Source of the DNA: Acidobacteriota bacterium
GTDB taxonomy: Bacteria; Acidobacteriota; Thermoanaerobaculia; UBA5066; Gp7-AA6
Direction: 5' to 3'
DNA length: 64,000 nt
NCBI GenBank assembly: GCA_027307335.1
Contig: DAHUXD010000027.1
Span: 1-64,000, forward strand
Shown here: positions 1 to 64,000 of the stretch, piece after piece
Layout: the number at the start of each line of letters is the position of its first letter
Position numbering within the stretch: the stretch's first letter is position 1
The notes under the pieces: generated by a model
The model's input: the letters and a program-made list of their open reading frames with translations, nothing else
What the model was told of the DNA's origin: nothing
Databases searched by the model: none
Program-made: the position numbers and the translations under genes

Positions 1-2214
1 CTCGGCGTTCAGATCGCGGAGGGACTCGCCAAGGCGCACTCGGCCGGCATCGTCCACCGGGACCTGAAGCCCGAGAACCTGATGGTCTCGAAGGACGGCT
101 ACGTCAAGATCCTCGACTTCGGCCTCGCGAAGCTGACCGAGCCGGCCGCCGCGTCGGATGCGTCCGCTCTGCCGACCGCCGTCGCTCCGCCGACCGAGCC
201 GGGCACGGTCATGGGCACGGCCGGGTACATGTCGCCCGAGCAGGCGAGCGGCCAGCCTCTCGATTTCCGATCCGACCAGTTTTCCTTCGGCGCCATCGTT
301 TACGAGATGGCGACGGGCAAGCGCGCGTTCCAGCGGAAGACCGGCGCCGAGACGCTCGCCGCCATCATCCGCGAGGAGCCCGAATCGCTGGCGCAGGCGG
401 CGCCGGCCGCCCCCGCGCCCGTGCGCTGGATCGTCGAGCGCCTGCTCGCGAAGGACCCGGAGGAGCGCTACGCCTCGACGAAGGACCTCGCGCGGGACCT
501 GAAGAGCGTCCGCGACCACCTCTCCGAGACTTCCGCCTCCGGCGGAATCGCGGCGGCCGAGCCGGCGCGTCGACGCAGGGCGGGCTGGGCAGGCCGCCTC
601 GCGCTCCTGGCCGCCGGCGCGGCGATCGGCGTGGCGGCGTGGACGCTCCTGCGGCCAAAGCCCGACTCGCCCATCCGCTTCACGCGTCTGACCTTCAGCC
701 GGGGAACGATCTATTCGGCGAGGTTCTCGAAGGATGGCCAGACGATCTTCTACGGCGCCGCCTGGGACGGCGGCCCGCTGCGGATCTACTCGACGCGGAC
801 CGACAGCCAGCAGTCGAGGCCGCTCGACCTGCCAACGGCCGACGTGCTCGCCGTCTCCCCGGCGGGAGAAATGGCCGTGTCACTCGGCGAGCACTTCACG
901 GTCGGCTTCCAGACGAGCGGCACGCTCGCGCGCGTGCCGCTCGGCGGGGGCTCTCCGCGCGAGATCCTGGAGGACGTGGTGGACGCGGACTGGTCGCCAG
1001 ACGGCAAGGATCTCGCCGTCGCCCGTCTTGCCGACGGCCGCTTCCGCCTCGAGTATCCGATCGGCAAGGTGCTCTACAAGGGCACCGCCTGGCTCTCGAA
1101 CGTACGCGTGTCGCCCGATGGGCGGCTCGTCGCCTTCCTCGACCACATGGAGGTCGGGGAGAACCTCGGCGTCGTGAAGGTCGTCGACAGGACCGGACGC
1201 GTCGTTCTGACCGGCCCCTCGGACCGGATCTCCCTCGCCTGGTCCCCCGGCGGAATGGAGGTCTGGACGAGCTTTCCGCTTCAGGCGACCTCGCTCTCCG
1301 GCAGGACGCGCACGCTCTGGAGCTCCGCCAGCCAGAACGACCGGATCGCGGACGTAGGGCCCGACGGGCGCGTGCTCTACATCCTCGCCTCCGGCCGGCG
1401 GGAGATCATCGCCGTCGACCCATCCGGCAACCAGAAGAATCTGACCTGGTTCGACTGGTGCTATCCGTCCGACGTATCCGCCTCGAGCCAGCTCGCGCTC
1501 TTCGACGTCCAAGGCCCGGGCTTCTCCCGGGTTTTCGTCCGTAAGCTCGACGGCTCGCCGCCCGTCCAGCTCGCCGACGGAAAGTCCTTCGCGCTCTCGC
1601 CGGACGGCCGTCAGGCGCTGATCACCTCGCAGGTCGGCGCGGGCCGCCTTCTCCTGGTCCCGACCGGCGCCGGCGAATCGCGAACGGTTCTCGAGGGCTC
1701 GATCAACGTCCAATGGGGAACCCTCACGCCCGACGGCCGCCGGGTCGTCTTCACCGGCATCGAGCCCGGCCACGGCGCTCGGCTCTACGTGATGGATTTG
1801 CCTTCGGGAGCACCGCGCGCGATCAGCGCCGAGGGCGTCCCCCTGCGCGCGGGCCACGCCATCTCCCCCGACGGCACGCGGTTCGCCACCGCCGCCATCG
1901 GCGGAGGCATCGCGGTCTATCCGCTCGACGGCGCGGAGCCGGCGAAACTTCGCGGAGTGCTTCCCGAGGAGGTCGCCGCACGCTGGACCCGGGAGGGCGG
2001 TGGGCTCTATGTCTTCCGGCCCGAGCAGCCCGGGCGCCTCGACATTCTCGACGTCTCGACCGGAGAGCGGCGCCCCTGGAAGGAGATCATGCCGCCTGAT
2101 CCCGCCGGCGTCGTCCAGGTCGAGCCCTTCGTGGTCTCGGAAGACGGCTCGACCTTCGTCTACTCCTACCGCCGCCTCCTGGGCGAGCTCGAGCTGATCG
2201 CCGGCGTTCGGTAG
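1..2214 (+). CDS. Ser/Thr protein kinase with C-terminal propeller (5' part outside window)
   Basis: The reading frame is open from the first base, so the gene begins upstream. Visible first is the catalytic loop HRDLKPEN (Asp at codon 21), then DFG (codon 39) and the GYMSPEQA activation/P+1 segment, so the kinase should be active. A single membrane helix lies near codons 198-218, followed by about 500 residues of WD40/TolB-like propeller with repeated SPDG-type turns. By analogy with bacterial eukaryotic-type kinases, the kinase half is cytoplasmic and the propeller is outside the membrane as a presumed sensor. It is colinear with, and clearly paralogous to, the complete kinase at 50672-53263. 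The signal sensed is unknown. Confidence 0.93.
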   Translation, partial: LGVQIAEGLAKAHSAGIVHRDLKPENLMVSKDGYVKILDFGLAKLTEPAAASDASALPTAVAPPTEPGTVMGTAGYMSPEQASGQPLDFRSDQFSFGAIVYEMATGKRAFQRKTGAETLAAIIREEPESLAQAAPAAPAPVRWIVERLLAKDPEERYASTKDLARDLKSVRDHLSETSASGGIAAAEPARRRRAGWAGRLALLAAGAAIGVAAWTLLRPKPDSPIRFTRLTFSRGTIYSARFSKDGQTIFYGAAWDGGPLRIYSTRTDSQQSRPLDLPTADVLAVSPAGEMAVSLGEHFTVGFQTSGTLARVPLGGGSPREILEDVVDADWSPDGKDLAVARLADGRFRLEYPIGKVLYKGTAWLSNVRVSPDGRLVAFLDHMEVGENLGVVKVVDRTGRVVLTGPSDRISLAWSPGGMEVWTSFPLQATSLSGRTRTLWSSASQNDRIADVGPDGRVLYILASGRREIIAVDPSGNQKNLTWFDWCYPSDVSASSQLALFDVQGPGFSRVFVRKLDGSPPVQLADGKSFALSPDGRQALITSQVGAGRLLLVPTGAGESRTVLEGSINVQWGTLTPDGRRVVFTGIEPGHGARLYVMDLPSGAPRAISAEGVPLRAGHAISPDGTRFATAAIGGGIAVYPLDGAEPAKLRGVLPEEVAARWTREGGGLYVFRPEQPGRLDILDVSTGERRPWKEIMPPDPAGVVQVEPFVVSEDGSTFVYSYRRLLGELELIAGVR

Positions 2215-2222
2215 TCCTCGCG

Positions 2223-2258
2223 AAAAAAAGGACGAAGGCGGCCTCGCCGCCTTCGTCC
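2223..2258 (-). terminator. Intrinsic terminator of the minus-strand gene 2281-2901
   Basis: Perfect 13-bp stem (2230-2242 with 2246-2258) with a 3-base loop. On the minus strand it is followed by seven T residues (complement of A at 2223-2229). It has no T tract in the plus direction, so it mainly ends the minus-strand transcript, although the stem also sits just after the kinase stop codon. Confidence 0.9.
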
Positions 2259-2280
2259 CATGACCGCCCTCGTCCGATTC

Positions 2281-2901
2281 TTACTGGGGGCTCTCGCTGG
2301 TCGTCTTCGTCGTGCGAGTGATCGTTACTGTACGCACCACGGGCTTCGAGGAACTCTCCGTCGCGCGCGTGGTGATGATCACCATCTTGCCGACCCCGAT
2401 GTCCTGGGGCAGATCGGACTGGGGATCGATGACGTAGGTGACCGGGCGCTTGCCAGGCTCCTCGATTGTGATGAACTGCTTCGGCTGATACGCGGTCACC
2501 CTGCCCGAGATGCCCGCGGCACGCGACTCGGACTGGACGGTGGTCGTCTGAGTCGACGTGCTCGAGGGGGCGGAGGAGTCCGCCGGGTTGGCGCTCTTCA
2601 CCTCGACGCGGGTCACCGTCGTCTGACCGCTGTTTGCGCCGGGCTCCGTCGAAAGCGTCACGCTGCGCCCGATCTGCACGTCGGCGGGCATCGGGACGCT
2701 CGGTCCGAGCGTGTAGGTGGTCAGCTTGCCGTCGGAGCCGCGCAGGACGATCGTCTGACCGGGCGAGTACTGCACGACCGATCCGTTCACCGTCGTCGTG
2801 GTCGTCGTCGTCGTCGACTGAGAGGACGTAGCCTGCTGCGCCATGAGCGCTCCGCTCATCGCGCCGAGGGCCACGCCCAGGAAGCGGGTTTTCCATGTCA
2901 T
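2281..2901 (-). CDS. Secreted protein of unknown function, Ser/Thr-rich, two similar halves
   Basis: A 206-residue protein. The ATG at 2901 is chosen because GAAGGAG lies 7 bases before it and the protein then opens with a signal peptide ([20 protein letters not shown], then AQQ). A run of threonines follows. Two related beta-rich segments, around residues 35-85 and 120-180, each carry the pattern 'Y.P...I.....G...TY..' , suggesting a duplicated small domain. I do not recognise a named family. The gene stands alone, flanked by plus-strand genes, with its own terminator. Probably periplasmic or surface-exposed; function unknown. Confidence 0.8.
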
Positions 2902-2986
2902 GGGACACTCCTTCGAAAGAGGCGCGCGGGGAGTCGCGAGCCGAACCAGGAGGGGTGCAAGGTCCGTGCCCCGTCGGCGCCTTTGG

Positions 2987-2992
2987 TAGACT
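2987..2992 (+). promoter_or_regulatory. Possible -10 box TAGACT for the signalling block
   Basis: TAGACT lies 14 bases before the ATG at 3007 and no Shine-Dalgarno sequence is present, which would give a leader of only a few bases. It fits the TANNNT pattern seen before many genes in this window. No clear -35 element. Confidence 0.4.
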
Positions 2993-3006
2993 CGCGGGCC
3001 TTCCCG

Positions 3007-4794
3007 ATGGCATCGACGAGCCGCGCCGTCCACCCGCTGGTCTCGCTGGACTACCGCGTGCGCGTGCCCGCGATGGTCATCGTCGGGCTCGTGCTCGCCT
3101 CCTACTTCGCGACACGCCCGGTGGGGCTCTTTCCGTGGACCGCGATCGCCTTCACCGGGCTCGTCTGGCCGCAGCTCGCTCTCCTCGCGGCGCGTCTCTC
3201 CCCGGATTCGCGCGCCGCCGAGCTGCGCAATCTCCTCTTCGATTCCCTGATCATCGGAGCCTGGACCGCCGCGATGCGGTTTTCGCCGATGCCGGGCATG
3301 ATGATGATCACCGCGATCGTGGCCGCCTGTCTCTCGATCGGCGGGATTCCTCTCGCGATCCGGGCGGGGGGCGCGATCGGCGTGGGCATCCTGTTCGTGG
3401 GCGCCTTCATGGGGTTCCTGGTCGACACGCAGGCGAGCGTCGTCACGATGATCCTGGCCGGGCTCGGGACGTTCTCCTTCACCGCGATCTTCGGATACAT
3501 GTCGCACGTGCAGACGCGGCTCCTGCGGACGGCCAAGAAGGAGGTCGCCGATCAGAAGAAGAACATCGAGGAGCAGTACGTCCTGACCGAGCGCGCCCTC
3601 CAGTCGGCCCTGGAGGCGAGCGAGGAGGCCCGGCGTGCGAACCAGGCGAAGAGCGCCTTCCTCGCGAACATGAGCCACGAGCTCCGCACGCCGCTGCACG
3701 CGATCCTCGGGTACAGCGAGATGCTCGCCGAGGACGTGCGGGCGCAAGGGCACGGCGACCTCGCGCCCGACCTCGAGAAGATCCAGACCGCGGGACGCCA
3801 TCTCCTGGGTCTCATCAACGGCGTCCTCGACCTCTCGAAGATCGAGGCCGGGAAGATGGGCCTGCACCTGGAGACCTTCGACGTCGCTTCGGTCGTCGCG
3901 GACGCGATCGTCACCGCCCGCCCGCTGATCGAGAAGAACGGCAATCGCCTCGAGGTCGACTGCCCGCCGGACATCGGGGTCATCCGCGAGGACGCGACGA
4001 AGGTGCGGCAGGTGCTCCTGAACCTCCTCTCGAACGCGGGGAAGTTCACCGAGAAAGGGACCGTGCGGCTCGAGGTGCGGCGGGAGTTCGATGCGGCTGG
4101 AAACTGGGTCTTCTTCCGGGTCCACGACACGGGCATCGGCATGACGGCGGAGCAGGTCGGCCGCCTCTTCGAGGCGTTCGAGCAGGCGGACGCCGGAACG
4201 GCGAAGAAGTACGGCGGACCCGGGCTCGGCCTCGCGATCAGCCGCAAGCTCTGCCGCCTGATGGGGGGCGACGTTCACGTCGAGAGCGTCCCCCTCCGCG
4301 GCTCGACCTTCACGGTGCGGCTGCCCGGCGAGATCGAGAACGTCGACGGAGACGCGACCTCGGTGCGCGTCTCGACGCACACCGGCGTGCCGCTCTCCCG
4401 ACCCGCCGCCGCGAAGACGGACGCGGCCCCGCCCCGCCTCCTCGTGATCGACGACGATCCCGCCGTCGGCGATCTCATGCGTCGGCTCTTCGTCCGCGAG
4501 GGCTGGGTCGTCGAGACGGCTTCGGACGGCGACGAGGGCCTCCGGATCGCCCGGACGCGGCGGCCGGACGTCGTCGCGCTCGACCTCGTGATGCCCGGCC
4601 GCGACGGCTGGTCGGTTCTCGAGGCGTTCCGCAAGGACCCCGGGCTCGCCGGGACGCCCGTCGTGGTCGTCACGATCCTCGACGAGCGGGATCGCGCCAT
4701 CGCCGCGGGCGCTGCCGAGTGCCTCGTCAAGCCGATCGATCACGAACGGCTCGTGTCGGCCCTCGCGCGTCACCGGGCCGGCGCCGTCGCGTGA
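3007..4794 (+). CDS. Membrane hybrid histidine kinase with C-terminal receiver domain
   Basis: 595 residues. Several membrane helices fill residues ~15-170, then a coiled linker and a HisKA dimerisation domain with the H box [14 protein letters not shown] (His224). The ATPase domain has the N box (Asn343), G1 (DTGIGM), F box and G2. G2 reads [10 protein letters not shown] where most kinases have GGTGLGL. A receiver domain from about residue 475 has the acidic pair DDD, Asp526 in [10 protein letters not shown] and the KP(I) lysine. No separate sensor domain is visible, so the membrane part may sense directly. It is the first gene of a five-gene signalling block running to 7699; the nearby anti-sigma-type proteins are likely downstream partners (inference). 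Confidence 0.92.
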
Positions 4795-4840
4795 CCGGGA
4801 GAGAGCTCTGTCCGCCGGGGCCCGGCGCCGCCGGGACCGC

Positions 4841-5272
4841 GTGAGGCCGATGCGGTCCGAGATTTCGTTCTCCGCGCGCGTCGAGAACCTCGCTCTCGCA
4901 CGAGTCTTCGTCGAGCGCGTCGGCCGGGAAGCGGGGGCGGATCGCTCGGCCGTCGTCGCTCTCCAGCTCGCGGTCGATGAAGCCTGCAACAATGTCATCG
5001 AGCACGGGTATGCGGGACGCACGGACGGCGTCCTCGCGATCGAGTGCGAGGCCGACGCGGAGAGCGTGCGCGTGACGATCGTGGACCACGGCCGCGCCTT
5101 CTCGCCGGAGTCGATCGCGCCGGCCGATACGACGTCGGACTGGCGGGAGAGGCCGATCGGCGGCCTCGGATGGCACCTGATCCGGCGCTCGGTGGACGAT
5201 GTAGATTACCGGCCGGACCCGTCGCGCGGAAACCGCCTGACACTCGTCAAGCGTCTCGCGCGCCGCTCCTGA
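4841..5272 (+). CDS. RsbW/SpoIIAB-like serine kinase, anti-sigma-type regulator
   Basis: A single GHKL ATPase domain of 143 residues (140 if the ATG at 4850 is used instead of the GTG at 4841). The N box DEACNNVIEHG, G1-like DHGRAFSP and G2-like GGLGWHLIR are present. RsbW-family proteins bind a sigma factor or other target, and release it when their unphosphorylated STAS antagonist binds; they inactivate the antagonist by phosphorylation. The antagonist (5293-5631) and the phosphatase (6509-7699) follow directly, so this is a partner-switching set. No sigma factor gene lies in the block, so the target is not identified. Confidence 0.88.
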   Translation: MRPMRSEISFSARVENLALARVFVERVGREAGADRSAVVALQLAVDEACNNVIEHGYAGRTDGVLAIECEADAESVRVTIVDHGRAFSPESIAPADTTSDWRERPIGGLGWHLIRRSVDDVDYRPDPSRGNRLTLVKRLARRS

Positions 5273-5292
5273 CTCGGGAAAGGAGATCGGGC

Positions 5293-5631
5293 ATGGACAT
5301 TCGCATCGAGCGTCGGGAGAGGGTCTCGGTCATCGCCGTCGAGGGCAGCGTGGACGGTGCGACGGCGCCCGCCCTGGTCGCCTCGTTCCGCGAGGAGGTG
5401 CTCGGCGGCATGGTCCGGATCGTCGGCGACTTCTCGGGAGTCGACTACACGTCCAGCGCCGGGCTCCGCGCCCTGCTCGAGACCGTCAAGGAGACGCGGC
5501 AGCGCGGCGGCGACCTGCGCCTCGCTTCGGTGCAGCCGGACGTCTGGCGAGTGCTCGACCTCGCCGGCTTCACCGGCATCCTGAAGCTTTACGGCGACAC
5601 CGACGCGGCCGTCGCGAGCTTCGCGGGTTAG
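5293..5631 (+). CDS. STAS-domain anti-sigma factor antagonist (RsbV/SpoIIAA-like)
   Basis: 112 residues, one STAS domain. The start ATG has AAGGAG 8-9 bases upstream. The phosphorylation loop reads DYTSSAGLRAL, with Ser55 in the position of the serine modified by RsbW-type kinases in RsbV. Unphosphorylated STAS protein captures the kinase; phosphorylation releases it. Placed 20 bases after the RsbW-like gene and before a patatin-like gene and the matching phosphatase, it should be the switch component of this pathway. Confidence 0.9.
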   Translation: MDIRIERRERVSVIAVEGSVDGATAPALVASFREEVLGGMVRIVGDFSGVDYTSSAGLRALLETVKETRQRGGDLRLASVQPDVWRVLDLAGFTGILKLYGDTDAAVASFAG

Positions 5632-5645
5632 CGGGCGGAGGCATC

Positions 5646-6512
5646 GTGGAAGCGGAGGTTCCGTCGCGTCGGAGCCGCATCGCCGTCGTCATCGGCTCGG
5701 GCTCCGTCAAGTGCGCCGCCGCGATCGGCCTGTTCAAGGTCCTGCAGCGCGAGGGCATTCCGGTCGACATGGTCGTCGGATGCAGCGGCGGCGCGATCTA
5801 CGCCGCGTTCCTCGCGCTCGGCCACGACGCGGCGACGGCCGAGAAGAAGACGCGGGAGCTGTGGACCCGCGACATCACGCACCGCCGGAACACACGCGCG
5901 CTCCTCCGCGCGATCCTCCCCCAGGTCTTCGGCTTCGACGAGCGCTTCGGGCTCGTGGACGACCGTCGCGTCCTCGAGCGCCTGCGCGACGGGCTCGGCG
6001 ACTCGCGCATCGAGGACGCGCGCATTCCCCTCCACCTGACGGCGACCGACTTCCACACCGGCGAGCAGGTCGTCTTCTCGCGCGGGCCCCTCGTGGAGGC
6101 GGTCCGCGCCTCCATCGCGATCCCCTACATCTTCGAGCCGTGGCGCGTCGGCGACCGCCTGCTGGTGGACGGGTTCCTGTCGGACCCGATGCCGATCGGG
6201 GTCGCGATCCGCGAGGGTGCGGACGTCATCATCACGATGGGCTTCGAGAGCCCCTACCAGACGAAGGTGACGAGCGCGCTGCGCTTCGCGTTTCAGATCT
6301 CGAGCATCACGTCGAACAACCTGCTCAAGGCGAACTACGCGTTCCACAACCTCGCGCACCACCACGAGATCCTCCCGATCCTTCCGCAGTTCCAGCACAA
6401 GATCCACCTCTTCGACACCGACAAGATCCCGTACGTGATCGAGGAGGGCGAGAGGGCCGCGGAAAAGCAGATCCCCTATCTGCGGGGGCTCGTCGGGCCG
6501 CGGCCCGCGTGA
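5646..6512 (+). CDS. Patatin-like phospholipase (RssA/NTE family)
   Basis: 288 residues from a GTG start with GGAGG just upstream. The nucleophile elbow is GCSGG (Ser47) and the catalytic Asp is in DGFLSDPMP (Asp175), together the Ser-Asp dyad of patatins. The oxyanion stretch GSGSVKCAAAIG differs slightly from the usual G-G-G-x-[RK]-G form but keeps the lysine. Patatins hydrolyse acyl groups from membrane lipids. It lies between the STAS antagonist and the PP2C phosphatase and its stop overlaps the next start by 4 bases, so it is co-translated with them. A lipase as a controlled output of the switch is an inference; there is no signal peptide, so it should be cytoplasmic. Confidence 0.88.
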   Translation: MEAEVPSRRSRIAVVIGSGSVKCAAAIGLFKVLQREGIPVDMVVGCSGGAIYAAFLALGHDAATAEKKTRELWTRDITHRRNTRALLRAILPQVFGFDERFGLVDDRRVLERLRDGLGDSRIEDARIPLHLTATDFHTGEQVVFSRGPLVEAVRASIAIPYIFEPWRVGDRLLVDGFLSDPMPIGVAIREGADVIITMGFESPYQTKVTSALRFAFQISSITSNNLLKANYAFHNLAHHHEILPILPQFQHKIHLFDTDKIPYVIEEGERAAEKQIPYLRGLVGPRPA

Positions 6513-7699
6513 GCGGTCCGGCCGCCCGCGAGGCGGCCCCGGGCCCGGGGCGCATCCTCGTCGTCGACGACACGGAGATGAACCGCGATCTCCTCGCGCG
6601 GCGCCTCCGCGCGCTCGGGCACGAGGTCGCCCTGGCGGAGAACGGCGCCCGCGCGCTCGAGCTCCTCGCCGGCGGCGGCTTCGATCTCGTGCTGCTCGAC
6701 ATCATGATGCCGGAGATGGACGGCTTCGCGGTGCTCGAGCGGCTCCGCGCGGACCGGGAGCTGTCGCGCATCCCGGTCGTGATGATCTCCGCGGTCGACG
6801 AGATCGCGAGCGTCGCGCGCTGCATCGAGCTGGGCGCCGCGGACTACCTGCCGAAGCCCTTCAATCCCGTGGTGCTGCGCGCGCGCGTGGCGGCGACGCT
6901 CGAGAAGAAGCGCCTCGAGGACCGCGAGCGGCTGCGGGCGCTCTCGTTCGAGCGCGAGCTCGAGATCGGCCGCCGCATCCAGCGGGACTTCCTGCCGGAG
7001 ACGCTGCCGCGGCCGGACGGCTGGGAGATCGCGTCGATGTTCCAGCCCGCGCGCCAGGTCGGCGGCGACTTCTACGACGCCTTCCCGACCGCCGAGGACG
7101 CGATCGCGCTCGTCGTCGCCGACGTCTGCGACAAGGGTGTCGGCGCCGCTCTGTACATGGCGCTCTTCCGCACGCTCCTCCGCTCTCACGCGGAGCTCCA
7201 TGGCGCGGCGGCCATGGCGGCGCCCGCCGCGCGGAGCGTCGTCGCCCTGACGAACGACTACATCGCGCGCACCCACGGGCGCTCGAACATGTTCGCCACG
7301 GTGTTCTTCGGCCTCCTCGATCCCGCGACCGGCGAGCTCGCGTGGGTCAACGGCGGCCACGAGCCTCCCGTGCTCCGTCGCGCGAACGGAACGCTCGAGC
7401 GCCTCGCCCCGACGGGGCCGGCGATCGGCATGCTGCCGGATGCGGCGTTCGAGGCGCGGGGCGTCCGCCTCGAAAGCGGCGACCTGCTGCTCGCGTTCAC
7501 CGACGGCGTGACCGAGGAGCGGGACGCCTCCGGCGCGTTCTTCGGCGAGGAGCGCCTCGCCGCGCTCGTCCGCGAGCCGTTCGAATCCGCCGCGGCCCTG
7601 CTCGCGCGCCTCGAGGCCGACGTCCGGCGCTTCCGCGGAGAGACCGATCCCTCCGACGACGTCACGGTCCTCGCCGTCCTGCGGGCTCCGAAGGTGTGA
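6509..7699 (+). CDS. Receiver-PP2C phosphatase (RsbU/RssB-type)
   Basis: 396 residues from a GTG that overlaps the preceding TGA. Residues ~12-130 form a receiver domain (VVDD, Asp64 in DIMMPEMDG, KP). A helical linker with ERELEIGRRIQRDFLP leads to a PP2C/SpoIIE phosphatase domain with metal-binding GGDFYD, VADVCDKG, NGGHEPP and the final DDVTVL. Such proteins dephosphorylate STAS antagonists when the receiver is phosphorylated. The hybrid kinase at the start of the block is the obvious phosphodonor candidate, which would link a membrane signal to the RsbW/STAS pair. No promoter inside the block. Confidence 0.93.
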   Translation: MSGPAAREAAPGPGRILVVDDTEMNRDLLARRLRALGHEVALAENGARALELLAGGGFDLVLLDIMMPEMDGFAVLERLRADRELSRIPVVMISAVDEIASVARCIELGAADYLPKPFNPVVLRARVAATLEKKRLEDRERLRALSFERELEIGRRIQRDFLPETLPRPDGWEIASMFQPARQVGGDFYDAFPTAEDAIALVVADVCDKGVGAALYMALFRTLLRSHAELHGAAAMAAPAARSVVALTNDYIARTHGRSNMFATVFFGLLDPATGELAWVNGGHEPPVLRRANGTLERLAPTGPAIGMLPDAAFEARGVRLESGDLLLAFTDGVTEERDASGAFFGEERLAALVREPFESAAALLARLEADVRRFRGETDPSDDVTVLAVLRAPKV

Positions 7700-7764
7700 T
7701 GGGCGAGCACGCGCCGGTGCTGTCCGTCGCCCTGCTCGCGAGCCTCAGCCTGATCGGCTGGTAG
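7699..7764 (+). CDS. Possible 21-residue hydrophobic peptide, translationally coupled
   Basis: An ATG overlaps the phosphatase stop as TGATG and opens a short frame, MGEHAPVLSVALLASLSLIG plus a final Trp, then TAG. The peptide could form a short membrane helix. No independent ribosome binding site. It may well be chance; included because coupling by TGATG is common elsewhere in the window. Confidence 0.25.
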   Translation: MGEHAPVLSVALLASLSLIGW

Positions 7765-7786
7765 GCCGCCGCCGTGCGACGCTCTT

Positions 7787-9781
7787 CTACTCGATCTTCT
7801 TGATCGCCGCCTCCGCCGCCCAGCGGATGCGCGGATGTTCCGCGAGCTTCCTCAGCACCGGGAGCGCCGGCGTCGCCGCCGGCTTGCCGATCGCGCCGAG
7901 CGCCGAGGCGCACGCGCGGAGCACGTGAATCTGGTCGTCCTTGACCGAGCAGGCGGCGATCAGCGCCGGAACGGCCGGCGCCGCGTCCTTCCCGATCGCG
8001 GCGATCGCGTTGCCCGCCATCATGCGCACGTTCGGGTCCGGGTCCTTCAGCGCCTTCTCGAGCGCCGGCAGCGCGGGCAGCGCCGCGGGTCCCTTGTCCT
8101 TCAGCGCCATCGCGGCGAGGCCGCGCGTCGTCGCGTCCGGATCGGACAGCGCCTTCGCCAGGTCCTGGACGGAGCCCGAGGGCGTCTTCGGCTCCTGCAC
8201 CTTCGCCGCGGCCGCCCACGCCGCCGCCCCCGTCTTCGCCAGGACGATGTCGTCGATGCCGACCGTGTATCCGCTCGACGCCTCGCGCTTGCCCGTACAG
8301 ACGAGCGTCAGCGTGTGGCGGCCCTTCGTCAGGCGCGGCCAGCCGATCTGGAAGTCGGCGCCGACATAGGTCTCGTAGGCGTAGCCGTCGAACTCCGTCT
8401 GCGGGCGCACGTCCGCGCCGGGCTCGTGCTCGAGCACGGGCGCCTCCGGCTTCTTGCCGTCGAGCAGCGCCGTGTAGACGCCGTAGTCGGAGCCCTGCGC
8501 CATCTGCGCGTAGAGCTCGTAGTCGCCATCCTCGGGCACGTCGAAGGGAATCGTGACCTTCGAGCCGGGGCCCTTGCCCTCGAACACGACGACATCCTTC
8601 GACCAGAAGAGATCGGGAAACACGGAGACCTTGCCGTTCTCGGCCTTGATCTGGGACAGCGCGTTCTCGACCTCGATCTGGAGCGCATTCCCCTGCGGGA
8701 GGCGCGCCGAGCCGTACGGCACCGGCGGCTGGTCCTGCGCGATGCCCTCCTGGTACCAGAAGGCGACGCTCGAATAGAGGTCGACGCGCTCGCCGAAGCC
8801 CGACTTCACCGATCCGTCGGCGTTGAACGTCCAGCCCTTGTGCTCGATCTCCACCTTCAGCGACTTCTGGAACGGCACGGGGTCGACCAGGTGCCAGCGA
8901 TAGGCGGTCATGCGCGAGCCGAGGCCCGTGCCCTCGGCGACCGTGCAGCCGTAGAACGGCGCGTCGTTGACGTGGAGACCCCACGCGTCGTTGAAGTAGT
9001 CCTCGCTCCCGGTGCCCTCGATCGACGGGTACTTTTCGCCGTCGACCCAGAAGAAGTCGTCGCCTTCGCCGAACCAGCCGGCCTCCGCCTGCACGACGGA
9101 GAGCACGGTGCCCACGTAGTGACCCTTCCCCGTCACGCTCAGGAACTCGTACGGCTTGCCGTCGGCGGGCGCCGGCAGCGCCTGGCGATACCGCGCGTGG
9201 AAGTACGGCGTGTTCGCCGGCAGGGACGGCAGCTTCTCCCAGTCGACGTGATAGTAGAGGTTCGCGACGCGGCGGTGGCCCTCGTTGGTGATGGTGATGC
9301 GGCAGGATTTCCGGAACGGCATCGGCCAGTAGCTGTTGCGCGCGCGGCCGTCCGAGCTGTCGACGACCATCGCGGACTTCACCTTCGCCTCGAAGCCGTG
9401 GCCGACCGCGAAGAAGTCGCCGACCGGCGCGTCGACGCTCGGCACGGAGCTGCCGTCGTAGTACACGCGCAGGCGCAGGAGGCGCGGCCAGCCGTACTCG
9501 TTGTCGGCGATCGTCACCCACAGGTGCGTCACGACGCCGGGACCCGTCAGGTCGGCGAGCACCTGCGTCTCGCCCGGGATCGGCCGTTTGCTGTCGTCGT
9601 TCGAGTTCCAGTCGGGATTGTTCGACGACGACCGGTGCGCCGAGAAATCCTTCGGCACGAGGAGTCCGTAGGGATCGGGAAGGCCCGGCGCCGGCTCCTG
9701 CGCGCTCAATGCGCTCGTAAGACCGCCGAGAAGGATGAAGAGGAGCACACACAGTCCCGCCGACGGCCGCCGCAATCTCAT
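7787..9781 (-). CDS. Secreted GH172 (DUF2961) glycoside hydrolase-like protein with C-terminal HEAT repeats
   Basis: 664 residues, ATG at 9781 preceded by GGAGG. Signal peptide at 1-27 (ends SALSAQ). Residues ~30-390 match DUF2961, now glycoside hydrolase family 172, whose characterised members act on fructofuranosides and arabinofuranosides. The signature EGTGSEDYF (255-263, Glu260) and WFGEGDDFFWVDG (236-248) are intact. A beta-sandwich-like middle follows, with a carbohydrate-binding-like appearance, then 4-5 HEAT-type helical repeats from about 530 to the end (patterns such as ALSDPDATTRGLAAMAL and IGKDAAPAVPALIAA). The HEAT tail is unusual for this family. Substrate unknown. Stands alone, divergent from the phosphoesterase. 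Confidence 0.88.
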   Translation of the reverse strand: MRLRRPSAGLCVLLFILLGGLTSALSAQEPAPGLPDPYGLLVPKDFSAHRSSSNNPDWNSNDDSKRPIPGETQVLADLTGPGVVTHLWVTIADNEYGWPRLLRLRVYYDGSSVPSVDAPVGDFFAVGHGFEAKVKSAMVVDSSDGRARNSYWPMPFRKSCRITITNEGHRRVANLYYHVDWEKLPSLPANTPYFHARYRQALPAPADGKPYEFLSVTGKGHYVGTVLSVVQAEAGWFGEGDDFFWVDGEKYPSIEGTGSEDYFNDAWGLHVNDAPFYGCTVAEGTGLGSRMTAYRWHLVDPVPFQKSLKVEIEHKGWTFNADGSVKSGFGERVDLYSSVAFWYQEGIAQDQPPVPYGSARLPQGNALQIEVENALSQIKAENGKVSVFPDLFWSKDVVVFEGKGPGSKVTIPFDVPEDGDYELYAQMAQGSDYGVYTALLDGKKPEAPVLEHEPGADVRPQTEFDGYAYETYVGADFQIGWPRLTKGRHTLTLVCTGKREASSGYTVGIDDIVLAKTGAAAWAAAAKVQEPKTPSGSVQDLAKALSDPDATTRGLAAMALKDKGPAALPALPALEKALKDPDPNVRMMAGNAIAAIGKDAAPAVPALIAACSVKDDQIHVLRACASALGAIGKPAATPALPVLRKLAEHPRIRWAAEAAIKKIE

Positions 9782-9798
9782 GGATCCTCCGTGCGGGA

Positions 9799-9805
9799 TA
9801 TCCTA
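9799..9805. promoter_or_regulatory. Overlapping divergent -10 boxes
   Basis: On the plus strand TATCCT (9799-9804) is 9 bases before the ATG at 9814, which has no Shine-Dalgarno sequence. On the minus strand TAGGAT (9805-9800) is 18 bases before the ATG at 9781, leaving room for its GGAGG. The two boxes share bases, so one duplex site may serve both directions. Confidence 0.45.
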
Positions 9806-9813
9806 TCGCCCCG

Positions 9814-10713
9814 ATGAAGGCCATCTTCGCGCTCGTTTTTCTCGCCGCCGCATCCACCGCGGTCGCGGAGGACCCCGTCCTCGTCGGCGCCGGTGACATC
9901 GCGGACTGCACGCAGCTCGAGGGCGCCGCGAAGACGGCCGCCCTCCTCGATCGTGTGGCCGGCACCGTCTTCACGCTCGGCGACAACGCGTACTCGAGCG
10001 GCACACCGCAGCAGTTCGCCGACTGTTACGGCAAGACCTGGGGGCGCCACAAGCCCCGCACGCGGCCCGCCGCCGGCAACCACGACTACCGCACGCCGTA
10101 CGCGAGCGGCTACTTCGCCTACTTCGGCGCTGCCGCCGGCGAACCCGGCAAGGGCTGGTACGGCTACGACGTGGGCGCCTGGCACGTCGTGGTCCTGAAC
10201 AGCAACTGTGCGGAGGTCGGCGGCTGTCAGCGGGGGTCGCGGCAGGAGAAGTGGCTGCGCGAAGACCTCGCGGCGCATCCGGCCCCGTGCGTCGCCGCGA
10301 TGTGGCACCACCCGCGCTTCTCCTCGGGCGCCGAGCACGGCGACGATCCCACCGTGCGGGACCTCTGGACGGCGCTCGCCGATGCGGGCGCCGACCTCGT
10401 CGTGGCCGGGCACGAGCACGTCTACGAGCGCTTCGCGCCGCAGACGGCCGACGGCGAGGCGGATCCCCAGCACGGGCTTCGGGCGTTCACGGTCGGGACC
10501 GGCGGCCGCGAGCTCTATGCCTGGGGGCGGATCAAACCGAACAGCGAGATCCGCGACAACAAGACATTCGGAGTCCTGAAGCTGACGCTGCATCCGGACT
10601 CGTACGACTGGGAATTCCTGCCGGTCGAAGGCGGGATCTTCACCGACAGCGGCACCGCGAAATGCCACGTGAAGGCCGGAGCCCCGCGGCAGGGAACGGA
10701 GGCGGGTCGATGA
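9814..10713 (+). CDS. Secreted calcineurin-like metallophosphoesterase
   Basis: 299 residues with a signal peptide (MKAIFALVFLAAASTAVA). All metallophosphoesterase blocks are visible in order: GAGDIADC, LGDNAYSSG, GNHDYR, WHHPRFSSG and GHEHVYER, giving the two-metal site. The size and GAGDIA opening resemble purple-acid-phosphatase-like or alkaline phosphatase-like secreted enzymes. Likely periplasmic hydrolysis of a phosphate ester; substrate not predictable. The start lacks a Shine-Dalgarno sequence but has a close TATCCT box, suggesting a leaderless mRNA. Its stop overlaps the next start (ATGA). Confidence 0.9.
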   Translation: MKAIFALVFLAAASTAVAEDPVLVGAGDIADCTQLEGAAKTAALLDRVAGTVFTLGDNAYSSGTPQQFADCYGKTWGRHKPRTRPAAGNHDYRTPYASGYFAYFGAAAGEPGKGWYGYDVGAWHVVVLNSNCAEVGGCQRGSRQEKWLREDLAAHPAPCVAAMWHHPRFSSGAEHGDDPTVRDLWTALADAGADLVVAGHEHVYERFAPQTADGEADPQHGLRAFTVGTGGRELYAWGRIKPNSEIRDNKTFGVLKLTLHPDSYDWEFLPVEGGIFTDSGTAKCHVKAGAPRQGTEAGR

Positions 10714-10961
10714 GCGATCCGCACCTGAAGGAAATCCGGGACGTCCAGCCCGGCTCGAAGGGCTGCGAGGAGTGCCTGAGGATGGGCGACTCGTGGGTCG
10801 ACCTGCGGCTCTGCCTCTCCTGCGGCCACGTCGGCTGCTGCGACTCCTCGAAGAACAAGCACGCGACGAAGCACTTTCGCGCGACCAAGCATCCGATCGT
10901 CCGCTCCCTCGAGCCCGGCGAGGACTGGCGCTGGTGCTACGTCGACGAGGACTACGTCTGA
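10710..10961 (+). CDS. UBP-type zinc finger protein
   Basis: 83 residues, essentially one UBP zinc finger: C-x2-C (CEEC), C-x2-C (CLSC), then GHVGCCDSSKNKHATKHF with the clustered Cys/His ligands and TKHPIV. In eukaryotes this fold binds the C-terminus of ubiquitin; bacterial copies are common but their role is not established. Its ATG overlaps the phosphoesterase stop, so the two are translated together although one product is exported and this one has no signal peptide. Confidence 0.88.
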   Translation: MSDPHLKEIRDVQPGSKGCEECLRMGDSWVDLRLCLSCGHVGCCDSSKNKHATKHFRATKHPIVRSLEPGEDWRWCYVDEDYV

Positions 10962-10982
10962 GCCGTCGGCGGGGTCGCCGCC

Positions 10983-11624
10983 TCAGAACGCGTAGGTCAG
11001 TCCCGCGGTGACCGGCAGGCTCGAATACCAGCTCCCCCGGTAGAAATAGCAGCCGGCCGAGTCGCAGAAGGCCGGATCGGTGGAGCGCCCGAGGTTGCCG
11101 TACGAGTTGTCCCACTTGACGTCCGCGCGCACCGCGAAATGCGGACTCAGGAAGGCCTTGACCCCGAGACCGACGGCCACCGTGAAGTTGGTCCCCCCGA
11201 ACGACGAACCCGTGCTCGACCCGCCCAGCCCGAGGGTCCCGTAAGCCTGGAACGTTCCTCGATGGAAATACCAGAGGCTGTCGAGCTCGAAGATGTTCAT
11301 GATCACGGTGCGAATCGGCGTCGGCGGCGAGCCCGTGAACTGCTGGGCCGGGTTCGTCTGCGACCAGGACAGCTCGACACCGAGCAGTGGGCTCGCGTTG
11401 GCCCCGACGGCGAGCCCGAACATCGGCGCATTTCCGAACCCGACCTCCGCCGGGGGCGCCGACGGGGTCCTGTAGACGTAGGGCACGGTGATCGCGTTCC
11501 ACCCTCCGCCGAAGAGAGTGACCTGCCACGGACCGGCCGCGCCGTCACCCCCCGTCTGCGCCGAGGCGCCCGCCACGAGGAGGATAGTCGAGAGGGCGGC
11601 AAGGAGAACGCCCCGAACGCGCAT
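10983..11624 (-). CDS. Outer-membrane beta-barrel protein
   Basis: 213 residues. ATG 11624 chosen because GGGAGG lies 6-7 bases upstream and a signal peptide follows (MRVRGVLLAALSTILLVAG, cut after ASA). The mature part has alternating amphipathic strands and ends in TYAF, the C-terminal aromatic signature used for BAM insertion. Size fits an 8-stranded OmpA/OmpW-like barrel. It starts 16 bases after the upstream DUF2279 stop, so it is the third gene of an envelope operon that starts at 13982. Function unknown. Confidence 0.82.
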   Translation of the reverse strand: MRVRGVLLAALSTILLVAGASAQTGGDGAAGPWQVTLFGGGWNAITVPYVYRTPSAPPAEVGFGNAPMFGLAVGANASPLLGVELSWSQTNPAQQFTGSPPTPIRTVIMNIFELDSLWYFHRGTFQAYGTLGLGGSSTGSSFGGTNFTVAVGLGVKAFLSPHFAVRADVKWDNSYGNLGRSTDPAFCDSAGCYFYRGSWYSSLPVTAGLTYAF

Positions 11625-11640
11625 GCTTCGCCTCCCTCGA

Positions 11641-12813
11641 TCAGTAATAGTGATAAGGCGCTCCGGGCCCGTACCACTTGTGGTTGAAAAGGTTGTAGTA
11701 CACACCGACCTGGGTGAAGGGAATCCGCAGGAAGCTGAAGACCCTCAGAAGCGTATCGCCCCACCAGGTCTGGTTGCTGACGCCGACCGCTTTGAGGATC
11801 TCCTGGAAGTCGAGGCCCAGCTCGAAGCCGACCTCCTGATAGCGGGAGTCGAGCGGAGGCTGGTACCCGAAGCCCTTCGTCATGTAGCCGAACGAGATCT
11901 GGAAGTAGCGGGCGAAGCCCGGGTCCACCTGCATGCGGGGCAGCAGTCCGGAGAATCGCGCGTTCATCGTGTACATCTCCTGCGAATAGTCGATGCCGAA
12001 GAGGGGGCGGCCGTCGATCACCGCTGGAGGAATGGTCGTCTGGAGCCAGCGGCCCAGGGAGAATCCCAGGGTGTCGTCGAGGCGCGCCCTCTTAATGAGG
12101 ACGCTCGCGAGCGATCCCAGGGCGTCCGCCGTCAGGTCCTGCGCCGAAAAGCCGTAGGGCGAGAGCCCGTCGCCGATTTCGACGAAGGCACCCGCGACGA
12201 CGCTCGTCGCCAGGGCGAGGCCGAACGACTGATCCTCGGACAGGCCGTTGAGCTGGTAGGCGTCGTAGAGGAGACCCGCGACATGGGTCGAAACGACGAA
12301 ATGCGAGGCCTTGTCCGATCCGCCTCCGTAGGTCCACCGCTGGAAGTACGACTCGTCGTAGAAGGTGAACGGGTGGACGCCGTAGTGGATGGGACCCTCG
12401 ATCCCGTCGGCAATGCCGCCGAGCAATCCGGCCGCCGTCCAGATCGTCACCGCCGTCGTGAAGAGCTTCGGCGCCGGGGCGATCGGAAGCGTCCGGCACT
12501 GAAACAGCACGCAGCGCCGACTTTTTGGAGCGGCGGTCGGTTCTTCGGGGACGGCCATGGAGGCGGGCGAGTCCGACTCGGCTTCGCTCTCGGGAGCGAA
12601 CCCGCCGGACGCGAGCAAGGCCGGCGCGAGCCGGAATGGCCGCTCGATACTGTCGTCGGTTCCGATGACGTCGGCCGGCGCGTCGAACCGCGGGCCCGGC
12701 CCCGAGGCCGGAAAGAGGTGGAATTCCTGCCCCAGCCCGCGCGCGCCGGCCATGAGAAGGACCGCCACCGCGGCCACGGACACGCGCCCTCGTCGGCTGC
12801 AGACGCCGGTCAT
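11641..12813 (-). CDS. DUF2279 (YfiM-like) envelope protein, copy 1
   Basis: 390 residues with an N-terminal signal (MTGVCSRRGRVSVAAVAVLL...GLGQ). The core contains the DUF2279 hallmark DKASHF, then a helix-rich stretch with LLYDAYQLNGL and GDGLSPYGFSAQDLTADALG. The C-terminal part, rich in aromatic residues (FGYMTKGFGYQP, YYNLFNHKWYGP), looks strand-forming. It shares this whole architecture with the upstream gene 12810-13982, whose stop overlaps this start (ATGA). The family is described as predicted periplasmic lipoproteins of unknown function; no clear lipobox is seen here. Confidence 0.82.
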   Translation of the reverse strand: MTGVCSRRGRVSVAAVAVLLMAGARGLGQEFHLFPASGPGPRFDAPADVIGTDDSIERPFRLAPALLASGGFAPESEAESDSPASMAVPEEPTAAPKSRRCVLFQCRTLPIAPAPKLFTTAVTIWTAAGLLGGIADGIEGPIHYGVHPFTFYDESYFQRWTYGGGSDKASHFVVSTHVAGLLYDAYQLNGLSEDQSFGLALATSVVAGAFVEIGDGLSPYGFSAQDLTADALGSLASVLIKRARLDDTLGFSLGRWLQTTIPPAVIDGRPLFGIDYSQEMYTMNARFSGLLPRMQVDPGFARYFQISFGYMTKGFGYQPPLDSRYQEVGFELGLDFQEILKAVGVSNQTWWGDTLLRVFSFLRIPFTQVGVYYNLFNHKWYGPGAPYHYY

Positions 12814-13982
12814 CGGATCGCCAGGCCTGCGGCCGGGGCCGGCATGTCCCCCGAAGAGCTGCCTCCGATGGTCGGCCCATGCCACTTGCCATGGTTCAGG
12901 TCGTAGACGTAGCCGATCTGGGTATAGGGGATCCGAACCACGTCGAAGAGAAAGTAGAGAGCTTTCTGCCACAAGTTGTCCTTTGGAAGTCCGGCCGCCT
13001 TCAGGATCTCGACGAAGTTGATTCCGACGAAAAAGCCGACCTCCCGTTCGGTCAGGTTCCTGTCCTCGTACCAGCGATATCCCTTCGACGTGTAGGTCGT
13101 CGACAGCAGGAAAAATCGCGCCAGACCGGGATCGAAGCCGCCGTGGGCGGGGAGGCCCGCGAGCTTGAAGTTGAAAGAAGAGATGGTCGTCGAATAGTCC
13201 TGGCCGAAGCCGTAGTACCTCGGAGCGCCCGGGCCGGGGGGGGTCACGCAGCAGTCGGGCCAGCCGGGCGGCTTGCCCGGCGCCGGGATCACCCCGAAGG
13301 AGAACCCGAGCAGATCCTCCAAGCCGTAGTGGTGGATGCCGAGATACGTCGCGGCGCTCAAGAAGTCGAACGCCAAGTCCTCGTACGAGAACCCGTAGTG
13401 TCCGCGGCCGTCGCCGAGCTCGGTCACGAAGCCGGCGAACGCCGACACGCCCGCGGAGAGCAGTTGCGCGTTGTCCTTCGTCATGCCGAGGCCTTCGTAG
13501 ACGTCCCCCAGCAGCTGCGAGACGATGTAGTACGACGCGAAATGAGAAGCCTTGTCCGCGCCTCCCGCGTAGGTGTTCTCCGAGAAGAACCCCTCGTCGA
13601 GGAAGTGGAACCTCTGATTCGGGCCGTCCGAGAACGAGTTGTACGCCGACCCGACGACTGTCGCGACGCTCACGGCGGTGATCCAGAACTTCTTCGGCGT
13701 CTTCTCCGGCGCCGTCGCCATCGTGTCGAGCGATGGACTCCGACCATTCACGACTCCTGAAATCGACGCGGCGAGGTCGTCCTCGGAGAGCGCGGGCGTC
13801 TGGGCCGGCTCCGCACCATCGGAAGGTCGGTAACCCTCTTCACGCAACGCCTCGGCGAAGGACTCGTCGAACCCGGTTCCTGACGCCGTGGAGTGAAACA
13901 CCCGAAACGACTCGGCCGGGGCCGCCGCGGGCACGAGGCACGACACGGCTATCGCCACGAGCCATGGGATTCGAACCGTCAA
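12810..13982 (-). CDS. DUF2279 (YfiM-like) envelope protein, copy 2
   Basis: 390 residues if read from the TTG at 13982, which has GGAGGA 5-6 bases upstream; GTG codons at 13985 and 13988 are alternatives. Signal peptide IPWLVAIAVSCLVPAAAPA. Contains DKASHF, LLGDVYEGLGM, GDGRGHYGFSYEDLAFD and the same aromatic C-terminal half (YTSKGYRWY, YVYDLNHGKWHGP) as copy 1. With the TTG start the two copies have identical length, consistent with tandem duplication and later divergence. First gene of the three-gene envelope operon ending with the beta-barrel gene. Function unknown. Confidence 0.8.
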   Translation of the reverse strand: MTVRIPWLVAIAVSCLVPAAAPAESFRVFHSTASGTGFDESFAEALREEGYRPSDGAEPAQTPALSEDDLAASISGVVNGRSPSLDTMATAPEKTPKKFWITAVSVATVVGSAYNSFSDGPNQRFHFLDEGFFSENTYAGGADKASHFASYYIVSQLLGDVYEGLGMTKDNAQLLSAGVSAFAGFVTELGDGRGHYGFSYEDLAFDFLSAATYLGIHHYGLEDLLGFSFGVIPAPGKPPGWPDCCVTPPGPGAPRYYGFGQDYSTTISSFNFKLAGLPAHGGFDPGLARFFLLSTTYTSKGYRWYEDRNLTEREVGFFVGINFVEILKAAGLPKDNLWQKALYFLFDVVRIPYTQIGYVYDLNHGKWHGPTIGGSSSGDMPAPAAGLAIR

Positions 13983-14013
13983 CACCACTCCTCCGTCCGG
14001 TCTTTTGAGACGT

Positions 14014-14019
14014 ACTCTA
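14014..14019 (-). promoter_or_regulatory. Candidate -10 box TAGAGT for the DUF2279 operon
   Basis: Minus-strand TAGAGT lies 31 bases before the TTG at 13982, giving a short leader that contains the GGAGGA ribosome site. Confidence 0.4.
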
Positions 14020-14140
14020 TGCTGTTCGAGCAACTCGGGCCGGCGCGGTGGATACGGTCGCCGGCGATGCCGACGGCGCGCCGGCGCGGGCTCCGGCCGG
14101 GCGATCCCGACGATCGGGGCACGCGGCCTCCGCTCCCCAC

Positions 14141-17100
14141 TCATGACTCCGACGGCGCCGAGGGCGGAAACCAGCGGCGGGCGAGAAGGAGCATGGGAGG
14201 GCGGACGAGGCGCGTCAGGAAGGCCACGAACAGAGCCCCTCCGATCACGACCACGGCGAGCGGTTTCTGCGTCTGGGCGCCGATCGCGTTCGACAGCGCG
14301 GCGGGCAGGAGGCCGAGCATCGCGACGAGGCTCGTCATGAGCACGGGCCGGAACCCGCGCTCGGCGCCGCGGCGGATTCCCTCCTCCCATCCTGCACCCG
14401 CCTTCCAGAAATTCTGGGTGTAGGTGCACACGAGGATCCCGTCCTGGATCGCGATGCCGAAAATGGAGATGAAGCCCATCGCGGCCGACACCGAGAAGTG
14501 GATGCCGGTCACGATGAGCGCGAGCAAGCCGCCGGAGCACGCGAGCGGGATCGTGAGCAGGACGATGCCGGTCTCCGGGAGGCGCCGGACGGAGGCGTAG
14601 GCGAGGAGTCCGATCAGGACGAGCGTGAGCGGCACGATCACGAAGAGCCGGCGCTCCGCCTCCTTGAGCTCGTTGATCTCGCCCGCCCAGTCGAGGTGGG
14701 TGTCGTACGGGAGGGTCACGCCTTGCGCGATCTTCGCGCGCGCCTCGTCGAGCGTGCTCTTCAGGTCCCGCCCGCGGATCGAAAACTTCACCGGCACGTA
14801 CCGGTGGTTGTCCTCGCGATACACGGCGGCGGGTCCCTCCTCCTGGCGGATCACCGCGATCTGGCCGAGCGGCACCGCCCCGCCGTCGGGCGTCCCGACG
14901 AGGATCTCCTGGATGCGGGCGACGCTGTCCCGGAACGGCTCCTGCCAGCGGACGACGAGGTCGAAGCGCTTCTCGCCCTCGAACACCTGCGTCACCGCCT
15001 GGCCGCCGATCGCGGCCTGGATCACGGCCTCGACGTCGCCGACCGCGATGCCGTAACGGGCGCAGGCCGCGCGCTCCGGAGTGATCGTGAGGTTCGGCTG
15101 GCCGAGCGTGTGGATCATGCCGAGGTCCTCGACGCCGCGGACGCGGGCGAGGACCGACTCGATCTGCCGCGCCTTGTCCTCGTCGACCGTCAGCGACGGA
15201 CCGACCACCTTGACGGTGTTCTCTCCCTTGACGCCCGAGAGCGCCTCCTCGACGTTGTCCTGGATGTTCTGCGAGAAGTTGAAGTCGATGCCCGGGAACT
15301 CCCGCGCGAACCGCGCGGCGAGGATCCGCGTCAGCTTCTCCTTGTCCAGCCCCCGCCGCCAGCTCGCCAACGGCTTCAGCGGCACGAACAGCTCGATGTT
15401 GTTCGCCCCGCTCACGTCCGTGCCGTCGTCCGGCCGCCCCACCTGGGACACCACCGTCTCGACCTCGGGCTGCTCGAGCAGGATCTCGCGCATGCGCCGG
15501 ACGTAGCGCGTGGACTGCGGCAGCGAAACGGACAGGGGCAGCGTGGCGCGGATCCAGAAGTTCCCCTCCTCGAGCTTCGGCATGAACTCGCGCCCCACGA
15601 ACGGAAACAGCACGAAGAAGAGCGCGACCGGCAGGAGCCCGAGCGCCGAGGCCAGCGCCGGACGGGACAGCGCCCACTCGGTCGCGGGGGCGTACAGGCG
15701 GTGCAGACCGCGGAGCACGGCGTTGTCGCGCTCCTCAGCCCCGAGCGGCAGGTGCCGCGCGAGGGCCGGGGTGAGCGTGAGCGACAGGGCGAACGCACCG
15801 AGGATCGCGTAGGCGTAGGTGTGCGCCATCGGCGAGAAGATCACGCCGGTCACCCCGGTCAGCGTGAAGAGCGGCAGGAACGCGACGCCGAGGATGATCG
15901 TCGAGAACGCGATCGGCCGTCCGACCTCGGCCGCCGCGGCGAGCACGCGCTCCTCGCGGGTGCCGGCGGCGTCGCGGCCGAGGTGCCGCACGCAGGCCTC
16001 GATCATGATGACCGTCGACTCGACGATGATGCCGAAGTCGACGGCGCCGAGCGAGATCAGATTCGCGGGCGTCCCGCCGAGCGACATGCCGATGAGCGCG
16101 GCGAAGAGCGCCAGCGGAATGTTGAGCGCCGCCAGCAGCGCCGCCCTCCAGTTCCCGAGGAAGAGCAGCAGCACGGCCGACACCAGGGCCATCCCGAGCA
16201 CGAGGTTGTGCAGGACGGTGTGCGTCGTCGTCTCGATCAGCTGCGTCCGGTCGTAGTACGGCTGGACGTCCATGCCGGGCGGCAGGACGTGGTTCGCCCG
16301 GATCTCGGCGACCTTCGCGCGCACGCCCTCGAGCGTGCGCCGCGTGTTCCCGCCGACCTTCATGAGCACGATCCCCTGCACCACGTCGTCGTCCGCGTCG
16401 CGGCCCACGACGCCCAGCCGGGGCGCGTGGCCGATCGCGACGTCGGCGACGTCCCGGACGCGGATCGGCGTGCCGGCCTTCGCGGTGATCACGACATTGC
16501 CGATGTCGTCGAGCCCGCGGATGAGACCGATTCCCCGCACGTTGAAGGACTGCTCGCCGAGGTTGAGCACGTTCGCGCCGACGTTCTGGTTGGACGCAGC
16601 GAGCGACGTCAGGAGCGGCGGCAGCGCGAGACCGTGCCCGCGCAGCCGGTACGGGTCGACGTCCACCTGGTACTGCTGCACGAGACCGCCGAAGCCGGCG
16701 ACGTCGACCACGCCGTCCACCTGCTTGAACTGCCGCTCGAGGATCCAGTCCTGCGCGGTCTTGCGCTCGCGCAGCGAGTACCCGGGGCCGGTCACGATGT
16801 AGCGGTAGATCTCGCCGATCGCGTTCTCCGGCGAGAGCACGGGCTGGAGGTTGTTCGGGAGCTGGAGCGTCGCGAGGCGGTTCAAGACCTCCTGTCGGTC
16901 CTCGCGGTAGTCCGTGCCCCACTTGAAGTAGCACTTGATGTCCGAGAGCCCGAACACCGAGATCGAGCGGATGTGGTCGAGCCCCGGCATGCCGTTCAGC
17001 GCCACTTCCAGGGGCACGGTCGCGTAGCGCTCGACCTCCTCCGCGGCCCAGCCCGACGGTTGCACGATCGTCTCGATCCGCGGCGGCACGGGGTCCGGGT

Positions 17101-17215
17101 AGGCCTCGATGTCGAGGTTCGCGTAGGCCCAGAATCCGCCCGCGACGAGCGCCGCCGCCGTGGCGAACACCGCCACGGGATTGTCGATCGAGAAGGCGAC
17201 CAGACGCCGGATCAC
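14141..17215 (-). CDS. RND heavy-metal efflux pump inner-membrane transporter (CusA/CzcA type)
   Basis: 1024 residues, the usual length for heavy-metal RND pumps, with the typical N-terminal helix, two large periplasmic loops and the 12-helix pattern. Motifs include the family PPRIE, GGNTRRTLEGVR and the helix-4 proton-relay segment GAVDFGIIVESTVIMIE. In CzcA this segment holds Asp-Asp-Glu; here the residues are Asp393, Glu399 and Glu406, so the second Asp has become Glu. The methionine triad diagnostic of Cu/Ag-specific CusA is not evident to me, so the metal (Zn/Co/Ni versus Cu/Ag) is left open. Last gene of the C-B-A operon, starting 4 bases after the adaptor gene. Confidence 0.93.
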   Translation of the reverse strand: MIRRLVAFSIDNPVAVFATAAALVAGGFWAYANLDIEAYPDPVPPRIETIVQPSGWAAEEVERYATVPLEVALNGMPGLDHIRSISVFGLSDIKCYFKWGTDYREDRQEVLNRLATLQLPNNLQPVLSPENAIGEIYRYIVTGPGYSLRERKTAQDWILERQFKQVDGVVDVAGFGGLVQQYQVDVDPYRLRGHGLALPPLLTSLAASNQNVGANVLNLGEQSFNVRGIGLIRGLDDIGNVVITAKAGTPIRVRDVADVAIGHAPRLGVVGRDADDDVVQGIVLMKVGGNTRRTLEGVRAKVAEIRANHVLPPGMDVQPYYDRTQLIETTTHTVLHNLVLGMALVSAVLLLFLGNWRAALLAALNIPLALFAALIGMSLGGTPANLISLGAVDFGIIVESTVIMIEACVRHLGRDAAGTREERVLAAAAEVGRPIAFSTIILGVAFLPLFTLTGVTGVIFSPMAHTYAYAILGAFALSLTLTPALARHLPLGAEERDNAVLRGLHRLYAPATEWALSRPALASALGLLPVALFFVLFPFVGREFMPKLEEGNFWIRATLPLSVSLPQSTRYVRRMREILLEQPEVETVVSQVGRPDDGTDVSGANNIELFVPLKPLASWRRGLDKEKLTRILAARFAREFPGIDFNFSQNIQDNVEEALSGVKGENTVKVVGPSLTVDEDKARQIESVLARVRGVEDLGMIHTLGQPNLTITPERAACARYGIAVGDVEAVIQAAIGGQAVTQVFEGEKRFDLVVRWQEPFRDSVARIQEILVGTPDGGAVPLGQIAVIRQEEGPAAVYREDNHRYVPVKFSIRGRDLKSTLDEARAKIAQGVTLPYDTHLDWAGEINELKEAERRLFVIVPLTLVLIGLLAYASVRRLPETGIVLLTIPLACSGGLLALIVTGIHFSVSAAMGFISIFGIAIQDGILVCTYTQNFWKAGAGWEEGIRRGAERGFRPVLMTSLVAMLGLLPAALSNAIGAQTQKPLAVVVIGGALFVAFLTRLVRPPMLLLARRWFPPSAPSES

Positions 17216-17219
17216 GCGG

Positions 17220-18350
17220 CTAGTCGCTCCCGCCCGAGAGGAGGATCGCGCCCGAGGTGACGACCCGGTCGCCGGCCTTCACCCCCGAGGCCACGCCGAC
17301 CCAACCGTCGTCCGCGTCGTCGAGCTCGACGGGGCGCTGCAGGAAGCGCGAGCGCCCGTCGCGCGTCTTCCCGTCGGCGACGAACACCGTCTGCCGGTCC
17401 CCCGCCCGGATCACGGCGGACCGCGGCAGGGCCAGCGCATCGCGCCGCTCGAGCTCGATCGAGAGCGTGACGAACATCTCGGGCTTCAGCCGCTTCTCCG
17501 GGTTGCGCACGACGCAGCGGATCCGCGCGGTCCGAGTCTGCGGATCGAGCTGGGCGCCGACGAAGTCGACGGTGCCGGCGATCGGCTCGCCGGGATACGC
17601 GACCGACTCGATCGAGACGCTCTGTCCCGTGCGCACCCGTCCGAGGTCCCGCTCGTACACGTCGCCCCAGACCCAGATCGGGTCGAGCTCGCCGACCGTG
17701 AACAGCTCCTGGACGACGTTGGCGGAGGCGAGCATGCCCTGGACCTCGAGACCCGGCGTGGCGGCGCGGTGCACGATCTCGCCGGCGAGCGGCGCCCGGA
17801 GCAGGTACTCCTGCGTCGCGCCGGTCTCCGGCGAGCCGTGGAGGAGCTTCAGATGCAGCTCGGCGCGCTCGAGCTCCGCCTCGGCCTTCGCCGCGTTGTC
17901 CCGCGCGGCCTCGTAGTCGCGTTCGGAGCCGGCGCCGTGCTCGAACAGGTTCCGCTGCCGCTCATTTTCGTGCGCCGCCGCGACCCCGTCGGCCCGCGCC
18001 TTCACCAGGTCGGACCACGCGGTCGCGAGGTCCGGGCTCTCGATGACCGCGAGCGGCTCGCCCGCGCGCACCCTCTGCCCGAAGCCGCCCAGCACCTTCG
18101 TGATCCGGCCGCTGACGGGCGAGAAGACGTGCGCCACGCGCTGCTCGTCGAAGGCGACGCGCCCCCCGGTGACGAGACGCACCGCGAGGGGGCGGGTCCC
18201 GACCGGTTGAACGACGAGACGCGCGCCCTCCATCTGCTCGGCGGTCAGCCAGACCTCGCCCGCGGGCGGGGCCTCGGCAACGGGGTCGGCGCGCCGGCAC
18301 GCCGAGAGGGCGACGGCCGGGGCGAGGACGAGCAAGACGACTCTCTTCAT
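17220..18350 (-). CDS. RND efflux membrane-fusion lipoprotein (CusB/CzcB type)
   Basis: 376 residues. Signal with lipobox LSAC at residues ~15-18 (VLLVLAPAVALSAC), then the barrel-sandwich/lipoyl half (FSPVSGRITKVLGGFGQRVRAGEPL), a helical hairpin (~110-170), the second lipoyl half (LRAPLAGEIVHRAATPG) and beta-barrel domain. Links the inner-membrane pump to the outer-membrane channel in the periplasm. Its ATG overlaps the stop of the outer-membrane gene. No His/Met-rich N-terminal metal-binding segment like that of CusB is seen. Confidence 0.92.
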   Translation of the reverse strand: MKRVVLLVLAPAVALSACRRADPVAEAPPAGEVWLTAEQMEGARLVVQPVGTRPLAVRLVTGGRVAFDEQRVAHVFSPVSGRITKVLGGFGQRVRAGEPLAVIESPDLATAWSDLVKARADGVAAAHENERQRNLFEHGAGSERDYEAARDNAAKAEAELERAELHLKLLHGSPETGATQEYLLRAPLAGEIVHRAATPGLEVQGMLASANVVQELFTVGELDPIWVWGDVYERDLGRVRTGQSVSIESVAYPGEPIAGTVDFVGAQLDPQTRTARIRCVVRNPEKRLKPEMFVTLSIELERRDALALPRSAVIRAGDRQTVFVADGKTRDGRSRFLQRPVELDDADDGWVGVASGVKAGDRVVTSGAILLSGGSD

Positions 18351-19672
18351 GGCTGCGCCGTCCTTCCCACGGCCGCCTCGAGGTCGACCACCGCGATGCG
18401 AAGAGCGTAGAGGCTCTGCGCGTTCTCGAGCTCGACCTGGAGGGCCGTCCTCTCGGCGTCGAAGAGGTCGAGGAGCGACACCGCTCCCTCGCGATACTGA
18501 TAGCGCACGAGGTCGCGCGTCTCGCGCGCCCGGTCGAGCAGGACCGTCTCCATCCGCGTGACGCGCTCCCGGGCGGCGACGAGCGCGGCCCAGGCCGCGT
18601 CGACGTCGGCGGTGGCGCGCGCCTCGGTTCTCGCCAGCGTGATCGCCGCCGCCGCGCGTTCGCTGTCGGCGCGCGCGATCTCGCCCTGCCGCTGCGAGAA
18701 GACCGGCAGCTCGAACGCCGCCCCGAGCGACAGTGTCGGGGGCGTCACCGGAGCAACGTCCGGACCCTGCCGCGCGTATCCCGCCGACAGAGCGACGTCG
18801 GGGAGGCGCTCCCGGCGCGCGAGATCGAGCGCCGCCTGCGTTCGATCGAGGTCCGCTCGCGCGGCGCGCACGTCGGGCCGTGCCGCGACGGCCTCCCGGA
18901 GCGACGCGAGGTCCGACCGCTCGATCCAGTCGGGAGGGCGGCCCTCGAGCGTCCCGTCGAGCACGACGCCGTCGAGCGAATCGCCGCCGAGAAGCACCCG
19001 CAGCACGGACCGGGCACGCGCCACGTCGGCTCCGGCCTCCGTCAGCGCCTGAGCCGCCTCGAGGGCCGCGACCTCGACGCGAGCGTGCTCGACGCGGCTG
19101 GCCGCGCCGAAGCGCAGCCGCTCGTCTACGAGCGAGAGCGTGCGCTCGTAGCTGCCCGCGACGTCCGCCTCCACGCGCGCGACGGCCTCGGCGAGCAGGA
19201 CGTCGTAGTACCCGTGGGCCGTGTCCCGCCGCACCGCGCGGAGCGTGTCCTCGCGGCCGAAGCGGGCCGACTCGAGCGCCGACTCGGCGCCGCCGATCCG
19301 CAGCGATCGCTTGCCGGACGCGAGCCCCTCGACGGCTCCCTGGTCGCTCGCCGCCACCGTATAGCCGTCCGACGAAGTCGTGCCGCCGGGCACCGGCACC
19401 GACGTGGAATGCAGCCAGGCGCCGCTGAACGCGGGGTTCGGGAAGCGCCGCGCCTTCTCGCGGTCCGCCTCGGCGGCCCGCACCGCGGCCTCGGCGGCCA
19501 GCGCGTCGAAGCCTCCCTGCTCCGCGCGCGCGAGCGCGTCGGCGAGCGTGAGGCGGCGCGGCGCCTCGGCGGCGCCCGCGAGCGCGGCGAGCGTCAGGAC
19601 TCCGAGCGCGACGGCGGGAACGTGACGCCGCGCGCTCGGAAAGGGAACCGGTGCATGGGCCATCGGGTGCAC
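18347..19672 (-). CDS. RND efflux outer-membrane channel (TolC/CusC/CzcC type)
   Basis: 441 residues from the GTG at 19672, or 438 from the ATG at 19663; GAGGAG sits 11 bases before that ATG, which I favour slightly. A signal peptide (VALGVLTLAALAGAAEAP) is followed by two homologous halves with long coiled helices, the pattern of TolC-family proteins (LTLADALARAEQ at the start, DLVRYQYREGAVSLLDLFDAERT in the second repeat). Forms the outer-membrane exit duct of the pump encoded by the next two genes. Confidence 0.9.
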   Translation of the reverse strand: MHPMAHAPVPFPSARRHVPAVALGVLTLAALAGAAEAPRRLTLADALARAEQGGFDALAAEAAVRAAEADREKARRFPNPAFSGAWLHSTSVPVPGGTTSSDGYTVAASDQGAVEGLASGKRSLRIGGAESALESARFGREDTLRAVRRDTAHGYYDVLLAEAVARVEADVAGSYERTLSLVDERLRFGAASRVEHARVEVAALEAAQALTEAGADVARARSVLRVLLGGDSLDGVVLDGTLEGRPPDWIERSDLASLREAVAARPDVRAARADLDRTQAALDLARRERLPDVALSAGYARQGPDVAPVTPPTLSLGAAFELPVFSQRQGEIARADSERAAAAITLARTEARATADVDAAWAALVAARERVTRMETVLLDRARETRDLVRYQYREGAVSLLDLFDAERTALQVELENAQSLYALRIAVVDLEAAVGRTAQP

Positions 19673-19741
19673 ATCTCCTCGAGCGGTGAAATGGCCGGCG
19701 ACGCGTCGTCGCCGGGCCGGCCTGATTCCGAGAGCGGAAGA

Positions 19742-20113
19742 TCAGGCCGCGGCGGGAGGAGCGCGCGAGGAGGTGCCGGAGACGAAGACCGCGGGCGCGA
19801 ACGACGGCGCCGGAAGCGGCCGGTGCGGCGCGAGCGGCGCGAGCGAGTGGATGACGGCGATCGCGACGGCCGGCGAGGCGACGAAGTCGCTGTGGAAGCA
19901 GGCGAAGCACGACTCGTCCTGGACGAGCGAGCCCGGGTAGACGCCGCGGTCGAGGCTGCCGGGCCCAGTGATCTGGACGAACGTGCCGGAGTTCGACGGC
20001 CGGTCCGAGAAGAGGTCCGCGATCGGGTCGAGGTGGTGGTGCGGCGCCACCGCGGCGGCGAGAAAAATCGCCAGCAGGTAGAACGACGGCAATCGGCGGA
20101 TGACGCGGCGCAT
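19742..20113 (-). CDS. Small exported protein with CFAC motif, head of the efflux operon
   Basis: 123 residues from the ATG at 20113 (an upstream ATG at 20143 is in frame). N-terminal hydrophobic segment LPSFYLLAIFLAAAVAPHHH, then a short polar domain containing DESCFACFHSD and a second hydrophobic stretch near the C-terminus rich in Pro/Ala. The HHH and Cys-x2-Cys could bind metal. It lies 69 bases ahead of the outer-membrane channel gene, in the same direction, with a TAACAT box 11 bases before its start, so it probably leads the efflux operon. No family recognised; a metal-sensing or chaperone role is only a guess from context. Confidence 0.65.
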   Translation of the reverse strand: MRRVIRRLPSFYLLAIFLAAAVAPHHHLDPIADLFSDRPSNSGTFVQITGPGSLDRGVYPGSLVQDESCFACFHSDFVASPAVAIAVIHSLAPLAPHRPLPAPSFAPAVFVSGTSSRAPPAAA

Positions 20114-20124
20114 CGCGACCGCTG

Positions 20125-20130
20125 ATGTTA
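20125..20130 (-). promoter_or_regulatory. Candidate -10 box TAACAT for the efflux operon
   Basis: Minus-strand TAACAT is 11 bases before the ATG at 20113, with no ribosome binding site between, consistent with a leaderless or near-leaderless start. Confidence 0.4.
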
Positions 20131-20217
20131 CGACCGCTGTCAAGGCGCGACGAGCGCGCGCGGCACTGTCGGCGCTTTCGGCTAACTCGGCGCTAAACGG
20201 GGCGCCGGGGGCGCGGA

Positions 20218-20223
20218 TAGAAT
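20218..20223 (+). promoter_or_regulatory. Candidate -10 box TAGAAT, leaderless start
   Basis: TAGAAT ends 8 bases before the GTG at 20232; no Shine-Dalgarno sequence. It supports that GTG as the true start of the acyltransferase gene rather than codons further upstream in the same open frame. Confidence 0.5.
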
Positions 20224-20231
20224 CCGCTCGC

Positions 20232-21005
20232 GTGGAGAAGCAGCGCCGGCGATTCTACGAGCTGCGCCCGATCGCGGTTGTCCTCTCGTACTTGTGGTGG
20301 CTGCTCAACGTCGTCATCGTGATCCTCTGGGCGCCATTCATGGGCGCCTTCCGGTTCGTGACGCGCCGGCGGGACCCCGGCCGTCACCGCATCGGCCGCA
20401 TCCTCCGCAACGCCGGCGTCGTCGGGATCCGGATGAACCCGTTCTGGGACTTCCGCGTGATCGACGCCGTGCACCCGGACGCGCGGCGGCCGTACCTGTT
20501 CGTCTCCAACCATCGCTCGATGGCGGACGTGTGGATCCTCTCGCTCCTGCCGTGGGAGATGAAGTTTCTCTCGAAGGAGTCCGTTTTCCACGTCTGGGTC
20601 CTCGGCTGGGAGATGAAGCTCGCGGGCGACATCCCGATCGAGCGTGGCGACAAGGGCAGCGCGCGGCGCGCGCTCATCGAGATGCGGCAGCGCCTCCTGG
20701 ACGGGAGCTCGGTCGTCGTCTTTCCCGAGGGAACGCGGAGCGAGAACGGCGCGCTCGGCAAGTTCCGCGAGGGCGCGTTCCGCCTCGCGATCGATCTCGG
20801 GATCGACATCGTGCCGCTCGCGATCTCCGGCACGGAAACGGCGCTTCCCAAGCACTCGCTCGTGTTCCGCCGCACGCAAGCGAGCGTCGAGGTGCTGCCG
20901 CCGGTGTCCGTCGCCGGCCTCGCTCCGGGGGACGCCGGCGGACTCGCCGAGCGCGTGCGCGAGGACATCGCGCGCGCCCTGAACCTCGAGCTCGAGGCCT
21001 CATGA
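20232..21005 (+). CDS. plsC: 1-acyl-sn-glycerol-3-phosphate acyltransferase (PlsC family)
   Basis: 257 residues. One or two N-terminal membrane helices (VVLSYLWWLLNVVIVILWAP), then the acyltransferase blocks HRSMAD (HX4D catalytic motif), FLSKESVFHVW, IPIERGD and VVFPEGTRS. The enzyme transfers an acyl group to lysophosphatidic acid in phospholipid synthesis at the inner membrane. Start set at the GTG because of the close TAGAAT box. The stop overlaps the next ATG (ATGA), opening a five-gene chain whose other members are not lipid genes. Confidence 0.9.
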   Translation: MEKQRRRFYELRPIAVVLSYLWWLLNVVIVILWAPFMGAFRFVTRRRDPGRHRIGRILRNAGVVGIRMNPFWDFRVIDAVHPDARRPYLFVSNHRSMADVWILSLLPWEMKFLSKESVFHVWVLGWEMKLAGDIPIERGDKGSARRALIEMRQRLLDGSSVVVFPEGTRSENGALGKFREGAFRLAIDLGIDIVPLAISGTETALPKHSLVFRRTQASVEVLPPVSVAGLAPGDAGGLAERVREDIARALNLELEAS

Positions 21006-21967
21006 CCGCGCTCGACATGCCCCTGGTGCTCGAGGCGCGCCGCGCCCTCGCGGGGCGCATCCGGCGCACGCCGCTCGAGCCGTCGCCGGCGCTGTCGGAG
21101 CAGGCGGGCGTTCCCGTGTTCCTCAAGCTCGAAAACCTGCAGCTGACCGGTTCCTTCAAGATCCGCGGGGCCTTCTTCGTCCTGTCGCGCCTGTCCGGGG
21201 CGCAGCGCGAGAAGGGCATCGTCACGTGCTCGGCCGGCAACCACGGGAAGGCCGTGGCCCACGTCGCGCGCGCGCTCGGCATTCCGGCGGAGATCCACGT
21301 CCCGCGCTCGGTCGACGAGTCGAAATACCGCGCGATCGTCGCGCTCGGGGCGAACGTGGTGCGGTCGGAGCACGACGGCTTCGACGACACCGAGCGGATC
21401 GCCCGCGCCGCCGCCGCGAGCTCCGGCCGGCCCTTCCTGACCGCCTTCGACGACGAGGCGATCCTCGCCGCCAACGGCGGCACCCTCGCGGCGGAGGTGC
21501 TCGAGGACTGTCCCGAGGCGCGCGCGTTCCTCGTGCCGGTCGGCGGCGCCGGCCTCGCCGGCGGCTTCGCCTTCTACGCGAAGAACGCGCTGCCGGAGGG
21601 CACCATCGTCGGGTGCCAGCACGCGCTCTCCCCCGCCCTCGCGCTCTCGCTCGAGCGGGGCGAGGCGGTGCTGACGCTTCCGCCGATCGCCACGACAGCG
21701 GGCGGCCTCGAGGGCGGGATCGGCCGGACGGGCTTCTCCTACCTCAAGGAGCGGCTCGCCGGCGTGGCGCTCCTGACCGAGGAGGAGATCTTCGAGGCCG
21801 TGCGGTTCCTGCTCGACCGCCACCAGTACCTCGTCGAGCCGTCAGCGGCCGTGACGGTCGCCGCGCTCCTCACCGGCAAGGCGGGCCGCCTCGACGGCCC
21901 CGCGGTCGCCGTGCTCTCGGGCCGCAACGTCGCGCTCCCGACGCTCCGAAGGATCCTCGCGGCTTGA
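21002..21967 (+). CDS. PLP-dependent threonine/serine dehydratase-like enzyme
   Basis: 321 residues, fold-type II PLP enzyme. The PLP lysine is in TGSFKIRGA, the substrate loop is SAGNHGK and the phosphate-binding loop is GGAGLAGG (one Gly changed from the usual GGGGL). It lacks the C-terminal ACT-like domain of biosynthetic IlvA, so it resembles catabolic threonine dehydratase, serine racemase or hydroxyaspartate dehydratase. It overlaps plsC upstream and an ornithine-cyclodeaminase-like gene downstream. Dehydratase plus cyclodeaminase-like pairs occur as EutB/EutC in ectoine use and BhcB/BhcD in the hydroxyaspartate cycle, so a paired amino-acid route is plausible. A second, more typical copy lies at 60626-61582. 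Confidence 0.88.
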   Translation: MTALDMPLVLEARRALAGRIRRTPLEPSPALSEQAGVPVFLKLENLQLTGSFKIRGAFFVLSRLSGAQREKGIVTCSAGNHGKAVAHVARALGIPAEIHVPRSVDESKYRAIVALGANVVRSEHDGFDDTERIARAAAASSGRPFLTAFDDEAILAANGGTLAAEVLEDCPEARAFLVPVGGAGLAGGFAFYAKNALPEGTIVGCQHALSPALALSLERGEAVLTLPPIATTAGGLEGGIGRTGFSYLKERLAGVALLTEEEIFEAVRFLLDRHQYLVEPSAAVTVAALLTGKAGRLDGPAVAVLSGRNVALPTLRRILAA

Positions 21968-22881
21968 GGGTCGTTCCGTTCGAGGACGTCCGGCGGTCGG
22001 TCGCGCCGGGGGCGGCGATCGCGGCGATGCGCGAGGCGCTCCTGTCGCAGGCGCGCGGCGAGTGCGACACGCCGATGCCGATGCACCTCGACGTCGCGTC
22101 CGGCGGGGGCGGCGAGGTGCACATCAAGTCGAGCTACCGCCGCGGCGCGCGGCACTTCGCGCTGAAGGTCGCCGGGACCTACGCGCGCCGGCCGTACGGC
22201 TCGATCGTCCTCGTCGACGTCGAGACCGGCGAGACCGCCGCGTTCCTCGACGACGGCGGATTCTTGACCGACCTCCGCACGGCGGCGGTCGCGGCGATGG
22301 TGGCGCGGGAGCTCGGGAGGAGAGACGCCGCGATCGGCATCCTCGGCACCGGCGTGCAGGCGCGCCTCCAGGCCGAGCTCCACGCCGCGGTCCTGCCGCT
22401 CGAGCGGGTCTACGTCTGGGGACGAAACCGGGAGCGCGTCGAGGCGTGCGCCCGCGACGTGGGCGTCCGCCTGCCCGGCGTCCGTATCGCGGTTGTCGAG
22501 TCGCCGGCCGAGGCGGCCGCGGGCGCGCGGCTTCTCGTCGCGGCGACGGCCTCCCGGGCTCCGCTCCTCCGCCTCGAGGACCTCCGGCCGGGCACGCACG
22601 TGTCGGCGATCGGCGCCGACACGCCGGGCAAGCAGGAGCTCGAACCGGGGATCCTGCGCCGCGCGGCGCTCCTCCTCGTCGACTCGCTCCCGCAGTGCGA
22701 GCGCCTCGGCGAGCTCCAGCACGCGACGTCCGAGAGGGAGCGGGCGGTCGAGATCGGCGCGTTCCTCGGGAATCCGGTCGCGTACGATTCCGGCGGCATC
22801 ACCGTGGCAGACTTCACCGGAATGGGCGTCGAGGATCTCTTCATCGCCGAGGCCTGCCTCGCGGCGCTGCGCGAGCCGTGA
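21964..22881 (+). CDS. Ornithine cyclodeaminase / mu-crystallin family protein
   Basis: 305 residues from a TTG that overlaps the upstream TGA (TTGA); the next in-frame ATG, 21 codons on, would cut into the conserved N-terminus. The active-site lysine is in HFALKVAGTY, the dinucleotide loop is GTGVQARLQ, and the C-terminal signature is DFTGMGVEDLFIAEA. The family includes ornithine cyclodeaminase, alanine dehydrogenase, ketimine reductases and iminosuccinate reductase. Coupled with the dehydratase, reduction or deamination of a related amino acid is likely, but the substrate cannot be read from sequence. Confidence 0.88.
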   Translation: MRVVPFEDVRRSVAPGAAIAAMREALLSQARGECDTPMPMHLDVASGGGGEVHIKSSYRRGARHFALKVAGTYARRPYGSIVLVDVETGETAAFLDDGGFLTDLRTAAVAAMVARELGRRDAAIGILGTGVQARLQAELHAAVLPLERVYVWGRNRERVEACARDVGVRLPGVRIAVVESPAEAAAGARLLVAATASRAPLLRLEDLRPGTHVSAIGADTPGKQELEPGILRRAALLLVDSLPQCERLGELQHATSERERAVEIGAFLGNPVAYDSGGITVADFTGMGVEDLFIAEACLAALREP

Positions 22882-23261
22882 GCCGCTTCTTCTGGATCTG
22901 CCTCGGCGGCGCAGCGGGGACCGGAGCCCGGTACCTTCTGTCCGGCTGGGCGCTCGCCGCGTTCGGCTCCGCGTTCCCGTGGGGGACGTTCGCCGTCAAC
23001 ATGATCGGCTCGTTCTGCGTCGGGCTCCTCATGCAGGTGGGCCTCGCGACGCCGATCCTCTCTCCGACGCTCCGGCTCGCTCTGACGACCGGGGTCATGG
23101 GCGGTTTCACCACGTACTCGACGTTCAACTACGAGACCATCCGCTACGTGCAGGACGGGGCGTGGCGCCTCGCCCTCGGCAACGTGGCGCTGACCCTGGC
23201 GGCGTGCCTCGCGGCCGGCTTCGCGGGCATCGCCCTCGGGCGTTCGCTCTTCGGAGGGTAG
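22878..23261 (+). CDS. crcB: Fluoride ion channel CrcB/Fluc
   Basis: 127 residues, four membrane helices. The Fluc landmarks are clear: GTGARY near the start, the pore Asn in FAVNMIGSF and the sodium-site loop GGFTTYSTFNYE. Fluc channels are dual-topology dimers that release cytoplasmic fluoride. Only one copy is present here, as expected for the homodimeric form. GTG start overlaps the cyclodeaminase stop. No fluoride riboswitch can be upstream of this gene because it is embedded in an operon. Confidence 0.94.
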   Translation: MSRFFWICLGGAAGTGARYLLSGWALAAFGSAFPWGTFAVNMIGSFCVGLLMQVGLATPILSPTLRLALTTGVMGGFTTYSTFNYETIRYVQDGAWRLALGNVALTLAACLAAGFAGIALGRSLFGG

Positions 23262-23263
23262 CC

Positions 23264-23623
23264 ATGCGCGTGCTCGACGGCGAACAGGTTCTCGTGCGGA
23301 TCTTCATCGGCGAATCGGACCGCTGGCATCACCAGCCGCTCTGGATGGCGCTGCTCCAGCGCCTGCGCAAGGACGGCTACGCGGGCGCGACGGTCTTCCG
23401 CGGCATCGGCGGCTTCGGGGCGCGCAGCGTCCTGCACACGACGCTCCTCGAGCGCCTCTCGCAGGACCTGCCGCTCGTCATCGAGATGGTGGACACCGCG
23501 GAGCACGTCGAGCGGCTGCTGCCGGTGCTCGACGAGATGGTCGGCGAGGGACTCGTCACGATCGAGAAGGCGCGCGTGCTCAAGTACTCGGCCGGCAAGC
23601 GCCCGCTCGATTCGGCGCCGTAG
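23264..23623 (+). CDS. DUF190 (PII-like fold) protein
   Basis: 119 residues matching DUF190: the opening VRIFIGESDRWHHQPLW, then ATVFRGIGGFG and LPLVIEMVDTAE. The family has a PII-like ferredoxin fold and is often adjacent or fused to CrcB, which is the case here (2 bases downstream). A regulatory link to fluoride export has been proposed from this association but is not proven. Last gene of the chain starting at plsC. Confidence 0.9.
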   Translation: MRVLDGEQVLVRIFIGESDRWHHQPLWMALLQRLRKDGYAGATVFRGIGGFGARSVLHTTLLERLSQDLPLVIEMVDTAEHVERLLPVLDEMVGEGLVTIEKARVLKYSAGKRPLDSAP

Positions 23624-23626
23624 GCG

Positions 23627-24901
23627 TCAGGTCTTCGGCGACGGCGGCGGCGACTCCGCCCTCGCCTTCTCGTCCTTCTTCTCCTTCACGACCCGCCGGA
23701 AGACGACCGAGAGCGGCACGGTCTCCTCGCCGCGCTTCACCGTGAACGCCGCCGCGTCGCCCCAGCGCTTCGCCGCGACGAGCCGCGCGAGCGTCTCGCG
23801 GTTCGCGAGGTCCACGCCGTCCATCGTCAGCAGCAGGTCGCCGACCTGGAACCCCGCGGCGGAGGCCGGAGTCTCCTTCTCGACGTCGAGCACCTCGAGG
23901 CGCTGGTCCGGGCGCACGTGGTTCGCGAGGCCGAGGTCCGGGTAGAGGGAGCCCACCTCGCCCGGGACGCCCCAGACGAAGTTGGCGTAGGACGCCTGGA
24001 CGCTCTTCACCGGCCCCTTCTTCTCGTCCTCGACCGCGACGGGGATGACCGATGCGATCCGTCCCGCATACCACTGCTTCGCCTGCCGCTCGATCCCGAG
24101 GCCGTACTGGACGTGGCCCATGCCCGCGAGCACGACCATCACGGCCTTCGGATCCGGGTCCTTCGCCAGCGGGGCGACCGCGTTCCACGCCATCGTCGCG
24201 TCCCACGTGCACTGCGCATTCAGCATCGCCTGCCACTGCGCGTCGCTGCCGCCCATGTGGAAGCTCGCCTCCTCGTCGAAGGAGGCCTTGAAGAGGCGCA
24301 GGTGGTCGGGGCTCTTCGTGTCGATCTGCTTCGGGATGTGTGCGGCCTCCTCCGGCGTGAGGCTCTCGAAGCCCTTCTGCCGGACCTTGCCGACGATCGA
24401 CGGGGGCGCGTTGACGGCGAACATGCGCAGACGGTGGTCGCGGGCGTACAGAAAGATGTCCCGGTAGTACAGCCAGTTGTAGCCCCAGTTGCGGTACCAC
24501 GAGTCGAGGAACGCCTCCTCGGAGACTTTCCCGTCGGTCCAGTCGTCGAGCCACTTCTGCTCGGGGTACGGATACATCTCGAGGCCGATCATCACGCGGC
24601 GGCCCGAGCGATCGAGCGCCTCGATCACCCGCTTCTGGGCGCGGTGGAAGTCCATGCCGATGTGCTCCTCGCCGACGAGGACGAGGCGAACGTCGGCGAG
24701 CTTGCCCGGGAGATCGGCCGGCGTGAGCAGCGCGCCGGAGGAAGTGTCGGTGATCGCGTCGAGGACGACGGGCACCTCCCGGTCCCGGCGGGCCGGGTCG
24801 CCGATCGGAAGCTTGAGGATCTCCTCCGCGCCGAGCGAGACGCCGAGCGTCACGCCGGCGAGGCCGAGCAGGAACCGGCGAACTCTTCTTACGACGTCCA
24901 C
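23627..24901 (-). CDS. ChaN-type (Tiki superfamily) exported protein with C-terminal PDZ domain
   Basis: 424 residues from a GTG at 24901 that overlaps the end of the upstream GreA-type gene by 13 bases; the start is less certain than others. Signal-like segment RRFLLGLAGVTLGVSLGA. Residues ~60-290 carry ChaN features (LVLVGEEHIGMDFH, GLEMYPYPEQKWLDDW, MVVLAGMGHVQYG), a family linked to haem binding and iron-regulated lipoproteins, related to Tiki-type proteases. Residues ~310-400 form a PDZ domain (PASAAGFQVGDLLLTMDGV). The acidic, lysine-rich C-terminus ends PPPSPKT. Likely periplasmic; function not established. Confidence 0.82.
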   Translation of the reverse strand: MDVVRRVRRFLLGLAGVTLGVSLGAEEILKLPIGDPARRDREVPVVLDAITDTSSGALLTPADLPGKLADVRLVLVGEEHIGMDFHRAQKRVIEALDRSGRRVMIGLEMYPYPEQKWLDDWTDGKVSEEAFLDSWYRNWGYNWLYYRDIFLYARDHRLRMFAVNAPPSIVGKVRQKGFESLTPEEAAHIPKQIDTKSPDHLRLFKASFDEEASFHMGGSDAQWQAMLNAQCTWDATMAWNAVAPLAKDPDPKAVMVVLAGMGHVQYGLGIERQAKQWYAGRIASVIPVAVEDEKKGPVKSVQASYANFVWGVPGEVGSLYPDLGLANHVRPDQRLEVLDVEKETPASAAGFQVGDLLLTMDGVDLANRETLARLVAAKRWGDAAAFTVKRGEETVPLSVVFRRVVKEKKDEKARAESPPPSPKT

Positions 24902-26946
24902 GGCGCGATCGAGACGACCTCCGCGGGACCCTCGGCGAAGCCGATCCGGTCGCCCATCTTCGAGCCGAGGAGCCGCGACGCGAACTCCGACTGGTACGAG
25001 TACACGTTCTCCTCGGGTTTCGAGTCCCAGGGCCCCAGGATCGTGACCTCCCGCTCGGCCCCGGTCTCGGCGTCGCGCAGCCGCACGCGGGTGCCGACGC
25101 GGACCTCGGAGACGTCGATCTTCGCCGGATCGAGCGCGCGGGTCCGCGACAGCTCGTCGGCGATCGTCGCGATCCGCGCCGACAGGTACTCGTGCTTCTG
25201 CCGCGCCGCGTGGTACTCGAAGTTCTCGCGCAGGTCGCCGTGCTCCTTGGCGGTCTTCATCGCCTGGGCGTTGGCGGGCAGCTCGACCTGCTTCAGGTGC
25301 AGCAGCTCCGCCCGCCGCGCCTCGATCGCGCCGGCCGTGGCGTAGAGGTACTCCCGCGCCGGCGCCCGCAGCTCGGGAAACTTCATCAGCAGCGCCTCGC
25401 GGACCGTCGCGCGCCGGTGCTCCTCGAGGCCCGCGACACGGTCGAGGGCGTGCAGCATCTGCCGCGCCTCTTCCTCCGAGGTGGCCGCCCGGACGAGCGC
25501 GACTGCGAGCCCGCCCGGCTCGAAGAACTCCTTCATGCGGGCGCGCAGGCCCGAAAACTCGTCCATGCGCAGAGCGTCGGTCAGCGCGAAGAAGAGCGAC
25601 GCGTTCTCGACGCGGTTCTCGGCGTGCATCCGGTCGGCCAGCCACACGAACGCGCGCGGCGCCGAGCGGGGCGAGCGGAGAATCTTCCTCGAGAGGTCCG
25701 CCGCCCCGTCGCCGAGCGCGTCGAAGAGGGTCGTCAGAACGCGGCCGTCCTCCTCGCGGGCGATCTGGTCGGCGAAGAGCGCCGGCCAGTCCGGCCGGGC
25801 GGCCCGCACCGCGAGGAGCGCCTTCTCGCGCGCGGCCTGGTCGCGGATCTCCGACACGACGCGGCCGACGTCCGGCGCCGCGAGCAGGGCGTCCGCCGGG
25901 AACGCCTCGGGCTCCCCCGGAGCGAGTCGCAGCGCGTTCTGAGACAGCTCCCACGCGAGCGGCGGCTTCGTCGCCGCGAGGCGCCGCGCGTCCTCGGCGA
26001 GCGCCGCCGCGAAGAAGCGGGCGAGGTCCTTCGAGCGCTTCGCGTGCTTCCGGGCGAGATCGATCCGCGCGGCCGGCGGAGCGTTCTGGAACGCGGTCTT
26101 CACGCTCTCCTCGGCGGCGTCGGCGCTGGAGCTCCACGCCACGGTCGCGGACTTCGAGCTTCCGGAGACGAGCACCTGCCGGTTCTTCCGCGCGGCGGTC
26201 CAGAAGGCGGACCAGCGGTCCTCCGGCACGACCCCCGCGAAGTGGTCCTTGACGTCCTGGAGCGTCAGCGGCTTGCCGAAGCTGGCGAGCAGGAGCCGGA
26301 GCGCCTCGGCGGGCTCCCCCTCCGCGAGCGCCCGCAGGCCGGCGGGGTCCTCCACCTTGCGTCGCAGGAAGTGCTCCTCGGGCAGCGCCACGAGGTTCTT
26401 CTCGGCGGAGACGAGCGACAGCGGGACCCGGGTCCCGGCGACCTCGAGGCGCATGACGTCGAGGGCGGGATTCATCTCCGCGAGGCGCCCGGCTCCCCGG
26501 CCGGGCATGTAGTAGATCTGCCCGGGACGGAACGACAGCCAGCGCGCGATCTTGCCGGCGACGTCCGAGGGATCCTGGGCCTTGTCCACCGGGAACTGCG
26601 CGACGACGGCCGACAGCGCGGGGTGGCCGCCGAAGCGCTGCTTGAGCGTCGCGGCGAGCTCCTGCCGGACGGTGGGATCCGTCGGCGCCATTCGGGCGAT
26701 CTCGAGGAGGACCCTGGTCTTGTCTTCCCCATCCGCCGAGTCGTGAAACTCCGCGAGCAGGCGCAGCCAGGCGACGGCCTGCGCGCCCCCGCCCTTCTTC
26801 TTGACCGCCGCGGCGAGCGCGAAGAAGAACGGAAGGTCCTCGCCGCGCTCCTCGACCCGCTTCGTCCACAGGGCCTCGAGCGCGTCGAACTTCTTCTGGT
26901 CGACCAGGGTCTGGATTTCGGGGGGCAGGGGCGGAGCGCTCGACAT
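24889..26946 (-). CDS. Long-form GreA-type transcription elongation factor with large N-terminal extension
   Basis: 685 residues. The last ~160 are a full GreA: coiled coil with the tip EHGDLRENFEYHAAR, where Asp and Glu are the residues that enter the RNA polymerase secondary channel, and the FKBP-like C-terminal domain (VGTRVRLRDAETGAEREVTILG, SRLLGSKMGDRIGF). The first ~520 residues are helical and TPR-like with no family I can name. Extended GreA proteins are known in Chlamydia and Borrelia; ordinary GreA has about 160 residues. Function should be rescue of backtracked polymerase by transcript cleavage; the extension's partner is unknown. A TAGTAT box lies 10 bases before the ATG. Confidence 0.88.
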   Translation of the reverse strand: MSSAPPLPPEIQTLVDQKKFDALEALWTKRVEERGEDLPFFFALAAAVKKKGGGAQAVAWLRLLAEFHDSADGEDKTRVLLEIARMAPTDPTVRQELAATLKQRFGGHPALSAVVAQFPVDKAQDPSDVAGKIARWLSFRPGQIYYMPGRGAGRLAEMNPALDVMRLEVAGTRVPLSLVSAEKNLVALPEEHFLRRKVEDPAGLRALAEGEPAEALRLLLASFGKPLTLQDVKDHFAGVVPEDRWSAFWTAARKNRQVLVSGSSKSATVAWSSSADAAEESVKTAFQNAPPAARIDLARKHAKRSKDLARFFAAALAEDARRLAATKPPLAWELSQNALRLAPGEPEAFPADALLAAPDVGRVVSEIRDQAAREKALLAVRAARPDWPALFADQIAREEDGRVLTTLFDALGDGAADLSRKILRSPRSAPRAFVWLADRMHAENRVENASLFFALTDALRMDEFSGLRARMKEFFEPGGLAVALVRAATSEEEARQMLHALDRVAGLEEHRRATVREALLMKFPELRAPAREYLYATAGAIEARRAELLHLKQVELPANAQAMKTAKEHGDLRENFEYHAARQKHEYLSARIATIADELSRTRALDPAKIDVSEVRVGTRVRLRDAETGAEREVTILGPWDSKPEENVYSYQSEFASRLLGSKMGDRIGFAEGPAEVVSIAPWTS

Positions 26947-26956
26947 CGGGGCCGGA

Positions 26957-26962
26957 ATACTA
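26957..26962 (-). promoter_or_regulatory. Candidate -10 box TAGTAT, leaderless start
   Basis: Minus-strand TAGTAT is 10 bases before the ATG at 26946; no Shine-Dalgarno sequence is present. Confidence 0.45.
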
Positions 26963-26976
26963 ACAGCCCCACGGGT

Positions 26977-27013
26977 CCCCTCTCCCTCCGGGAGAGGGGC
27001 AGGGGTGAGGGGA
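26977..27013. repeat. Intergenic G/C-block palindromic repeat, copy 1
   Basis: CCCCTCTCC...GGAGAGGGG hairpin followed by CAGGGGTGAGGGGAG. Nearly identical to 50581-50617; the last 14 bases recur at 56637-56650. Lies between the enolase-superfamily gene and the GreA gene. Such sequences are dispersed intergenic repeats in many genomes; here it could also weaken read-through. Confidence 0.7.
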
Positions 27014-27047
27014 GACCGGAAGCCGCCCTGCTTCCCCCCTGCGGTCG

Positions 27048-28151
27048 CTACGATACGTCCACGACGGGCTTTCCGAGGACCTCGGCCCGCATGCGGATCC
27101 CGAGCCCCGGCCGGTCGGGCGCGGCCATCCGGCCGTTCCGCCGCTGCGGCGCCCCATCCGCGGTCGAGACCGTGACGTAGCTGTTGAAGTCGGTCGCGGT
27201 GAAGAGGAGCTCCGGCGGCGTCGAGTGCGCGAGGTGCGCGATCGCCGCCGTCGCGACGTCGCCGCCCCACGTGTCCTCGATCGTCATCGCGACCCCGAGC
27301 GACACGCAGAGGTCGCGGGCCTGCCGCGTCCGCGTGAGGCCGCCGAGCTTCCCGATCTTCAGGTTCACGACGTCCATGGCCCGGTCTTCTGCGGCACGCA
27401 GCAGGACCCCGACGCCGTCGATCGTCTCGTCCAGCACGAACGGATGGTCGGTCCGCCGCCGGATCGACAGGCACTCCTCGTAGCTCGCGCACGGCTGCTC
27501 GACGTACACGTCGACGTCGCGCACCGCGCGGACGACGCGGGCCGCCTCGTGCATGAGCCAGCCCGTATTCGCGTCCGCGACGAGCACGTCCGAGTCCTCG
27601 AGGACGGCGCGAACGGCGCGGATCCGCTCGACGTCGACCTCCGGCGCGCCGCCGACCTTCAGCTGGAACCGCCGGTAGCCCTCGGCGCGGTACCCCGCCA
27701 CGCGGCGCGCCATCTCCTCCGGCGCCTCCTGCGAGATCGCGCGGTAGAGCACGAAGTCCTCGCCGTAGCGGCCGCCGAGCAGGGTCGCGACGGGAAGGCC
27801 CGCCGCCTGGCCGAGGAGGTCCCAGCACGCGACGTCGATGCCGGACTTCACGTACGGATGCCCCTTCATCGCCGCGTCCATCCTGCGGTTCAAGCGGTCG
27901 AGCGCGCGGGGGTCCTCGCCGATCAGGTGCGGCGCGAGGACCGCGAGGCCGGCGCGCACTCCCTCGGCGTACGCGGGCAGGTAGGCCGGCCCGAGCGGAC
28001 ACACCTCGCCCCAGCCGACGAGGCCCGTGTCGCTCTCGACGGCGACCAGCGTGCTGTCGAAGACCGCGACCGACTTGCCGCCCGACCACTTGTAGCTCCC
28101 CTCGTGCAGGGGCAGCTCCACCCGGTAGGCGGCGATGCGACGGATCTTCAT
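27048..28151 (-). CDS. Enolase-superfamily enzyme (mandelate racemase/muconate lactonizing group)
   Basis: 367 residues. N-terminal capping domain, then the barrel: second-strand lysine in RRFQLKVGG (the usual K-x-K has become Q-L-K), metal ligands in VADANTGW (Asp), VEQPC (Glu) and VLDETIDG (Asp/Glu), and the sixth-strand lysine in NLKIGKLGG. This fits the muconate lactonizing enzyme subgroup, which includes cycloisomerases, o-succinylbenzoate synthase, dipeptide epimerases and betaine epimerases. The substrate cannot be assigned; the '[14 protein letters not shown]' stretch is typical of the group. TAGAGT lies 7 bases before the ATG; divergent from the TauE-like gene. Confidence 0.87.
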
Positions 28152-28158
28152 GGCGCGG

Positions 28159-28164
28159 ACTCTA
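28159..28164 (-). promoter_or_regulatory. Candidate -10 box TAGAGT, leaderless start
   Basis: Minus-strand TAGAGT is 7 bases before the ATG at 28151; no Shine-Dalgarno sequence. The intergenic space to the divergent gene is only 53 bases, so both promoters lie inside it. Confidence 0.5.
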
Positions 28165-28188
28165 GCAGGGCGCGACGCATCCTTGCGC

Positions 28189-28194
28189 TACACT
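28189..28194 (+). promoter_or_regulatory. Candidate -10 box TACACT, leaderless start
   Basis: TACACT is 10 bases before the ATG at 28205, again without a ribosome binding site. Confidence 0.5.
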
Positions 28195-28204
28195 CCGACG
28201 CCAC

Positions 28205-29086
28205 ATGCCCGGCGCCAAGACGCTGCTCTTCCTCGCCCTGGGCGCGGTCACGCTGGTGTTCGTCGTGGCGTGGGCGATCTCCGCGCGCCGCTCGAAGGAG
28301 CGCGCGCAGCCGGGGCCGATGGCCCTCGCGATCGGGTTCGTGACCAACTTCTTCGACACGCTCGGCATCGGCTCGTTCGCGCCGACGACGTCCATCTGGA
28401 AGCTGAAGGGCATCGTGCGCGACGAGAAGATTCCCGGCACGCTCAACGTCGGCCACGCCATCCCGACGATCACCCAGGCCTTCATCTTCATCGCGATCGT
28501 CCAGGTCGAGATGACCACCCTGATCGGGATGATCGCGGCGTCGGTCCTGGGCGCGTGGCTCGGCGCGGGCGTCGTCTCCGCGTGGCCCCGCCGGACGGTC
28601 CAGGTCGGCATGGGGCTCGCGCTCCTCGCCGCGGCATCGTTCTTCGCGATGACGAACCTGGGGCTCTTCCCGGCCGGCGGCGACGCGCTCGGGCTGAGCT
28701 CTCCCCTGCTCTGGGCGGGACTCATCGGCAACTTCGCCCTCGGCGCGCTCATGACGCTCGGCATCGGCCTCTACGCGCCGTGCATGATCCTCGTGGCCCT
28801 GCTCGGCATGAACCCGCGCGCCGCCTTTCCGATCATGATGGGCTCGTGCGCCTTCCTCATGCCGATCGGGGGGCTGCGCTTCGTCGCGCGCGGCAGCTAC
28901 AGCCTGCGCGCGGCGCTCGGGCTCACGATCGGCGGCATTCCGGCCGTGCTGCTCGCGGCCTTCGTCGTCAAGTCGCTGCCGCTGACGGCGCTGCGGTGGC
29001 TCATCTTCGCCGTCGTCCTGTACACCGCCGTCGCCATGCTCCTCTCGGCCCGGCGCCGCGAGGCGCGGGTCGAAGTCCTCGCCTGA
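28205..29086 (+). CDS. TauE/SafE-family anion (sulfite/organosulfonate) exporter
   Basis: 293 residues with about eight membrane helices. The two internally repeated halves each have a Gly/Pro-rich helix (GFVTNFFDTLGIGSFAPTTS and LIGNFALGALMTLGIGLYAPC), typical of TauE/SafE (DUF81) proteins, which move sulfite, sulfoacetate or related anions. No sulfur-metabolism gene is adjacent, so the substrate is open. Divergent from the enolase-superfamily enzyme, with a TACACT box and apparently leaderless. Confidence 0.85.
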   Translation: MPGAKTLLFLALGAVTLVFVVAWAISARRSKERAQPGPMALAIGFVTNFFDTLGIGSFAPTTSIWKLKGIVRDEKIPGTLNVGHAIPTITQAFIFIAIVQVEMTTLIGMIAASVLGAWLGAGVVSAWPRRTVQVGMGLALLAAASFFAMTNLGLFPAGGDALGLSSPLLWAGLIGNFALGALMTLGIGLYAPCMILVALLGMNPRAAFPIMMGSCAFLMPIGGLRFVARGSYSLRAALGLTIGGIPAVLLAAFVVKSLPLTALRWLIFAVVLYTAVAMLLSARRREARVEVLA

Positions 29087-29217
29087 GGACGCACCGGCCC
29101 TTTTTTCTCCGCTTTCCGCCCCCGCCGTCATATCCTCCGCGGGAGCAGGAGAGTCTCGGTCCGACAGCCCGGAAGCCTTCCCGGCGGGACGAGCCCTCAC
29201 GCTTTCGGGAGGATTCG

Positions 29218-29877
29218 ATGCGGTCTCGTCTCGCTCTCTTCGCCGGCCTCGTCGCGACACTCGCGCTCGTCTCCGCTCCGGCCTGCAAGAAGGGCGCGCC
29301 GGCCGCGCCGGCGACCCCCACGCCCGCTCCCACGCCGAACACCGCCGCCCAGGCGGCCGCCGCTCAGGAGCTGTTCAAGGCGCTCAAGCTCCAGTCCAGC
29401 CTCTCCGACACCGCGAACGCGATGATCGACTCGGAGATCGGACGCAACCCCGGCCTGACGCCCTACCGCGAGGTCATGGTCGGCTGGCTGAAGAAGTACA
29501 TGACGTGGGAGGCGATGCAGCCGGAGCTCACGAAGATGTACACGGAGACCTTCACCGAGGCCGAGCTGAAGCAGATGGCGCAGTTCTACGCCTCCCCCGC
29601 CGGGCAGAAGTCGCTCGAGAAGCTCCCCGAGATGATGCAGCGCACCGCGATGACCGGCGCCCGGATCTCGCAGCCGCACCAGGACGAGCTTCGGGCGGCG
29701 ATGGAGGCGAAGAGCGAGGAGCTGAAGAAGCAGGCGGCCGGCGGCGGCCCCGGAGGACCGGGCGGGCCGGCCGGACCGGGGGGCGCCCCCCGTCCGAGGG
29801 CCGGGCAGCCGAAGCGCGCTCCGTCGGGACAGCCGCCGTCGAGCGCGCCGGCGCCGGCCCCCGCGCCGACCCCGTAG
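29218..29877 (+). CDS. DUF2059 exported protein with Pro/Gly-rich tail
   Basis: 219 residues, ATG preceded by GGGAGGA. Signal peptide (LALFAGLVATLALVSAPAC), whose Cys could be lipidated, though the preceding residues are not an ideal lipobox. A Pro/Ala/Thr linker leads to the DUF2059 helical core (residues ~45-165; YTETFTEAELKQMAQFYASP and GQKSLEKLPEM are typical). The tail from ~172 is a GGPGGPGGP and proline-alanine low-complexity stretch. Role unknown; DUF2059 proteins are periplasmic. Followed by a palindromic repeat that may end the transcript. Confidence 0.85.
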   Translation: MRSRLALFAGLVATLALVSAPACKKGAPAAPATPTPAPTPNTAAQAAAAQELFKALKLQSSLSDTANAMIDSEIGRNPGLTPYREVMVGWLKKYMTWEAMQPELTKMYTETFTEAELKQMAQFYASPAGQKSLEKLPEMMQRTAMTGARISQPHQDELRAAMEAKSEELKKQAAGGGPGGPGGPAGPGGAPRPRAGQPKRAPSGQPPSSAPAPAPAPTP

Positions 29878-29888
29878 TCTCGGTAAGC

Positions 29889-29943
29889 GTAGGGGCGGGG
29901 CTTGCCCCCGCCCGGAGCGGGCGGCCACAAGGGCCGCCCCTAC
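29889..29943. repeat. Palindromic intergenic repeat between convergent genes
   Basis: GTAGGGGCGG (29889-29898) pairs with CCGCCCCTAC (29934-29943); inside is a second hairpin CCGCCC/GGGCGG. The right arm overlaps the stop codon of the minus-strand gene 29940-30953. Position between two convergent genes fits a bidirectional terminator, although no T tract follows. Confidence 0.7.
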
Positions 29944-30953
29944 TGGTTCGTGCCGCGCTTCGCCTGCCGGTGCGCGGCGAGGGACCGGAGCACGCTGCCC
30001 GGGAGCGTGCCCCGGACCGTCACGCCCTCGGTGTCGCCGTCGACCCGGAAGCCGCGGATCACCGAGACCATCTCGGGCGACTTCTCCTGGACGGCGAGAC
30101 GCCACATGGCGAGGAGCCCTCGCAGCGAGTCCTGCAGCAGCGAGCGGTTCTCCGCGTCCGCGGACAGGCCCGTGGCCGACACGTCGATCGCGTCCCCGTG
30201 CACCTTCGCCTCGAGCGCGAGCAGCGACATCGACTTCATCGCGCCGACGACGGCGCGCGAGGCCTCGTCCTTGCCCTCGACCCGGACGTCCACGTGCATC
30301 TCGCGGTTCTGCGTGATCGTGTAGCGCGTCAGGTCCACGAGCGCCCATGCCGAGGCGTCCTTGTCCACGCGGGAGAGCTGCTTGCCGAGGCCCTGCCCCG
30401 ACATCAACCCGCCCGACCCGCCCGATTCGCGCCGTCCCAGCGCGGCCGTCACCGCCGCCTCGCTGCCCGCGACGACGAGATGCGGGTTGACGAGCGCCAC
30501 CGCGCCCGGATGATCGCCGTGCTCCGCGGAGAGACGGTAGTAGTCCCCGGCGGCGCTCTTCTGGAGCGCCGCGCCGCGCGAAGTCAGCGCGGCGGCGATC
30601 CGCGCGACGTCGAACCGCCCCTCGAACAGGACGAGCGCGTCGTCCGAGGTCCCGGCCTTCTTCGACGTCGTCAGCACGATCGTGTCGATGTCCTCGCGCG
30701 GCGAGAGCCCGATCTCACGGAGGAAGCGGGAGCCGTCGCCGTCCGTCGAGACGCCGTCCATCCGGTCGAGCACCTCGGACCCGAACGGGCTCGCGCGGAG
30801 CTCGTTCCAGTGAATCACCGCGACCGTCGCCGCGTCGCCCGGCACGAGCGCGAGCGGGTCCTCGGTGCGGCGGACCGCGAGGGCCGTACCGACCGAGGAG
30901 AGCGCGAGGAGGGCCGCGAGGCCGAGACGAGAGGCGAGGCGCCGAGCGTTCAT
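29940..30953 (-). CDS. Exported protein of unknown function, partner of the ABC exporter
   Basis: 337 residues with a signal peptide (GLAALLALSSVGTALA). The mature part begins LALVPGDAATVAVIHWNEL, a style seen in periplasmic proteins that model residual substrate or inhibitor binding, with alternating strands and helices and no catalytic signature I recognise. It starts one base after the stop of the ABC permease gene, so it is the third gene of that operon. Because its stop codon lies within the palindromic repeat 29889-29943, the original end of the gene may have been altered by the repeat. Confidence 0.75.
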   Translation of the reverse strand: MNARRLASRLGLAALLALSSVGTALAVRRTEDPLALVPGDAATVAVIHWNELRASPFGSEVLDRMDGVSTDGDGSRFLREIGLSPREDIDTIVLTTSKKAGTSDDALVLFEGRFDVARIAAALTSRGAALQKSAAGDYYRLSAEHGDHPGAVALVNPHLVVAGSEAAVTAALGRRESGGSGGLMSGQGLGKQLSRVDKDASAWALVDLTRYTITQNREMHVDVRVEGKDEASRAVVGAMKSMSLLALEAKVHGDAIDVSATGLSADAENRSLLQDSLRGLLAMWRLAVQEKSPEMVSVIRGFRVDGDTEGVTVRGTLPGSVLRSLAAHRQAKRGTNQ

Positions 30954-30954
30954 G

Positions 30955-31809
30955 TCAGAAGTCCTTTCTGGAGAAGATCCACGAGGCCGCGGCGAGCGAG
31001 ACGAGGGCGAAGAGCGCCGTCGAGCCGTAGACGCCGGCGGCGTTGAAGTGCGCGAGCCGGTCCGGAGCCGCCTTGCCGGCGACGAGCGCGACCGTGGCCT
31101 GGCCGAGCTCGGCCGTCTTCGGCAGGACCCAGTAGAGCGCCTGGATCGATCGGGCGGACGCGTCGGTCGAAACCGCCGCCGCGATCCGGTCGTGCGCCGC
31201 AAGCACGGCGCCGAAGAAGAAGAGGGCATAGGTCGTCATGAGCGACACGCCGGTCGAGGACGTGACGACGCCGACCAGGAACGCGAACGCCAGCAGCGCC
31301 GCGAACGTGAAGAGGATCACGACCCCCGAGAGGAGAAAGCGCGGATGGAGCACGCGCGTCTTCCAGACCACGATCAGCCACATCGCGCCGATCAGGTAGA
31401 CGAGGTTGGCCGCCGCGAGGAGCAGGCCGGCGAGGTAGCGCGAGAGGAGGAGCGGCGCGCGGCCGACCGGGCGCGACAGGTAGAGGTCGATCGTGCCCTT
31501 CTCCTGCAGGCGCGGCACCAGGTGGGCCGTCGCGAAGAGCGCGAGGAAGGTCCCGACGAGGTAGAGGAACCCGGAGAATCCCGACTCGAACCCGAGCACG
31601 AGCTGGTCCACGTCCACCGAACGCCCGCCGAGGTCGATCGAGCGGCCGAAGAGGCGCGCGCCGGCGAGGGCGCCGTCGACGATGTCGAGGTTCACCGCGG
31701 CCGCAAAGACCAGGATGAACAGCGACGACAGCGCGAAGTAGGCCACGAGCGTCCAGCGGGCCGAGGCCTCGCGGAAGACCTCCTCGATCGAGGCGGCGAG
31801 CGCCTTCAC
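30955..31809 (-). CDS. ABC-2 type permease (NosY/GldF-like)
   Basis: 284 residues, six membrane helices, with a large extracytoplasmic loop after helix 1 (residues ~40-80). The cytoplasmic coupling stretch VPRLQEKGTIDLYLSRPVGR is typical of NosY/ABC-2 permeases. GTG start overlaps the ATPase stop (GTGA). Works with the ATPase encoded by 31806-32753; the substrate is unknown. Confidence 0.87.
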   Translation of the reverse strand: MKALAASIEEVFREASARWTLVAYFALSSLFILVFAAAVNLDIVDGALAGARLFGRSIDLGGRSVDVDQLVLGFESGFSGFLYLVGTFLALFATAHLVPRLQEKGTIDLYLSRPVGRAPLLLSRYLAGLLLAAANLVYLIGAMWLIVVWKTRVLHPRFLLSGVVILFTFAALLAFAFLVGVVTSSTGVSLMTTYALFFFGAVLAAHDRIAAAVSTDASARSIQALYWVLPKTAELGQATVALVAGKAAPDRLAHFNAAGVYGSTALFALVSLAAASWIFSRKDF

Positions 31810-32753
31810 GATCGCCCCCCCTCCTTCTCCGCGCCCTCGCGGACGAGGCCGACGAAGACGTCCTCCAGGCTGGAGCGCACCGGGGTCAGCTCCTGGAGCC
31901 GGCCGCCGGAGGCGCGGAGACGATCGACGAGCGCGTTCAAGTGGTCGAGGTCCCGCGCGCCGAGGTCGAAGTGGCCGTTGACGCGCTCGACCGTCGCCCC
32001 GGTCTCGCGGAAGGCGGCGAGCAGGGACTCGTCCACCCCGGTCGCGACGAGCCGGTAGCGCGACGTCTTCGCCGTGAGCGCCTCGATCGACCCCTCCGCC
32101 GCGACGCGGCCCTGCCGCAGCACGGCGACGCGGCCGCACGTGAGCTCGATCTCCGAGAGCAGGTGCGAGTTCACGAGAATCGCCTTGCCGCGCGCGGCCT
32201 CCTCCTGCAGCAGGTCGCGGATCTCGCGCCGGCCGACCGGATCGACGCCGTCGGTGGGCTCGTCTAAGAGCAGCACCTCCGGGTCGTGCACGAGCGCCGC
32301 CGCGAGGCCGAGTCGCTGCGTCATGCCCTTGGAGAACTTACGGACGCGGACGTCCGCCCATCGCTCGAGCCGCACGCGCTCGAGGAGCGCGCCCGTCCGG
32401 GCGCGGAGCGCCGTGGCGTCCATCCCGGACATCCGGCCGAAGATCCCGAGCGTCTGGCGCGCGGTCAGGTATCCGGGGAACCGGTGCCCCTCGGGCAGGT
32501 AACCGACGCGCCGCCGGCTCGCCGGGTCCGCGGCCGGGAGACCGAGCAGCCGCGCCGAGCCGGACGTCGGAAGCGTCAGGCCGAGGAGGATCTTGACCGT
32601 CGTGGTCTTGCCCGCGCCGTTCGGGCCGAGCAGGCCGAAGACCTCCCCCGGCTCGACCCTGAGGTCCAGGCCGTCCAGGGCCGCCACCGTCCTCCCGCCG
32701 AGGCGGGAGCGGTACAGCTTGCGCAGCCCTTGCGCCTCGATGGGATTCGCCAT
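31806..32753 (-). CDS. ABC transporter ATP-binding protein (NosF/CcmA-like)
   Basis: 315 residues. Walker A GPNGAGKTTT, Q loop in GYLPEG, signature FSKGMTQRLG, Walker B LLLDEPTDGVDP and the switch His in NSHLL are all present. The C-terminal ~90 residues form the extra domain seen in DrrA/NosF-type ATPases. First gene of a three-gene exporter operon (ATPase, permease, secreted partner). Substrate unknown; the hydrogenase genes upstream on the same strand do not obviously relate to it. Confidence 0.92.
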   Translation of the reverse strand: MANPIEAQGLRKLYRSRLGGRTVAALDGLDLRVEPGEVFGLLGPNGAGKTTTVKILLGLTLPTSGSARLLGLPAADPASRRRVGYLPEGHRFPGYLTARQTLGIFGRMSGMDATALRARTGALLERVRLERWADVRVRKFSKGMTQRLGLAAALVHDPEVLLLDEPTDGVDPVGRREIRDLLQEEAARGKAILVNSHLLSEIELTCGRVAVLRQGRVAAEGSIEALTAKTSRYRLVATGVDESLLAAFRETGATVERVNGHFDLGARDLDHLNALVDRLRASGGRLQELTPVRSSLEDVFVGLVREGAEKEGGRS

Positions 32754-32812
32754 CGCCTATGGAAACGAAGCCGGCCGGAGAAAGTTCAGCCGCCGGGGCC
32801 TGCTTCGGCGCC

Positions 32813-33463
32813 TTACCAGCCCAGGATCGTCACGCCGACGCCCACCCCGACGATCACGGCCCCGGCGGCGGCGTCCGCCCAGCGCTCGAGCCACCCGAAC
32901 CGGAGGGCCTTTGCGCCGGCGCGGGCCGGGAGGACGAGCAGGACCATCGTTGCGATGGTCGCGACCTCGTAGACGAGCACGACCCCCGTCGCCGCGCGCG
33001 CGCCGAGGGGCGCTGCGGCGAAGAGGATCGGAACGACGGCGACGCAGGGATCGGCCGAGAAGAGGACGAACAGGCCGCCCATGGTGGCTCGCGCGGGCTC
33101 GTGCACGTGGTCGTAGTGGACGTGCGCGTGGCCGTGGACGCGCCGGCCGAGAGCGCGACGCAGCCCCCAGACGCCGTAGACGACGCCGAAGAGAACGAGC
33201 AGGATTCCCGCGGCCGCCTCCATCCTCCGCCCGAACGCCTCGACCATCCGCAGGCCGAAGAGAAGGCCGAGGAGCCCGAGCAGTGCGGACACCGTGACGT
33301 GCCCGAAGCCGCAGAGGACCGTCACCCAGAAGGTGCGGCGCGCGGACCACCGCTGGGCGCGCGCGAGCGCGGCGAACGGGACCCAGTGGTCGGGCGCGAG
33401 CGTGTGCATGCTGCCGACGACGGCGGCCGTCAGCGCGAGCGCGGAGAGGAGCGGCGGGTTCAC
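32813..33463 (-). CDS. UreH/NicO-type nickel transporter-like membrane protein
   Basis: 216 residues from a GTG overlapping the crotonase-family stop (GTGA). Six membrane helices. The first helix holds HTLAPDHW, matching the H-x4-D-H nickel/cobalt signature, and GFGHVTVS resembles the second NiCoT motif. A cytoplasmic loop is rich in His (HGHAHVHYDHVHEP), a likely metal-binding region. Placed at the end of the hypF-C-D-E unit, it probably imports nickel for the hydrogenase. Shorter than classical NiCoT (~330-350 residues), so closer to the UreH-like group. Confidence 0.8.
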   Translation of the reverse strand: MNPPLLSALALTAAVVGSMHTLAPDHWVPFAALARAQRWSARRTFWVTVLCGFGHVTVSALLGLLGLLFGLRMVEAFGRRMEAAAGILLVLFGVVYGVWGLRRALGRRVHGHAHVHYDHVHEPARATMGGLFVLFSADPCVAVVPILFAAAPLGARAATGVVLVYEVATIATMVLLVLPARAGAKALRFGWLERWADAAAGAVIVGVGVGVTILGW

Positions 33464-34374
33464 GGCAGGCTTTCTTTCGAAATCGGGCACGGCTCGGCCG
33501 TCCCCGATTCCGAGGCGACGTTCCCCCGCCGCGGGGCCCCGCCCTCGAAGTGCGCGGGACGCCGCTCGAAGAAGCTCGCGAGCCCCTCGGCGAAGTCGGC
33601 GCCGTCGGCGATCCGGGCGAGCGCCTCGATCTCGCGGTCGAGGTGGAAGTCCAGCCGCTCGACGCCGGCCGCCTGGTGGACGAGGCTCTTCGCGACGGCG
33701 AGCGCCTCGGTCGGTCCGGCGGCGAGCCGCGCCGCGAGCGCGAGGACGTCGGCCTCGAAGGTCTCCTGCGGGAAAACGTCGTTGATCAGGCCGACCCGCT
33801 TCGCCTCCTCCGCGGAGAGCCTCGGATTGACGAGGACGAGCTCCATCGCCTTGCGCAGGCCCAAAAGGCGCGGCAGGAAGAACGTCGAGCTCTCCGCGCC
33901 GGTCAGCCCGGTCTTCCCGTACGCCCACTCGAACACGGCCCGCGGCGAGGCGTACACGAGGTCGCAGGCCATCGCGATCCCGAACCCGCCGGCGGCCGCG
34001 ATGCCGTCCACGGCCGCGAGGAACGGCTTCGGAGCGCGCTTGATCTCCGAGATCGTCGAGTGGATGTACTCGAGGATCTGCTGGAAGACCTCGCCGAACC
34101 CCGACGGCGCCGGCCGGCTCCCCTGCAGGTAGCCGAGCTCGGACGCCTCGCCGCCGGCGCGGATGTACTTCAGGTCGGCGCCGCTGCAGAAGACGCCGCC
34201 CTCGCCGCGGAGGATCACGGCGCGCACCGCCGGGTCGCGGGCGAGCTGGAGCCCGGCGGCGCGGAAGTCCCGCGCGGTCGCGACGTCGAGCGAGTTGAAG
34301 CGCTCGCGCCGGTCGATCGTGAGAACGCCGACGGCGCCGTCGCGCCGGATCCGGATCGGGGATTCGCCGCTCAT
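33460..34374 (-). CDS. Crotonase-family (enoyl-CoA hydratase/isomerase-like) protein in the hyp operon
   Basis: 304 residues. Crotonase fold with the oxyanion-hole regions CSGADLKYI and AAAGGFGIAMACDLVYAS. The two glutamates of true enoyl-CoA hydratases are not conserved: the first aligns with Gly in AGGFG, and the second region reads AYGKTGLTGAESSTFFLPR, the style of delta-isomerases and ring-epoxide isomerases where an acidic residue sits in this loop. So isomerase or another crotonase chemistry is more likely than hydration. It lies 4 bases after hypE and overlaps the nickel transporter gene, an odd place for acyl-CoA metabolism. Confidence 0.82.
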   Translation of the reverse strand: MSGESPIRIRRDGAVGVLTIDRRERFNSLDVATARDFRAAGLQLARDPAVRAVILRGEGGVFCSGADLKYIRAGGEASELGYLQGSRPAPSGFGEVFQQILEYIHSTISEIKRAPKPFLAAVDGIAAAGGFGIAMACDLVYASPRAVFEWAYGKTGLTGAESSTFFLPRLLGLRKAMELVLVNPRLSAEEAKRVGLINDVFPQETFEADVLALAARLAAGPTEALAVAKSLVHQAAGVERLDFHLDREIEALARIADGADFAEGLASFFERRPAHFEGGAPRRGNVASESGTAEPCPISKESLP

Positions 34375-34378
34375 GCGC

Positions 34379-35422
34379 TCAGCAGATCCGCGGCAGGAGC
34401 TCGCCCTCGGGCTCGGAGAGCAGCCGCTTCCCGAAGCCGGTGTCGAGGATGACGTTGCCGGGCCTCTCGGCGATGCAGCGCGCGACGATGGCCGCCTCAC
34501 GGCCGAGCGGGTGCGCGCGGAGCGCCTCCAGCACGGCGTCGGCGGCATCCGCCCGCACGCCGATCACGGCCTTGCCCTCGTTCGCGACGTGGAGCGGATC
34601 GATCCCGAGCAGGTCGGCCGCCGCGCGGACCGGCTCGTGCACGGGCACCGCAACCTCCTCGAGGACGATGCCGACGCCGCTCTTCTGCGCCATCTCGTGG
34701 AGCGCCGAGGAGAGGCCGCCGCGCGTCGGGTCCTTCATCGCGATCACGCCGTCGCCGCCCGCCGACAGCGCCGCGCGCACCAGGCCGTTGATCGGCGCGA
34801 CGTCGGAGGCGAGGTCGCCCTCGAGCTTCAGGCCGTGCCGCGCGGCGAGGATCGCGAGCCCGTGGTCGCCCACGGCGCCCGTCACGATGATCCGGTCGCC
34901 GACGGAGAGCCCGCAGTCGCGCACGACGCGCCCGGTCGCCGCGACGCCCGCCGTGTTCAGCACGATGCCGTCGATCTCGCCACGGCCCATCACCTTGGTG
35001 TCGCCCGTGACGATGCGCGCGCCCGCCTCGCGGCACGCCTCGGCCATCGAGGCCTGGATCCTCTCGAGGTCCTCGCGGAGGAAGCCCTCCTCGAGGATCA
35101 CGCCGCAGGTCAGGCCGAGGACCTCGGTCGCCCCCATCATGGCGAGGTCGTTGACGGTGCCGCAGATCGAGAGGCGCCCGATGTCGCCGCCGGGAAAGAA
35201 GACCGGGTGGACGACGTGCGAGTCCGTCGTGACCACGATCCAGCGGTCGCCGATCCACAGCGCGGCGCCGTCGTCCATGGCCTCGGGGCCGACGTCCTGG
35301 GGAGACGCGTTCGCCTCGACGCGCTGGAGGAAGACGTCCTCGATCAGCGCGCGCATCGCCCGGCCCCCCGAGCCGTGCCGGAGCGTGATGCGTTCCCGCG
35401 CCTCGATCGCCAGCGTGCTCAT
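34379..35422 (-). CDS. hypE: Hydrogenase maturation factor HypE
   Basis: 347 residues, AIR-synthase-like fold. Contains RHGSGGRAMRALIE, MDDGAALWIGD, VVTTDSHVV and DPTRGGL for ATP binding. The chain ends PRIC; the terminal cysteine is the residue that HypF carbamoylates and HypE dehydrates to thiocyanate, the cyanide donor for the iron centre. The start overlaps the hypD stop (ATGA). Confidence 0.97.
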   Translation of the reverse strand: MSTLAIEARERITLRHGSGGRAMRALIEDVFLQRVEANASPQDVGPEAMDDGAALWIGDRWIVVTTDSHVVHPVFFPGGDIGRLSICGTVNDLAMMGATEVLGLTCGVILEEGFLREDLERIQASMAEACREAGARIVTGDTKVMGRGEIDGIVLNTAGVAATGRVVRDCGLSVGDRIIVTGAVGDHGLAILAARHGLKLEGDLASDVAPINGLVRAALSAGGDGVIAMKDPTRGGLSSALHEMAQKSGVGIVLEEVAVPVHEPVRAAADLLGIDPLHVANEGKAVIGVRADAADAVLEALRAHPLGREAAIVARCIAERPGNVILDTGFGKRLLSEPEGELLPRIC

Positions 35423-36567
35423 AGCGCCTCCAGGTTCGGATGCCCGCCGTACTGGTGCCAGATCCGGCACGCGCCCTCCGAGGAGACCATGCACGCGCCG
35501 ACCGGCGCGTCCGGGACGCACTCCCTGCCGAAGAGCTTGCAGTCCGTGGGTGTCGAGATGCCGGACATGATGTCGCCGCAGACGCAGTCGGCCGCGAGAG
35601 CCGGCGGCACGCCGTCCCACAGCGCGGCGAGGTCGATGGTGAAGCGCCGGCGCGCGTCGACGTGCGCCCACTCGTCGCGGAGCCTCAGGTTGCCCTTGGG
35701 GACGTGCGCGATGCCGCGCCACCGGCCGCCGATCGGCCGGAAGACGCTCCACAGCTCCTCCTGCGCCCGGAGGTTGCCCTCCTTCGTCACGCAGCGCGGA
35801 AACATGTTGACCACGGTGGGCGTCTCGTCCCGCACGAGCTCGACCAGGCGCGCGAGTCCGGCGAGGATGTCGAGCGGCTCGAAGCCCGCGACGACGACGG
35901 GGATCCGGTGCCGCTCGACGAACGGCTCGAAGATCCCCCAGCCCGTGATCGTCGCCGCGTGTCCCGCGGCGAGGAACCCCTCGACGCGCGTCTCGGGCAT
36001 CTCGGCGACGATCTCCATGGCGGGCGGGATGTACTTGTGCGCGGAGAGGACCGAGAAGTTCTTCGGGAGCTCGCTCCGCACGATCGCCGCCGTGGCGACC
36101 GCGGTCGTCTCGAAGCCCGTGGCGAAGAAGACCACCTCGCGGTCCGGCATCTCGCGCGCGAGCTCGACCGCCTGCGTCGCGCTGTAGACCACCTCGACCG
36201 TCGCGCCCTCGGCCTGGGCGTCGTTGAGCGACAGCGCGGTCCCGCGCACGCGCAGCATGTCGCCGTAGGAGGCGATCACGCAGCCCTGGCGTGCCAGCGC
36301 GACGCCCTCGTCGACCTCCGGCATGTCCGTGATGCACACGGGGCACCCCGGCCCCATGATCACGTTCAGGTCCTTCGGGAACGTCGCGCGCAGGCCGAAC
36401 TTCGAGATCGCCTGCTCGTGGCTGCCGCAGACGTGCATGACCGAGACGGGCGAGCGGCCGATCTCCTTCGTGACGCGCTCGAGCGTCCGCACGAGGCGGC
36501 GTGCCGTGTCCGGATCGCGGAACTTCAGCTGGCGGAGCGCAACCTCGGCACGCGGCTCCTCGATCAT
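35419..36567 (-). CDS. hypD: Hydrogenase maturation factor HypD
   Basis: 382 residues. Conserved CGSHEQ, GPGCPVC, the FFATGFETTA segment and the C-terminal cluster cysteines (CVCGDIMSG, TDCKLFGREC, EGACRIW) that bind a 4Fe-4S cluster. With HypC it forms the scaffold that carries Fe(CN)2CO. Overlaps hypC upstream and hypE downstream by 4 bases each. Confidence 0.97.
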   Translation of the reverse strand: MIEEPRAEVALRQLKFRDPDTARRLVRTLERVTKEIGRSPVSVMHVCGSHEQAISKFGLRATFPKDLNVIMGPGCPVCITDMPEVDEGVALARQGCVIASYGDMLRVRGTALSLNDAQAEGATVEVVYSATQAVELAREMPDREVVFFATGFETTAVATAAIVRSELPKNFSVLSAHKYIPPAMEIVAEMPETRVEGFLAAGHAATITGWGIFEPFVERHRIPVVVAGFEPLDILAGLARLVELVRDETPTVVNMFPRCVTKEGNLRAQEELWSVFRPIGGRWRGIAHVPKGNLRLRDEWAHVDARRRFTIDLAALWDGVPPALAADCVCGDIMSGISTPTDCKLFGRECVPDAPVGACMVSSEGACRIWHQYGGHPNLEAL

Positions 36568-36845
36568 CTCTTGCCCGTCGCGGAGATCTCGCCGCGCACG
36601 TCGGCCACCATCAGGTCGTTCGACGGCGCCTCCGCGAGCAGCGTCTCGTAGAGCGCGAGCGTCTGCGCGATGTCCTCGGCGGGAATCCGGCGGATCGCGA
36701 AGCCGACGTGGTTGAGGATGTAGTCCCCGGGCGCGACCGGCTCGTCCACGATGTCGAGGCAGACCTCGCGGCGGACCCCCCAGAAGTCGACCTCCGCGAA
36801 CCCCTCGCGGACGGACACCACCCGGCCCGGAACTCCGAGACACAT
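36564..36845 (-). CDS. hypC: Hydrogenase maturation chaperone HypC
   Basis: 93 residues beginning MCLGVPGRV; Cys2 is the conserved iron-binding cysteine of HypC/HybG. Also present: VDFWGVRREVCLD and GDYILNHVGFAI. It hands the Fe(CN)2CO unit from HypD to the large-subunit precursor. Its start shares a base with the hypF stop (TGATG) and its stop overlaps hypD. Confidence 0.97.
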   Translation of the reverse strand: MCLGVPGRVVSVREGFAEVDFWGVRREVCLDIVDEPVAPGDYILNHVGFAIRRIPAEDIAQTLALYETLLAEAPSNDLMVADVRGEISATGKR

Positions 36846-39133
36846 CAGGCACCTCCCGTGCGGGCGATGGCCGCGGCGACGACCGCCTGGCCGAGCGCGA
36901 GGCCGCCGTCTCCGGGCGGCACTCGGCGATGGAGATGGACGGAGACCTTCCGAGGACTCAACCGCTCGAGCGTCCGCTCGGCGAGCAACGCGTTCTGGAA
37001 ACAGCCGCCGGTCAGGACGACCGGAGCGTCGGCCGCGTGCGGGCGGACCTCCGCGACCATGGAGGCGGTCGCCTCGGCGAGCGTTTTGTGGAAACGCGCC
37101 GAGATCGCGGACGGATCGCGGCGCGCGAGGAGGTCCTCCACCGCGGCCCGGAGCGCCGGACGCAGGTCGATCTCCGGCTGCGGGCGCGAGCGGTCGACGC
37201 TCCACGGGTAGGCGCGCGTGTCTCCCGGATCCGCGGCGAGGTTCCACTCGAGGGCCACCTGCCCCTCGTAGCGCGACTCGCGGCGGGCGAGCCCGAGCGC
37301 GCCGAACGCGTCGAACCAGCGGCCGACGCCGCGCGCGAGCGGCACGTACACGCGCTCTCGGATCGTGCGGCGCACGAGCGCGAGCTCCCGCGGATCGATC
37401 GACGCGAAGAGGCCGAGCCGCTCGAGGGGCGGGGCTCCCGCGTACGCGTCCTCCAGCGCCGCCAGCGCGACGCGCCAGACCTGGCGGACCGCGAGGTCGC
37501 CGCCGGGAAGCCCGACGGGTCGGAAGGTCGCGAGGCGCTGGAAGCCCGTGAGGTCGGCGAGGAGGAACTCGCCGCCCCAGGAGGTGCCGTCCGTGCCGTA
37601 GCCCGTGCCGTCGTAGGCGATTCCGAGCACCGGCCCCGCGAGGCCGTGCTCGGCCATCGCGCTCGCGACGTGCGCGTGGTGGTGCTGGACCGCAATCCGG
37701 ACGCCGTCGCGGGAGCGGGCGTAGCTCGTCGTCGCGTACAGCGGATGCAGGTCGTGCGCGATCAGCGTGGGCCGGATCTCGAGGAACTCCTCGAGCCGGG
37801 CGACGGAGGATTCGAACGCGGCGAGCGTGTCGAGGGTCTCGAGGTCGCCGATGTGCGGGCCGAGATAGGCGGAGCGGCCGACGCCGATGCAGAACGTGTT
37901 CTTCAGGTGTCCGCCGCAGGCGAGCACCGGCGGCGCGAATTCGAACGCGGTCTCGATCGGCGCCGGCGTCCATCCGCGCGAACGCCGGAGGACGGTGGCC
38001 GCGCCCGCGATCTCGCGGACGACGGAATCGTCGCATCGCGAGGCGATGTCGCGGTCATGCAGGAGGAAGGCGTCGGCGACCCCGGACAGCTTCTCGAGCG
38101 CCTCGGCATTCGTCGTCGCGATCGGCTCGTCCGAGAGGTTGCCGGAGGTCATCACGAGGGGGGCTCCCGCGTCCGCGAGCAGCAGATGATGAAGCGGCGT
38201 GTACGGAAGCAGGAGTCCCACGAACGGGTTGCCGGGCGCGACCTCCGGCGCGAGGGCCGCGTCCGGCCGCCGGCGCACGAGCACGATCGGCCGCTCGGCC
38301 GACGTCAACGCCTCGCGCTCGCCGGGCGTGAGGAGGGCGAGCGTCTCGGCGCCGGCGAGGTCGGCGACCATGACGGCGAGCGGCTTCTCTTCCCGGCGCT
38401 TGCGGCGCCGGAGGCGTGCGACGGCGTCGGAGGAGGTGGCGTCGCACGCGAGGTGGAACCCGCCGAGGCCCTTGATCGCCACGATCATGCCGGCCCGGAG
38501 GGCGCGTGCGGCGCCGGCGATCGGATCGTCCCAGTCGAGGGGCTCCCCCGCCGCATCCGCTGCGGTCAGGCGCGGGCCGCACGCGGGACACGCGTTCGGC
38601 TGCGCGTGAAAGCGGCGGTCGAGCGGGTCGTCGTACTCGCGGTGGCACGCGGCGCACATCGGGAAGCGCCCCATCGTCGTCGCGGGACGGTCGTAGGGCA
38701 CGCTCAGCGCGATCGTGAAGCGCGGTCCGCAGTTGGTGCAGTTGGTGAACGCATAACGATACCGGCGGTCGGCCGGGTCGGCGATCTCGCGCCGGCAGTC
38801 GGCGCAGGTGGGGAGATCCGGGGGAATCGAGACCTGGAGCCCCTCGGCGGTGCGGCTCTCGACGATCACGAAGCCGCTCGCGCCGCCGTCGGGCGGAATC
38901 TCGAGGCACTCGAGCGCGCGGATGCGCGCCGCGGGGGGCGGCGACGCGCGCAGGCCGCGGACGAAGTCCTCGAGCGCCTCGTTCGAACCGAACGCCTCGA
39001 TCGTCACGCCGCGGGAGTCGTTGGACACGCGGCCGGCGACGCCCTTCTCGTGCGCGAGCCGGTACACCCAGGGCCGGAACCCGACGCCCTGGACGGTCCC
39101 GCGGATCTCGATGCGAAAGCCGGCTTCGCTCAC
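36845..39133 (-). CDS. hypF: Carbamoyltransferase HypF
   Basis: 762 residues, full length. Domains in order: acylphosphatase-like (RGTVQGVGFRPWVYRLA, 1-90), two zinc-finger motifs (CADC/CTNC and CAACH/CPAC, ~105-185), YrdC-like adenylating domain (~200-375) and Kae1-like carbamoyl-transfer domain (HHHAHVASAMAEHG; GTDGTSWGGEFL; GGCFQNALL near the end). Makes carbamoyl-AMP and loads HypE. The GTG start has no Shine-Dalgarno sequence but has TAGCAT 9 bases upstream, so it begins a second, probably leaderless transcription unit (hypF-C-D-E, crotonase, nickel transporter). Confidence 0.96.
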   Translation of the reverse strand: MSEAGFRIEIRGTVQGVGFRPWVYRLAHEKGVAGRVSNDSRGVTIEAFGSNEALEDFVRGLRASPPPAARIRALECLEIPPDGGASGFVIVESRTAEGLQVSIPPDLPTCADCRREIADPADRRYRYAFTNCTNCGPRFTIALSVPYDRPATTMGRFPMCAACHREYDDPLDRRFHAQPNACPACGPRLTAADAAGEPLDWDDPIAGAARALRAGMIVAIKGLGGFHLACDATSSDAVARLRRRKRREEKPLAVMVADLAGAETLALLTPGEREALTSAERPIVLVRRRPDAALAPEVAPGNPFVGLLLPYTPLHHLLLADAGAPLVMTSGNLSDEPIATTNAEALEKLSGVADAFLLHDRDIASRCDDSVVREIAGAATVLRRSRGWTPAPIETAFEFAPPVLACGGHLKNTFCIGVGRSAYLGPHIGDLETLDTLAAFESSVARLEEFLEIRPTLIAHDLHPLYATTSYARSRDGVRIAVQHHHAHVASAMAEHGLAGPVLGIAYDGTGYGTDGTSWGGEFLLADLTGFQRLATFRPVGLPGGDLAVRQVWRVALAALEDAYAGAPPLERLGLFASIDPRELALVRRTIRERVYVPLARGVGRWFDAFGALGLARRESRYEGQVALEWNLAADPGDTRAYPWSVDRSRPQPEIDLRPALRAAVEDLLARRDPSAISARFHKTLAEATASMVAEVRPHAADAPVVLTGGCFQNALLAERTLERLSPRKVSVHLHRRVPPGDGGLALGQAVVAAAIARTGGA

Positions 39134-39142
39134 GTGGGGTTC

Positions 39143-39148
39143 ATGCTA
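39143..39148 (-). promoter_or_regulatory. Candidate -10 box TAGCAT of the hypF unit
   Basis: Minus-strand TAGCAT is 9 bases before the GTG of hypF, without a ribosome site. The dyad at 39170-39187 lies where the -35 region would be. Confidence 0.5.
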
Positions 39149-39169
39149 CGCAGCGGTTCCGGACGCGGC

Positions 39170-39187
39170 CTGATGCGACTGCATCAG
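39170..39187. promoter_or_regulatory. Dyad CTGATGC-N4-GCATCAG upstream of hypF
   Basis: A perfect 7-bp inverted repeat with a 4-base centre, in the 85-base gap between the Rieske gene and hypF, 22 bases upstream of the TAGCAT box. It could be an operator over the -35 region or a weak hairpin ending the first hydrogenase transcript; no T tract follows on the minus strand, favouring an operator. Confidence 0.45.
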
Positions 39188-39218
39188 TCCCGGAGAAGGT
39201 GCGGCGAAGCCGAAGGGG

Positions 39219-39623
39219 CTACCCGAGGACGACGCGGGTCCCCCGGATCGAGACGGGGACGGTGGCGAGCGGGCGGGGAGGCGGGCCGGCGATCGGGTTG
39301 CCTTCGGCGTCGTAGCGTCCGTCGTGGCAGGGGCAGACATAGATCCGGGCGTCCGGCCGCCACCGCACCACGCAGCCCATGTGGGTGCACCGGAGCATTC
39401 GCGCCGTCACCGTGTGGTCCGCGCGAAGGACCTCGACGGGGTTCTCGCCGACGATCACGACGCGCCGGTCGCCCTCGGGAAGGTCCGAGAGCGGGACGGC
39501 GACCTGGCCCGGCGCGAGCGCCAGCTCGGTGTCGGCGGAACAGCCGATCGGCGGCAGGGCGAGGCCGACGAGGGCGCCGGCGGCGGCGAGGACCTCCCGG
39601 CGGTCGAGATCCCGCGCGGTCAC
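39219..39623 (-). CDS. Rieske [2Fe-2S] protein encoded in the hydrogenase operon
   Basis: 134 residues from a GTG overlapping the hypB stop. The N-terminus carries a twin arginine followed by a hydrophobic stretch (DRREVLAAAGALVGLAL) ending PPIGC, a possible Tat signal with lipobox. The Rieske ligands are complete: CTHMGC and CPCHDG, with the two extra cysteines that form the stabilising disulfide of high-potential Rieske proteins, and the Pro loop GPPPRPL. It should be a periplasmic, membrane-tethered electron carrier. Location between hypB and hypF suggests it serves the hydrogenase, as an acceptor or a link to another chain, but this is inference. Confidence 0.88.
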   Translation of the reverse strand: MTARDLDRREVLAAAGALVGLALPPIGCSADTELALAPGQVAVPLSDLPEGDRRVVIVGENPVEVLRADHTVTARMLRCTHMGCVVRWRPDARIYVCPCHDGRYDAEGNPIAGPPPRPLATVPVSIRGTRVVLG

Positions 39624-40318
39624 GCGGGAACGGCGGCGGCGGCGACGGCGACGGCGGTGCGCTTCTCGGCGAGCGACTCCTCGAGGAGCGCGTACCACGC
39701 GTCCATGCCCTCCCCCGTCCGGGCGGAGACGACGAGCACGCGGGCGGACGGGTTCAGGGCTGCGATCTGCGATGCCACTGCGTCGAGATCGAAATCGACA
39801 TGCGGCAGGAGGTCGGCCTTCGTCAGGACCGTCACGGCCGCGCGCGCGAAGATCGCCGGGTACTTGAAGGGCTTGTCGTCGCCCTCAGTGACCGAAAGGA
39901 GCGCGACCTTGAAGTCCTCGCCGAGGTCGTAGGAGGTCGGACAGATCAGGTTGCCGACGTTCTCGATCAAGAGGACGTCGAGGCCGGCGAGCCGCTCGCC
40001 CTCCTCGGCGAGCGCGGCCTCGATCTGCCGGGCGTCGAGGTGGCAGGCGCCGCCGGTCAGGATCTGCCGGGCGGGAATGCCCGCGTCGCGCAGGCGCTGC
40101 GCGTCGCGGTCGGTCGCGATGTCGCCGTCGAGCCCGCCGAGGCGCAGGCGAGTCCGGAGCTCCCGGGCGGTCGCCTCGAGGAGCGTCGTCTTCCCGGAGC
40201 CGGGCGAGGAGATCAGGTTCACGACGAGCGTGCCCGAATCGCGGAACGACGCGCGCAAGCCGCGCGCCGCCGATGCGTTCGCGGCGAGGACCTTCTCCCG
40301 GACGTTGACCTCGGTCAT
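39620..40318 (-). CDS. hypB: GTPase HypB, nickel insertion
   Basis: 232 residues. P loop SSPGSGKTTLLE, switch/metal site with the Cys-His pair in TGGACHLDA, and the NLICPTSYDLGE stretch with the conserved cysteine; base-specificity region VLTKADLLP. It lacks the His-rich N-terminal nickel-storage extension of some HypB proteins. The GTPase drives nickel delivery with HypA. Overlaps hypA (ATGA). Confidence 0.96.
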   Translation of the reverse strand: MTEVNVREKVLAANASAARGLRASFRDSGTLVVNLISSPGSGKTTLLEATARELRTRLRLGGLDGDIATDRDAQRLRDAGIPARQILTGGACHLDARQIEAALAEEGERLAGLDVLLIENVGNLICPTSYDLGEDFKVALLSVTEGDDKPFKYPAIFARAAVTVLTKADLLPHVDFDLDAVASQIAALNPSARVLVVSARTGEGMDAWYALLEESLAEKRTAVAVAAAAVPA

Positions 40319-40692
40319 GCGGCTCCCCTCTCCCGCCCGGAAGCGCCGTCGCCGAAGACGACCCGGAGCACGTCGAGCGCGTCGCCGCCGGTCACGCGCA
40401 GCGGCTCGCCGCACCGGGGGCAGAGGCGCAGCCACGAGCCCGGCGCTCGCTCGGCGATCTCGCCGCAGGAGGCGCAATCCTGACGCGCGCGCTCCCATTC
40501 GACGATCAGCGCGGCGCCGGCGTCGGCCGACCCCTCGACCACCGCGCGCCACGCGAACTCGAGCAGCGGCGGCTCGACCGCGGCGAGGTCGCCGACCGCG
40601 ACGGTCACCGACTCGAGCGCGCCGCCTCCGCGCTCGTCCGCCACGGCCCGGGCGATGCGGTGGATCTCGATGGCGAGCCCGGTCTCATGCAC
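40315..40692 (-). CDS. hypA: Nickel metallochaperone HypA
   Basis: 125 residues. Starts MHE, so His2 and Glu3 of the nickel site are present. A zinc-binding domain has two Cys-x2-Cys pairs (CASC and CPRC). Passes nickel to the large-subunit precursor together with HypB. Overlaps the protease gene upstream by 8 bases. Confidence 0.95.
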   Translation of the reverse strand: MHETGLAIEIHRIARAVADERGGGALESVTVAVGDLAAVEPPLLEFAWRAVVEGSADAGAALIVEWERARQDCASCGEIAERAPGSWLRLCPRCGEPLRVTGGDALDVLRVVFGDGASGRERGAA

Positions 40693-41248
40693 GGACGGAG
40701 AGCTCGATCCGGAAGTCCGCCGCGCGCTCCCACCACGGAGTGGGAGGGGTGGCGAGAGCGCGGGGGCGGGGCGGAAGACCCATTTGAGAGAGACGGCGGA
40801 CGACCTCTCCCGCGGCGGCGTCGACCGCCGCGCGGACCGGCGGCGAGAGCCGCACGGCCTTCTCGACCCTCTCCGGCACGACGCCGACGAGCACGATGTC
40901 GCGCGGCGCTGCGCCCGCGAGCTCGAGCGTGAAGAGCGCCTCGGTCAGGCCGGGATCGTGCGGGGAGACCCGCGGCAGCGGCGAACGGCCGGCGAGCTCG
41001 CGGCGCCCGTAGACGAGGAGCGTGCCCGGCGGCGCGGCGGCCTTGACCGTGTCGACGAGGAGGACGGTGTCGGCGTCGGCGAGAAACGGGGTCAGGTCGA
41101 GACCGGGGGTGCCGACGTCGACGACCGACACGCCCTCCGGAAACTCCCATCCGGCCAGCAGCGCCTCGACGACCCACGGCCCGAGGGCGTCGTCGCCCAT
41201 CAGGACGTTGCCGAGGCCGAGGACGCGGACCGGCTCGAGCATCTCCAT
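40685..41248 (-). CDS. Hydrogenase maturation protease (HybD/HyaD family)
   Basis: 187 residues. GLGNVLMGDDALGPWVVEAL holds the nickel-sensing Asp/Glu region at the N-terminus; DVGTPGLDLTPFL and PHDPGLTEAL hold the later conserved Asp and His. The enzyme removes the C-terminal peptide of the large subunit after nickel insertion. Its start shares a base with the large-subunit stop (TGATG); the C-terminal ~35 residues are longer and Pro/Arg-rich compared with usual members. Confidence 0.93.
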   Translation of the reverse strand: MEMLEPVRVLGLGNVLMGDDALGPWVVEALLAGWEFPEGVSVVDVGTPGLDLTPFLADADTVLLVDTVKAAAPPGTLLVYGRRELAGRSPLPRVSPHDPGLTEALFTLELAGAAPRDIVLVGVVPERVEKAVRLSPPVRAAVDAAAGEVVRRLSQMGLPPRPRALATPPTPWWERAADFRIELSVRA

Positions 41249-42945
41249 CAGAGCGCCCGGACCGTGGCGATCTCGCGGCCCTCCGGGTCGAGCGTATGGA
41301 TGGCGCAGGCGAGGCACGGATCGAACGAGTGCACCGTGCGCAGCACTTCGAGCGGCAGCTCCGGATTGGCGACGGGGTTCCCGACGAGCGACGCCTCGTA
41401 CGGCCCGGGCTGGTTCTTCTCGTCGCGCGGCCCGGCGTTCCACGTCGAGGGGACGACCGCCTGGTAGTTCTTGATCTTCCCGTCCTGGATGACGACCCAG
41501 TGCGAGAGCGTGCCGCGCGGCGCCTCGTGGAAGCCGAAGCCGCGCTGCTCGCCCTTCGGGAACACGGGCTGGTTGAAGATCGCCGTGTCGCCCTTGCCGA
41601 TGTTCTCCGCGAGGAGATTCCAGTGCTTGAGCGCGAGCTCGGAGATCACGCACGTGCGGATCATGCGCGCCGCGTGGCGGCCGAGCGTCGAGTGCAGGAC
41701 GGCCGGCGAGAGCTGCTTCTTCGCGACCGAGCCGGCGGTCTCGAGCGTCTTGACGGCCCAGCGCTTCGTCGGCTCGTGGCCGAGCGCGAAGCCGACGAGC
41801 ACCTGTGCGAGCGGGCCGACCTGCATGACCTTGCCCTGGAAGCGCGGCGCCTTGACCCACGAGTACTTCTTCGAGTCGTCGAACTTCGTGTACTTCGGAA
41901 CGGTCTCCTCCTCGTACGGGTGCTTCGACCAGTCGCCGTCGTACCAGGCATGCGCGATCGACTCGGTGACGTTCTCCTTGAAGTAGGGATCCTGGAAGGA
42001 CTTGATCTCCTTCACGGTCGCGAGGTCGCCGTTGAAGATCGTGCCGCCCGGCAGGTCGAACTTCGTGCCCTTCGTATCGAGCGGGAGGTCCGGCACCGCC
42101 AGGTAGTTCGTCACGCCGGCGCCGTAGCCGAGCCACTCCGGGTACATCCCGGCAATCGCACAGACGTCGACGAAGTAGACCTGCTGGATGAACGCGCTCA
42201 TCTCGTCGAGGATGTCCTTGACGCGGAAGAGGCGGTTCATGTTCAGCGTCGCCTCGTTGTCGAGGTTGATCGCGTTCGCGACGCCGCCGACGGCGAGGTT
42301 CTGGATGTTCGGCGTCTTGCTGCCGAGGATCGTGACAACCTGGTTCACGCGCCGCTGGTAATCGAGCGCCTGGAGGTAGTGGGCCACCGCGAGCAGGTTG
42401 ACCTCCGGCGGCAGCTTCATCGCGGGGTGGCCCCAGTAGCCGTTGGTGAAGATCCCGAGCTGGCCCGCCTCGACGTAGTTCTTGACCTTGTCCTGGACCG
42501 CCTTCAGCTGCTCCTTGCTGTTGCCGGGCCACGGCGAGAGGCTGTTGGCGAGGGCCGAGGCCTTCGCCGGGTCGGCCTTGAGGGCCGAGACCACGTCCAC
42601 CCAGTCGAGCGCCGAGAGCTGGTAGAAGTGCACGATGTGGTCGTGCATGGCGTGCGCCATCACGATCAGGTTGCGGATGTACTGCGCGTTCAGCGGAATC
42701 TCGAGCCCGAGCGCGTTCTCGACCGTGCGGACCGAGGCGATCGCGTGGACCGTCGTGCAGACGCCGCAGAAGCGCTGCGTGAAGATCCAGGCGTCCCGCG
42801 GGTCGCGTCCGAGGAGGATCGTCTCGATGCCGCGATACATCTGACCGGAGGACCAGGCCTTCTGCACCTTGCCGCCATCGACCTCGCAGTCGATGCGGAG
42901 GTGCCCCTCGATGCGCGTGACGGGGTCGACGACGATGCGTGTCAT
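41248..42945 (-). CDS. hybC: [NiFe] hydrogenase large (catalytic) subunit, HybC-like
   Basis: 565 residues. Nickel ligands: Cys60 and Cys63 in RFCGVCTTVH, Cys544 and Cys547 in DPCLACAIH. All four are ordinary TGC/TGT cysteines, so not a selenium form. RIEGHLRID is the other conserved N-terminal box. After His550 a 15-residue tail (TLDPEGREIATVRAL) remains, the peptide to be cut by the maturation protease. No signal of its own; it should be exported with the small subunit. Gene order small subunit-HybA-HybB-large subunit matches H2-uptake, Hyb-type group 1 enzymes. Confidence 0.97.
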   Translation of the reverse strand: MTRIVVDPVTRIEGHLRIDCEVDGGKVQKAWSSGQMYRGIETILLGRDPRDAWIFTQRFCGVCTTVHAIASVRTVENALGLEIPLNAQYIRNLIVMAHAMHDHIVHFYQLSALDWVDVVSALKADPAKASALANSLSPWPGNSKEQLKAVQDKVKNYVEAGQLGIFTNGYWGHPAMKLPPEVNLLAVAHYLQALDYQRRVNQVVTILGSKTPNIQNLAVGGVANAINLDNEATLNMNRLFRVKDILDEMSAFIQQVYFVDVCAIAGMYPEWLGYGAGVTNYLAVPDLPLDTKGTKFDLPGGTIFNGDLATVKEIKSFQDPYFKENVTESIAHAWYDGDWSKHPYEEETVPKYTKFDDSKKYSWVKAPRFQGKVMQVGPLAQVLVGFALGHEPTKRWAVKTLETAGSVAKKQLSPAVLHSTLGRHAARMIRTCVISELALKHWNLLAENIGKGDTAIFNQPVFPKGEQRGFGFHEAPRGTLSHWVVIQDGKIKNYQAVVPSTWNAGPRDEKNQPGPYEASLVGNPVANPELPLEVLRTVHSFDPCLACAIHTLDPEGREIATVRAL

Positions 42946-42955
42946 GTCTTGCCCT

Positions 42956-44143
42956 CTATGAGTGTGCGGTCGCGCGCTCGGGCGCGCCGCCGATGATCGG
43001 GAAGAGCTTCACGATGGCGACGTAGCCGACGATCTCGAGGGAGACGAGTCCCAGCGTGATCAGCAGCTCGGGAACGCTCGGGAAATAGTGGACGTCGTCG
43101 AAGGGCCGGTACGCGACGAGGTAGGTGTTGAACCGGTACACGGCGCCAGCGAGCATCATGGACATCGCGGCGCGGAAGAGATTGCCGGGGTCGCGACGCC
43201 GCGCGGCCGGCGCAAGCAGAACCAGCGGAAGCGCCGTCAGCGCAATCTCGATCCAGAACGCGAGCGCGAACCGGGAGAACGCGAACGCGAGGGCGAGCTT
43301 CCCGCGGAAGGCGAGGTCGCCGAACCGCAGGACCAGGAATCCGCCGAGCACCGGGAGCATCGCCCCGGACAGCCCGGCGAGCATCTCCGTCTCCGGACGG
43401 CGCCCGAAGAAGCGCGTCGAGAGCGTCGACTCGAAGACGACCGCCGCGTATCCCATCGCGATGCACGAGACGAGGAAGAGGAGCGGGAGGAACGGCGACC
43501 ACCACAGCGGATGGAGCTTGGGTCCCGACAGGACCATGAGGCTCCCAAGCGAGGACTGGTGCATCGTCGGGAGCAGCAGCCCGAGGCCCATGATCCAGAG
43601 GAGCGCCTTGTCCATGACGGGCAGCGTCTTCTGGGCGAACCGCTTCACGCCGGACTCGGGCCCCTCCGCGAGCTTCTCGAGGAACGCCGGGGAGAGCTCG
43701 ATCCACAGCACGAACATGTAGCTCATGATGCAGAGCGCGACCTCGAGGAGGGCGGAGTTCAGGTTCCAGGACCAGACGAACAGGGGGACCTTCCAGATGA
43801 TCCAGGGCTTGCCGATGTCGAGGAAGACCGAGATGCCCGCGATCGTGTAGCCGAGTGCGCTCGTCAGGATCGCGGGGCGGATGAGCGGGTGATAGCGGCC
43901 GCGGTTCAGAATGTAGACGAGGAGTCCCACGGCGTATCCGCCGCAGGCGAGCGCGGTCCCCACGACGACATCGAAGGCGATCCAGAGGCCCCAGGGATAG
44001 CCGTCGGATAGCGCGGTCGTCGCGCCGAGGCCGGCGAAGAGCCGCCAGAGGATCATGAGAAGGCCGACCGCGAACAGCGCCGCGAAGAGACGCACCGGGC
44101 GCGTGAAAATGGGCCCGCCGACGGCCTGCGCGCGTTCGCTCAT
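42956..44143 (-). CDS. hybB: Hydrogenase membrane anchor HybB (NrfD family)
   Basis: 395 residues with about ten membrane helices and no haem-ligand pattern, matching NrfD/PsrC/HybB proteins. Conserved blocks include WGLWIAFDVVVGTALACGGY and ISVFLDIGKPW. HybB exchanges electrons with the quinone pool and in E. coli hydrogenase 2 is needed for proton-coupled quinone reduction. Overlaps hybA by 4 bases and lies 10 bases before hybC. Confidence 0.94.
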   Translation of the reverse strand: MSERAQAVGGPIFTRPVRLFAALFAVGLLMILWRLFAGLGATTALSDGYPWGLWIAFDVVVGTALACGGYAVGLLVYILNRGRYHPLIRPAILTSALGYTIAGISVFLDIGKPWIIWKVPLFVWSWNLNSALLEVALCIMSYMFVLWIELSPAFLEKLAEGPESGVKRFAQKTLPVMDKALLWIMGLGLLLPTMHQSSLGSLMVLSGPKLHPLWWSPFLPLLFLVSCIAMGYAAVVFESTLSTRFFGRRPETEMLAGLSGAMLPVLGGFLVLRFGDLAFRGKLALAFAFSRFALAFWIEIALTALPLVLLAPAARRRDPGNLFRAAMSMMLAGAVYRFNTYLVAYRPFDDVHYFPSVPELLITLGLVSLEIVGYVAIVKLFPIIGGAPERATAHS

Positions 44144-45090
44144 GACGGCGCTCCTTTCTCACCGGCGCCGGAGGAGGGCGGCGGATTCTTGCGGTTCTTC
44201 CAGATCACCGCGGTCAGAAGGCCGTACAGAGCCACGGGCGCGACGAACCCCTGGTAGATGCCGTGCTGGATGGTCTGCTGGACGTCCGGCACTGGATCGT
44301 TGGAGAGGGTCGGCAGGCGCAGCTTGTCGAAGGGCACGTGCGACAGGTAGAGGCACTGCGTGCCGCCCCCGTCGAACTCGCCGTAGATCTTGTCCACGTA
44401 GCGGCCGGGGCTCTCGGCCATGCGCCGCTTTGCCTCGGCGAGGAGCTCCTCGCGCGTGCCGTAGATGACCGCCTGCCGCGGGCAGACCTCGGCGCAGCCG
44501 GGACCGTGGCCGGCGGGATAGTGGCTGAAGCCGCCGCTCTTCGTCAGGGCGGCGCCCTGGACGCGATGGCGGCAGAGCTCGCATTTGACGATGCCCGGCC
44601 AGTTGCTCGTCCACTGGAACTTCGGGATGTTGAAGGGGCACGCCATCTGGCAGTAGCGGCAGCCGATGCACTTGCTCGCGTCGTAGGACACGATGCCGTG
44701 CTCGCCCGGCCGTTTCTTGAGCGCGCCGAGCATGCACGCGTTCGTGCAGGCGGGATCGACGCACTGCATGCACTGCGCCTTGAAGTAGGACCACTGGGCG
44801 CCGTCCGCGCTCTTGTAGAGCCTGATGACCGTCTTGGTGTCGCCGTCGAGGTCCATCGGCGTGTCCCAGATGCCTCCGGGAGAGTTTCCGGTCTCGGGCT
44901 TCGTGTCGTTCGCCTGTCGGCAGGCCACGACACAGGCCTTGCAGCCGATGCAGCGGGTGGTGTCGTACAGAAGACCCATGGCGTCGGGCGCGGCGGTCGG
45001 GCGCACGCGCGCCTCGGCCGTGCCCTTCGCGACCGCCGCGGCGCCGGCCGCGGCGAAGGTCTTGAAGACGAGCCGTCGGTTGACCTGCAC
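44140..45090 (-). CDS. hybA: Hydrogenase ferredoxin-like subunit HybA, Tat-exported
   Basis: 316 residues. N-terminal NRRLVFKTF looks like a Tat twin-arginine motif with a short hydrophobic region. Four cluster-binding motifs follow: CIGCKACVVAC, CMQCVDPAC, CIGCRYCQMAC and CELCRHR...CAEVC, as in HybA/DmsB-type 4x[4Fe-4S] proteins. A C-terminal membrane helix (VAPVALYGLLTAVIW, ~285-300) anchors it. It carries electrons from the small subunit to HybB. Starts one base after the small-subunit stop. Confidence 0.94.
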   Translation of the reverse strand: MQVNRRLVFKTFAAAGAAAVAKGTAEARVRPTAAPDAMGLLYDTTRCIGCKACVVACRQANDTKPETGNSPGGIWDTPMDLDGDTKTVIRLYKSADGAQWSYFKAQCMQCVDPACTNACMLGALKKRPGEHGIVSYDASKCIGCRYCQMACPFNIPKFQWTSNWPGIVKCELCRHRVQGAALTKSGGFSHYPAGHGPGCAEVCPRQAVIYGTREELLAEAKRRMAESPGRYVDKIYGEFDGGGTQCLYLSHVPFDKLRLPTLSNDPVPDVQQTIQHGIYQGFVAPVALYGLLTAVIWKNRKNPPPSSGAGEKGAPS

Positions 45091-45091
45091 G

Positions 45092-46231
45092 TCAGGCCTC
45101 CTTTCCGGCTCCCGTCGTTTTGTCCGGCGGGGGTCCTCCGAGCTTGCGGGAGGCGGCGATGCCGGCGCCCAGGAGGGCGCCGCCGATGACGCCGGCGATC
45201 CCCGTCGCGACCGGGCTGATGTGGCCCTGCGCCGCCTGGATCGGCGGATACGTGGCGGGCGGCATGGCGCGGTCGATGTCGACCGTGTCGTGCAGCGCGA
45301 CGCGGAACGCGAGCGCCTGCTCGGTGCAGCCGAAGCACGGATGGCCGATGCCGATCGGCCACGCGTCCGGCACCTCGCCGAAGTGCTGCACGGAGCAGTT
45401 GGCGTGCGTCGCCGGGCCCTTGCAGCCGATCTTGTAGAGGCAGTAGCCGAGGCGCGCGTTCTCGTCGCCGAACTTCTGGACGAAGCGGCCGGCGTCGAAG
45501 TGCGGCCGCCGCGGGCACTGCTCGTGGATCGTGCGGCCGTAGGCGAACTTCGGACGGTTCTTCTCGTCGAGCGCGGGGAGCGTTCCGAACGTGACGTACT
45601 GGAGCACGGTGCCGAGGAGGTTGTAGGGGTTGGCCGGACAGCCGGGGATCGTCACGACCGTCTTGCCCTTCAGGATCATGGGCGCGCCGGTCGCGCCGGT
45701 CGGGTTCGGATCCGCGGACGGGATGCCGCCCCACGACGCGCACGAGCCGATCGAGATGATCGCGCCCGCCTTCTCCGCGCAGTCGCGCGCGATCTGCATC
45801 GCCGTGCGGCCGCCGATCTGGCAGTAGATGCCGTCCTCTTTCGTCGGGATCGCTCCCTCGATGACGAGGACGTACTTGCCGGCGTTGTCGGCCATCGCCT
45901 TCTTCAGCGCGGCCTCGGCCTGGTGGCCCGCGGCGGCGAAGAGCGTCTCGCAGTAGTCGAGCGAGATCAGGTCGAGGATGAGCTCCGCGACGTCCGGATG
46001 CGACGTGCGCAGGAGCGACTCCGTGCAGCCCGTGCACTCCTGGAAGTGCAGCCAGATGACGGAGGGTTTCAGCTTCTTCGCCGCGACCACCTGGGCGGCC
46101 TTGGCCGCCGCCTCGTAGGGAAGCCCGATCGCCGCGAACGCCAGGGTGCAGACCTTGAGGAAATCGCGGCGGTCCACGGAGGAGAAGCTCCCCGCTGCCG
46201 CCGTCGCCGGTGCGTAGCTCGTCGAAGCCAT
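45092..46231 (-). CDS. hybO: [NiFe] hydrogenase small subunit, HybO-like
   Basis: 379 residues from the ATG at 46231, which has GGGAGGG about 6 bases upstream. Tat signal SVDRRDFLKVCTLAF. Proximal cluster ligands ECTGC, SCASWGG and IPGCPANPYN; distal and medial clusters in TIHEQC, GYCLYKIGCKG, NCSV and GHPCFGC. Because the sequence has CTGC and SWGG, it lacks the two extra cysteines of oxygen-tolerant group 1d enzymes. A C-terminal membrane helix (VATGIAGVIGGALLGAGIAA) anchors it. First gene of the hydrogenase structural unit. Confidence 0.96.
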   Translation of the reverse strand: MASTSYAPATAAAGSFSSVDRRDFLKVCTLAFAAIGLPYEAAAKAAQVVAAKKLKPSVIWLHFQECTGCTESLLRTSHPDVAELILDLISLDYCETLFAAAGHQAEAALKKAMADNAGKYVLVIEGAIPTKEDGIYCQIGGRTAMQIARDCAEKAGAIISIGSCASWGGIPSADPNPTGATGAPMILKGKTVVTIPGCPANPYNLLGTVLQYVTFGTLPALDEKNRPKFAYGRTIHEQCPRRPHFDAGRFVQKFGDENARLGYCLYKIGCKGPATHANCSVQHFGEVPDAWPIGIGHPCFGCTEQALAFRVALHDTVDIDRAMPPATYPPIQAAQGHISPVATGIAGVIGGALLGAGIAASRKLGGPPPDKTTGAGKEA

Positions 46232-46388
46232 AAGCGCCCTCCCGGGGGTCATACGAGATGCTGCCGGGCGCCCCCGAAAGCCCTTGTGCCGCAGCGTCGC
46301 TTCGTCGGCAAGGAGCGGCATCATGCAAATGAATCATTCCCTCCCGCGGCGAGAACGCGCCGCGTCGAGGGCAAGCGGGCCGGCGTTC

Positions 46389-46428
46389 GAAAAGAAGGAA
46401 AAAGAAAAGGGCCGCCGGACGGCGGCCC
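46389..46428 (-). terminator. Intrinsic terminator of the BNR-repeat gene
   Basis: An 8-bp GC stem (46409-46416 with 46421-46428) and 4-base loop, followed on the minus strand by a T-rich run (complement of the A-rich 46389-46408). It separates the BNR gene from the hydrogenase operon downstream. The rest of the gap 46232-46465 shows nothing further that I recognise apart from the small-subunit leader. Confidence 0.85.
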
Positions 46429-46465
46429 ATATCGATCGGATCGACGGATCAGAAGCCGGGAAGCG

Positions 46466-49400
46466 TCATTTCTCCAGTTTCGGCGCCGGGGCGACCGGCG
46501 GAATCCCGGCCTGCGCGACCGCCTGGTTGAACGCCTTCACGTCGGTGTCGAGAATCTTCCGGTACTCGGCGCGCGACGCGTCGAGGCGGCCCGTCAGGAG
46601 CCTGTAGTACTCGGCCGAGGAGGCGAGCGGCCTCGCGTCCGCGCTCGAGACGATCCCCGCCAGGTAGACCCAGTCGTGGTCGAGCTTCGGCTCGTAATTC
46701 AGGTCGTCCTCGTCGGCGACGATCTCCGGGTTCGTGAGCTGGTCCTCGACCGCCGTCAGCTTCGCGCCGACCGCCGCCGCCTGCTTCGCGAGCGCGTCCC
46801 CCTTGCCGAGGCGCTCCGCCCGGGCGCCGATGTCCTCCATCTGAGAGCGCACGTCGCGAATCTGGACCACGGTCTCGTGCGTCTCCGACAGACGGTCGCG
46901 GATCTCCCTCAGCAGCTCGTGCTGCGCCTTCAGGTCCGCCGCGGTCGCCGAGACGCCGGGATGCGCCTTCACGACGAGCGGCTGGGTGTACCCCTTGCCG
47001 CCGACGGTCAGCCGGACGGTGTACGTGCCGGGCGCGACGCGTGGCGGCTTCTTCGTGCCCTCGTTGAACACGGCCTTCGGCGCGAGCGTCGGCCGGACGA
47101 TGCGCATGTCCCACACGAAGCGGTTCAAGGAGGCCTTCGGATCGAGCGGCTTGTCCTGGTCCTTGCGCTGCTCCTCCTGCTCGGCCTGCTTCTTCAGGTC
47201 CTCCGCCTTCGGCGGCTTCTGGTTCGAATACGACCGAAGCACGGTGTCGCCGTCGAGGAACTCGAGCGTCACCTTCTCCCCTTCCTTCGGCGCGTCCTTC
47301 AGCCAGTAATCGACGAGCACGCCCGGGGGCATGTTCTTGCCGGCCGTCTGCGGCTCGTCCTCCTCGTCGCGCGGATCGAGGTCGAGCCGGACCGTCGGCC
47401 GCGGCGGAAAGAGCGTCACCGCGGAGGCGGCGACCGCGTCGCTCCACTGCCGCACCGCGGTCAGGTCGTCGAGGATCCAGAACGCGCGGCCCTGGGTCGC
47501 GACGACGAGGTCGTCGTTCTTGACCGCGAGGTCCGTGACCGGCGTGTACGGCAGGTTCCGCTGGAAGGGCATCCAGTTCGCGCCGTCGTCGAACGAGACG
47601 TAGAGCCCGAGCTCGGTGCCGGCGTACAGGAGGCCCTGCCGCACCGGGTCCTCGCGCACGACGCGGGTGAACGCGCCGTCGGGGATGCCGTTGACGATCT
47701 TCGTCCACGTCTTGCCGTAATCGGTCGTCTTGTAGAGGTAGGGCCTGAAGTCGTCCCACTTGTACATCGTGGCCGCCACGTAGGCCGTGCCCTTGTCGCG
47801 CGGCGAGGCGTCGATCGAATTGATCTGGATCCACTCGGGCATGCCCTTCGGCGTCACGTTCTGCCAGGTCTTCCCGTCGTCGCGCGTGACGTGCACGAGC
47901 CCGTCGTCCGAGCCCGCCCAGATGACGCCGGGATCGGCCTTCGACTCGCCGAGCGCGAAGATGACGCCGTAGAGCTCGACGCCCGTCACGTCGGTCGTGA
48001 TCGGACCGCCGGACTTTCCCTGCTTCGTCTTGTCGTTGCGGGTGAGGTCGGGAGAGATTTCCTCCCAGGTCTCCCCGCCGTCCTTCGTGCGCAGCAAGAT
48101 CTGCGACGCGTGGTAGACGGCCCTGGGGTCGTTCGGCGAGATCATGATCGGCGCGTTCCACTGGAACCGGTACTTCAGGTCGGACGTCGCATGGCCGTCG
48201 GCGAGCTGGGGCCACGCCATGACGACGCGTTCCTGCTTGGTGCGGTGGTCGTAGCGGGTGATGATCCCGCCATACTCGCCGGCGTAGACGATGTTCGGGT
48301 CGTTCGGGTCGACCGCCATCCAGCCGCTCTCGCCGCCGCCCGCCGAGTGCCAGTCGCTCCGCCCGATCTCGCCGCCGGGAACGCCGCTCGGGATGCAGAC
48401 GTTCGAGTTGTCCTGCTGCGAGCCGTAGACCCAGTAGGGGAACTGATTGTCGGTCGTGACGCGGTAGAACTGGGCGGTCGGCTGGTTGTAGAGCGTCGAC
48501 CAGGACTTGCCGCCGTTGTAGGTCACGGTCGCGCCGCCGTCGTTGCCGACGATGAAGCGGTTCGGATCGTCCGGGTCGATCCACATGTCGTGGTTGTCGC
48601 CGTGCGGGACGTGCATCGCGGAGAACGTCTTCCCGCCGTCGCCCGACTTGTGCATCTCGACGTTCGGCAGGTACACGACGTCCGCGTTCTTCGGGTCCGG
48701 ATAGACCCACGAGTAGTACCAGGCGCGCTCGCGGATCTTGTGCTCGTCGTTGACGTGGGTGAACTTGCCGCCGAAGTCCTCGCTGCGGAAGAGGCCGCCG
48801 TGCTTCGCCTCGACGAACGCGTACACCCGCCCCGGCTTCGACGGCGCGACCGCGACGCCGACCTTCCCCCACATGCCGTCGGGAAGTCCCTCGGTCAGCT
48901 TCTTCCACGACTCGCCGCCGTCCGTCGACTTCCAGAGGCTCGATCCGGGGCCGCCGGAGACGAGCTCCCACGGCCGGCGGACCACCTGCCAGAACGCGGC
49001 GTACAGGATGCGCGGATTGCGGGGATCCATCGCGAGGTCGGAGGCGCCCGTCTTCTCGTCGACGTAGAGGATCTTCTTCCAGGTCTTCCCGCCGTCCTCG
49101 GAGCGGAAGATGCCGCGCTCGGCGTTCGGGCCCCAGACGTGGCCCTGGGCCGCGACGTAGACGATGTCGGGGTTGTCCGGGTGGACGCGGACGCGCGCGA
49201 TCTGGCGCGTGTCGCGGAGGCCGACGTTCTTCCAGGTGCGGCCGCCGTCGGTCGACTTGTAGACGCCGTCGCCGTGGGAGACGTTGCCGCGGATCGGCGC
49301 CTCGCCGGTGCCGACGTAGACGACGTTGGGGTCGGACTCGGACACGGCGATCGCGCCGATCGACCCGGTCTTGAAGTCCTTGTCGGACAGGACCTGCCAG

Positions 49401-49675
49401 TTCGAGCCGCCGTCCGTCGTCTTCCAGACGCCGCCGCCCGTCGCCCCGAAGTAGAAGGTGTACGGGTCGTGGCGCACGCCGGCCACCGCGGTGACCCGGC
49501 CGCCTCGGAAGGGGCCGATCAGGCGGAACTGCAGGCCGTCGAACCGGTCGGAGAGCGTCTTCTCGGACGCGTCCTTCGCCGGAGCCGGCGCCGCGGCGGG
49601 CGCGGCGGAAACCGCGGCGGCGGTCAGAAGGAGCGGGAGGGCCAGGCAGGGCACGAAACGACGCCAGCGAGTCAT
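46466..49675 (-). CDS. Large secreted sortilin/BNR-repeat propeller protein
   Basis: 1069 residues, ATG preceded by AAAGGAG. Signal peptide (FVPCLALPLLLTAAAVSA). Residues ~40-720 contain nine Asp-box motifs of the type S-x-D-x-G-x-T-W (for example KTTDGGSNWQ, KSTDGGRTWK, RSEDGGKTWK, VTRDDGKTWQ, KTTDYGKTWT), a VPS10/exo-alpha-sialidase-like double propeller. A beta domain (~740-900) and a charged, coiled-coil C-terminal region (~905-1040) follow. Similar proteins are abundant in Acidobacteriota and Bacteroidota; function is unproven, with glycan or protein binding and hydrolysis both proposed. Own promoter and terminator. Confidence 0.88.
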   Translation of the reverse strand: MTRWRRFVPCLALPLLLTAAAVSAAPAAAPAPAKDASEKTLSDRFDGLQFRLIGPFRGGRVTAVAGVRHDPYTFYFGATGGGVWKTTDGGSNWQVLSDKDFKTGSIGAIAVSESDPNVVYVGTGEAPIRGNVSHGDGVYKSTDGGRTWKNVGLRDTRQIARVRVHPDNPDIVYVAAQGHVWGPNAERGIFRSEDGGKTWKKILYVDEKTGASDLAMDPRNPRILYAAFWQVVRRPWELVSGGPGSSLWKSTDGGESWKKLTEGLPDGMWGKVGVAVAPSKPGRVYAFVEAKHGGLFRSEDFGGKFTHVNDEHKIRERAWYYSWVYPDPKNADVVYLPNVEMHKSGDGGKTFSAMHVPHGDNHDMWIDPDDPNRFIVGNDGGATVTYNGGKSWSTLYNQPTAQFYRVTTDNQFPYWVYGSQQDNSNVCIPSGVPGGEIGRSDWHSAGGGESGWMAVDPNDPNIVYAGEYGGIITRYDHRTKQERVVMAWPQLADGHATSDLKYRFQWNAPIMISPNDPRAVYHASQILLRTKDGGETWEEISPDLTRNDKTKQGKSGGPITTDVTGVELYGVIFALGESKADPGVIWAGSDDGLVHVTRDDGKTWQNVTPKGMPEWIQINSIDASPRDKGTAYVAATMYKWDDFRPYLYKTTDYGKTWTKIVNGIPDGAFTRVVREDPVRQGLLYAGTELGLYVSFDDGANWMPFQRNLPYTPVTDLAVKNDDLVVATQGRAFWILDDLTAVRQWSDAVAASAVTLFPPRPTVRLDLDPRDEEDEPQTAGKNMPPGVLVDYWLKDAPKEGEKVTLEFLDGDTVLRSYSNQKPPKAEDLKKQAEQEEQRKDQDKPLDPKASLNRFVWDMRIVRPTLAPKAVFNEGTKKPPRVAPGTYTVRLTVGGKGYTQPLVVKAHPGVSATAADLKAQHELLREIRDRLSETHETVVQIRDVRSQMEDIGARAERLGKGDALAKQAAAVGAKLTAVEDQLTNPEIVADEDDLNYEPKLDHDWVYLAGIVSSADARPLASSAEYYRLLTGRLDASRAEYRKILDTDVKAFNQAVAQAGIPPVAPAPKLEK

Positions 49676-49716
49676 GGAGCTCCTTTCGAGAGAGAAAACC
49701 GGCGGTCGGGTGAGAA

Positions 49717-49724
49717 AGTATACC
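49717..49724. promoter_or_regulatory. Overlapping divergent -10 boxes around GTATAC
   Basis: Minus-strand TATACT (49722-49717) should drive the BNR gene with a leader of about 35 bases that includes AAAGGAG. Plus-strand TATACC (49719-49724) is 7 bases before the ATG at 49732, which has no ribosome site. The two boxes share the palindrome GTATAC. Confidence 0.5.
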
Positions 49725-49731
49725 GGCAGCG

Positions 49732-50556
49732 ATGGCGCGCCCCTTCGTGACCGCCGGTTTTCTCGCCGCGGGCGCTTTCCTGCTCGCGTTCGTCCTGATC
49801 GTCGCGACGCTGGTCCTCCGGCAGGACCGGCTGATGTACCACCCGACTCGACGGCTCGCCGCGTCACCGGCGGCGTTCGGGCTCGACGCGACCGAGCTGT
49901 CCGTCGTCGCCGAGGACGGCGTCCGCCTGCACGGCTGGTGGATCCGCGGCGCGCGCCGCTTCGCGGTCCTCTACTTTCACGGCAATGCCGGCAACGCCGC
50001 GGACCGGCTCGAGCGGGCGCGCGCGCTCCACGACCGGTTCGGGCTCGACGTTTTCCTCGTCGACTGGCGCGGCTACGGGCGCTCCGAGGGCTCCCCGTCC
50101 GAGGAGGGCCTTCGGCGCGACGGCCGCGCGATCTACCGCACCGCCATCGAGGCGGGCTTCCGCCCCGACCAGATCGTTCTCTTCGGCGAGTCGCTCGGCA
50201 GCGCGATCGCGATCGACCTCGGCGCGAAATGGGCGTGCGCGGGGGTCGTGCTCGAGACGCCGTTCCTCTCCGTGCGGGCGCTCGCGCGCGTGCACTACCC
50301 CTGGGTGCCGCTCTTCCTCGTCCGCGACCGCTGGAACAGCGAGGCGCGCGTCGCGGACATCCCGGTGCCGAAGCTTTTCATCGTGGCCGAGAGGGACGAG
50401 GTCGCGCCGGCGATCCAGGGACGGCGTCTATTCGAGACGGCGCGCGGCGCCCGCGAGCTCCTCGTCGTCCCCGGCGCGCACCACAACGACGTCTGGATCG
50501 TCGGCGGCGACGCCTACTGGGGGGCGTGGAAGAAATTCCTGGGCGCGTTGAGATAG
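49732..50556 (+). CDS. Membrane-anchored alpha/beta hydrolase (BEM46/ABHD13-like)
   Basis: 274 residues. N-terminal membrane helix (FLAAGAFLLAFVLIVATLVL), then RLMYHPTR typical of this group. Oxyanion region FHGNAGN, nucleophile GESLGS, acid in AERDEVAP and His in GAHHND complete the Ser-Asp-His triad. Likely a thioesterase, lipase or peptidase acting at the membrane; substrate unknown. Leaderless start next to the shared GTATAC promoter. Confidence 0.88.
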   Translation: MARPFVTAGFLAAGAFLLAFVLIVATLVLRQDRLMYHPTRRLAASPAAFGLDATELSVVAEDGVRLHGWWIRGARRFAVLYFHGNAGNAADRLERARALHDRFGLDVFLVDWRGYGRSEGSPSEEGLRRDGRAIYRTAIEAGFRPDQIVLFGESLGSAIAIDLGAKWACAGVVLETPFLSVRALARVHYPWVPLFLVRDRWNSEARVADIPVPKLFIVAERDEVAPAIQGRRLFETARGARELLVVPGAHHNDVWIVGGDAYWGAWKKFLGALR

Positions 50557-50580
50557 ACGCCCCCACAAGAAGAAACGACA

Positions 50581-50617
50581 CCCCTCTCCCTCTCAGAGAG
50601 GGGGTAGGGGTGAGGGG
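50581..50617. repeat. Intergenic G/C-block palindromic repeat, copy 2
   Basis: CCCCTCTCCCTCTCAGAGAG then GGGGTAGGGGTGAGGGG: same element as 26977-27013, in the same orientation. Sits in the gap between the hydrolase and the kinase-propeller gene. The hairpin CCCCTCTC/GAGAGGGG could slow polymerase. Confidence 0.7.
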
Positions 50618-50658
50618 CACCCTGTCGCCTCCCACTCCTGAACGATTCACGAAAAAGA

Positions 50659-50664
50659 TAGGCT
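50659..50664 (+). promoter_or_regulatory. Candidate -10 box TAGGCT, leaderless start
   Basis: TAGGCT is 7 bases before the GTG at 50672; no Shine-Dalgarno sequence nearby. Confidence 0.4.
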
Positions 50665-50671
50665 TCCACCC

Positions 50672-53263
50672 GTGGCGCTTGCCGCGGGAAAGCGACTCGG
50701 GCCCTACGAGATCCTCTCGCCGCTCGGCGCCGGCGGCATGGGCGAGGTCTACCGGGCGAAGGACCCTCGCCTCGGCCGCGAGGTCGCGATCAAGGTCCTG
50801 CCGGCGGAGCTCGCGTCGAACGAAGAGCGGCTCAAGCGCTTCGAGAAGGAGGCGCGCTCCGCCTCCGCTCTGAGCCACCCCAACATCGTGTCGGTCTTCG
50901 ACATCGGCACGGACGGCGTCGCCTGGATCGCGATGGAGCTGGTGGATGGGGACAACCTGCGCCGACTTCTCGCCGCCGGTCCCCTGCCTCTCAAGAAGCT
51001 CGTGGGAATTTCGACGCAGATCGCCGAGGGGCTCGCGAAGGCGCACGCGACCGGCATCGTTCACCGGGACCTGAAGCCGGAAAACGTCATGGTGACCCGG
51101 GAGGGCATCGTCAAGATCCTCGACTTCGGTCTCGCGAAGCTGACGTCGCCGACCGGAGAGACGGGCGAGGTGACGCAGTCCCCGACCGTCTCGGCGGGGA
51201 CCGAGGCCGGCGTCGTGCTCGGCACCGTCGGCTACATGTCGCCGGAGCAGGCGCTCGGCGCGGCGCTCGACTTCCGGTCCGACCAGTTCTCCTTCGGCGC
51301 GATCCTCTACGAGATGGTCGCGGGGACCCGGGCCTTCGCGCGGCGGAGCGCGCCGGAGACGATGACGGCGATCATCCGGGAGGAACCGGAGCCTCTGGCG
51401 AAGACGGCGCCGGGCTCTCCCCTGCCCTTGAGATGGATCGTGGAGCGCTGCCTCGCGAAGGAGCGAGAGGAACGCTACGGATCGACGAAGGACCTCGCTC
51501 ACGACCTGGCACGGCTGCGCGACGGCACCGACGGGAGCCTCTCGGGAATCGCCCCGGCGATCGCGTCGACGGACGCGAAGCGGCCCGCGCGTCTCGGCCT
51601 CGTCCTGGGGATCGCGGGTCTCGTCGTCGGGGCGGCGGCGGCCGCGATCGCGATGCGGAGGACGCACGAGGGGCCACCGACTTACCGTCCGGTGAGCTTC
51701 CATCGAGGCGCCATCGGCAACGCGCGGATCGCCCCCGACGGCAAGACCATCCTCTACGCGGCGGCCTGGGAGGGAAAGCCCGCGCAGATCTACTCGACGC
51801 GTGTCGACTCGCCGGAATCGACGGCCTTGCCGCTGCCCAGCGCGGATCTGTTGTCGATCTCTTCAACGGGCAAGCTCGCCATCCTCGTGCTCCACGGAAA
51901 CGATCCCGCGGCGATCGCCGAGGTCGCGCTCGCGGGCGGCGCGCCCCGGGAACTCGTCACGGCCGATCCTCCCGAGGCGCTCCAGTTCTCGGAGCAGGTG
52001 GCCGACTATGCGCCGGGCGAGGACCGCCTCGCGGTCGCACGCAACGGGCAGCTCGAATTTCCCGTCGGGAAGGTGCTGGTTCCGTCGACGTCGGCCAATG
52101 GCGGCGTCAGCGCCGTGCGGTTTCTCGGGGACGGCCGGCAGCTGGCGTACGTCCTCCAGAAGGGACCGAGCGACATGGCCCTCGGAGTCGTGGATCTCGC
52201 GGGGAAGACGCGGATCCTGACGTCGGATTGGGAAATCATCTCGTCGATCGCCTGGAATCCGGTCGAAAAGGAGATCTGGTTCTCCGGCCGCCGGAAGGCG
52301 AACCACATCGGCGTCGTCGAGCTCCACGCGGTTTCGCTGTCCGGAAGGGAGCGCCTCGTCGCCCAGAACCCGCAGCTGATCATCGTCCAGGACATCGCGC
52401 CCGACGGGCGCGTCCTCGCCCGCAGCGATGACTGGCCCGAGACGGTGATGTGCCTCGCTCCCGGCGCCACGAGCGAGCAGAACCTGACCTGGCTCGACTT
52501 CTCCGAGAGCGTCGCGCTGTCCGACGACGGACAGGACCTGCTCCTCGTCGAAGGCGGCGCGGGGGCCGGCGCGACCGGCGGCACGTACCTGCGCCGGACG
52601 GACGCCTCGAACGCCGCCGTGCGACTGAACGACGGATGGGTCCGGAGGCCGGCGCTGTCGCCGGACCGCAAACTGGTCGCCCAGATCGTGGATGGAGCGG
52701 TCCAGCTCGTCCCCGTCGGCGCGGGCGAGTCGAGGACGATCCGCGACAAGGACATCCAGTACGTTCGCACGGTGTGGTTTCCGGGCGGGAAGAAGCTGCT
52801 CCTCGCCGGCCAGAGCGCCGGCCGTCCGGCACGCATGTGGATCCGAGACATCCAGGACGGGCCGCCGACTCCCGTCACGCCCGAAGGCGTCGCGTCCGGG
52901 AAGCTCTCGCCCGACGGGAAGCTCGTGGCGGCGGCGAACATGAAGACGGCCGAGTGGGCCCTCTATCCCGCCGACGGAGGAGGCGATCCGCGCCCGATCT
53001 CCGGAACGCGACCGGGCGAAGAGGTCATGGGCTTCGACGACAAGGGCCAGGGGCTGAACGTCTACGCCGGCGATCTGAAGATCCGGGTCGAGCGACTCGA
53101 CCTCGCGACCGGCCATCGCACCCTGGTCCGGGAGGTCACCCCCTCCGACCCCACCGGAGTGGCCCGCATCTCGACGCTCCAAATGACCCCGGACGGCCGC
53201 GCCTACTGCTACAGCTTCATGAGATCTCTCTCCCGGTTGTACATGGTCGAAGGGCTTCGCTAG
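50672..53263 (+). CDS. Transmembrane Ser/Thr protein kinase with C-terminal propeller
   Basis: 863 residues. Kinase domain 11-275: GAGGMGEVY loop, Lys41 in [12 protein letters not shown] (His131, Asp133), DFG (Asp151), GYMSPEQA. A membrane helix at ~306-326 ([20 protein letters not shown]) separates a ~530-residue propeller with repeated 'APDGK', 'SPDGK' and 'TPDGR' turns. Paralogue of the incomplete gene 1-2214, with the same domain order. Activity is expected from the intact motifs. Substrates and ligand unknown; the flanking genes (hydrolase, peptidase) give no clear pathway. Confidence 0.94.
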
Positions 53264-53283
53264 ACCTCGCACCCCGGATCGAC

Positions 53284-53396
53284 ACAGGAGGAAACGCCGA
53301 TGAGGCGCGGCCGCCGTCGGCGCCGGCGACCGGCAGCCCGCGACGACCGACGCGCTCGGAAAGTTCCGCTTCCTCTACCCCTCGCCCGGATGGGAT
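53284..53396 (+). other. Gap with strong ribosome site but no credible gene
   Basis: AGGAGG at 53287-53292 is followed 7 bases later by ATG at 53300, an excellent start signal, but the frame is a string of Arg codons. The +1 frame directly after it reads GDRQPATTDALGKFRFLYPS, which looks protein-like. Possibly the remains of a small gene disrupted by a frameshift, or chance. It runs into the 3' end of the DmpA-type gene on the other strand. Confidence 0.25.
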
Positions 53397-54554
53397 TCAG
53401 GGAGCCGGAAGCCTCCCGTACCTCTTCAGGATCCGCTGGAGCTCGTCGTGCGGCAGCGCGCGCACGACGACGTCGTTCGCCCCCTTCATCGTCTCGGCGC
53501 CGACCATCGCGTTGACGATCGCCTCCTCGACGGCCTGAACGGTGGCGGCGAAGAGCGGGTCCATGCGGTCGTTCGGCAGATCGGAGAGAGCCGCGACGCC
53601 GGTCGGCTTCGCCGCGCCCGGATTGGCCGTCGAGAACGCGATGAAGATGTCGCCCGAGCCGTTTCCGGAGATCGACCCGTCGCGGGCGAGGCCCATCGAC
53701 ACCCGGCGCGCGACGCGCTTCAACTGGTGCGGGAGGAGCGGCGCGTCCGTCGCCACCACGATGATGATCGAGCCGGAATCCTCGTCGCGGGTGCCGCTCC
53801 CGGCGATCTCGCGGCCGACCGGCGCGCCGGCGATGCGCAGGTCGGCCTTCCTCCCGCAGTTGCACTGGACGAGCGCGCCGACCGTGTAGCCGCCGGCCTT
53901 CGCCGGCAGGACGCGGGACGCCGTCCCGATGCCGCCCTTGAACCCGAAGCAGACCATGCCGGTCCCGCCGCCGACGCTGCCCTCGGCGACCGGCCCCGGC
54001 TTCGCCGAAGACAGCGCCTGGCCCGCGTGCGCGGGCCGCACGTGGAAGCCGTTGATGTCGTTCAGCTCCCCGTCCCACGTCTCCGCGACGACGGGGTTCG
54101 ACCACCAGTAGCCGGTCGGGTCGGGTCCCGCCTGCGCGACGCGCCACGCGATCGTGCCCTCGTGGACCGCGCCGACCGAGTGCGTGTTCGTGATCATCAC
54201 CGGGCCCTCGAGGAACCCGGACTCCTCGACCCACGTCGTGCCAGTCATCTCGCCCGCGCCGTTCAACGCGAAGGCGCCGGCGAAGACGGGATCGTCGAGG
54301 CTCCCGCGGCCGCGCGGCAGGATGGCCGTGACGCCCGTGCGCACGGGGCCCTTGCCGACGACGAGCTTTCCCTCGCCCTGAATCAGCGTGACCTGCCCCA
54401 CGGCGACGCCCGCCACGTCGGTGATCGCGTTGAGCGGCCCCGGCGTTCCGTCGAAGGGCACGCCGAGGTCGCGGGCGCGGGGCTTGTCGGCGGCAATCGC
54501 GAGGGTGGACGCGAGGAGGCAGACTGCAGCCAGCGCCGCGCGTTCGATTCTCAT
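53397..54554 (-). CDS. DmpA/P1-family (S58) self-processing aminopeptidase, exported
   Basis: 385 residues with a signal peptide (ALAAVCLLASTLAIA). DmpA-family landmarks: NAITDVAGVAVG, GTGMVCFGFKGGIGTASR, and the self-cleavage region DSGSIIIVVATDAPL, in which the Ser before III becomes the N-terminal nucleophile after cleavage. NGSGDIFIAFST and ANDVVVRALPHDEL complete the family. Members release N-terminal D- or L-amino acids or beta-peptides. Likely periplasmic. TACACT lies 6 bases before the ATG. Confidence 0.9.
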   Translation of the reverse strand: MRIERAALAAVCLLASTLAIAADKPRARDLGVPFDGTPGPLNAITDVAGVAVGQVTLIQGEGKLVVGKGPVRTGVTAILPRGRGSLDDPVFAGAFALNGAGEMTGTTWVEESGFLEGPVMITNTHSVGAVHEGTIAWRVAQAGPDPTGYWWSNPVVAETWDGELNDINGFHVRPAHAGQALSSAKPGPVAEGSVGGGTGMVCFGFKGGIGTASRVLPAKAGGYTVGALVQCNCGRKADLRIAGAPVGREIAGSGTRDEDSGSIIIVVATDAPLLPHQLKRVARRVSMGLARDGSISGNGSGDIFIAFSTANPGAAKPTGVAALSDLPNDRMDPLFAATVQAVEEAIVNAMVGAETMKGANDVVVRALPHDELQRILKRYGRLPAP

Positions 54555-54560
54555 GCGGCG

Positions 54561-54566
54561 AGTGTA
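54561..54566 (-). promoter_or_regulatory. Candidate -10 box TACACT, leaderless start
   Basis: Minus-strand TACACT is 6 bases before the ATG at 54554, without a ribosome site. Confidence 0.45.
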
Positions 54567-54618
54567 TCCGGGTCCCCGGACGCACGTTTCTCGCATTCGC
54601 GTGATAGAGAAGACGCCC

Positions 54619-55632
54619 ATGACGGGCGTCGGCATCTTCGGCTTCGGACGGATCGGACGGAATCTCTTCCGCCTGCTCCACGGGCGCTCGGACATCCGCG
54701 TCGCGGCGATCAGCGATCTCGCCGAGCCCGCCGCGCTCGCGTATCTGCTGCAGTTCGACACGCTGCTCGGCCGCTTCCCGGAGCCGGTGTCGCTCGAGGG
54801 GGGCCGTCTGCGCGCCGGCGCGCTCTCGATCCCGCTGCTCGCCGGCAAAGACGCGACCGCGATCCCGCCGTGGAGGGATCTCGGCGTCCACACCGTGTTC
54901 GAGTCCACCTCCCGCGGCCGCACGCGCGCCGAGGCGGAGGCGCACCTCGCGGCCGGCGCGAAGCGGGTGATCCTCCTCGCGCCGCCCCTCGAGACCCCCG
55001 ACGTCACGGTCGTCCTCGGCGTCAACGACGCGGCGATCGATCCCGCCCAGCGCATCGTTTCGAACGCCTCGTCGACCGTGCAGTGCCTGACGCCGGCCCT
55101 CGCGATCCTGGACGCGGCGTTCGGCATCCGACGCGCGATCTTCACGACGATCCACTCCTACACGAGCGCCCACCGGCTGGCCGACGTGCCCGTCGAGGAC
55201 AAGCGGCGCGGCCGGGCCGCCGCCGAGAACATCATTCCGCAGGCCTCGCGCTCCCCCGCCATGGTGCTCGAACTCCTCCCCGCCCTCCGCGGCAAGCTGA
55301 CCGGTTACGCCATGAACGTGCCGGTGTCGAACGGCTCCGTCGTCGACCTCGTGTGCTGGCACGAGAAGCCGGCGACGAAGGCGGCGATCGACGAGGCGTT
55401 CCGCGCGGCCGCGGCGTCGGACCGCTGGCGCCGCGTCCTCGCCTACGAGGACGCTCCCATCGTCTCCTCCGACGTCGCGCGCTCGCCCTACTCGGCGACC
55501 TACGACTCCCTCGCGACGATGACGCTCGGCGACCGCGTCTCGAAGACGCTCTCCTGGTTCGACTCGGGCTACGGCTACGCCCAGCGCGGCATCGACCTCG
55601 TCGAGCGGTACGCCGCCCTGGAGGCGCGATGA
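54619..55632 (+). CDS. GAPDH-like paralogue lacking the catalytic cysteine
   Basis: 337 residues, colinear with type I glyceraldehyde-3-phosphate dehydrogenase: GFGRIGRNLFRL, LGVND, IHSYTSAHRLADVP (His kept), DKRRGRAAAEN. The active-site box SNASCTTNC reads SNASSTVQC, so Cys is Ser152 (TCG at 55072-55074). The phosphate-site TTG segment is changed (QASRSPAMV), the conserved Arg of AMRVP is Asn (AMNVP) and NEWGY is SGYGY. Phosphorylating GAPDH activity is therefore unlikely; a regulatory subunit or altered dehydrogenase is possible. Its stop overlaps the start of the normal GAPDH gene (ATGA), implying matched production and perhaps mixed tetramers. Confidence 0.88.
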   Translation: MTGVGIFGFGRIGRNLFRLLHGRSDIRVAAISDLAEPAALAYLLQFDTLLGRFPEPVSLEGGRLRAGALSIPLLAGKDATAIPPWRDLGVHTVFESTSRGRTRAEAEAHLAAGAKRVILLAPPLETPDVTVVLGVNDAAIDPAQRIVSNASSTVQCLTPALAILDAAFGIRRAIFTTIHSYTSAHRLADVPVEDKRRGRAAAENIIPQASRSPAMVLELLPALRGKLTGYAMNVPVSNGSVVDLVCWHEKPATKAAIDEAFRAAAASDRWRRVLAYEDAPIVSSDVARSPYSATYDSLATMTLGDRVSKTLSWFDSGYGYAQRGIDLVERYAALEAR

Positions 55633-56630
55633 GCGTGCGCGTCGGCATCAACGGGTTCGGCCGCATCGGCCGCAGCGTCTTCCGCATCCTGTCGGACCGG
55701 CCGGACGTCGAGGTCGCCGTCGTCAACGACCTCTTCGACAACGACCACCTCGCCTACCTCCTGAAGTACGACACGGTGATGCGCGTCTTCCCGAAGGCGG
55801 TCACGACCGACGCGGCGAGCATGACGGTGGACGGCCGCCGCGTCGCGATGACGGCCGAGAAGGACCCCGCGCGAATCCCGTGGGGGAAGCACGGCGTCGA
55901 CGTCGTCGTCGAGTCGACCGGCAAGATCCTGACGCGCGAGGCCCTCCAGAAGCACCTGGACGCGGGCGCGCGGCGCGTCGTCCTGACCGTCCCCGCCAAG
56001 GACGAGATCGACGCGACCATCGTCGTCGGAGTCAACGACCACGAGCTCGAACCCGGGCACCGGATCGTCTCGAACGCCTCGTGCACGACGAACTGCCTCG
56101 CGCCGGTCGCGAAGATCCTCGACGAGCGCTTCGGCATCGAGGAGGGCCTCATGACGACGGTGCACGCCTACACGAACGACCAGCGGCTCGCCGACGTGCC
56201 GCACAAGGACCTGCGCCGCAGCCGCGCCGCGGCCGAGAACATGATTCCGACGACGACCGGCGCCGCGAAGACGGTCGGGAAGGTCCTGCCGCGCCTGAAG
56301 GGAAAGCTCGACGGCATCGCGGTGCGCGTCCCGGTGCCCGACGGCTCCATCGTGGACCTGACCTGCCGCCTCACGCGCGGCGCGACCGCCGCGGACATCA
56401 ACGCCGCCGTGCGCGAGGCCGCCGCGGGGCCGCTCGCGCGGATCGTCGAGTACAGCGAGGTCCCGCTCGTCTCCTCCGACATCATCGGGAACCCGCACTC
56501 CTCGATCTTCGACGCGCTCTCGACGCAGGCGGAGGGCGACGGCTGGGCGAAGGTGCTCGCCTGGTACGACAACGAGTGGGGCTACTCGAACCGGGTCGTC
56601 GACCTCATCGACAAGCTCGCCGCCCTGTGA
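55629..56630 (+). CDS. gap: Glyceraldehyde-3-phosphate dehydrogenase, type I
   Basis: 333 residues with all expected features: GINGFGRIGR for NAD, NDLFD, catalytic box SNASCTTNCLAP, His in VHAYTNDQRL, phosphate sites IPTTTGAAK and AVRVPVPDGS, and YDNEWGYSNRV. Catalyses oxidative phosphorylation of glyceraldehyde 3-phosphate in glycolysis. Translationally coupled to the altered paralogue upstream. No pgk or tpi gene follows; a repeat remnant and a minus-strand gene lie next. Confidence 0.96.
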   Translation: MSVRVGINGFGRIGRSVFRILSDRPDVEVAVVNDLFDNDHLAYLLKYDTVMRVFPKAVTTDAASMTVDGRRVAMTAEKDPARIPWGKHGVDVVVESTGKILTREALQKHLDAGARRVVLTVPAKDEIDATIVVGVNDHELEPGHRIVSNASCTTNCLAPVAKILDERFGIEEGLMTTVHAYTNDQRLADVPHKDLRRSRAAAENMIPTTTGAAKTVGKVLPRLKGKLDGIAVRVPVPDGSIVDLTCRLTRGATAADINAAVREAAAGPLARIVEYSEVPLVSSDIIGNPHSSIFDALSTQAEGDGWAKVLAWYDNEWGYSNRVVDLIDKLAAL

Positions 56631-56636
56631 ACCCTC

Positions 56637-56650
56637 GGGGGTGAGGGGAG
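56637..56650. repeat. Partial copy of the intergenic G/C repeat
   Basis: GGGGTGAGGGGAGA matches the right end of the repeat at 26977-27013, and the next bases also resemble that flank (ACCGAAG versus CCGGAAG). The hairpin half is missing. It sits directly after the gap stop codon. Confidence 0.5.
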
Positions 56651-56663
56651 AACCGAAGGAGCG

Positions 56664-57113
56664 CTACTCCTTCGCCGCCCTCTCCCGGTACCCCGGCATC
56701 CGCGACCGGATCACGCGGATCCGCTCCGCGGTCCAGGGCACCATCGCGATCGCGCGCTCGAGGTTCGCGAGGAGACGGGGCGTCTGGTACTCCTGCCGCA
56801 GCGCGGGGACGAACTCGCCGAGCTTCGCCCACACGAAGAGCGCCTCGCCGCCCGAGTCGAAGAAGAGCTCCGGGTGGAGCACGCCGCGCGCGACGAAGGA
56901 CGCGGCCATCTCCCAGTAGGTCGTGACCATCCGGTAGTGCGTGTTCTCGAGGCCCGCGCCGAAGGCGACCGCCCTCACGTCCTCGAAGCTCGCCGGGAAG
57001 AACTTCGCCCGGAACCACTCGCGCGCGGCCCGGAGCTTCTCCTCGCGGCGCAGCTCGTAGAGACGCAGGACCAGGGTGGCATCCTCGTAGGTCGGCGGAA
57101 TCGACGCGGCCAT
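56664..57113 (-). CDS. Conserved cytoplasmic protein of unknown function (DUF4760-like)
   Basis: 149 residues, ATG preceded by GGGAGGA. All-helical, no signal or membrane segment. Features: YEDATLVLRLYELRREEKLR, then AREWFRAKFFPASFEDV, THYRMVTTYWEMAASFV and a C-terminal helix LANLERAIAMVPW. Similar to small DUF4760-type proteins common in Acidobacteriota; I am unsure of the family name. A TAGATT box lies 26 bases upstream. Convergent with gap. Confidence 0.75.
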   Translation of the reverse strand: MAASIPPTYEDATLVLRLYELRREEKLRAAREWFRAKFFPASFEDVRAVAFGAGLENTHYRMVTTYWEMAASFVARGVLHPELFFDSGGEALFVWAKLGEFVPALRQEYQTPRLLANLERAIAMVPWTAERIRVIRSRMPGYRERAAKE

Positions 57114-57139
57114 CGCTCCTCCCGTCGGAAAGCCCGGAG

Positions 57140-57145
57140 AATCTA
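57140..57145 (-). promoter_or_regulatory. Candidate -10 box TAGATT
   Basis: Minus-strand TAGATT is 26 bases before the ATG at 57113, leaving a short leader with the GGGAGGA ribosome site: an ordinary, non-leaderless arrangement. Confidence 0.4.
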
Positions 57146-57187
57146 CAGCAACTCGGGGTCGCTAGAAGCGCGTAGCGTCTTCGGCGC

Positions 57188-58048
57188 TCAACGACCGGCT
57201 CGGAAGACCCCGGCGTAGTCCCGGGCGAACTGCCGGAAGGTCCGCGGCTTCTGCTTCGTGACGTCCGCGACCGTGTGCGTCACGGCCGCGCCGTAGCCGT
57301 CGCGGAAGGACGCGGCGAGCACGAGCATGTCGTCGACGAGCCAGCGCGGAACGCCGTCCGCGAGCATCTGCTTCTTCGCGTACTCGGGCGGCACGTGCGC
57401 GAACGCCACCTTCTTCCCGATCGCCTCGGAGATCGCGTCGGCCATGTCGTCGTACGAGAGCGCCTCCGGCCCGGTGAGGTCGTAGATGCGGCGGTGGTGG
57501 CCGTCTTCGGTCAGCGCCTTCACGCCGACGGCCGCCACGTCGCGCGTGTCGACGACGGCGATCCGGCCCGCGCCGACCGGGAACGAGAACGTGCCGGTCG
57601 CCGCGATCGACGGCGCGTACGCGCACATCTGCTGCATGTAGAGCGTCGGCCGCAGGAACGTGAAGTCGAGCCCCGACGCCTCGATCTGCTTCTCGGTCGC
57701 CCAGTGCCAGCGGCCGATCTGCGTGCCCGCGTCGGGGCCGCCCGCGACCGACACCTTGACGATGCGCTGCGCGCCGGCGCGGCGGGCCGCCTCGAGCGCG
57801 TTCGACTGCAGCTCGACCTGGTCGGGCGCGGCCGGTGTAGCGAGGAAGACTCGTTCGACGCCGCCGAAGGCCGCCGGCAGCGTCTCGGGCTGCGCGAGAT
57901 CGCCGACGAGGATCTCGATGCCGGGGAGGCGGAGATGCGAGGCGCGGGTCGGATCGCGCACGAGGGCCCGGGCCGGGATGTTTTCGGCGGCGAGCTGCCG
58001 CACGACCTCGCGGCCGACCTTCCCCGTGGCACCCGTCACCAGGATCAC
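57188..58048 (-). CDS. NmrA-like NAD(P)-binding oxidoreductase (atypical SDR)
   Basis: 286 residues from a GTG. Rossmann loop VTGATGKVGREVVRQL, second strand ARALVRDP (Arg suggests NADP), and the NmrA/SDR_a5-type pattern with KVSVAGGPDAG, HWATEKQIEASGL and FTFLRPTLYMQQM; the classical YxxxK is absent. Such proteins are NAD(P)H-quinone reductases (YtfG/QOR2-like) or redox sensors. It lies 44 bases after the quinone oxidoreductase gene and may be in the same operon. Confidence 0.87.
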   Translation of the reverse strand: MILVTGATGKVGREVVRQLAAENIPARALVRDPTRASHLRLPGIEILVGDLAQPETLPAAFGGVERVFLATPAAPDQVELQSNALEAARRAGAQRIVKVSVAGGPDAGTQIGRWHWATEKQIEASGLDFTFLRPTLYMQQMCAYAPSIAATGTFSFPVGAGRIAVVDTRDVAAVGVKALTEDGHHRRIYDLTGPEALSYDDMADAISEAIGKKVAFAHVPPEYAKKQMLADGVPRWLVDDMLVLAASFRDGYGAAVTHTVADVTKQKPRTFRQFARDYAGVFRAGR

Positions 58049-58092
58049 CGCCGCGTCTTCCGTCGGTGAATCATTTCACAGCCGGCCGGGGC

Positions 58093-59061
58093 TCAGGGGA
58101 TCAGGAGCACCTTCCCCGTCGTGCGGCGCCCCTCGAGCGCCCGGTGGGCCGCGGCCGCCTCCGAGAGCGGAAACTCGTGCTCGATCGTGAGTTTCAGGCT
58201 GCCGTCGGCGACCCAGCCGAGCACGTCGCCGGCCCGCGAGAGGAGCTCCTCGCGGGTCGCGGTGTAGTGGGCGAGCGTCGGCCGGGTGAGGTAGAGCGAG
58301 CCCCTCTGCGACAGGACCTGCGCGTCGAACGGCGGCACCGGGCCGCTCGACTGGCCGAAGAGGGCCAAAAGCCCCCTCGGCGCGAGGCAGGCGAGGCTCT
58401 TCTCGAAGGTCGTCTTCCCGACGGAGTCGTAGACGACCCGGACGCCTTTGCCGTCGGTCAACCGCTTCACCTCGGCCTCGAAGTCCTGCTTCGTGTAGTC
58501 GATCGTCGCGTCGGCGCCCGCCGCCTTCGAGCGGCGCGCCTTCTCCTCGGTCGAGACGGTGGTGAACACGCGCGCCCCGCGGCGCTTCGCGATCTGGGTG
58601 AGCAGGAGACCGACGCCGCCGGCGCCGGCGTGCACGAGGCAGGTCTCCCCCGGCGCGAGCGGGTGCGTGCTCGTGGCGAGGTAGTGCGCGGTCATCCCCT
58701 GAAGCATCGCGGCCGCGCCTTGCTTCGCGGAGAGGTGGTCCGGCAGACGCACGAGCCGCGTCGCGGGCACGACGGCCTTCTCCGCGTACGCGCCGAGCGC
58801 GTGGAACCACGCCACGCGGTCGCCGGCCGCGAGGTCCCGGACGTCGGGCGCGACGGCGACGACCGTTCCCGCGCCCTCCTGGCCGAGGGTCACCGGCATC
58901 GCCGTCTTGTAGAGACCGGTGCGGTTGTAGACGTCGATGAAGTTGACGCCCGCGGCCTCCACGCGCACGACCGCCTCGCCCGGCTGCGGCTGCGGCTCGG
59001 GCACGTCCTCGAAGCGAAGCGCCTCGGGACCGCCGGGCGCGTGGACGCGGACGGCCTTCAC
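58093..59061 (-). CDS. NADPH:quinone oxidoreductase (QOR, zeta-crystallin-like MDR)
   Basis: 322 residues from a GTG overlapping the cytochrome stop (GTGA). Zinc-free medium-chain dehydrogenase: VNFIDVYNRTGLYK near the start, GQEGAGTVVAV, cofactor loop AGAGGVGLLLTQIAKRRGA, and VYDSVGKTTFEKSL. Close in style to E. coli QorA. Reduces quinones or enones with NADPH in the cytoplasm. Coupling to a periplasmic cytochrome c is unusual; redox balance of the quinone pool could link them (inference). Confidence 0.9.
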   Translation of the reverse strand: MKAVRVHAPGGPEALRFEDVPEPQPQPGEAVVRVEAAGVNFIDVYNRTGLYKTAMPVTLGQEGAGTVVAVAPDVRDLAAGDRVAWFHALGAYAEKAVVPATRLVRLPDHLSAKQGAAAMLQGMTAHYLATSTHPLAPGETCLVHAGAGGVGLLLTQIAKRRGARVFTTVSTEEKARRSKAAGADATIDYTKQDFEAEVKRLTDGKGVRVVYDSVGKTTFEKSLACLAPRGLLALFGQSSGPVPPFDAQVLSQRGSLYLTRPTLAHYTATREELLSRAGDVLGWVADGSLKLTIEHEFPLSEAAAAHRALEGRRTTGKVLLIP

Positions 59062-60086
59062 GACTTCTGTTCCGTCGCCGCGCGCTGGTCCGCCGGCGCC
59101 GGCTCGGGCGGCGCGTCGGGGAACCGGTTGATCGGCTTCTTCACCGGCTTCAGCGTCTTCAGGTAGTCGTAGATCGCGCCCAGGTCTTCCCTGGTCATGC
59201 CCGCGAAACTCGACCAGGGCATCACGGTGTTCTTTCCGGGAGGCGCCACCGGGGCGTTGTCCCCGCCGAGCGTCTCGAACGCCTTGAAGCGCCCGACGAA
59301 CTCGTCGCGGCTCGCCTGCCCCATGTAGTTGTCGGGGTCCGGCGTGAGGTTGGCCGACACGACGCGGCCCCACGGCCCGACCATGACCCATCCGCCGGTG
59401 AACCAGGCGGTCGGGATCGGCTGGCCCTTGTCGTCGTGAGGCGTGTGGCACCCCGCGCAGCCCGCGATCGTCGCCAGGTACTGGCCGTAGGCGACGGTGT
59501 CCTTCGGATCCGGCGCCGAAACCGGGCCCGACAGCGGCTTCGGCGCGAACTTGATCATGAGGTTGACCGGGAAATCGAGGCGACGGGGTGCGATCGGATG
59601 GCGCACGGCGGGAACCGTCCTCAGGAACGCGACCACCGAGCGGGCGTCCTCGTCGCTCATCGAGTGGAAGAATTCGTACGGCATCATCGGGAAGAGCGCC
59701 TCGCCCTTGCGATTCACGCCCTCGCGCAGCGCCCGCATGATCTCCCCATCGGTCCAGTCGCCGAGGCCGGTCTCCTTGTCCTGCGTGATGTTCTGTGCCT
59801 GGACGAGACCCGGCACCCCGAGCTTCGCGTCGAACGGATAGCCGCCCTGACCCTTCGTGCCGTTCTTGACGGGGAGCGCGAAGCGATCCCAGTGGTGGTC
59901 CGAGTGGCAGCCGAAGCAGTCCGCGACGTTCTCCACCAGGTACTGTCCGCGCGCCACGCGCTGCGGCGTCGCCTCGACCTTCTCGTCGGAGGCCGGACGC
60001 TGGGCCGGTGAACGCAGGGCCAGCCACGCGAGTCCGGCGCCCGCGAGCAGCACCACCACGAGCAGGATCCGCAGAATGATGCGCAT
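59058..60086 (-). CDS. Membrane-anchored diheme cytochrome c
   Basis: 342 residues, ATG preceded by GAGGGAGGG. N-terminal membrane anchor (IILRILLVVVLLAGAGLAWLAL). Two class-I haem sites: CFGCH near residue 57 and CAGCH near 205, each within a cytochrome c domain, with MMPYEFF and MPWSSFAGM holding likely axial Met ligands. The layout resembles the diheme subunit of alcohol/aldehyde dehydrogenase complexes (third haem absent) or gluconate dehydrogenase cytochromes. A periplasmic electron carrier. Coupled to the quinone oxidoreductase gene. Confidence 0.9.
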   Translation of the reverse strand: MRIILRILLVVVLLAGAGLAWLALRSPAQRPASDEKVEATPQRVARGQYLVENVADCFGCHSDHHWDRFALPVKNGTKGQGGYPFDAKLGVPGLVQAQNITQDKETGLGDWTDGEIMRALREGVNRKGEALFPMMPYEFFHSMSDEDARSVVAFLRTVPAVRHPIAPRRLDFPVNLMIKFAPKPLSGPVSAPDPKDTVAYGQYLATIAGCAGCHTPHDDKGQPIPTAWFTGGWVMVGPWGRVVSANLTPDPDNYMGQASRDEFVGRFKAFETLGGDNAPVAPPGKNTVMPWSSFAGMTREDLGAIYDYLKTLKPVKKPINRFPDAPPEPAPADQRAATEQKS

Positions 60087-60134
60087 CGATGACCCTCCCT
60101 CAATGAATCAACGGAACGAGAAGAAGAACCTCCG

Positions 60135-60557
60135 TCAGTTGATCGATTCCTCGGACTCCGACTCGCCCGTCGGCGAGGGCGAGGCATGATGATGCACGAG
60201 ACGCCACTCGCCCGCGACCCGGCCGAACAGGTTCGTCGCCTGCATCCGCGCCGCGTCTTCGGTCGCCTCCGCGCCGAACGGCACGATGACCTCCACGCAC
60301 GTGACCCATGCGAGATCGCCGGCGAGCGCGATCCGCATGTCCTCGCAGGAGACCGCCCAGGGACGCGAGTTGGCGAAGATGTTGGCCCAGGAGCGCTCGA
60401 CCTCGTCCCAGCCGTCGAGCCGGTGCCATCCGGGATGGACGCAGCTGACCGCCTCGTCGTGGTGCCAGACCGCCGACATCGTGTCGAGATCGCGGGCCTC
60501 GAGCGCGCGATAGAAGGCGAGATTCGCCTCGGCCACGGCGGTCGCTTCGGGCGTCAC
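60135..60557 (-). CDS. SnoaL/DUF4440-like (NTF2-fold) protein
   Basis: 140 residues from a GTG at 60557 with TATATC 9 bases upstream. NTF2-like cone fold pattern: NLAFYRALEARDLDTMSAVW, HPGWHRLDGWDEV, then strands ending GEWRLVHHHASP. The family (ketosteroid isomerase-like, SnoaL_3/DUF4440) includes enzymes and ligand binders; no catalytic assignment possible. The tail is Ser/Glu-rich (GESESEE). Confidence 0.85.
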   Translation of the reverse strand: MTPEATAVAEANLAFYRALEARDLDTMSAVWHHDEAVSCVHPGWHRLDGWDEVERSWANIFANSRPWAVSCEDMRIALAGDLAWVTCVEVIVPFGAEATEDAARMQATNLFGRVAGEWRLVHHHASPSPTGESESEESIN

Positions 60558-60566
60558 GGCGCATAC

Positions 60567-60572
60567 GATATA
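60567..60572 (-). promoter_or_regulatory. Candidate -10 box TATATC, leaderless start
   Basis: Minus-strand TATATC is 9 bases before the GTG at 60557; no ribosome site between. Confidence 0.4.
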
Positions 60573-60625
60573 CCGCCGTTTCGCACGGTTCCTCGCGCGG
60601 GCGGGCCGCCGGGCGAGCGGTGGAC

Positions 60626-61582
60626 TCAGCGCCGCGCGGCGACCGCGGCGAACGCCTCGAGGTCGACGTTGCCTCCCGAGACGAGGGCGACCACGCGCGT
60701 CCCCGGTTCGAGCGGAACCTTGCCCGCGAGGACGGCCGCGGTCGCGGCGGCACCCGCGCCCTCGACGTAGAGCTTCGCGCGGGTGGCGAGCATCCGCATG
60801 CCCTCGCGGATCTCCTCCTCGCCCACCGTGACGATCGCGTCGACGGCCTCGCGCGCGACCTCGACCGCGAGCGCCCCGACGAAGGGCGGCGTCATGCCGT
60901 CGGCGACGGTGGCCGGGCGGGGCGCCGGCACCGGCTTCCCGGCCGCGACCGCCGGGCCGAGCCCCGGCCCCTCGGCGAGCTCGACCGCGACGACGCGGCG
61001 CGCCGGCCTCGCCTGCTTCACCGCCGACGCGACGCCGCCGAGCAGTCCCCCGCCGCCGACGGGGACGACCACGACCTCCGCCTCGGGAAGGTCCTCGGCG
61101 ATTTCGAGGCCCGCGGTTCCCGCCCCGGCGAGCACGACCGGATCGTCGAACGGGTGGACGAAGGTCAGGCCTCGCGCCTCCCGCACCTCGTGGAGCTTGT
61201 CGAAGAGGGTCGGACGGTCGGCATGGAAGACGATCTCGGCCCCGTAGCCCCGGACCGCCTCGATCTTCGAGACCGGCGCGTCCGCGGGCATCACGACGAC
61301 GGCGGCGCACCCCGCCTCGCGCGCCGCCCACGCGACGGCGGCCGCATGGTTGCCGGCGGAGACGGTCACGAGGCCTCGCGCGCGCTCCGTCTCCGAGAGC
61401 GTCAGCACCTTGTTCAGAGCGCCGCGCGCCTTGAACGAGCCCGTCTTCTGGAAGCACTCCGCCTTCAGCCACAGGCGGACGCCCGCCGGCTCGCCGAGAC
61501 GCCGCGCGGACAGGATCGGCGTGCGGTGCACGCGCCCCGCGAGCCGCGCCGCGGCCTCCCGGATCGCCTCGCGCGGAATCAC
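60626..61582 (-). CDS. Threonine/serine dehydratase (PLP)
   Basis: 318 residues from a GTG, 16 bases after the stop of the beta-lactamase-like gene, so probably co-transcribed. PLP lysine in TGSFKARGALN, substrate loop SAGNHAA, phosphate loop GGGGLLGG. No ACT domain, so the catabolic/serine-racemase-like form. Converts threonine or serine to 2-oxobutyrate or pyruvate plus ammonia, or racemises serine. Related to, but not a recent copy of, 21002-21967, which has a modified glycine loop. Confidence 0.9.
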   Translation of the reverse strand: MIPREAIREAAARLAGRVHRTPILSARRLGEPAGVRLWLKAECFQKTGSFKARGALNKVLTLSETERARGLVTVSAGNHAAAVAWAAREAGCAAVVVMPADAPVSKIEAVRGYGAEIVFHADRPTLFDKLHEVREARGLTFVHPFDDPVVLAGAGTAGLEIAEDLPEAEVVVVPVGGGGLLGGVASAVKQARPARRVVAVELAEGPGLGPAVAAGKPVPAPRPATVADGMTPPFVGALAVEVAREAVDAIVTVGEEEIREGMRMLATRAKLYVEGAGAAATAAVLAGKVPLEPGTRVVALVSGGNVDLEAFAAVAARR

Positions 61583-61598
61583 GACGTGCCCCGGGAAC

Positions 61599-63428
61599 TC
61601 AGGAGGCGCCGAGGGCCTTCAGCCGCTCCGCCGCGTGGACCTTCGCCGGCCCGTTCTGGTCCACGTTCTCGTTGCCGGGTTGGCCGGCGACCTCGATCGC
61701 CTTCTTGTACATCGCGATCGCGCCCGCCGTGTCGCCGCTCTTCTCCAGCGCCTCCCCGAGGCTGTCGTACGTGTTCGCGGAGTTCGGATAGAGCTGCGAG
61801 TTCAGGCGGAAGACGGCGATCGCCTTCGGGTAGTCCTTGTTCTGGAGGAAGCCGTAGCCGAGCTGGTTGAAGCGCTGCTCGGCCACGAGCGGGCTCTTCG
61901 GATCCGCGGCCTGGATCTTCCGATACCCGGCGAGCGCCTCGTCCATGCGGCCGTCGGCCACGTCCTGCGCGGGCACGCGCAACTTCGGGTCGATCCGCGG
62001 CGCGACGCCGGAGCTCGTCTTGCCCGAGATGACGAGCTCCGCGCCGCCGTCCGGCCGGCGCTCGAACGCGTACCGCGTCTCCTCGTCGCGGCGCACGAAC
62101 GACCGCTTCGACTCGGGCACGAGCGTGAAGTCGTGGCCGAGCGGCACCTTCACGTCGAGACCCATCGCGGACGGCGTCACGATCAGCACCGTGTCGGCGT
62201 CGAGCCGGTAGTGGCCCGCGAAGACGGCGAGCTCCTCGGGCGTGAGCTTCGCCATCGGCATCGCCTCGATCTGGTAGCCCTCCCAGTAGTAAGCGGCCGC
62301 GATCGCGCGGATCACCTCCGGCATCAGGCGGTAGCCCGCGTCCGAGTTCGTCATCACGACCGCGCCGTAGCCGCGCTTCGCGTTCGCGATCAGCTGCGCC
62401 TGGAAGCCCTCGTCCGACCCGCCGTGCTCGAAGTACTTCGAGTCGCCCTCGTCGCGAATGCCGAATCCCAGCGCGTAGCCCTCGCGCCGCGGCGTGAGCA
62501 TGTTGTCGACGCTCGCCTTCGAGAGCGGTCCCCTGCCGCCCGCCTCCATCCGCTGCACGCCGATCGCGAACCGCGCGAGGTCCGACGCCGTCGTCCAGAG
62601 GCCCGCGGCGGCCATCTCGGGGTAGACGTGCCGCTTGCCCTCGACGGGCTTGCCGTCGTCGCGATACCCCGCGGCCGCCGCGGGAACGAGGTTCGCGGGC
62701 AGCGGCTGGTCGTACGTGCTCTCCTTCATCCCGAGCGGCCCGAGCACGAGCCGCTGCATCAGCGCCGGGAACGGCTGACCCGTGACGTCCGTCATCGCGA
62801 GCTGGACGATCGTGTATCCGCCGCCCGAGTAGCGGTACTGCGTGCCGGGATCGAGGTCGGCGCGCACGGGCGCCGTGTTCGCGGGCGACGCTCCGTCGAG
62901 CACCTGCGGCACCGTCGGCACGGGGGCGCCGGCCGCGTAGCCGGGGAAGCCGTGGACGGTCAGGCCGGCGGTGTGCGACAGGAGACGCTCGAGCGTGACC
63001 GGCGCCTTCGCGGTGTGCTCGTTCGACGGCAGCTTCCAGCTCTTCAAATACGTGTTGACGTCGGCCGTCAGCGAGAGCTTTCCCTCCTGCACGAGGACGA
63101 GGGCGCCCATGGCGGCGACCGGCTTGCTGATCGAGCCGGCCTGGAACAGCGTCTCGGGAGTGACGGGCTTCTTCTCCTCGACGTCGGCGAGCCCGTAGCC
63201 CTTCGCCCACTCGATCTTCGAGTCGCGGATGACGGCGATCGAGAGGCCGTTGACGCCGTAGAGCTTCATCCGTTCGGCGATCGACCAGGTCTTGTCGCCC
63301 TCGATCAGGACCGGCGGGCGCAGCCCGTTCTCGACCTGCTCGATCCGCGCGTCCGGCGCGGGGACGGCGGCGGCCAGGCCCGCGAGCAGCGCGGCAGCGG
63401 CCCCGAATAGGATGAAGCGTCTGTTCAA
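61599..63428 (-). CDS. Class C beta-lactamase-like serine hydrolase with C-terminal TPR-like repeats
   Basis: 609 residues from a TTG at 63428, chosen because AGGAGG lies 6 bases upstream and a signal peptide follows (RRFILFGAAAALLAGLAAAV). The serine-hydrolase domain (~35-390) has S-x-x-K (Ser99-Lys102 in GSISKP), the tyrosine box RYSGGGY and the HGG box FEHGGSDEGF. A linker domain leads to two TPR-like helical repeats from ~510 (DEALAGYRKIQAADPKSPL, NTYDSLGEALEKSGDTAGA). Probably a periplasmic esterase or D-amino-acid peptidase rather than a resistance enzyme. Confidence 0.9.
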   Translation of the reverse strand: MNRRFILFGAAAALLAGLAAAVPAPDARIEQVENGLRPPVLIEGDKTWSIAERMKLYGVNGLSIAVIRDSKIEWAKGYGLADVEEKKPVTPETLFQAGSISKPVAAMGALVLVQEGKLSLTADVNTYLKSWKLPSNEHTAKAPVTLERLLSHTAGLTVHGFPGYAAGAPVPTVPQVLDGASPANTAPVRADLDPGTQYRYSGGGYTIVQLAMTDVTGQPFPALMQRLVLGPLGMKESTYDQPLPANLVPAAAAGYRDDGKPVEGKRHVYPEMAAAGLWTTASDLARFAIGVQRMEAGGRGPLSKASVDNMLTPRREGYALGFGIRDEGDSKYFEHGGSDEGFQAQLIANAKRGYGAVVMTNSDAGYRLMPEVIRAIAAAYYWEGYQIEAMPMAKLTPEELAVFAGHYRLDADTVLIVTPSAMGLDVKVPLGHDFTLVPESKRSFVRRDEETRYAFERRPDGGAELVISGKTSSGVAPRIDPKLRVPAQDVADGRMDEALAGYRKIQAADPKSPLVAEQRFNQLGYGFLQNKDYPKAIAVFRLNSQLYPNSANTYDSLGEALEKSGDTAGAIAMYKKAIEVAGQPGNENVDQNGPAKVHAAERLKALGAS

Positions 63429-63468
63429 GGGGGTCCTCCTCTCCCGCGCGGACGCGCGATGGACGCGG

Positions 63469-63474
63469 ATCCTA
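63469..63474 (-). promoter_or_regulatory. Candidate -10 box TAGGAT
   Basis: Minus-strand TAGGAT is about 40 bases before the TTG at 63428, giving a normal leader with AGGAGG. Confidence 0.35.
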
Positions 63475-63499
63475 TCGGAAGACCAGCTGGTCGGCGACT

Positions 63500-64000
63500 C
63501 TAGGAGTTTCCGAAGTCCGCCACGACCGGGGCGTGGTCGCTCGTGCCCACGTCGGCCCGGACGGCGCAGGCTTGCGCCCGCCGGGCGAGCGAGGCGCTCG
63601 CCAGAACGTAGTCGATGCGCCAGCCGATGTTGCGCTGCCGGAGGTTGCGCCAGGGCGCCCACCAGGTGAAGAGGTCGTCGTTGTCCGGGTCGAGCGCCCG
63701 GCCCACGTCGACCATTCCCTCCGCCAGGAGGGCCTGGAACAGCGCACGTTCGTCCTCGCGCTGCCCGATCACGCCTTCCTTGCGCTGCTTCGGGTGAACG
63801 TCGCGGTCGGTCAGCGCCACGTTGATGTCGCCGCAGAGGAGGAGCTCGCGTCCGGACTCGCGGTTCTGCCGGGCGTAGCCGACGAGCGCCTCGAGGAAGC
63901 GCAGCTTCGCCGGGTAGTCCTTCCCGCCGTTCGGCACGTAGACCGAGGCGAGCGTGATGCCACCGATGTCGGCGGCGACGATGCGCGTCTCGTGGTCGAA
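63500..64000 (-). CDS. xthA: Exodeoxyribonuclease III (Xth), N-terminal part outside window
   Basis: 167 codons visible, open to the window edge; the family is ~255-270 residues, so about a third is missing. Seen in order: ASVYVPNGG, GDINVALTDRDVHP (catalytic Asp/Asn), WWAPW, NIGWRIDYVLAS and the final SDHAPVVADF with the catalytic Asp-His. Exonuclease III removes 3' ends and cuts at abasic sites in base-excision repair. Cytoplasmic. Confidence 0.93.
   Translation of the reverse strand, partial: FDHETRIVAADIGGITLASVYVPNGGKDYPAKLRFLEALVGYARQNRESGRELLLCGDINVALTDRDVHPKQRKEGVIGQREDERALFQALLAEGMVDVGRALDPDNDDLFTWWAPWRNLRQRNIGWRIDYVLASASLARRAQACAVRADVGTSDHAPVVADFGNS

Follow-up and report, generated by a model that had tools for sequence, protein, structure and literature searches.

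A long-form GreA with a predicted Tudor/KOW barrel in its N-terminal extension is the only GreA detected in sampled genomes of an Acidobacteriota class

Ordinary GreA proteins, such as that of Escherichia coli (structure 1grj), are about 150-160 residues long and consist of a coiled coil, tip acids, of which D41 and E44 are catalytically important in the E. coli protein, and a C-terminal domain. Much longer forms are represented by two NCBIfam models, PRK14720 (NF011309; 906 positions), which we take to describe the long GreA of Borrelia, and PRK06330 (NF004969), named 'transcript cleavage factor/unknown domain fusion protein' and presumably describing that of Chlamydia. A chlamydial 'GreA C-terminus' entry is also named in PMC3899948, and our literature search, for the larger part a weak negative, listed no paper on the extension among the titles and abstract openings it covered. 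A different set of transcription-related proteins is relevant to the architecture of the extension. According to PMC5397179, the RNA polymerase interaction domain of PcrA is a Tudor-like barrel that contacts RNA polymerase and resembles RapA, CarD, Mfd, NusG and PHF1, and the surface residues mutated for RNA polymerase binding include H681 and W684; PMC8318588 assigns the PcrA site to a beta-subunit insert that is lineage-specific.

Here we analyze a long-form greA gene located in the window, a 64,000-nucleotide stretch of contig DAHUXD010000027.1 from an Acidobacteriota bacterium of the class Thermoanaerobaculia (assembly GCA_027307335.1). The gene occupies positions 24889..26946 of the minus strand, on which all features of the protein described below are encoded, starts with ATG, ends with TAA and encodes 685 residues followed by the stop codon. 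Translation and Pfam search delineated an intact GreA portion at residues 535-683, preceded by an N-terminal extension of about 530 residues. The GreA_GreB_N domain (PF03449) was detected at residues 535-602 (E 1.6e-17, 63.9 bits vs a gathering score of 24.5) and the GreA_GreB domain (PF01272) at residues 613-668 (E 3.3e-13, 49.9 bits vs a gathering score of 26.9), and Pfam produced nothing significant within residues 1-530. The coiled coil spans residues 535-604 (25135..25344), as indicated by PF03449 and the match of the model to 1grj, and the C-terminal domain spans residues 613-683 (24898..25110). The catalytic tip GDLRENFEY, residues 570-578 (25213..25239), was located by translation, by alignment to 1grj and by comparison with relatives; in the 1grj alignment, D571 and E574 of the long GreA sit on D41 and E44 of the E. 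coli protein. The modeled residues 532-683 superimpose on 1grj with Z 11.2 over 139 residues. A preliminary description of this DNA, made from the sequence alone, had reported a 685-residue GreA with a long N-terminal extension and with an intact catalytic tip and C-terminal domain, and both of these observations are confirmed.

All 60 of the 60 relatives examined match the long GreA, mostly over nearly the full length in a single open frame, the rest being partial or split matches; the length of the protein is therefore not the product of a mis-called start or a frame fusion. Extraction by phmmer search yielded 52 long relatives (two of which, L007 and L002, are the same stretch) that together with the window protein make 53 sequences, and an alignment of 41 members was picked from these with near-duplicates omitted. 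The pattern G-D-L-x-E-N-[FA]-E-Y, including both acids, is present in 52/52 of the extracted long relatives, and 41/41 of the aligned members match both PF03449 and PF01272. These data bear on the reading of the protein as a Gfh1-type anti-cleavage factor rather than a GreA. Although Gfh1 structures do appear among the sequence and structure matches, in sequence it is E. coli GreA that matches best (4e-14 vs 2e-4 for Gfh1), and given also that none of the 52 relatives lacks either tip acid, we consider this assignment very unlikely. With respect to subfamily, the protein scores 120.3 bits against TIGR01462, the greA subfamily model of NCBIfam, below the curated cut-off of 139.

In the genome from which the window originates (96.5 % complete), the long GreA is the single GreA_GreB match, no other GreA or GreB was detected, and there is one match to a DksA/TraR-type zinc finger; the check for a normal greA elsewhere, which the preliminary description had proposed, thus found none. 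The same holds throughout the class: among 297 sampled phylum genomes, each of the 33 genomes belonging to the same class has exactly one GreA_GreB match, and all 33 carry the extension. Given the single GreA_GreB match and the extension in 33/33 genomes, the long form probably performs the ordinary GreA job in this class; because it is the sole GreA detected in the whole class and has retained the catalytic tip, it very probably carries out transcript cleavage of the ordinary GreA kind. The class-wide conservation is also pertinent to the possibility that the length is an artefact of annotation or assembly and that the true start lies near residue 530. Inspection by eye revealed no clear ribosome-binding site directly upstream of the ATG, a point in favour of such an artefact, but the extension is conserved in 33/33 class genomes and matches independently built models. 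Together with the open-frame relatives, this refutes the artefact as a general explanation, and for the window gene itself the chance of it is negligible.

Outside the class, the full extension was found in one of 264 phylum genomes (G084; locus G084:C169:31500-34600), which has one GreA_GreB match and is of uncertain placement in the tree, and 7 of the 264 genomes produced weak matches confined to about the first 140 positions of the extension. Among the GreA matches listed from outside the class, which were taken in order of score from the best down, the frames are mostly about 150-250 residues long, with some longer. Separately, 42 of the 297 phylum genomes, several of them more than 95 % complete, have no GreA_GreB match at all. 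Beyond the phylum, two Sumerlaeota records encode a full-length relative of the long GreA with 25-26 % identity. A tree of the GreA part comprised 73 rows, after omission of 12 near-duplicate long rows and with a usable row obtained for 29 of the 30 short loci. In this tree, 40 of the 41 class rows fall on one side of a branch with support 88/70, and the 29 short phylum rows fall on one side of another branch with support 95/79, a moderately supported separation. The class row outside the 40-row group (L181) appears to be a bad extraction with an end branch of 6.2 and is uninformative, and one further row (L064) likewise has a very long branch. The G084 protein and the Sumerlaeota proteins lie between the class rows and the short rows with weak support, and for this reason we claim no history of transfer.

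The extension is not peculiar to these bacteria. When searched alone against NCBIfam, it matched PRK14720 with E 7.4e-16 (residues 11-303 to profile positions 176-475) and PRK06330 with E 1.5e-15, the best stretch being residues 148-255, and 41/41 of the aligned members match both models. PRK14720 thus has in common with the window protein a GreA domain (residues 534-671) and a homologous extension, its profile being about 220 positions longer, and PRK06330 shares the GreA domain and the stretch 148-255, which takes in much of the barrel and of the winged helix described below. The whole protein reaches 186.3 bits against PRK14720 (curated cut-off 714) and 149.3 bits against PRK06330 (curated cut-off 697); as both cut-offs are missed widely, the long GreA is not to be filed in either equivalog. 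Judging from these profile matches, the extension is an old part shared with the known long-GreA models, in agreement with the kinship with the long GreA of Chlamydia and Borrelia suggested in the preliminary description, insofar as these models are the forms that we recall them to be. The gene type is accordingly already known from sequence models; what appears new, relative to Pfam, NCBIfam and the literature searched, is its status as the sole GreA throughout a class and the reading of part of the extension as a Tudor/KOW barrel.

The anatomy of the extension was approached with AlphaFold models, each built from four sequences only, with a mean pLDDT of 81.0 for the whole protein and 82.1 for a model of residues 118-310. 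The whole-protein pTM is 0.46, so that the model does not show how the domains lie with respect to one another, and parts of the GreA C-terminal domain are of low confidence. The predicted domain order is helical repeats, barrel, winged helix, more helical repeats and GreA. The first set of TPR-like repeats covers residues 9-137 (26536..26922; model helices from 9-16 to 126-137). It is followed by the putative Tudor/KOW (SH3-like) barrel at residues about 138-190 (26377..26535), supported by two models, fold matches and profile tests, and by a winged-helix-like domain at residues about 201-273 (26128..26346), supported by two models and fold comparisons. The second set of repeats, HEAT/TPR-like, covers residues 274-530 (25357..26127; model helices 274-522). 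The description of the extension as helical made previously therefore holds for most of its length, as helical repeats make up the bulk of it, but not for the barrel and the winged helix seen in two models. In fold searches with the whole model, the helical stretches matched PAF complex subunits as well as HEAT and TPR proteins, mostly with a large rmsd, and these matches were set aside as generic helical repeats. Those of the winged helix, FoxP3 (Z 6.7) and MarR-type winged helices, are taken to point to the winged-helix fold only. Pfam search of the 41 members identified no family that covers the extension; scattered hits to FliG_M (3 members), DUF4777 (3) and UL17 (2), along with single weak matches, were taken as chance.

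Conservation across the 41 sequences is uneven along the extension. The mean pairwise identity is 0.43 for the barrel and 0.40 for residues 191-273, comparable figures to the 0.42 of the GreA C-terminal domain, whereas the two helical parts, at 0.28 and 0.30, are much less conserved. Only five residues of the extension are invariant (E24, G142, G151, G153 and W435), and three of these are the glycines of the barrel signature G142-x8-G151-x-G153 (26488..26523), which is invariant in 41/41 members. This distribution is relevant to an alternative under which the extension is a regulatory arm that unleashes cleavage only when it is needed, its repeats either binding a signalling protein or folding back onto the coiled coil, and the barrel being structural. 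Helical repeats are common protein-binding scaffolds and, in the model, account for most of the 530 residues, which would suit such an arm. However, it is the helical parts that are the least conserved and the barrel and the winged helix that are the most conserved regions of the extension; furthermore, the window neighbours of the gene, ChaN and MR_MLE, are not conserved neighbours within flanks of about 1.5 kb. On balance, a regulatory arm seems to us unlikely.

The neighbourhood itself appears to be of local nature. The downstream ChaN-PDZ gene (23627..24901, minus strand, 424 residues, GTG start), which is not part of the system, overlaps the stop codon of the long greA (24889-24891) by 13 bases. 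The preliminary description had considered this overlap unusual, a view that the comparison does not bear out: in flanks that mostly measured about 1.5 kb, ChaN was encountered in 3 of the 52 other loci, on the opposite strand each time, so the overlap is local and uninformative, and the two genes are an ordinary close pair. The three loci (L079, L080 and L082) come from three genomes of one family. A gene for an enzyme of the mandelate racemase/muconate lactonizing type (MR_MLE) precedes the long greA in the window and is next to it in none of the 52 other loci, again within flanks of this size. Close to the start of the long greA, on its upstream side, the palindrome CTCTCCC-TCC-GGGAGAG is found at window positions 26980-26996; its pattern occurs at 99 sites in the genome vs one for a reversed control pattern and thus is a dispersed REP-like element. 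A gene for a TauE/SafE-type permease is located near the greA cluster on the plus strand (28205-29086).

Fold comparison of the barrel module led to Tudor-like domains that bind RNA polymerase, together with other barrels. The top Foldseek matches were CarD (4kbm_B, E 0.034) and the C-terminal domain of UvrD (7egt_B, E 0.041, probability 1.00, TM 0.80 by target), after which came Spt/NusG-type domains, Mfd (6aca and 6ac8), the PHF1 Tudor domain and UvrD 7egs_B, bound to the lobe domain of E. coli polymerase; no Foldseek match reached E <= 0.001. In VIA-align, the barrel matched CarD with Z 6.6 (1.8 A over 50 residues), UvrD 7egs with Z 6.5 (2.1 A over 52), PcrA 5dma with Z 6.4 (1.9 A over 49) and RapA 8t0l with Z 5.7 (1.5 A over 48), all Z values for the module being below 8, a range that can reflect common fold alone. 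The same fold lists also contain NusG, Tudor domains of eukaryotes and the barrels of myosin and Hfq, with CarD and UvrD ranking above NusG in both. The Tudor-like domains of CarD, Mfd/TRCF, UvrD/PcrA and RapA thus are barrels of about 50 residues like that predicted for the long GreA, with rmsd of 1.5-2.1 A; unlike them, the latter is attached to GreA. The KOW domain of NusG is a barrel of the same class but in a different protein context.

At the sequence level, the TRCF and UvrD proteins encoded by related genomes have the same G-x8-G-x-G spacing. A simple profile comparison was weak, with 17 % probability for CarD/TRCF (10 rows) and 4 % for UvrD (22 rows), and none of the 41 members matched CarD_TRCF_RID or PcrA_UvrD_tudor in Pfam at E 0.1. 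In a sequence test independent of the models, the barrel was then scored against 127 sequence windows of related genomes, drawn from TRCF, from UvrD and from the remainder of the long GreA. The eight best windows, with scores of 18.3-22.3, all hold the start of the TRCF RID (best score 22.3) or of the UvrD Tudor domain, the best other window scored 13.6, and a window with only the first RID residues (start 435) stayed at background level with 13.5. In a specificity control with 11 rows each, the score was 11.7 for ribosomal L24 and 25.4 (p 9e-5, hhalign) for the NusG KOW domain, the NusG alignment being of low diversity (Neff 1.5). The RID/Tudor windows hence score above L24 and all other windows tested and below the NusG KOW, and since 25.4 exceeds the 22.3 of the TRCF RID, the sequence gives no preference to the Tudors that bind polymerase, which weakens a polymerase-only reading. 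Collectively, the comparisons of models and profiles place the predicted barrel in the Tudor/KOW group.

The control result lends weight to a reading in which the barrel is used in the manner of the NusG KOW domain, binding a partner other than the polymerase (ribosomal protein S10, Rho or nucleic acid) and coupling cleavage to translation or termination. The KOW domain of NusG is known to bind Rho. Its binding to S10 is named in PMC5397179, and it obtained the highest hhalign score among the barrels compared, NusG being also present in both fold lists. However, apart from the low diversity of the NusG alignment, the match begins only at barrel column 18, outside the G-x8-G-x-G signature, and NusG follows CarD and UvrD in the fold lists; we regard this use of the barrel as rather improbable. 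With regard to PcrA, the residues of the window protein at the positions of H681 and W684, assigned by shared spacing, are M147 and R150, which do not match.

The reading that we favour, with a probability of about one half, is that the long-form GreA is the transcript-cleavage factor of the cell and that its own arm keeps it on the transcription complex. The intact sequence and fold of the C-terminal 150 residues suggest that they work like ordinary GreA: their C-terminal domain would dock at the secondary channel, and D571 and E574, borne by the coiled coil, would reach the active site and trigger cleavage of backtracked RNA. The N-terminal 530 residues would form a helical-repeat scaffold presenting the barrel and the winged helix. 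Going by the models, a contact of the barrel with the transcription complex is the most likely role for it. By analogy with CarD, Mfd and UvrD/PcrA, the first candidate for its partner is RNA polymerase beta, a NusG-like partner being the second; the winged helix may make contact with nucleic acid. The cleavage factor would so be kept on the elongating or stalled polymerase. The preliminary description had proposed that the extension tethers polymerase rescue to another process, which may be the case, but the predicted domains speak in the first place for a tether to the transcription complex, NusG-KOW-like binding to another partner being the rival; the interpretation given in that description is thus partly supported. 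More tentatively, the extension of the class, of Sumerlaeota and of the two NCBI models might be a self-tether, in which a RID/Tudor barrel grips beta as the coiled coil enters the secondary channel, the class having given up ordinary GreA for a resident cleavage factor bound at two points.

If true, such a self-tether would join Mfd/UvrD-type and Gre-type contacts in one chain. The proposed scaffold, barrel and winged helix also provide a testable role for the part that one of the NCBI long-GreA models names an 'unknown domain fusion'. Finally, if the barrel binds polymerase, the cleavage factor could stay permanently on the enzyme, and the balance of backtracking, pausing and repair would be altered in these bacteria.
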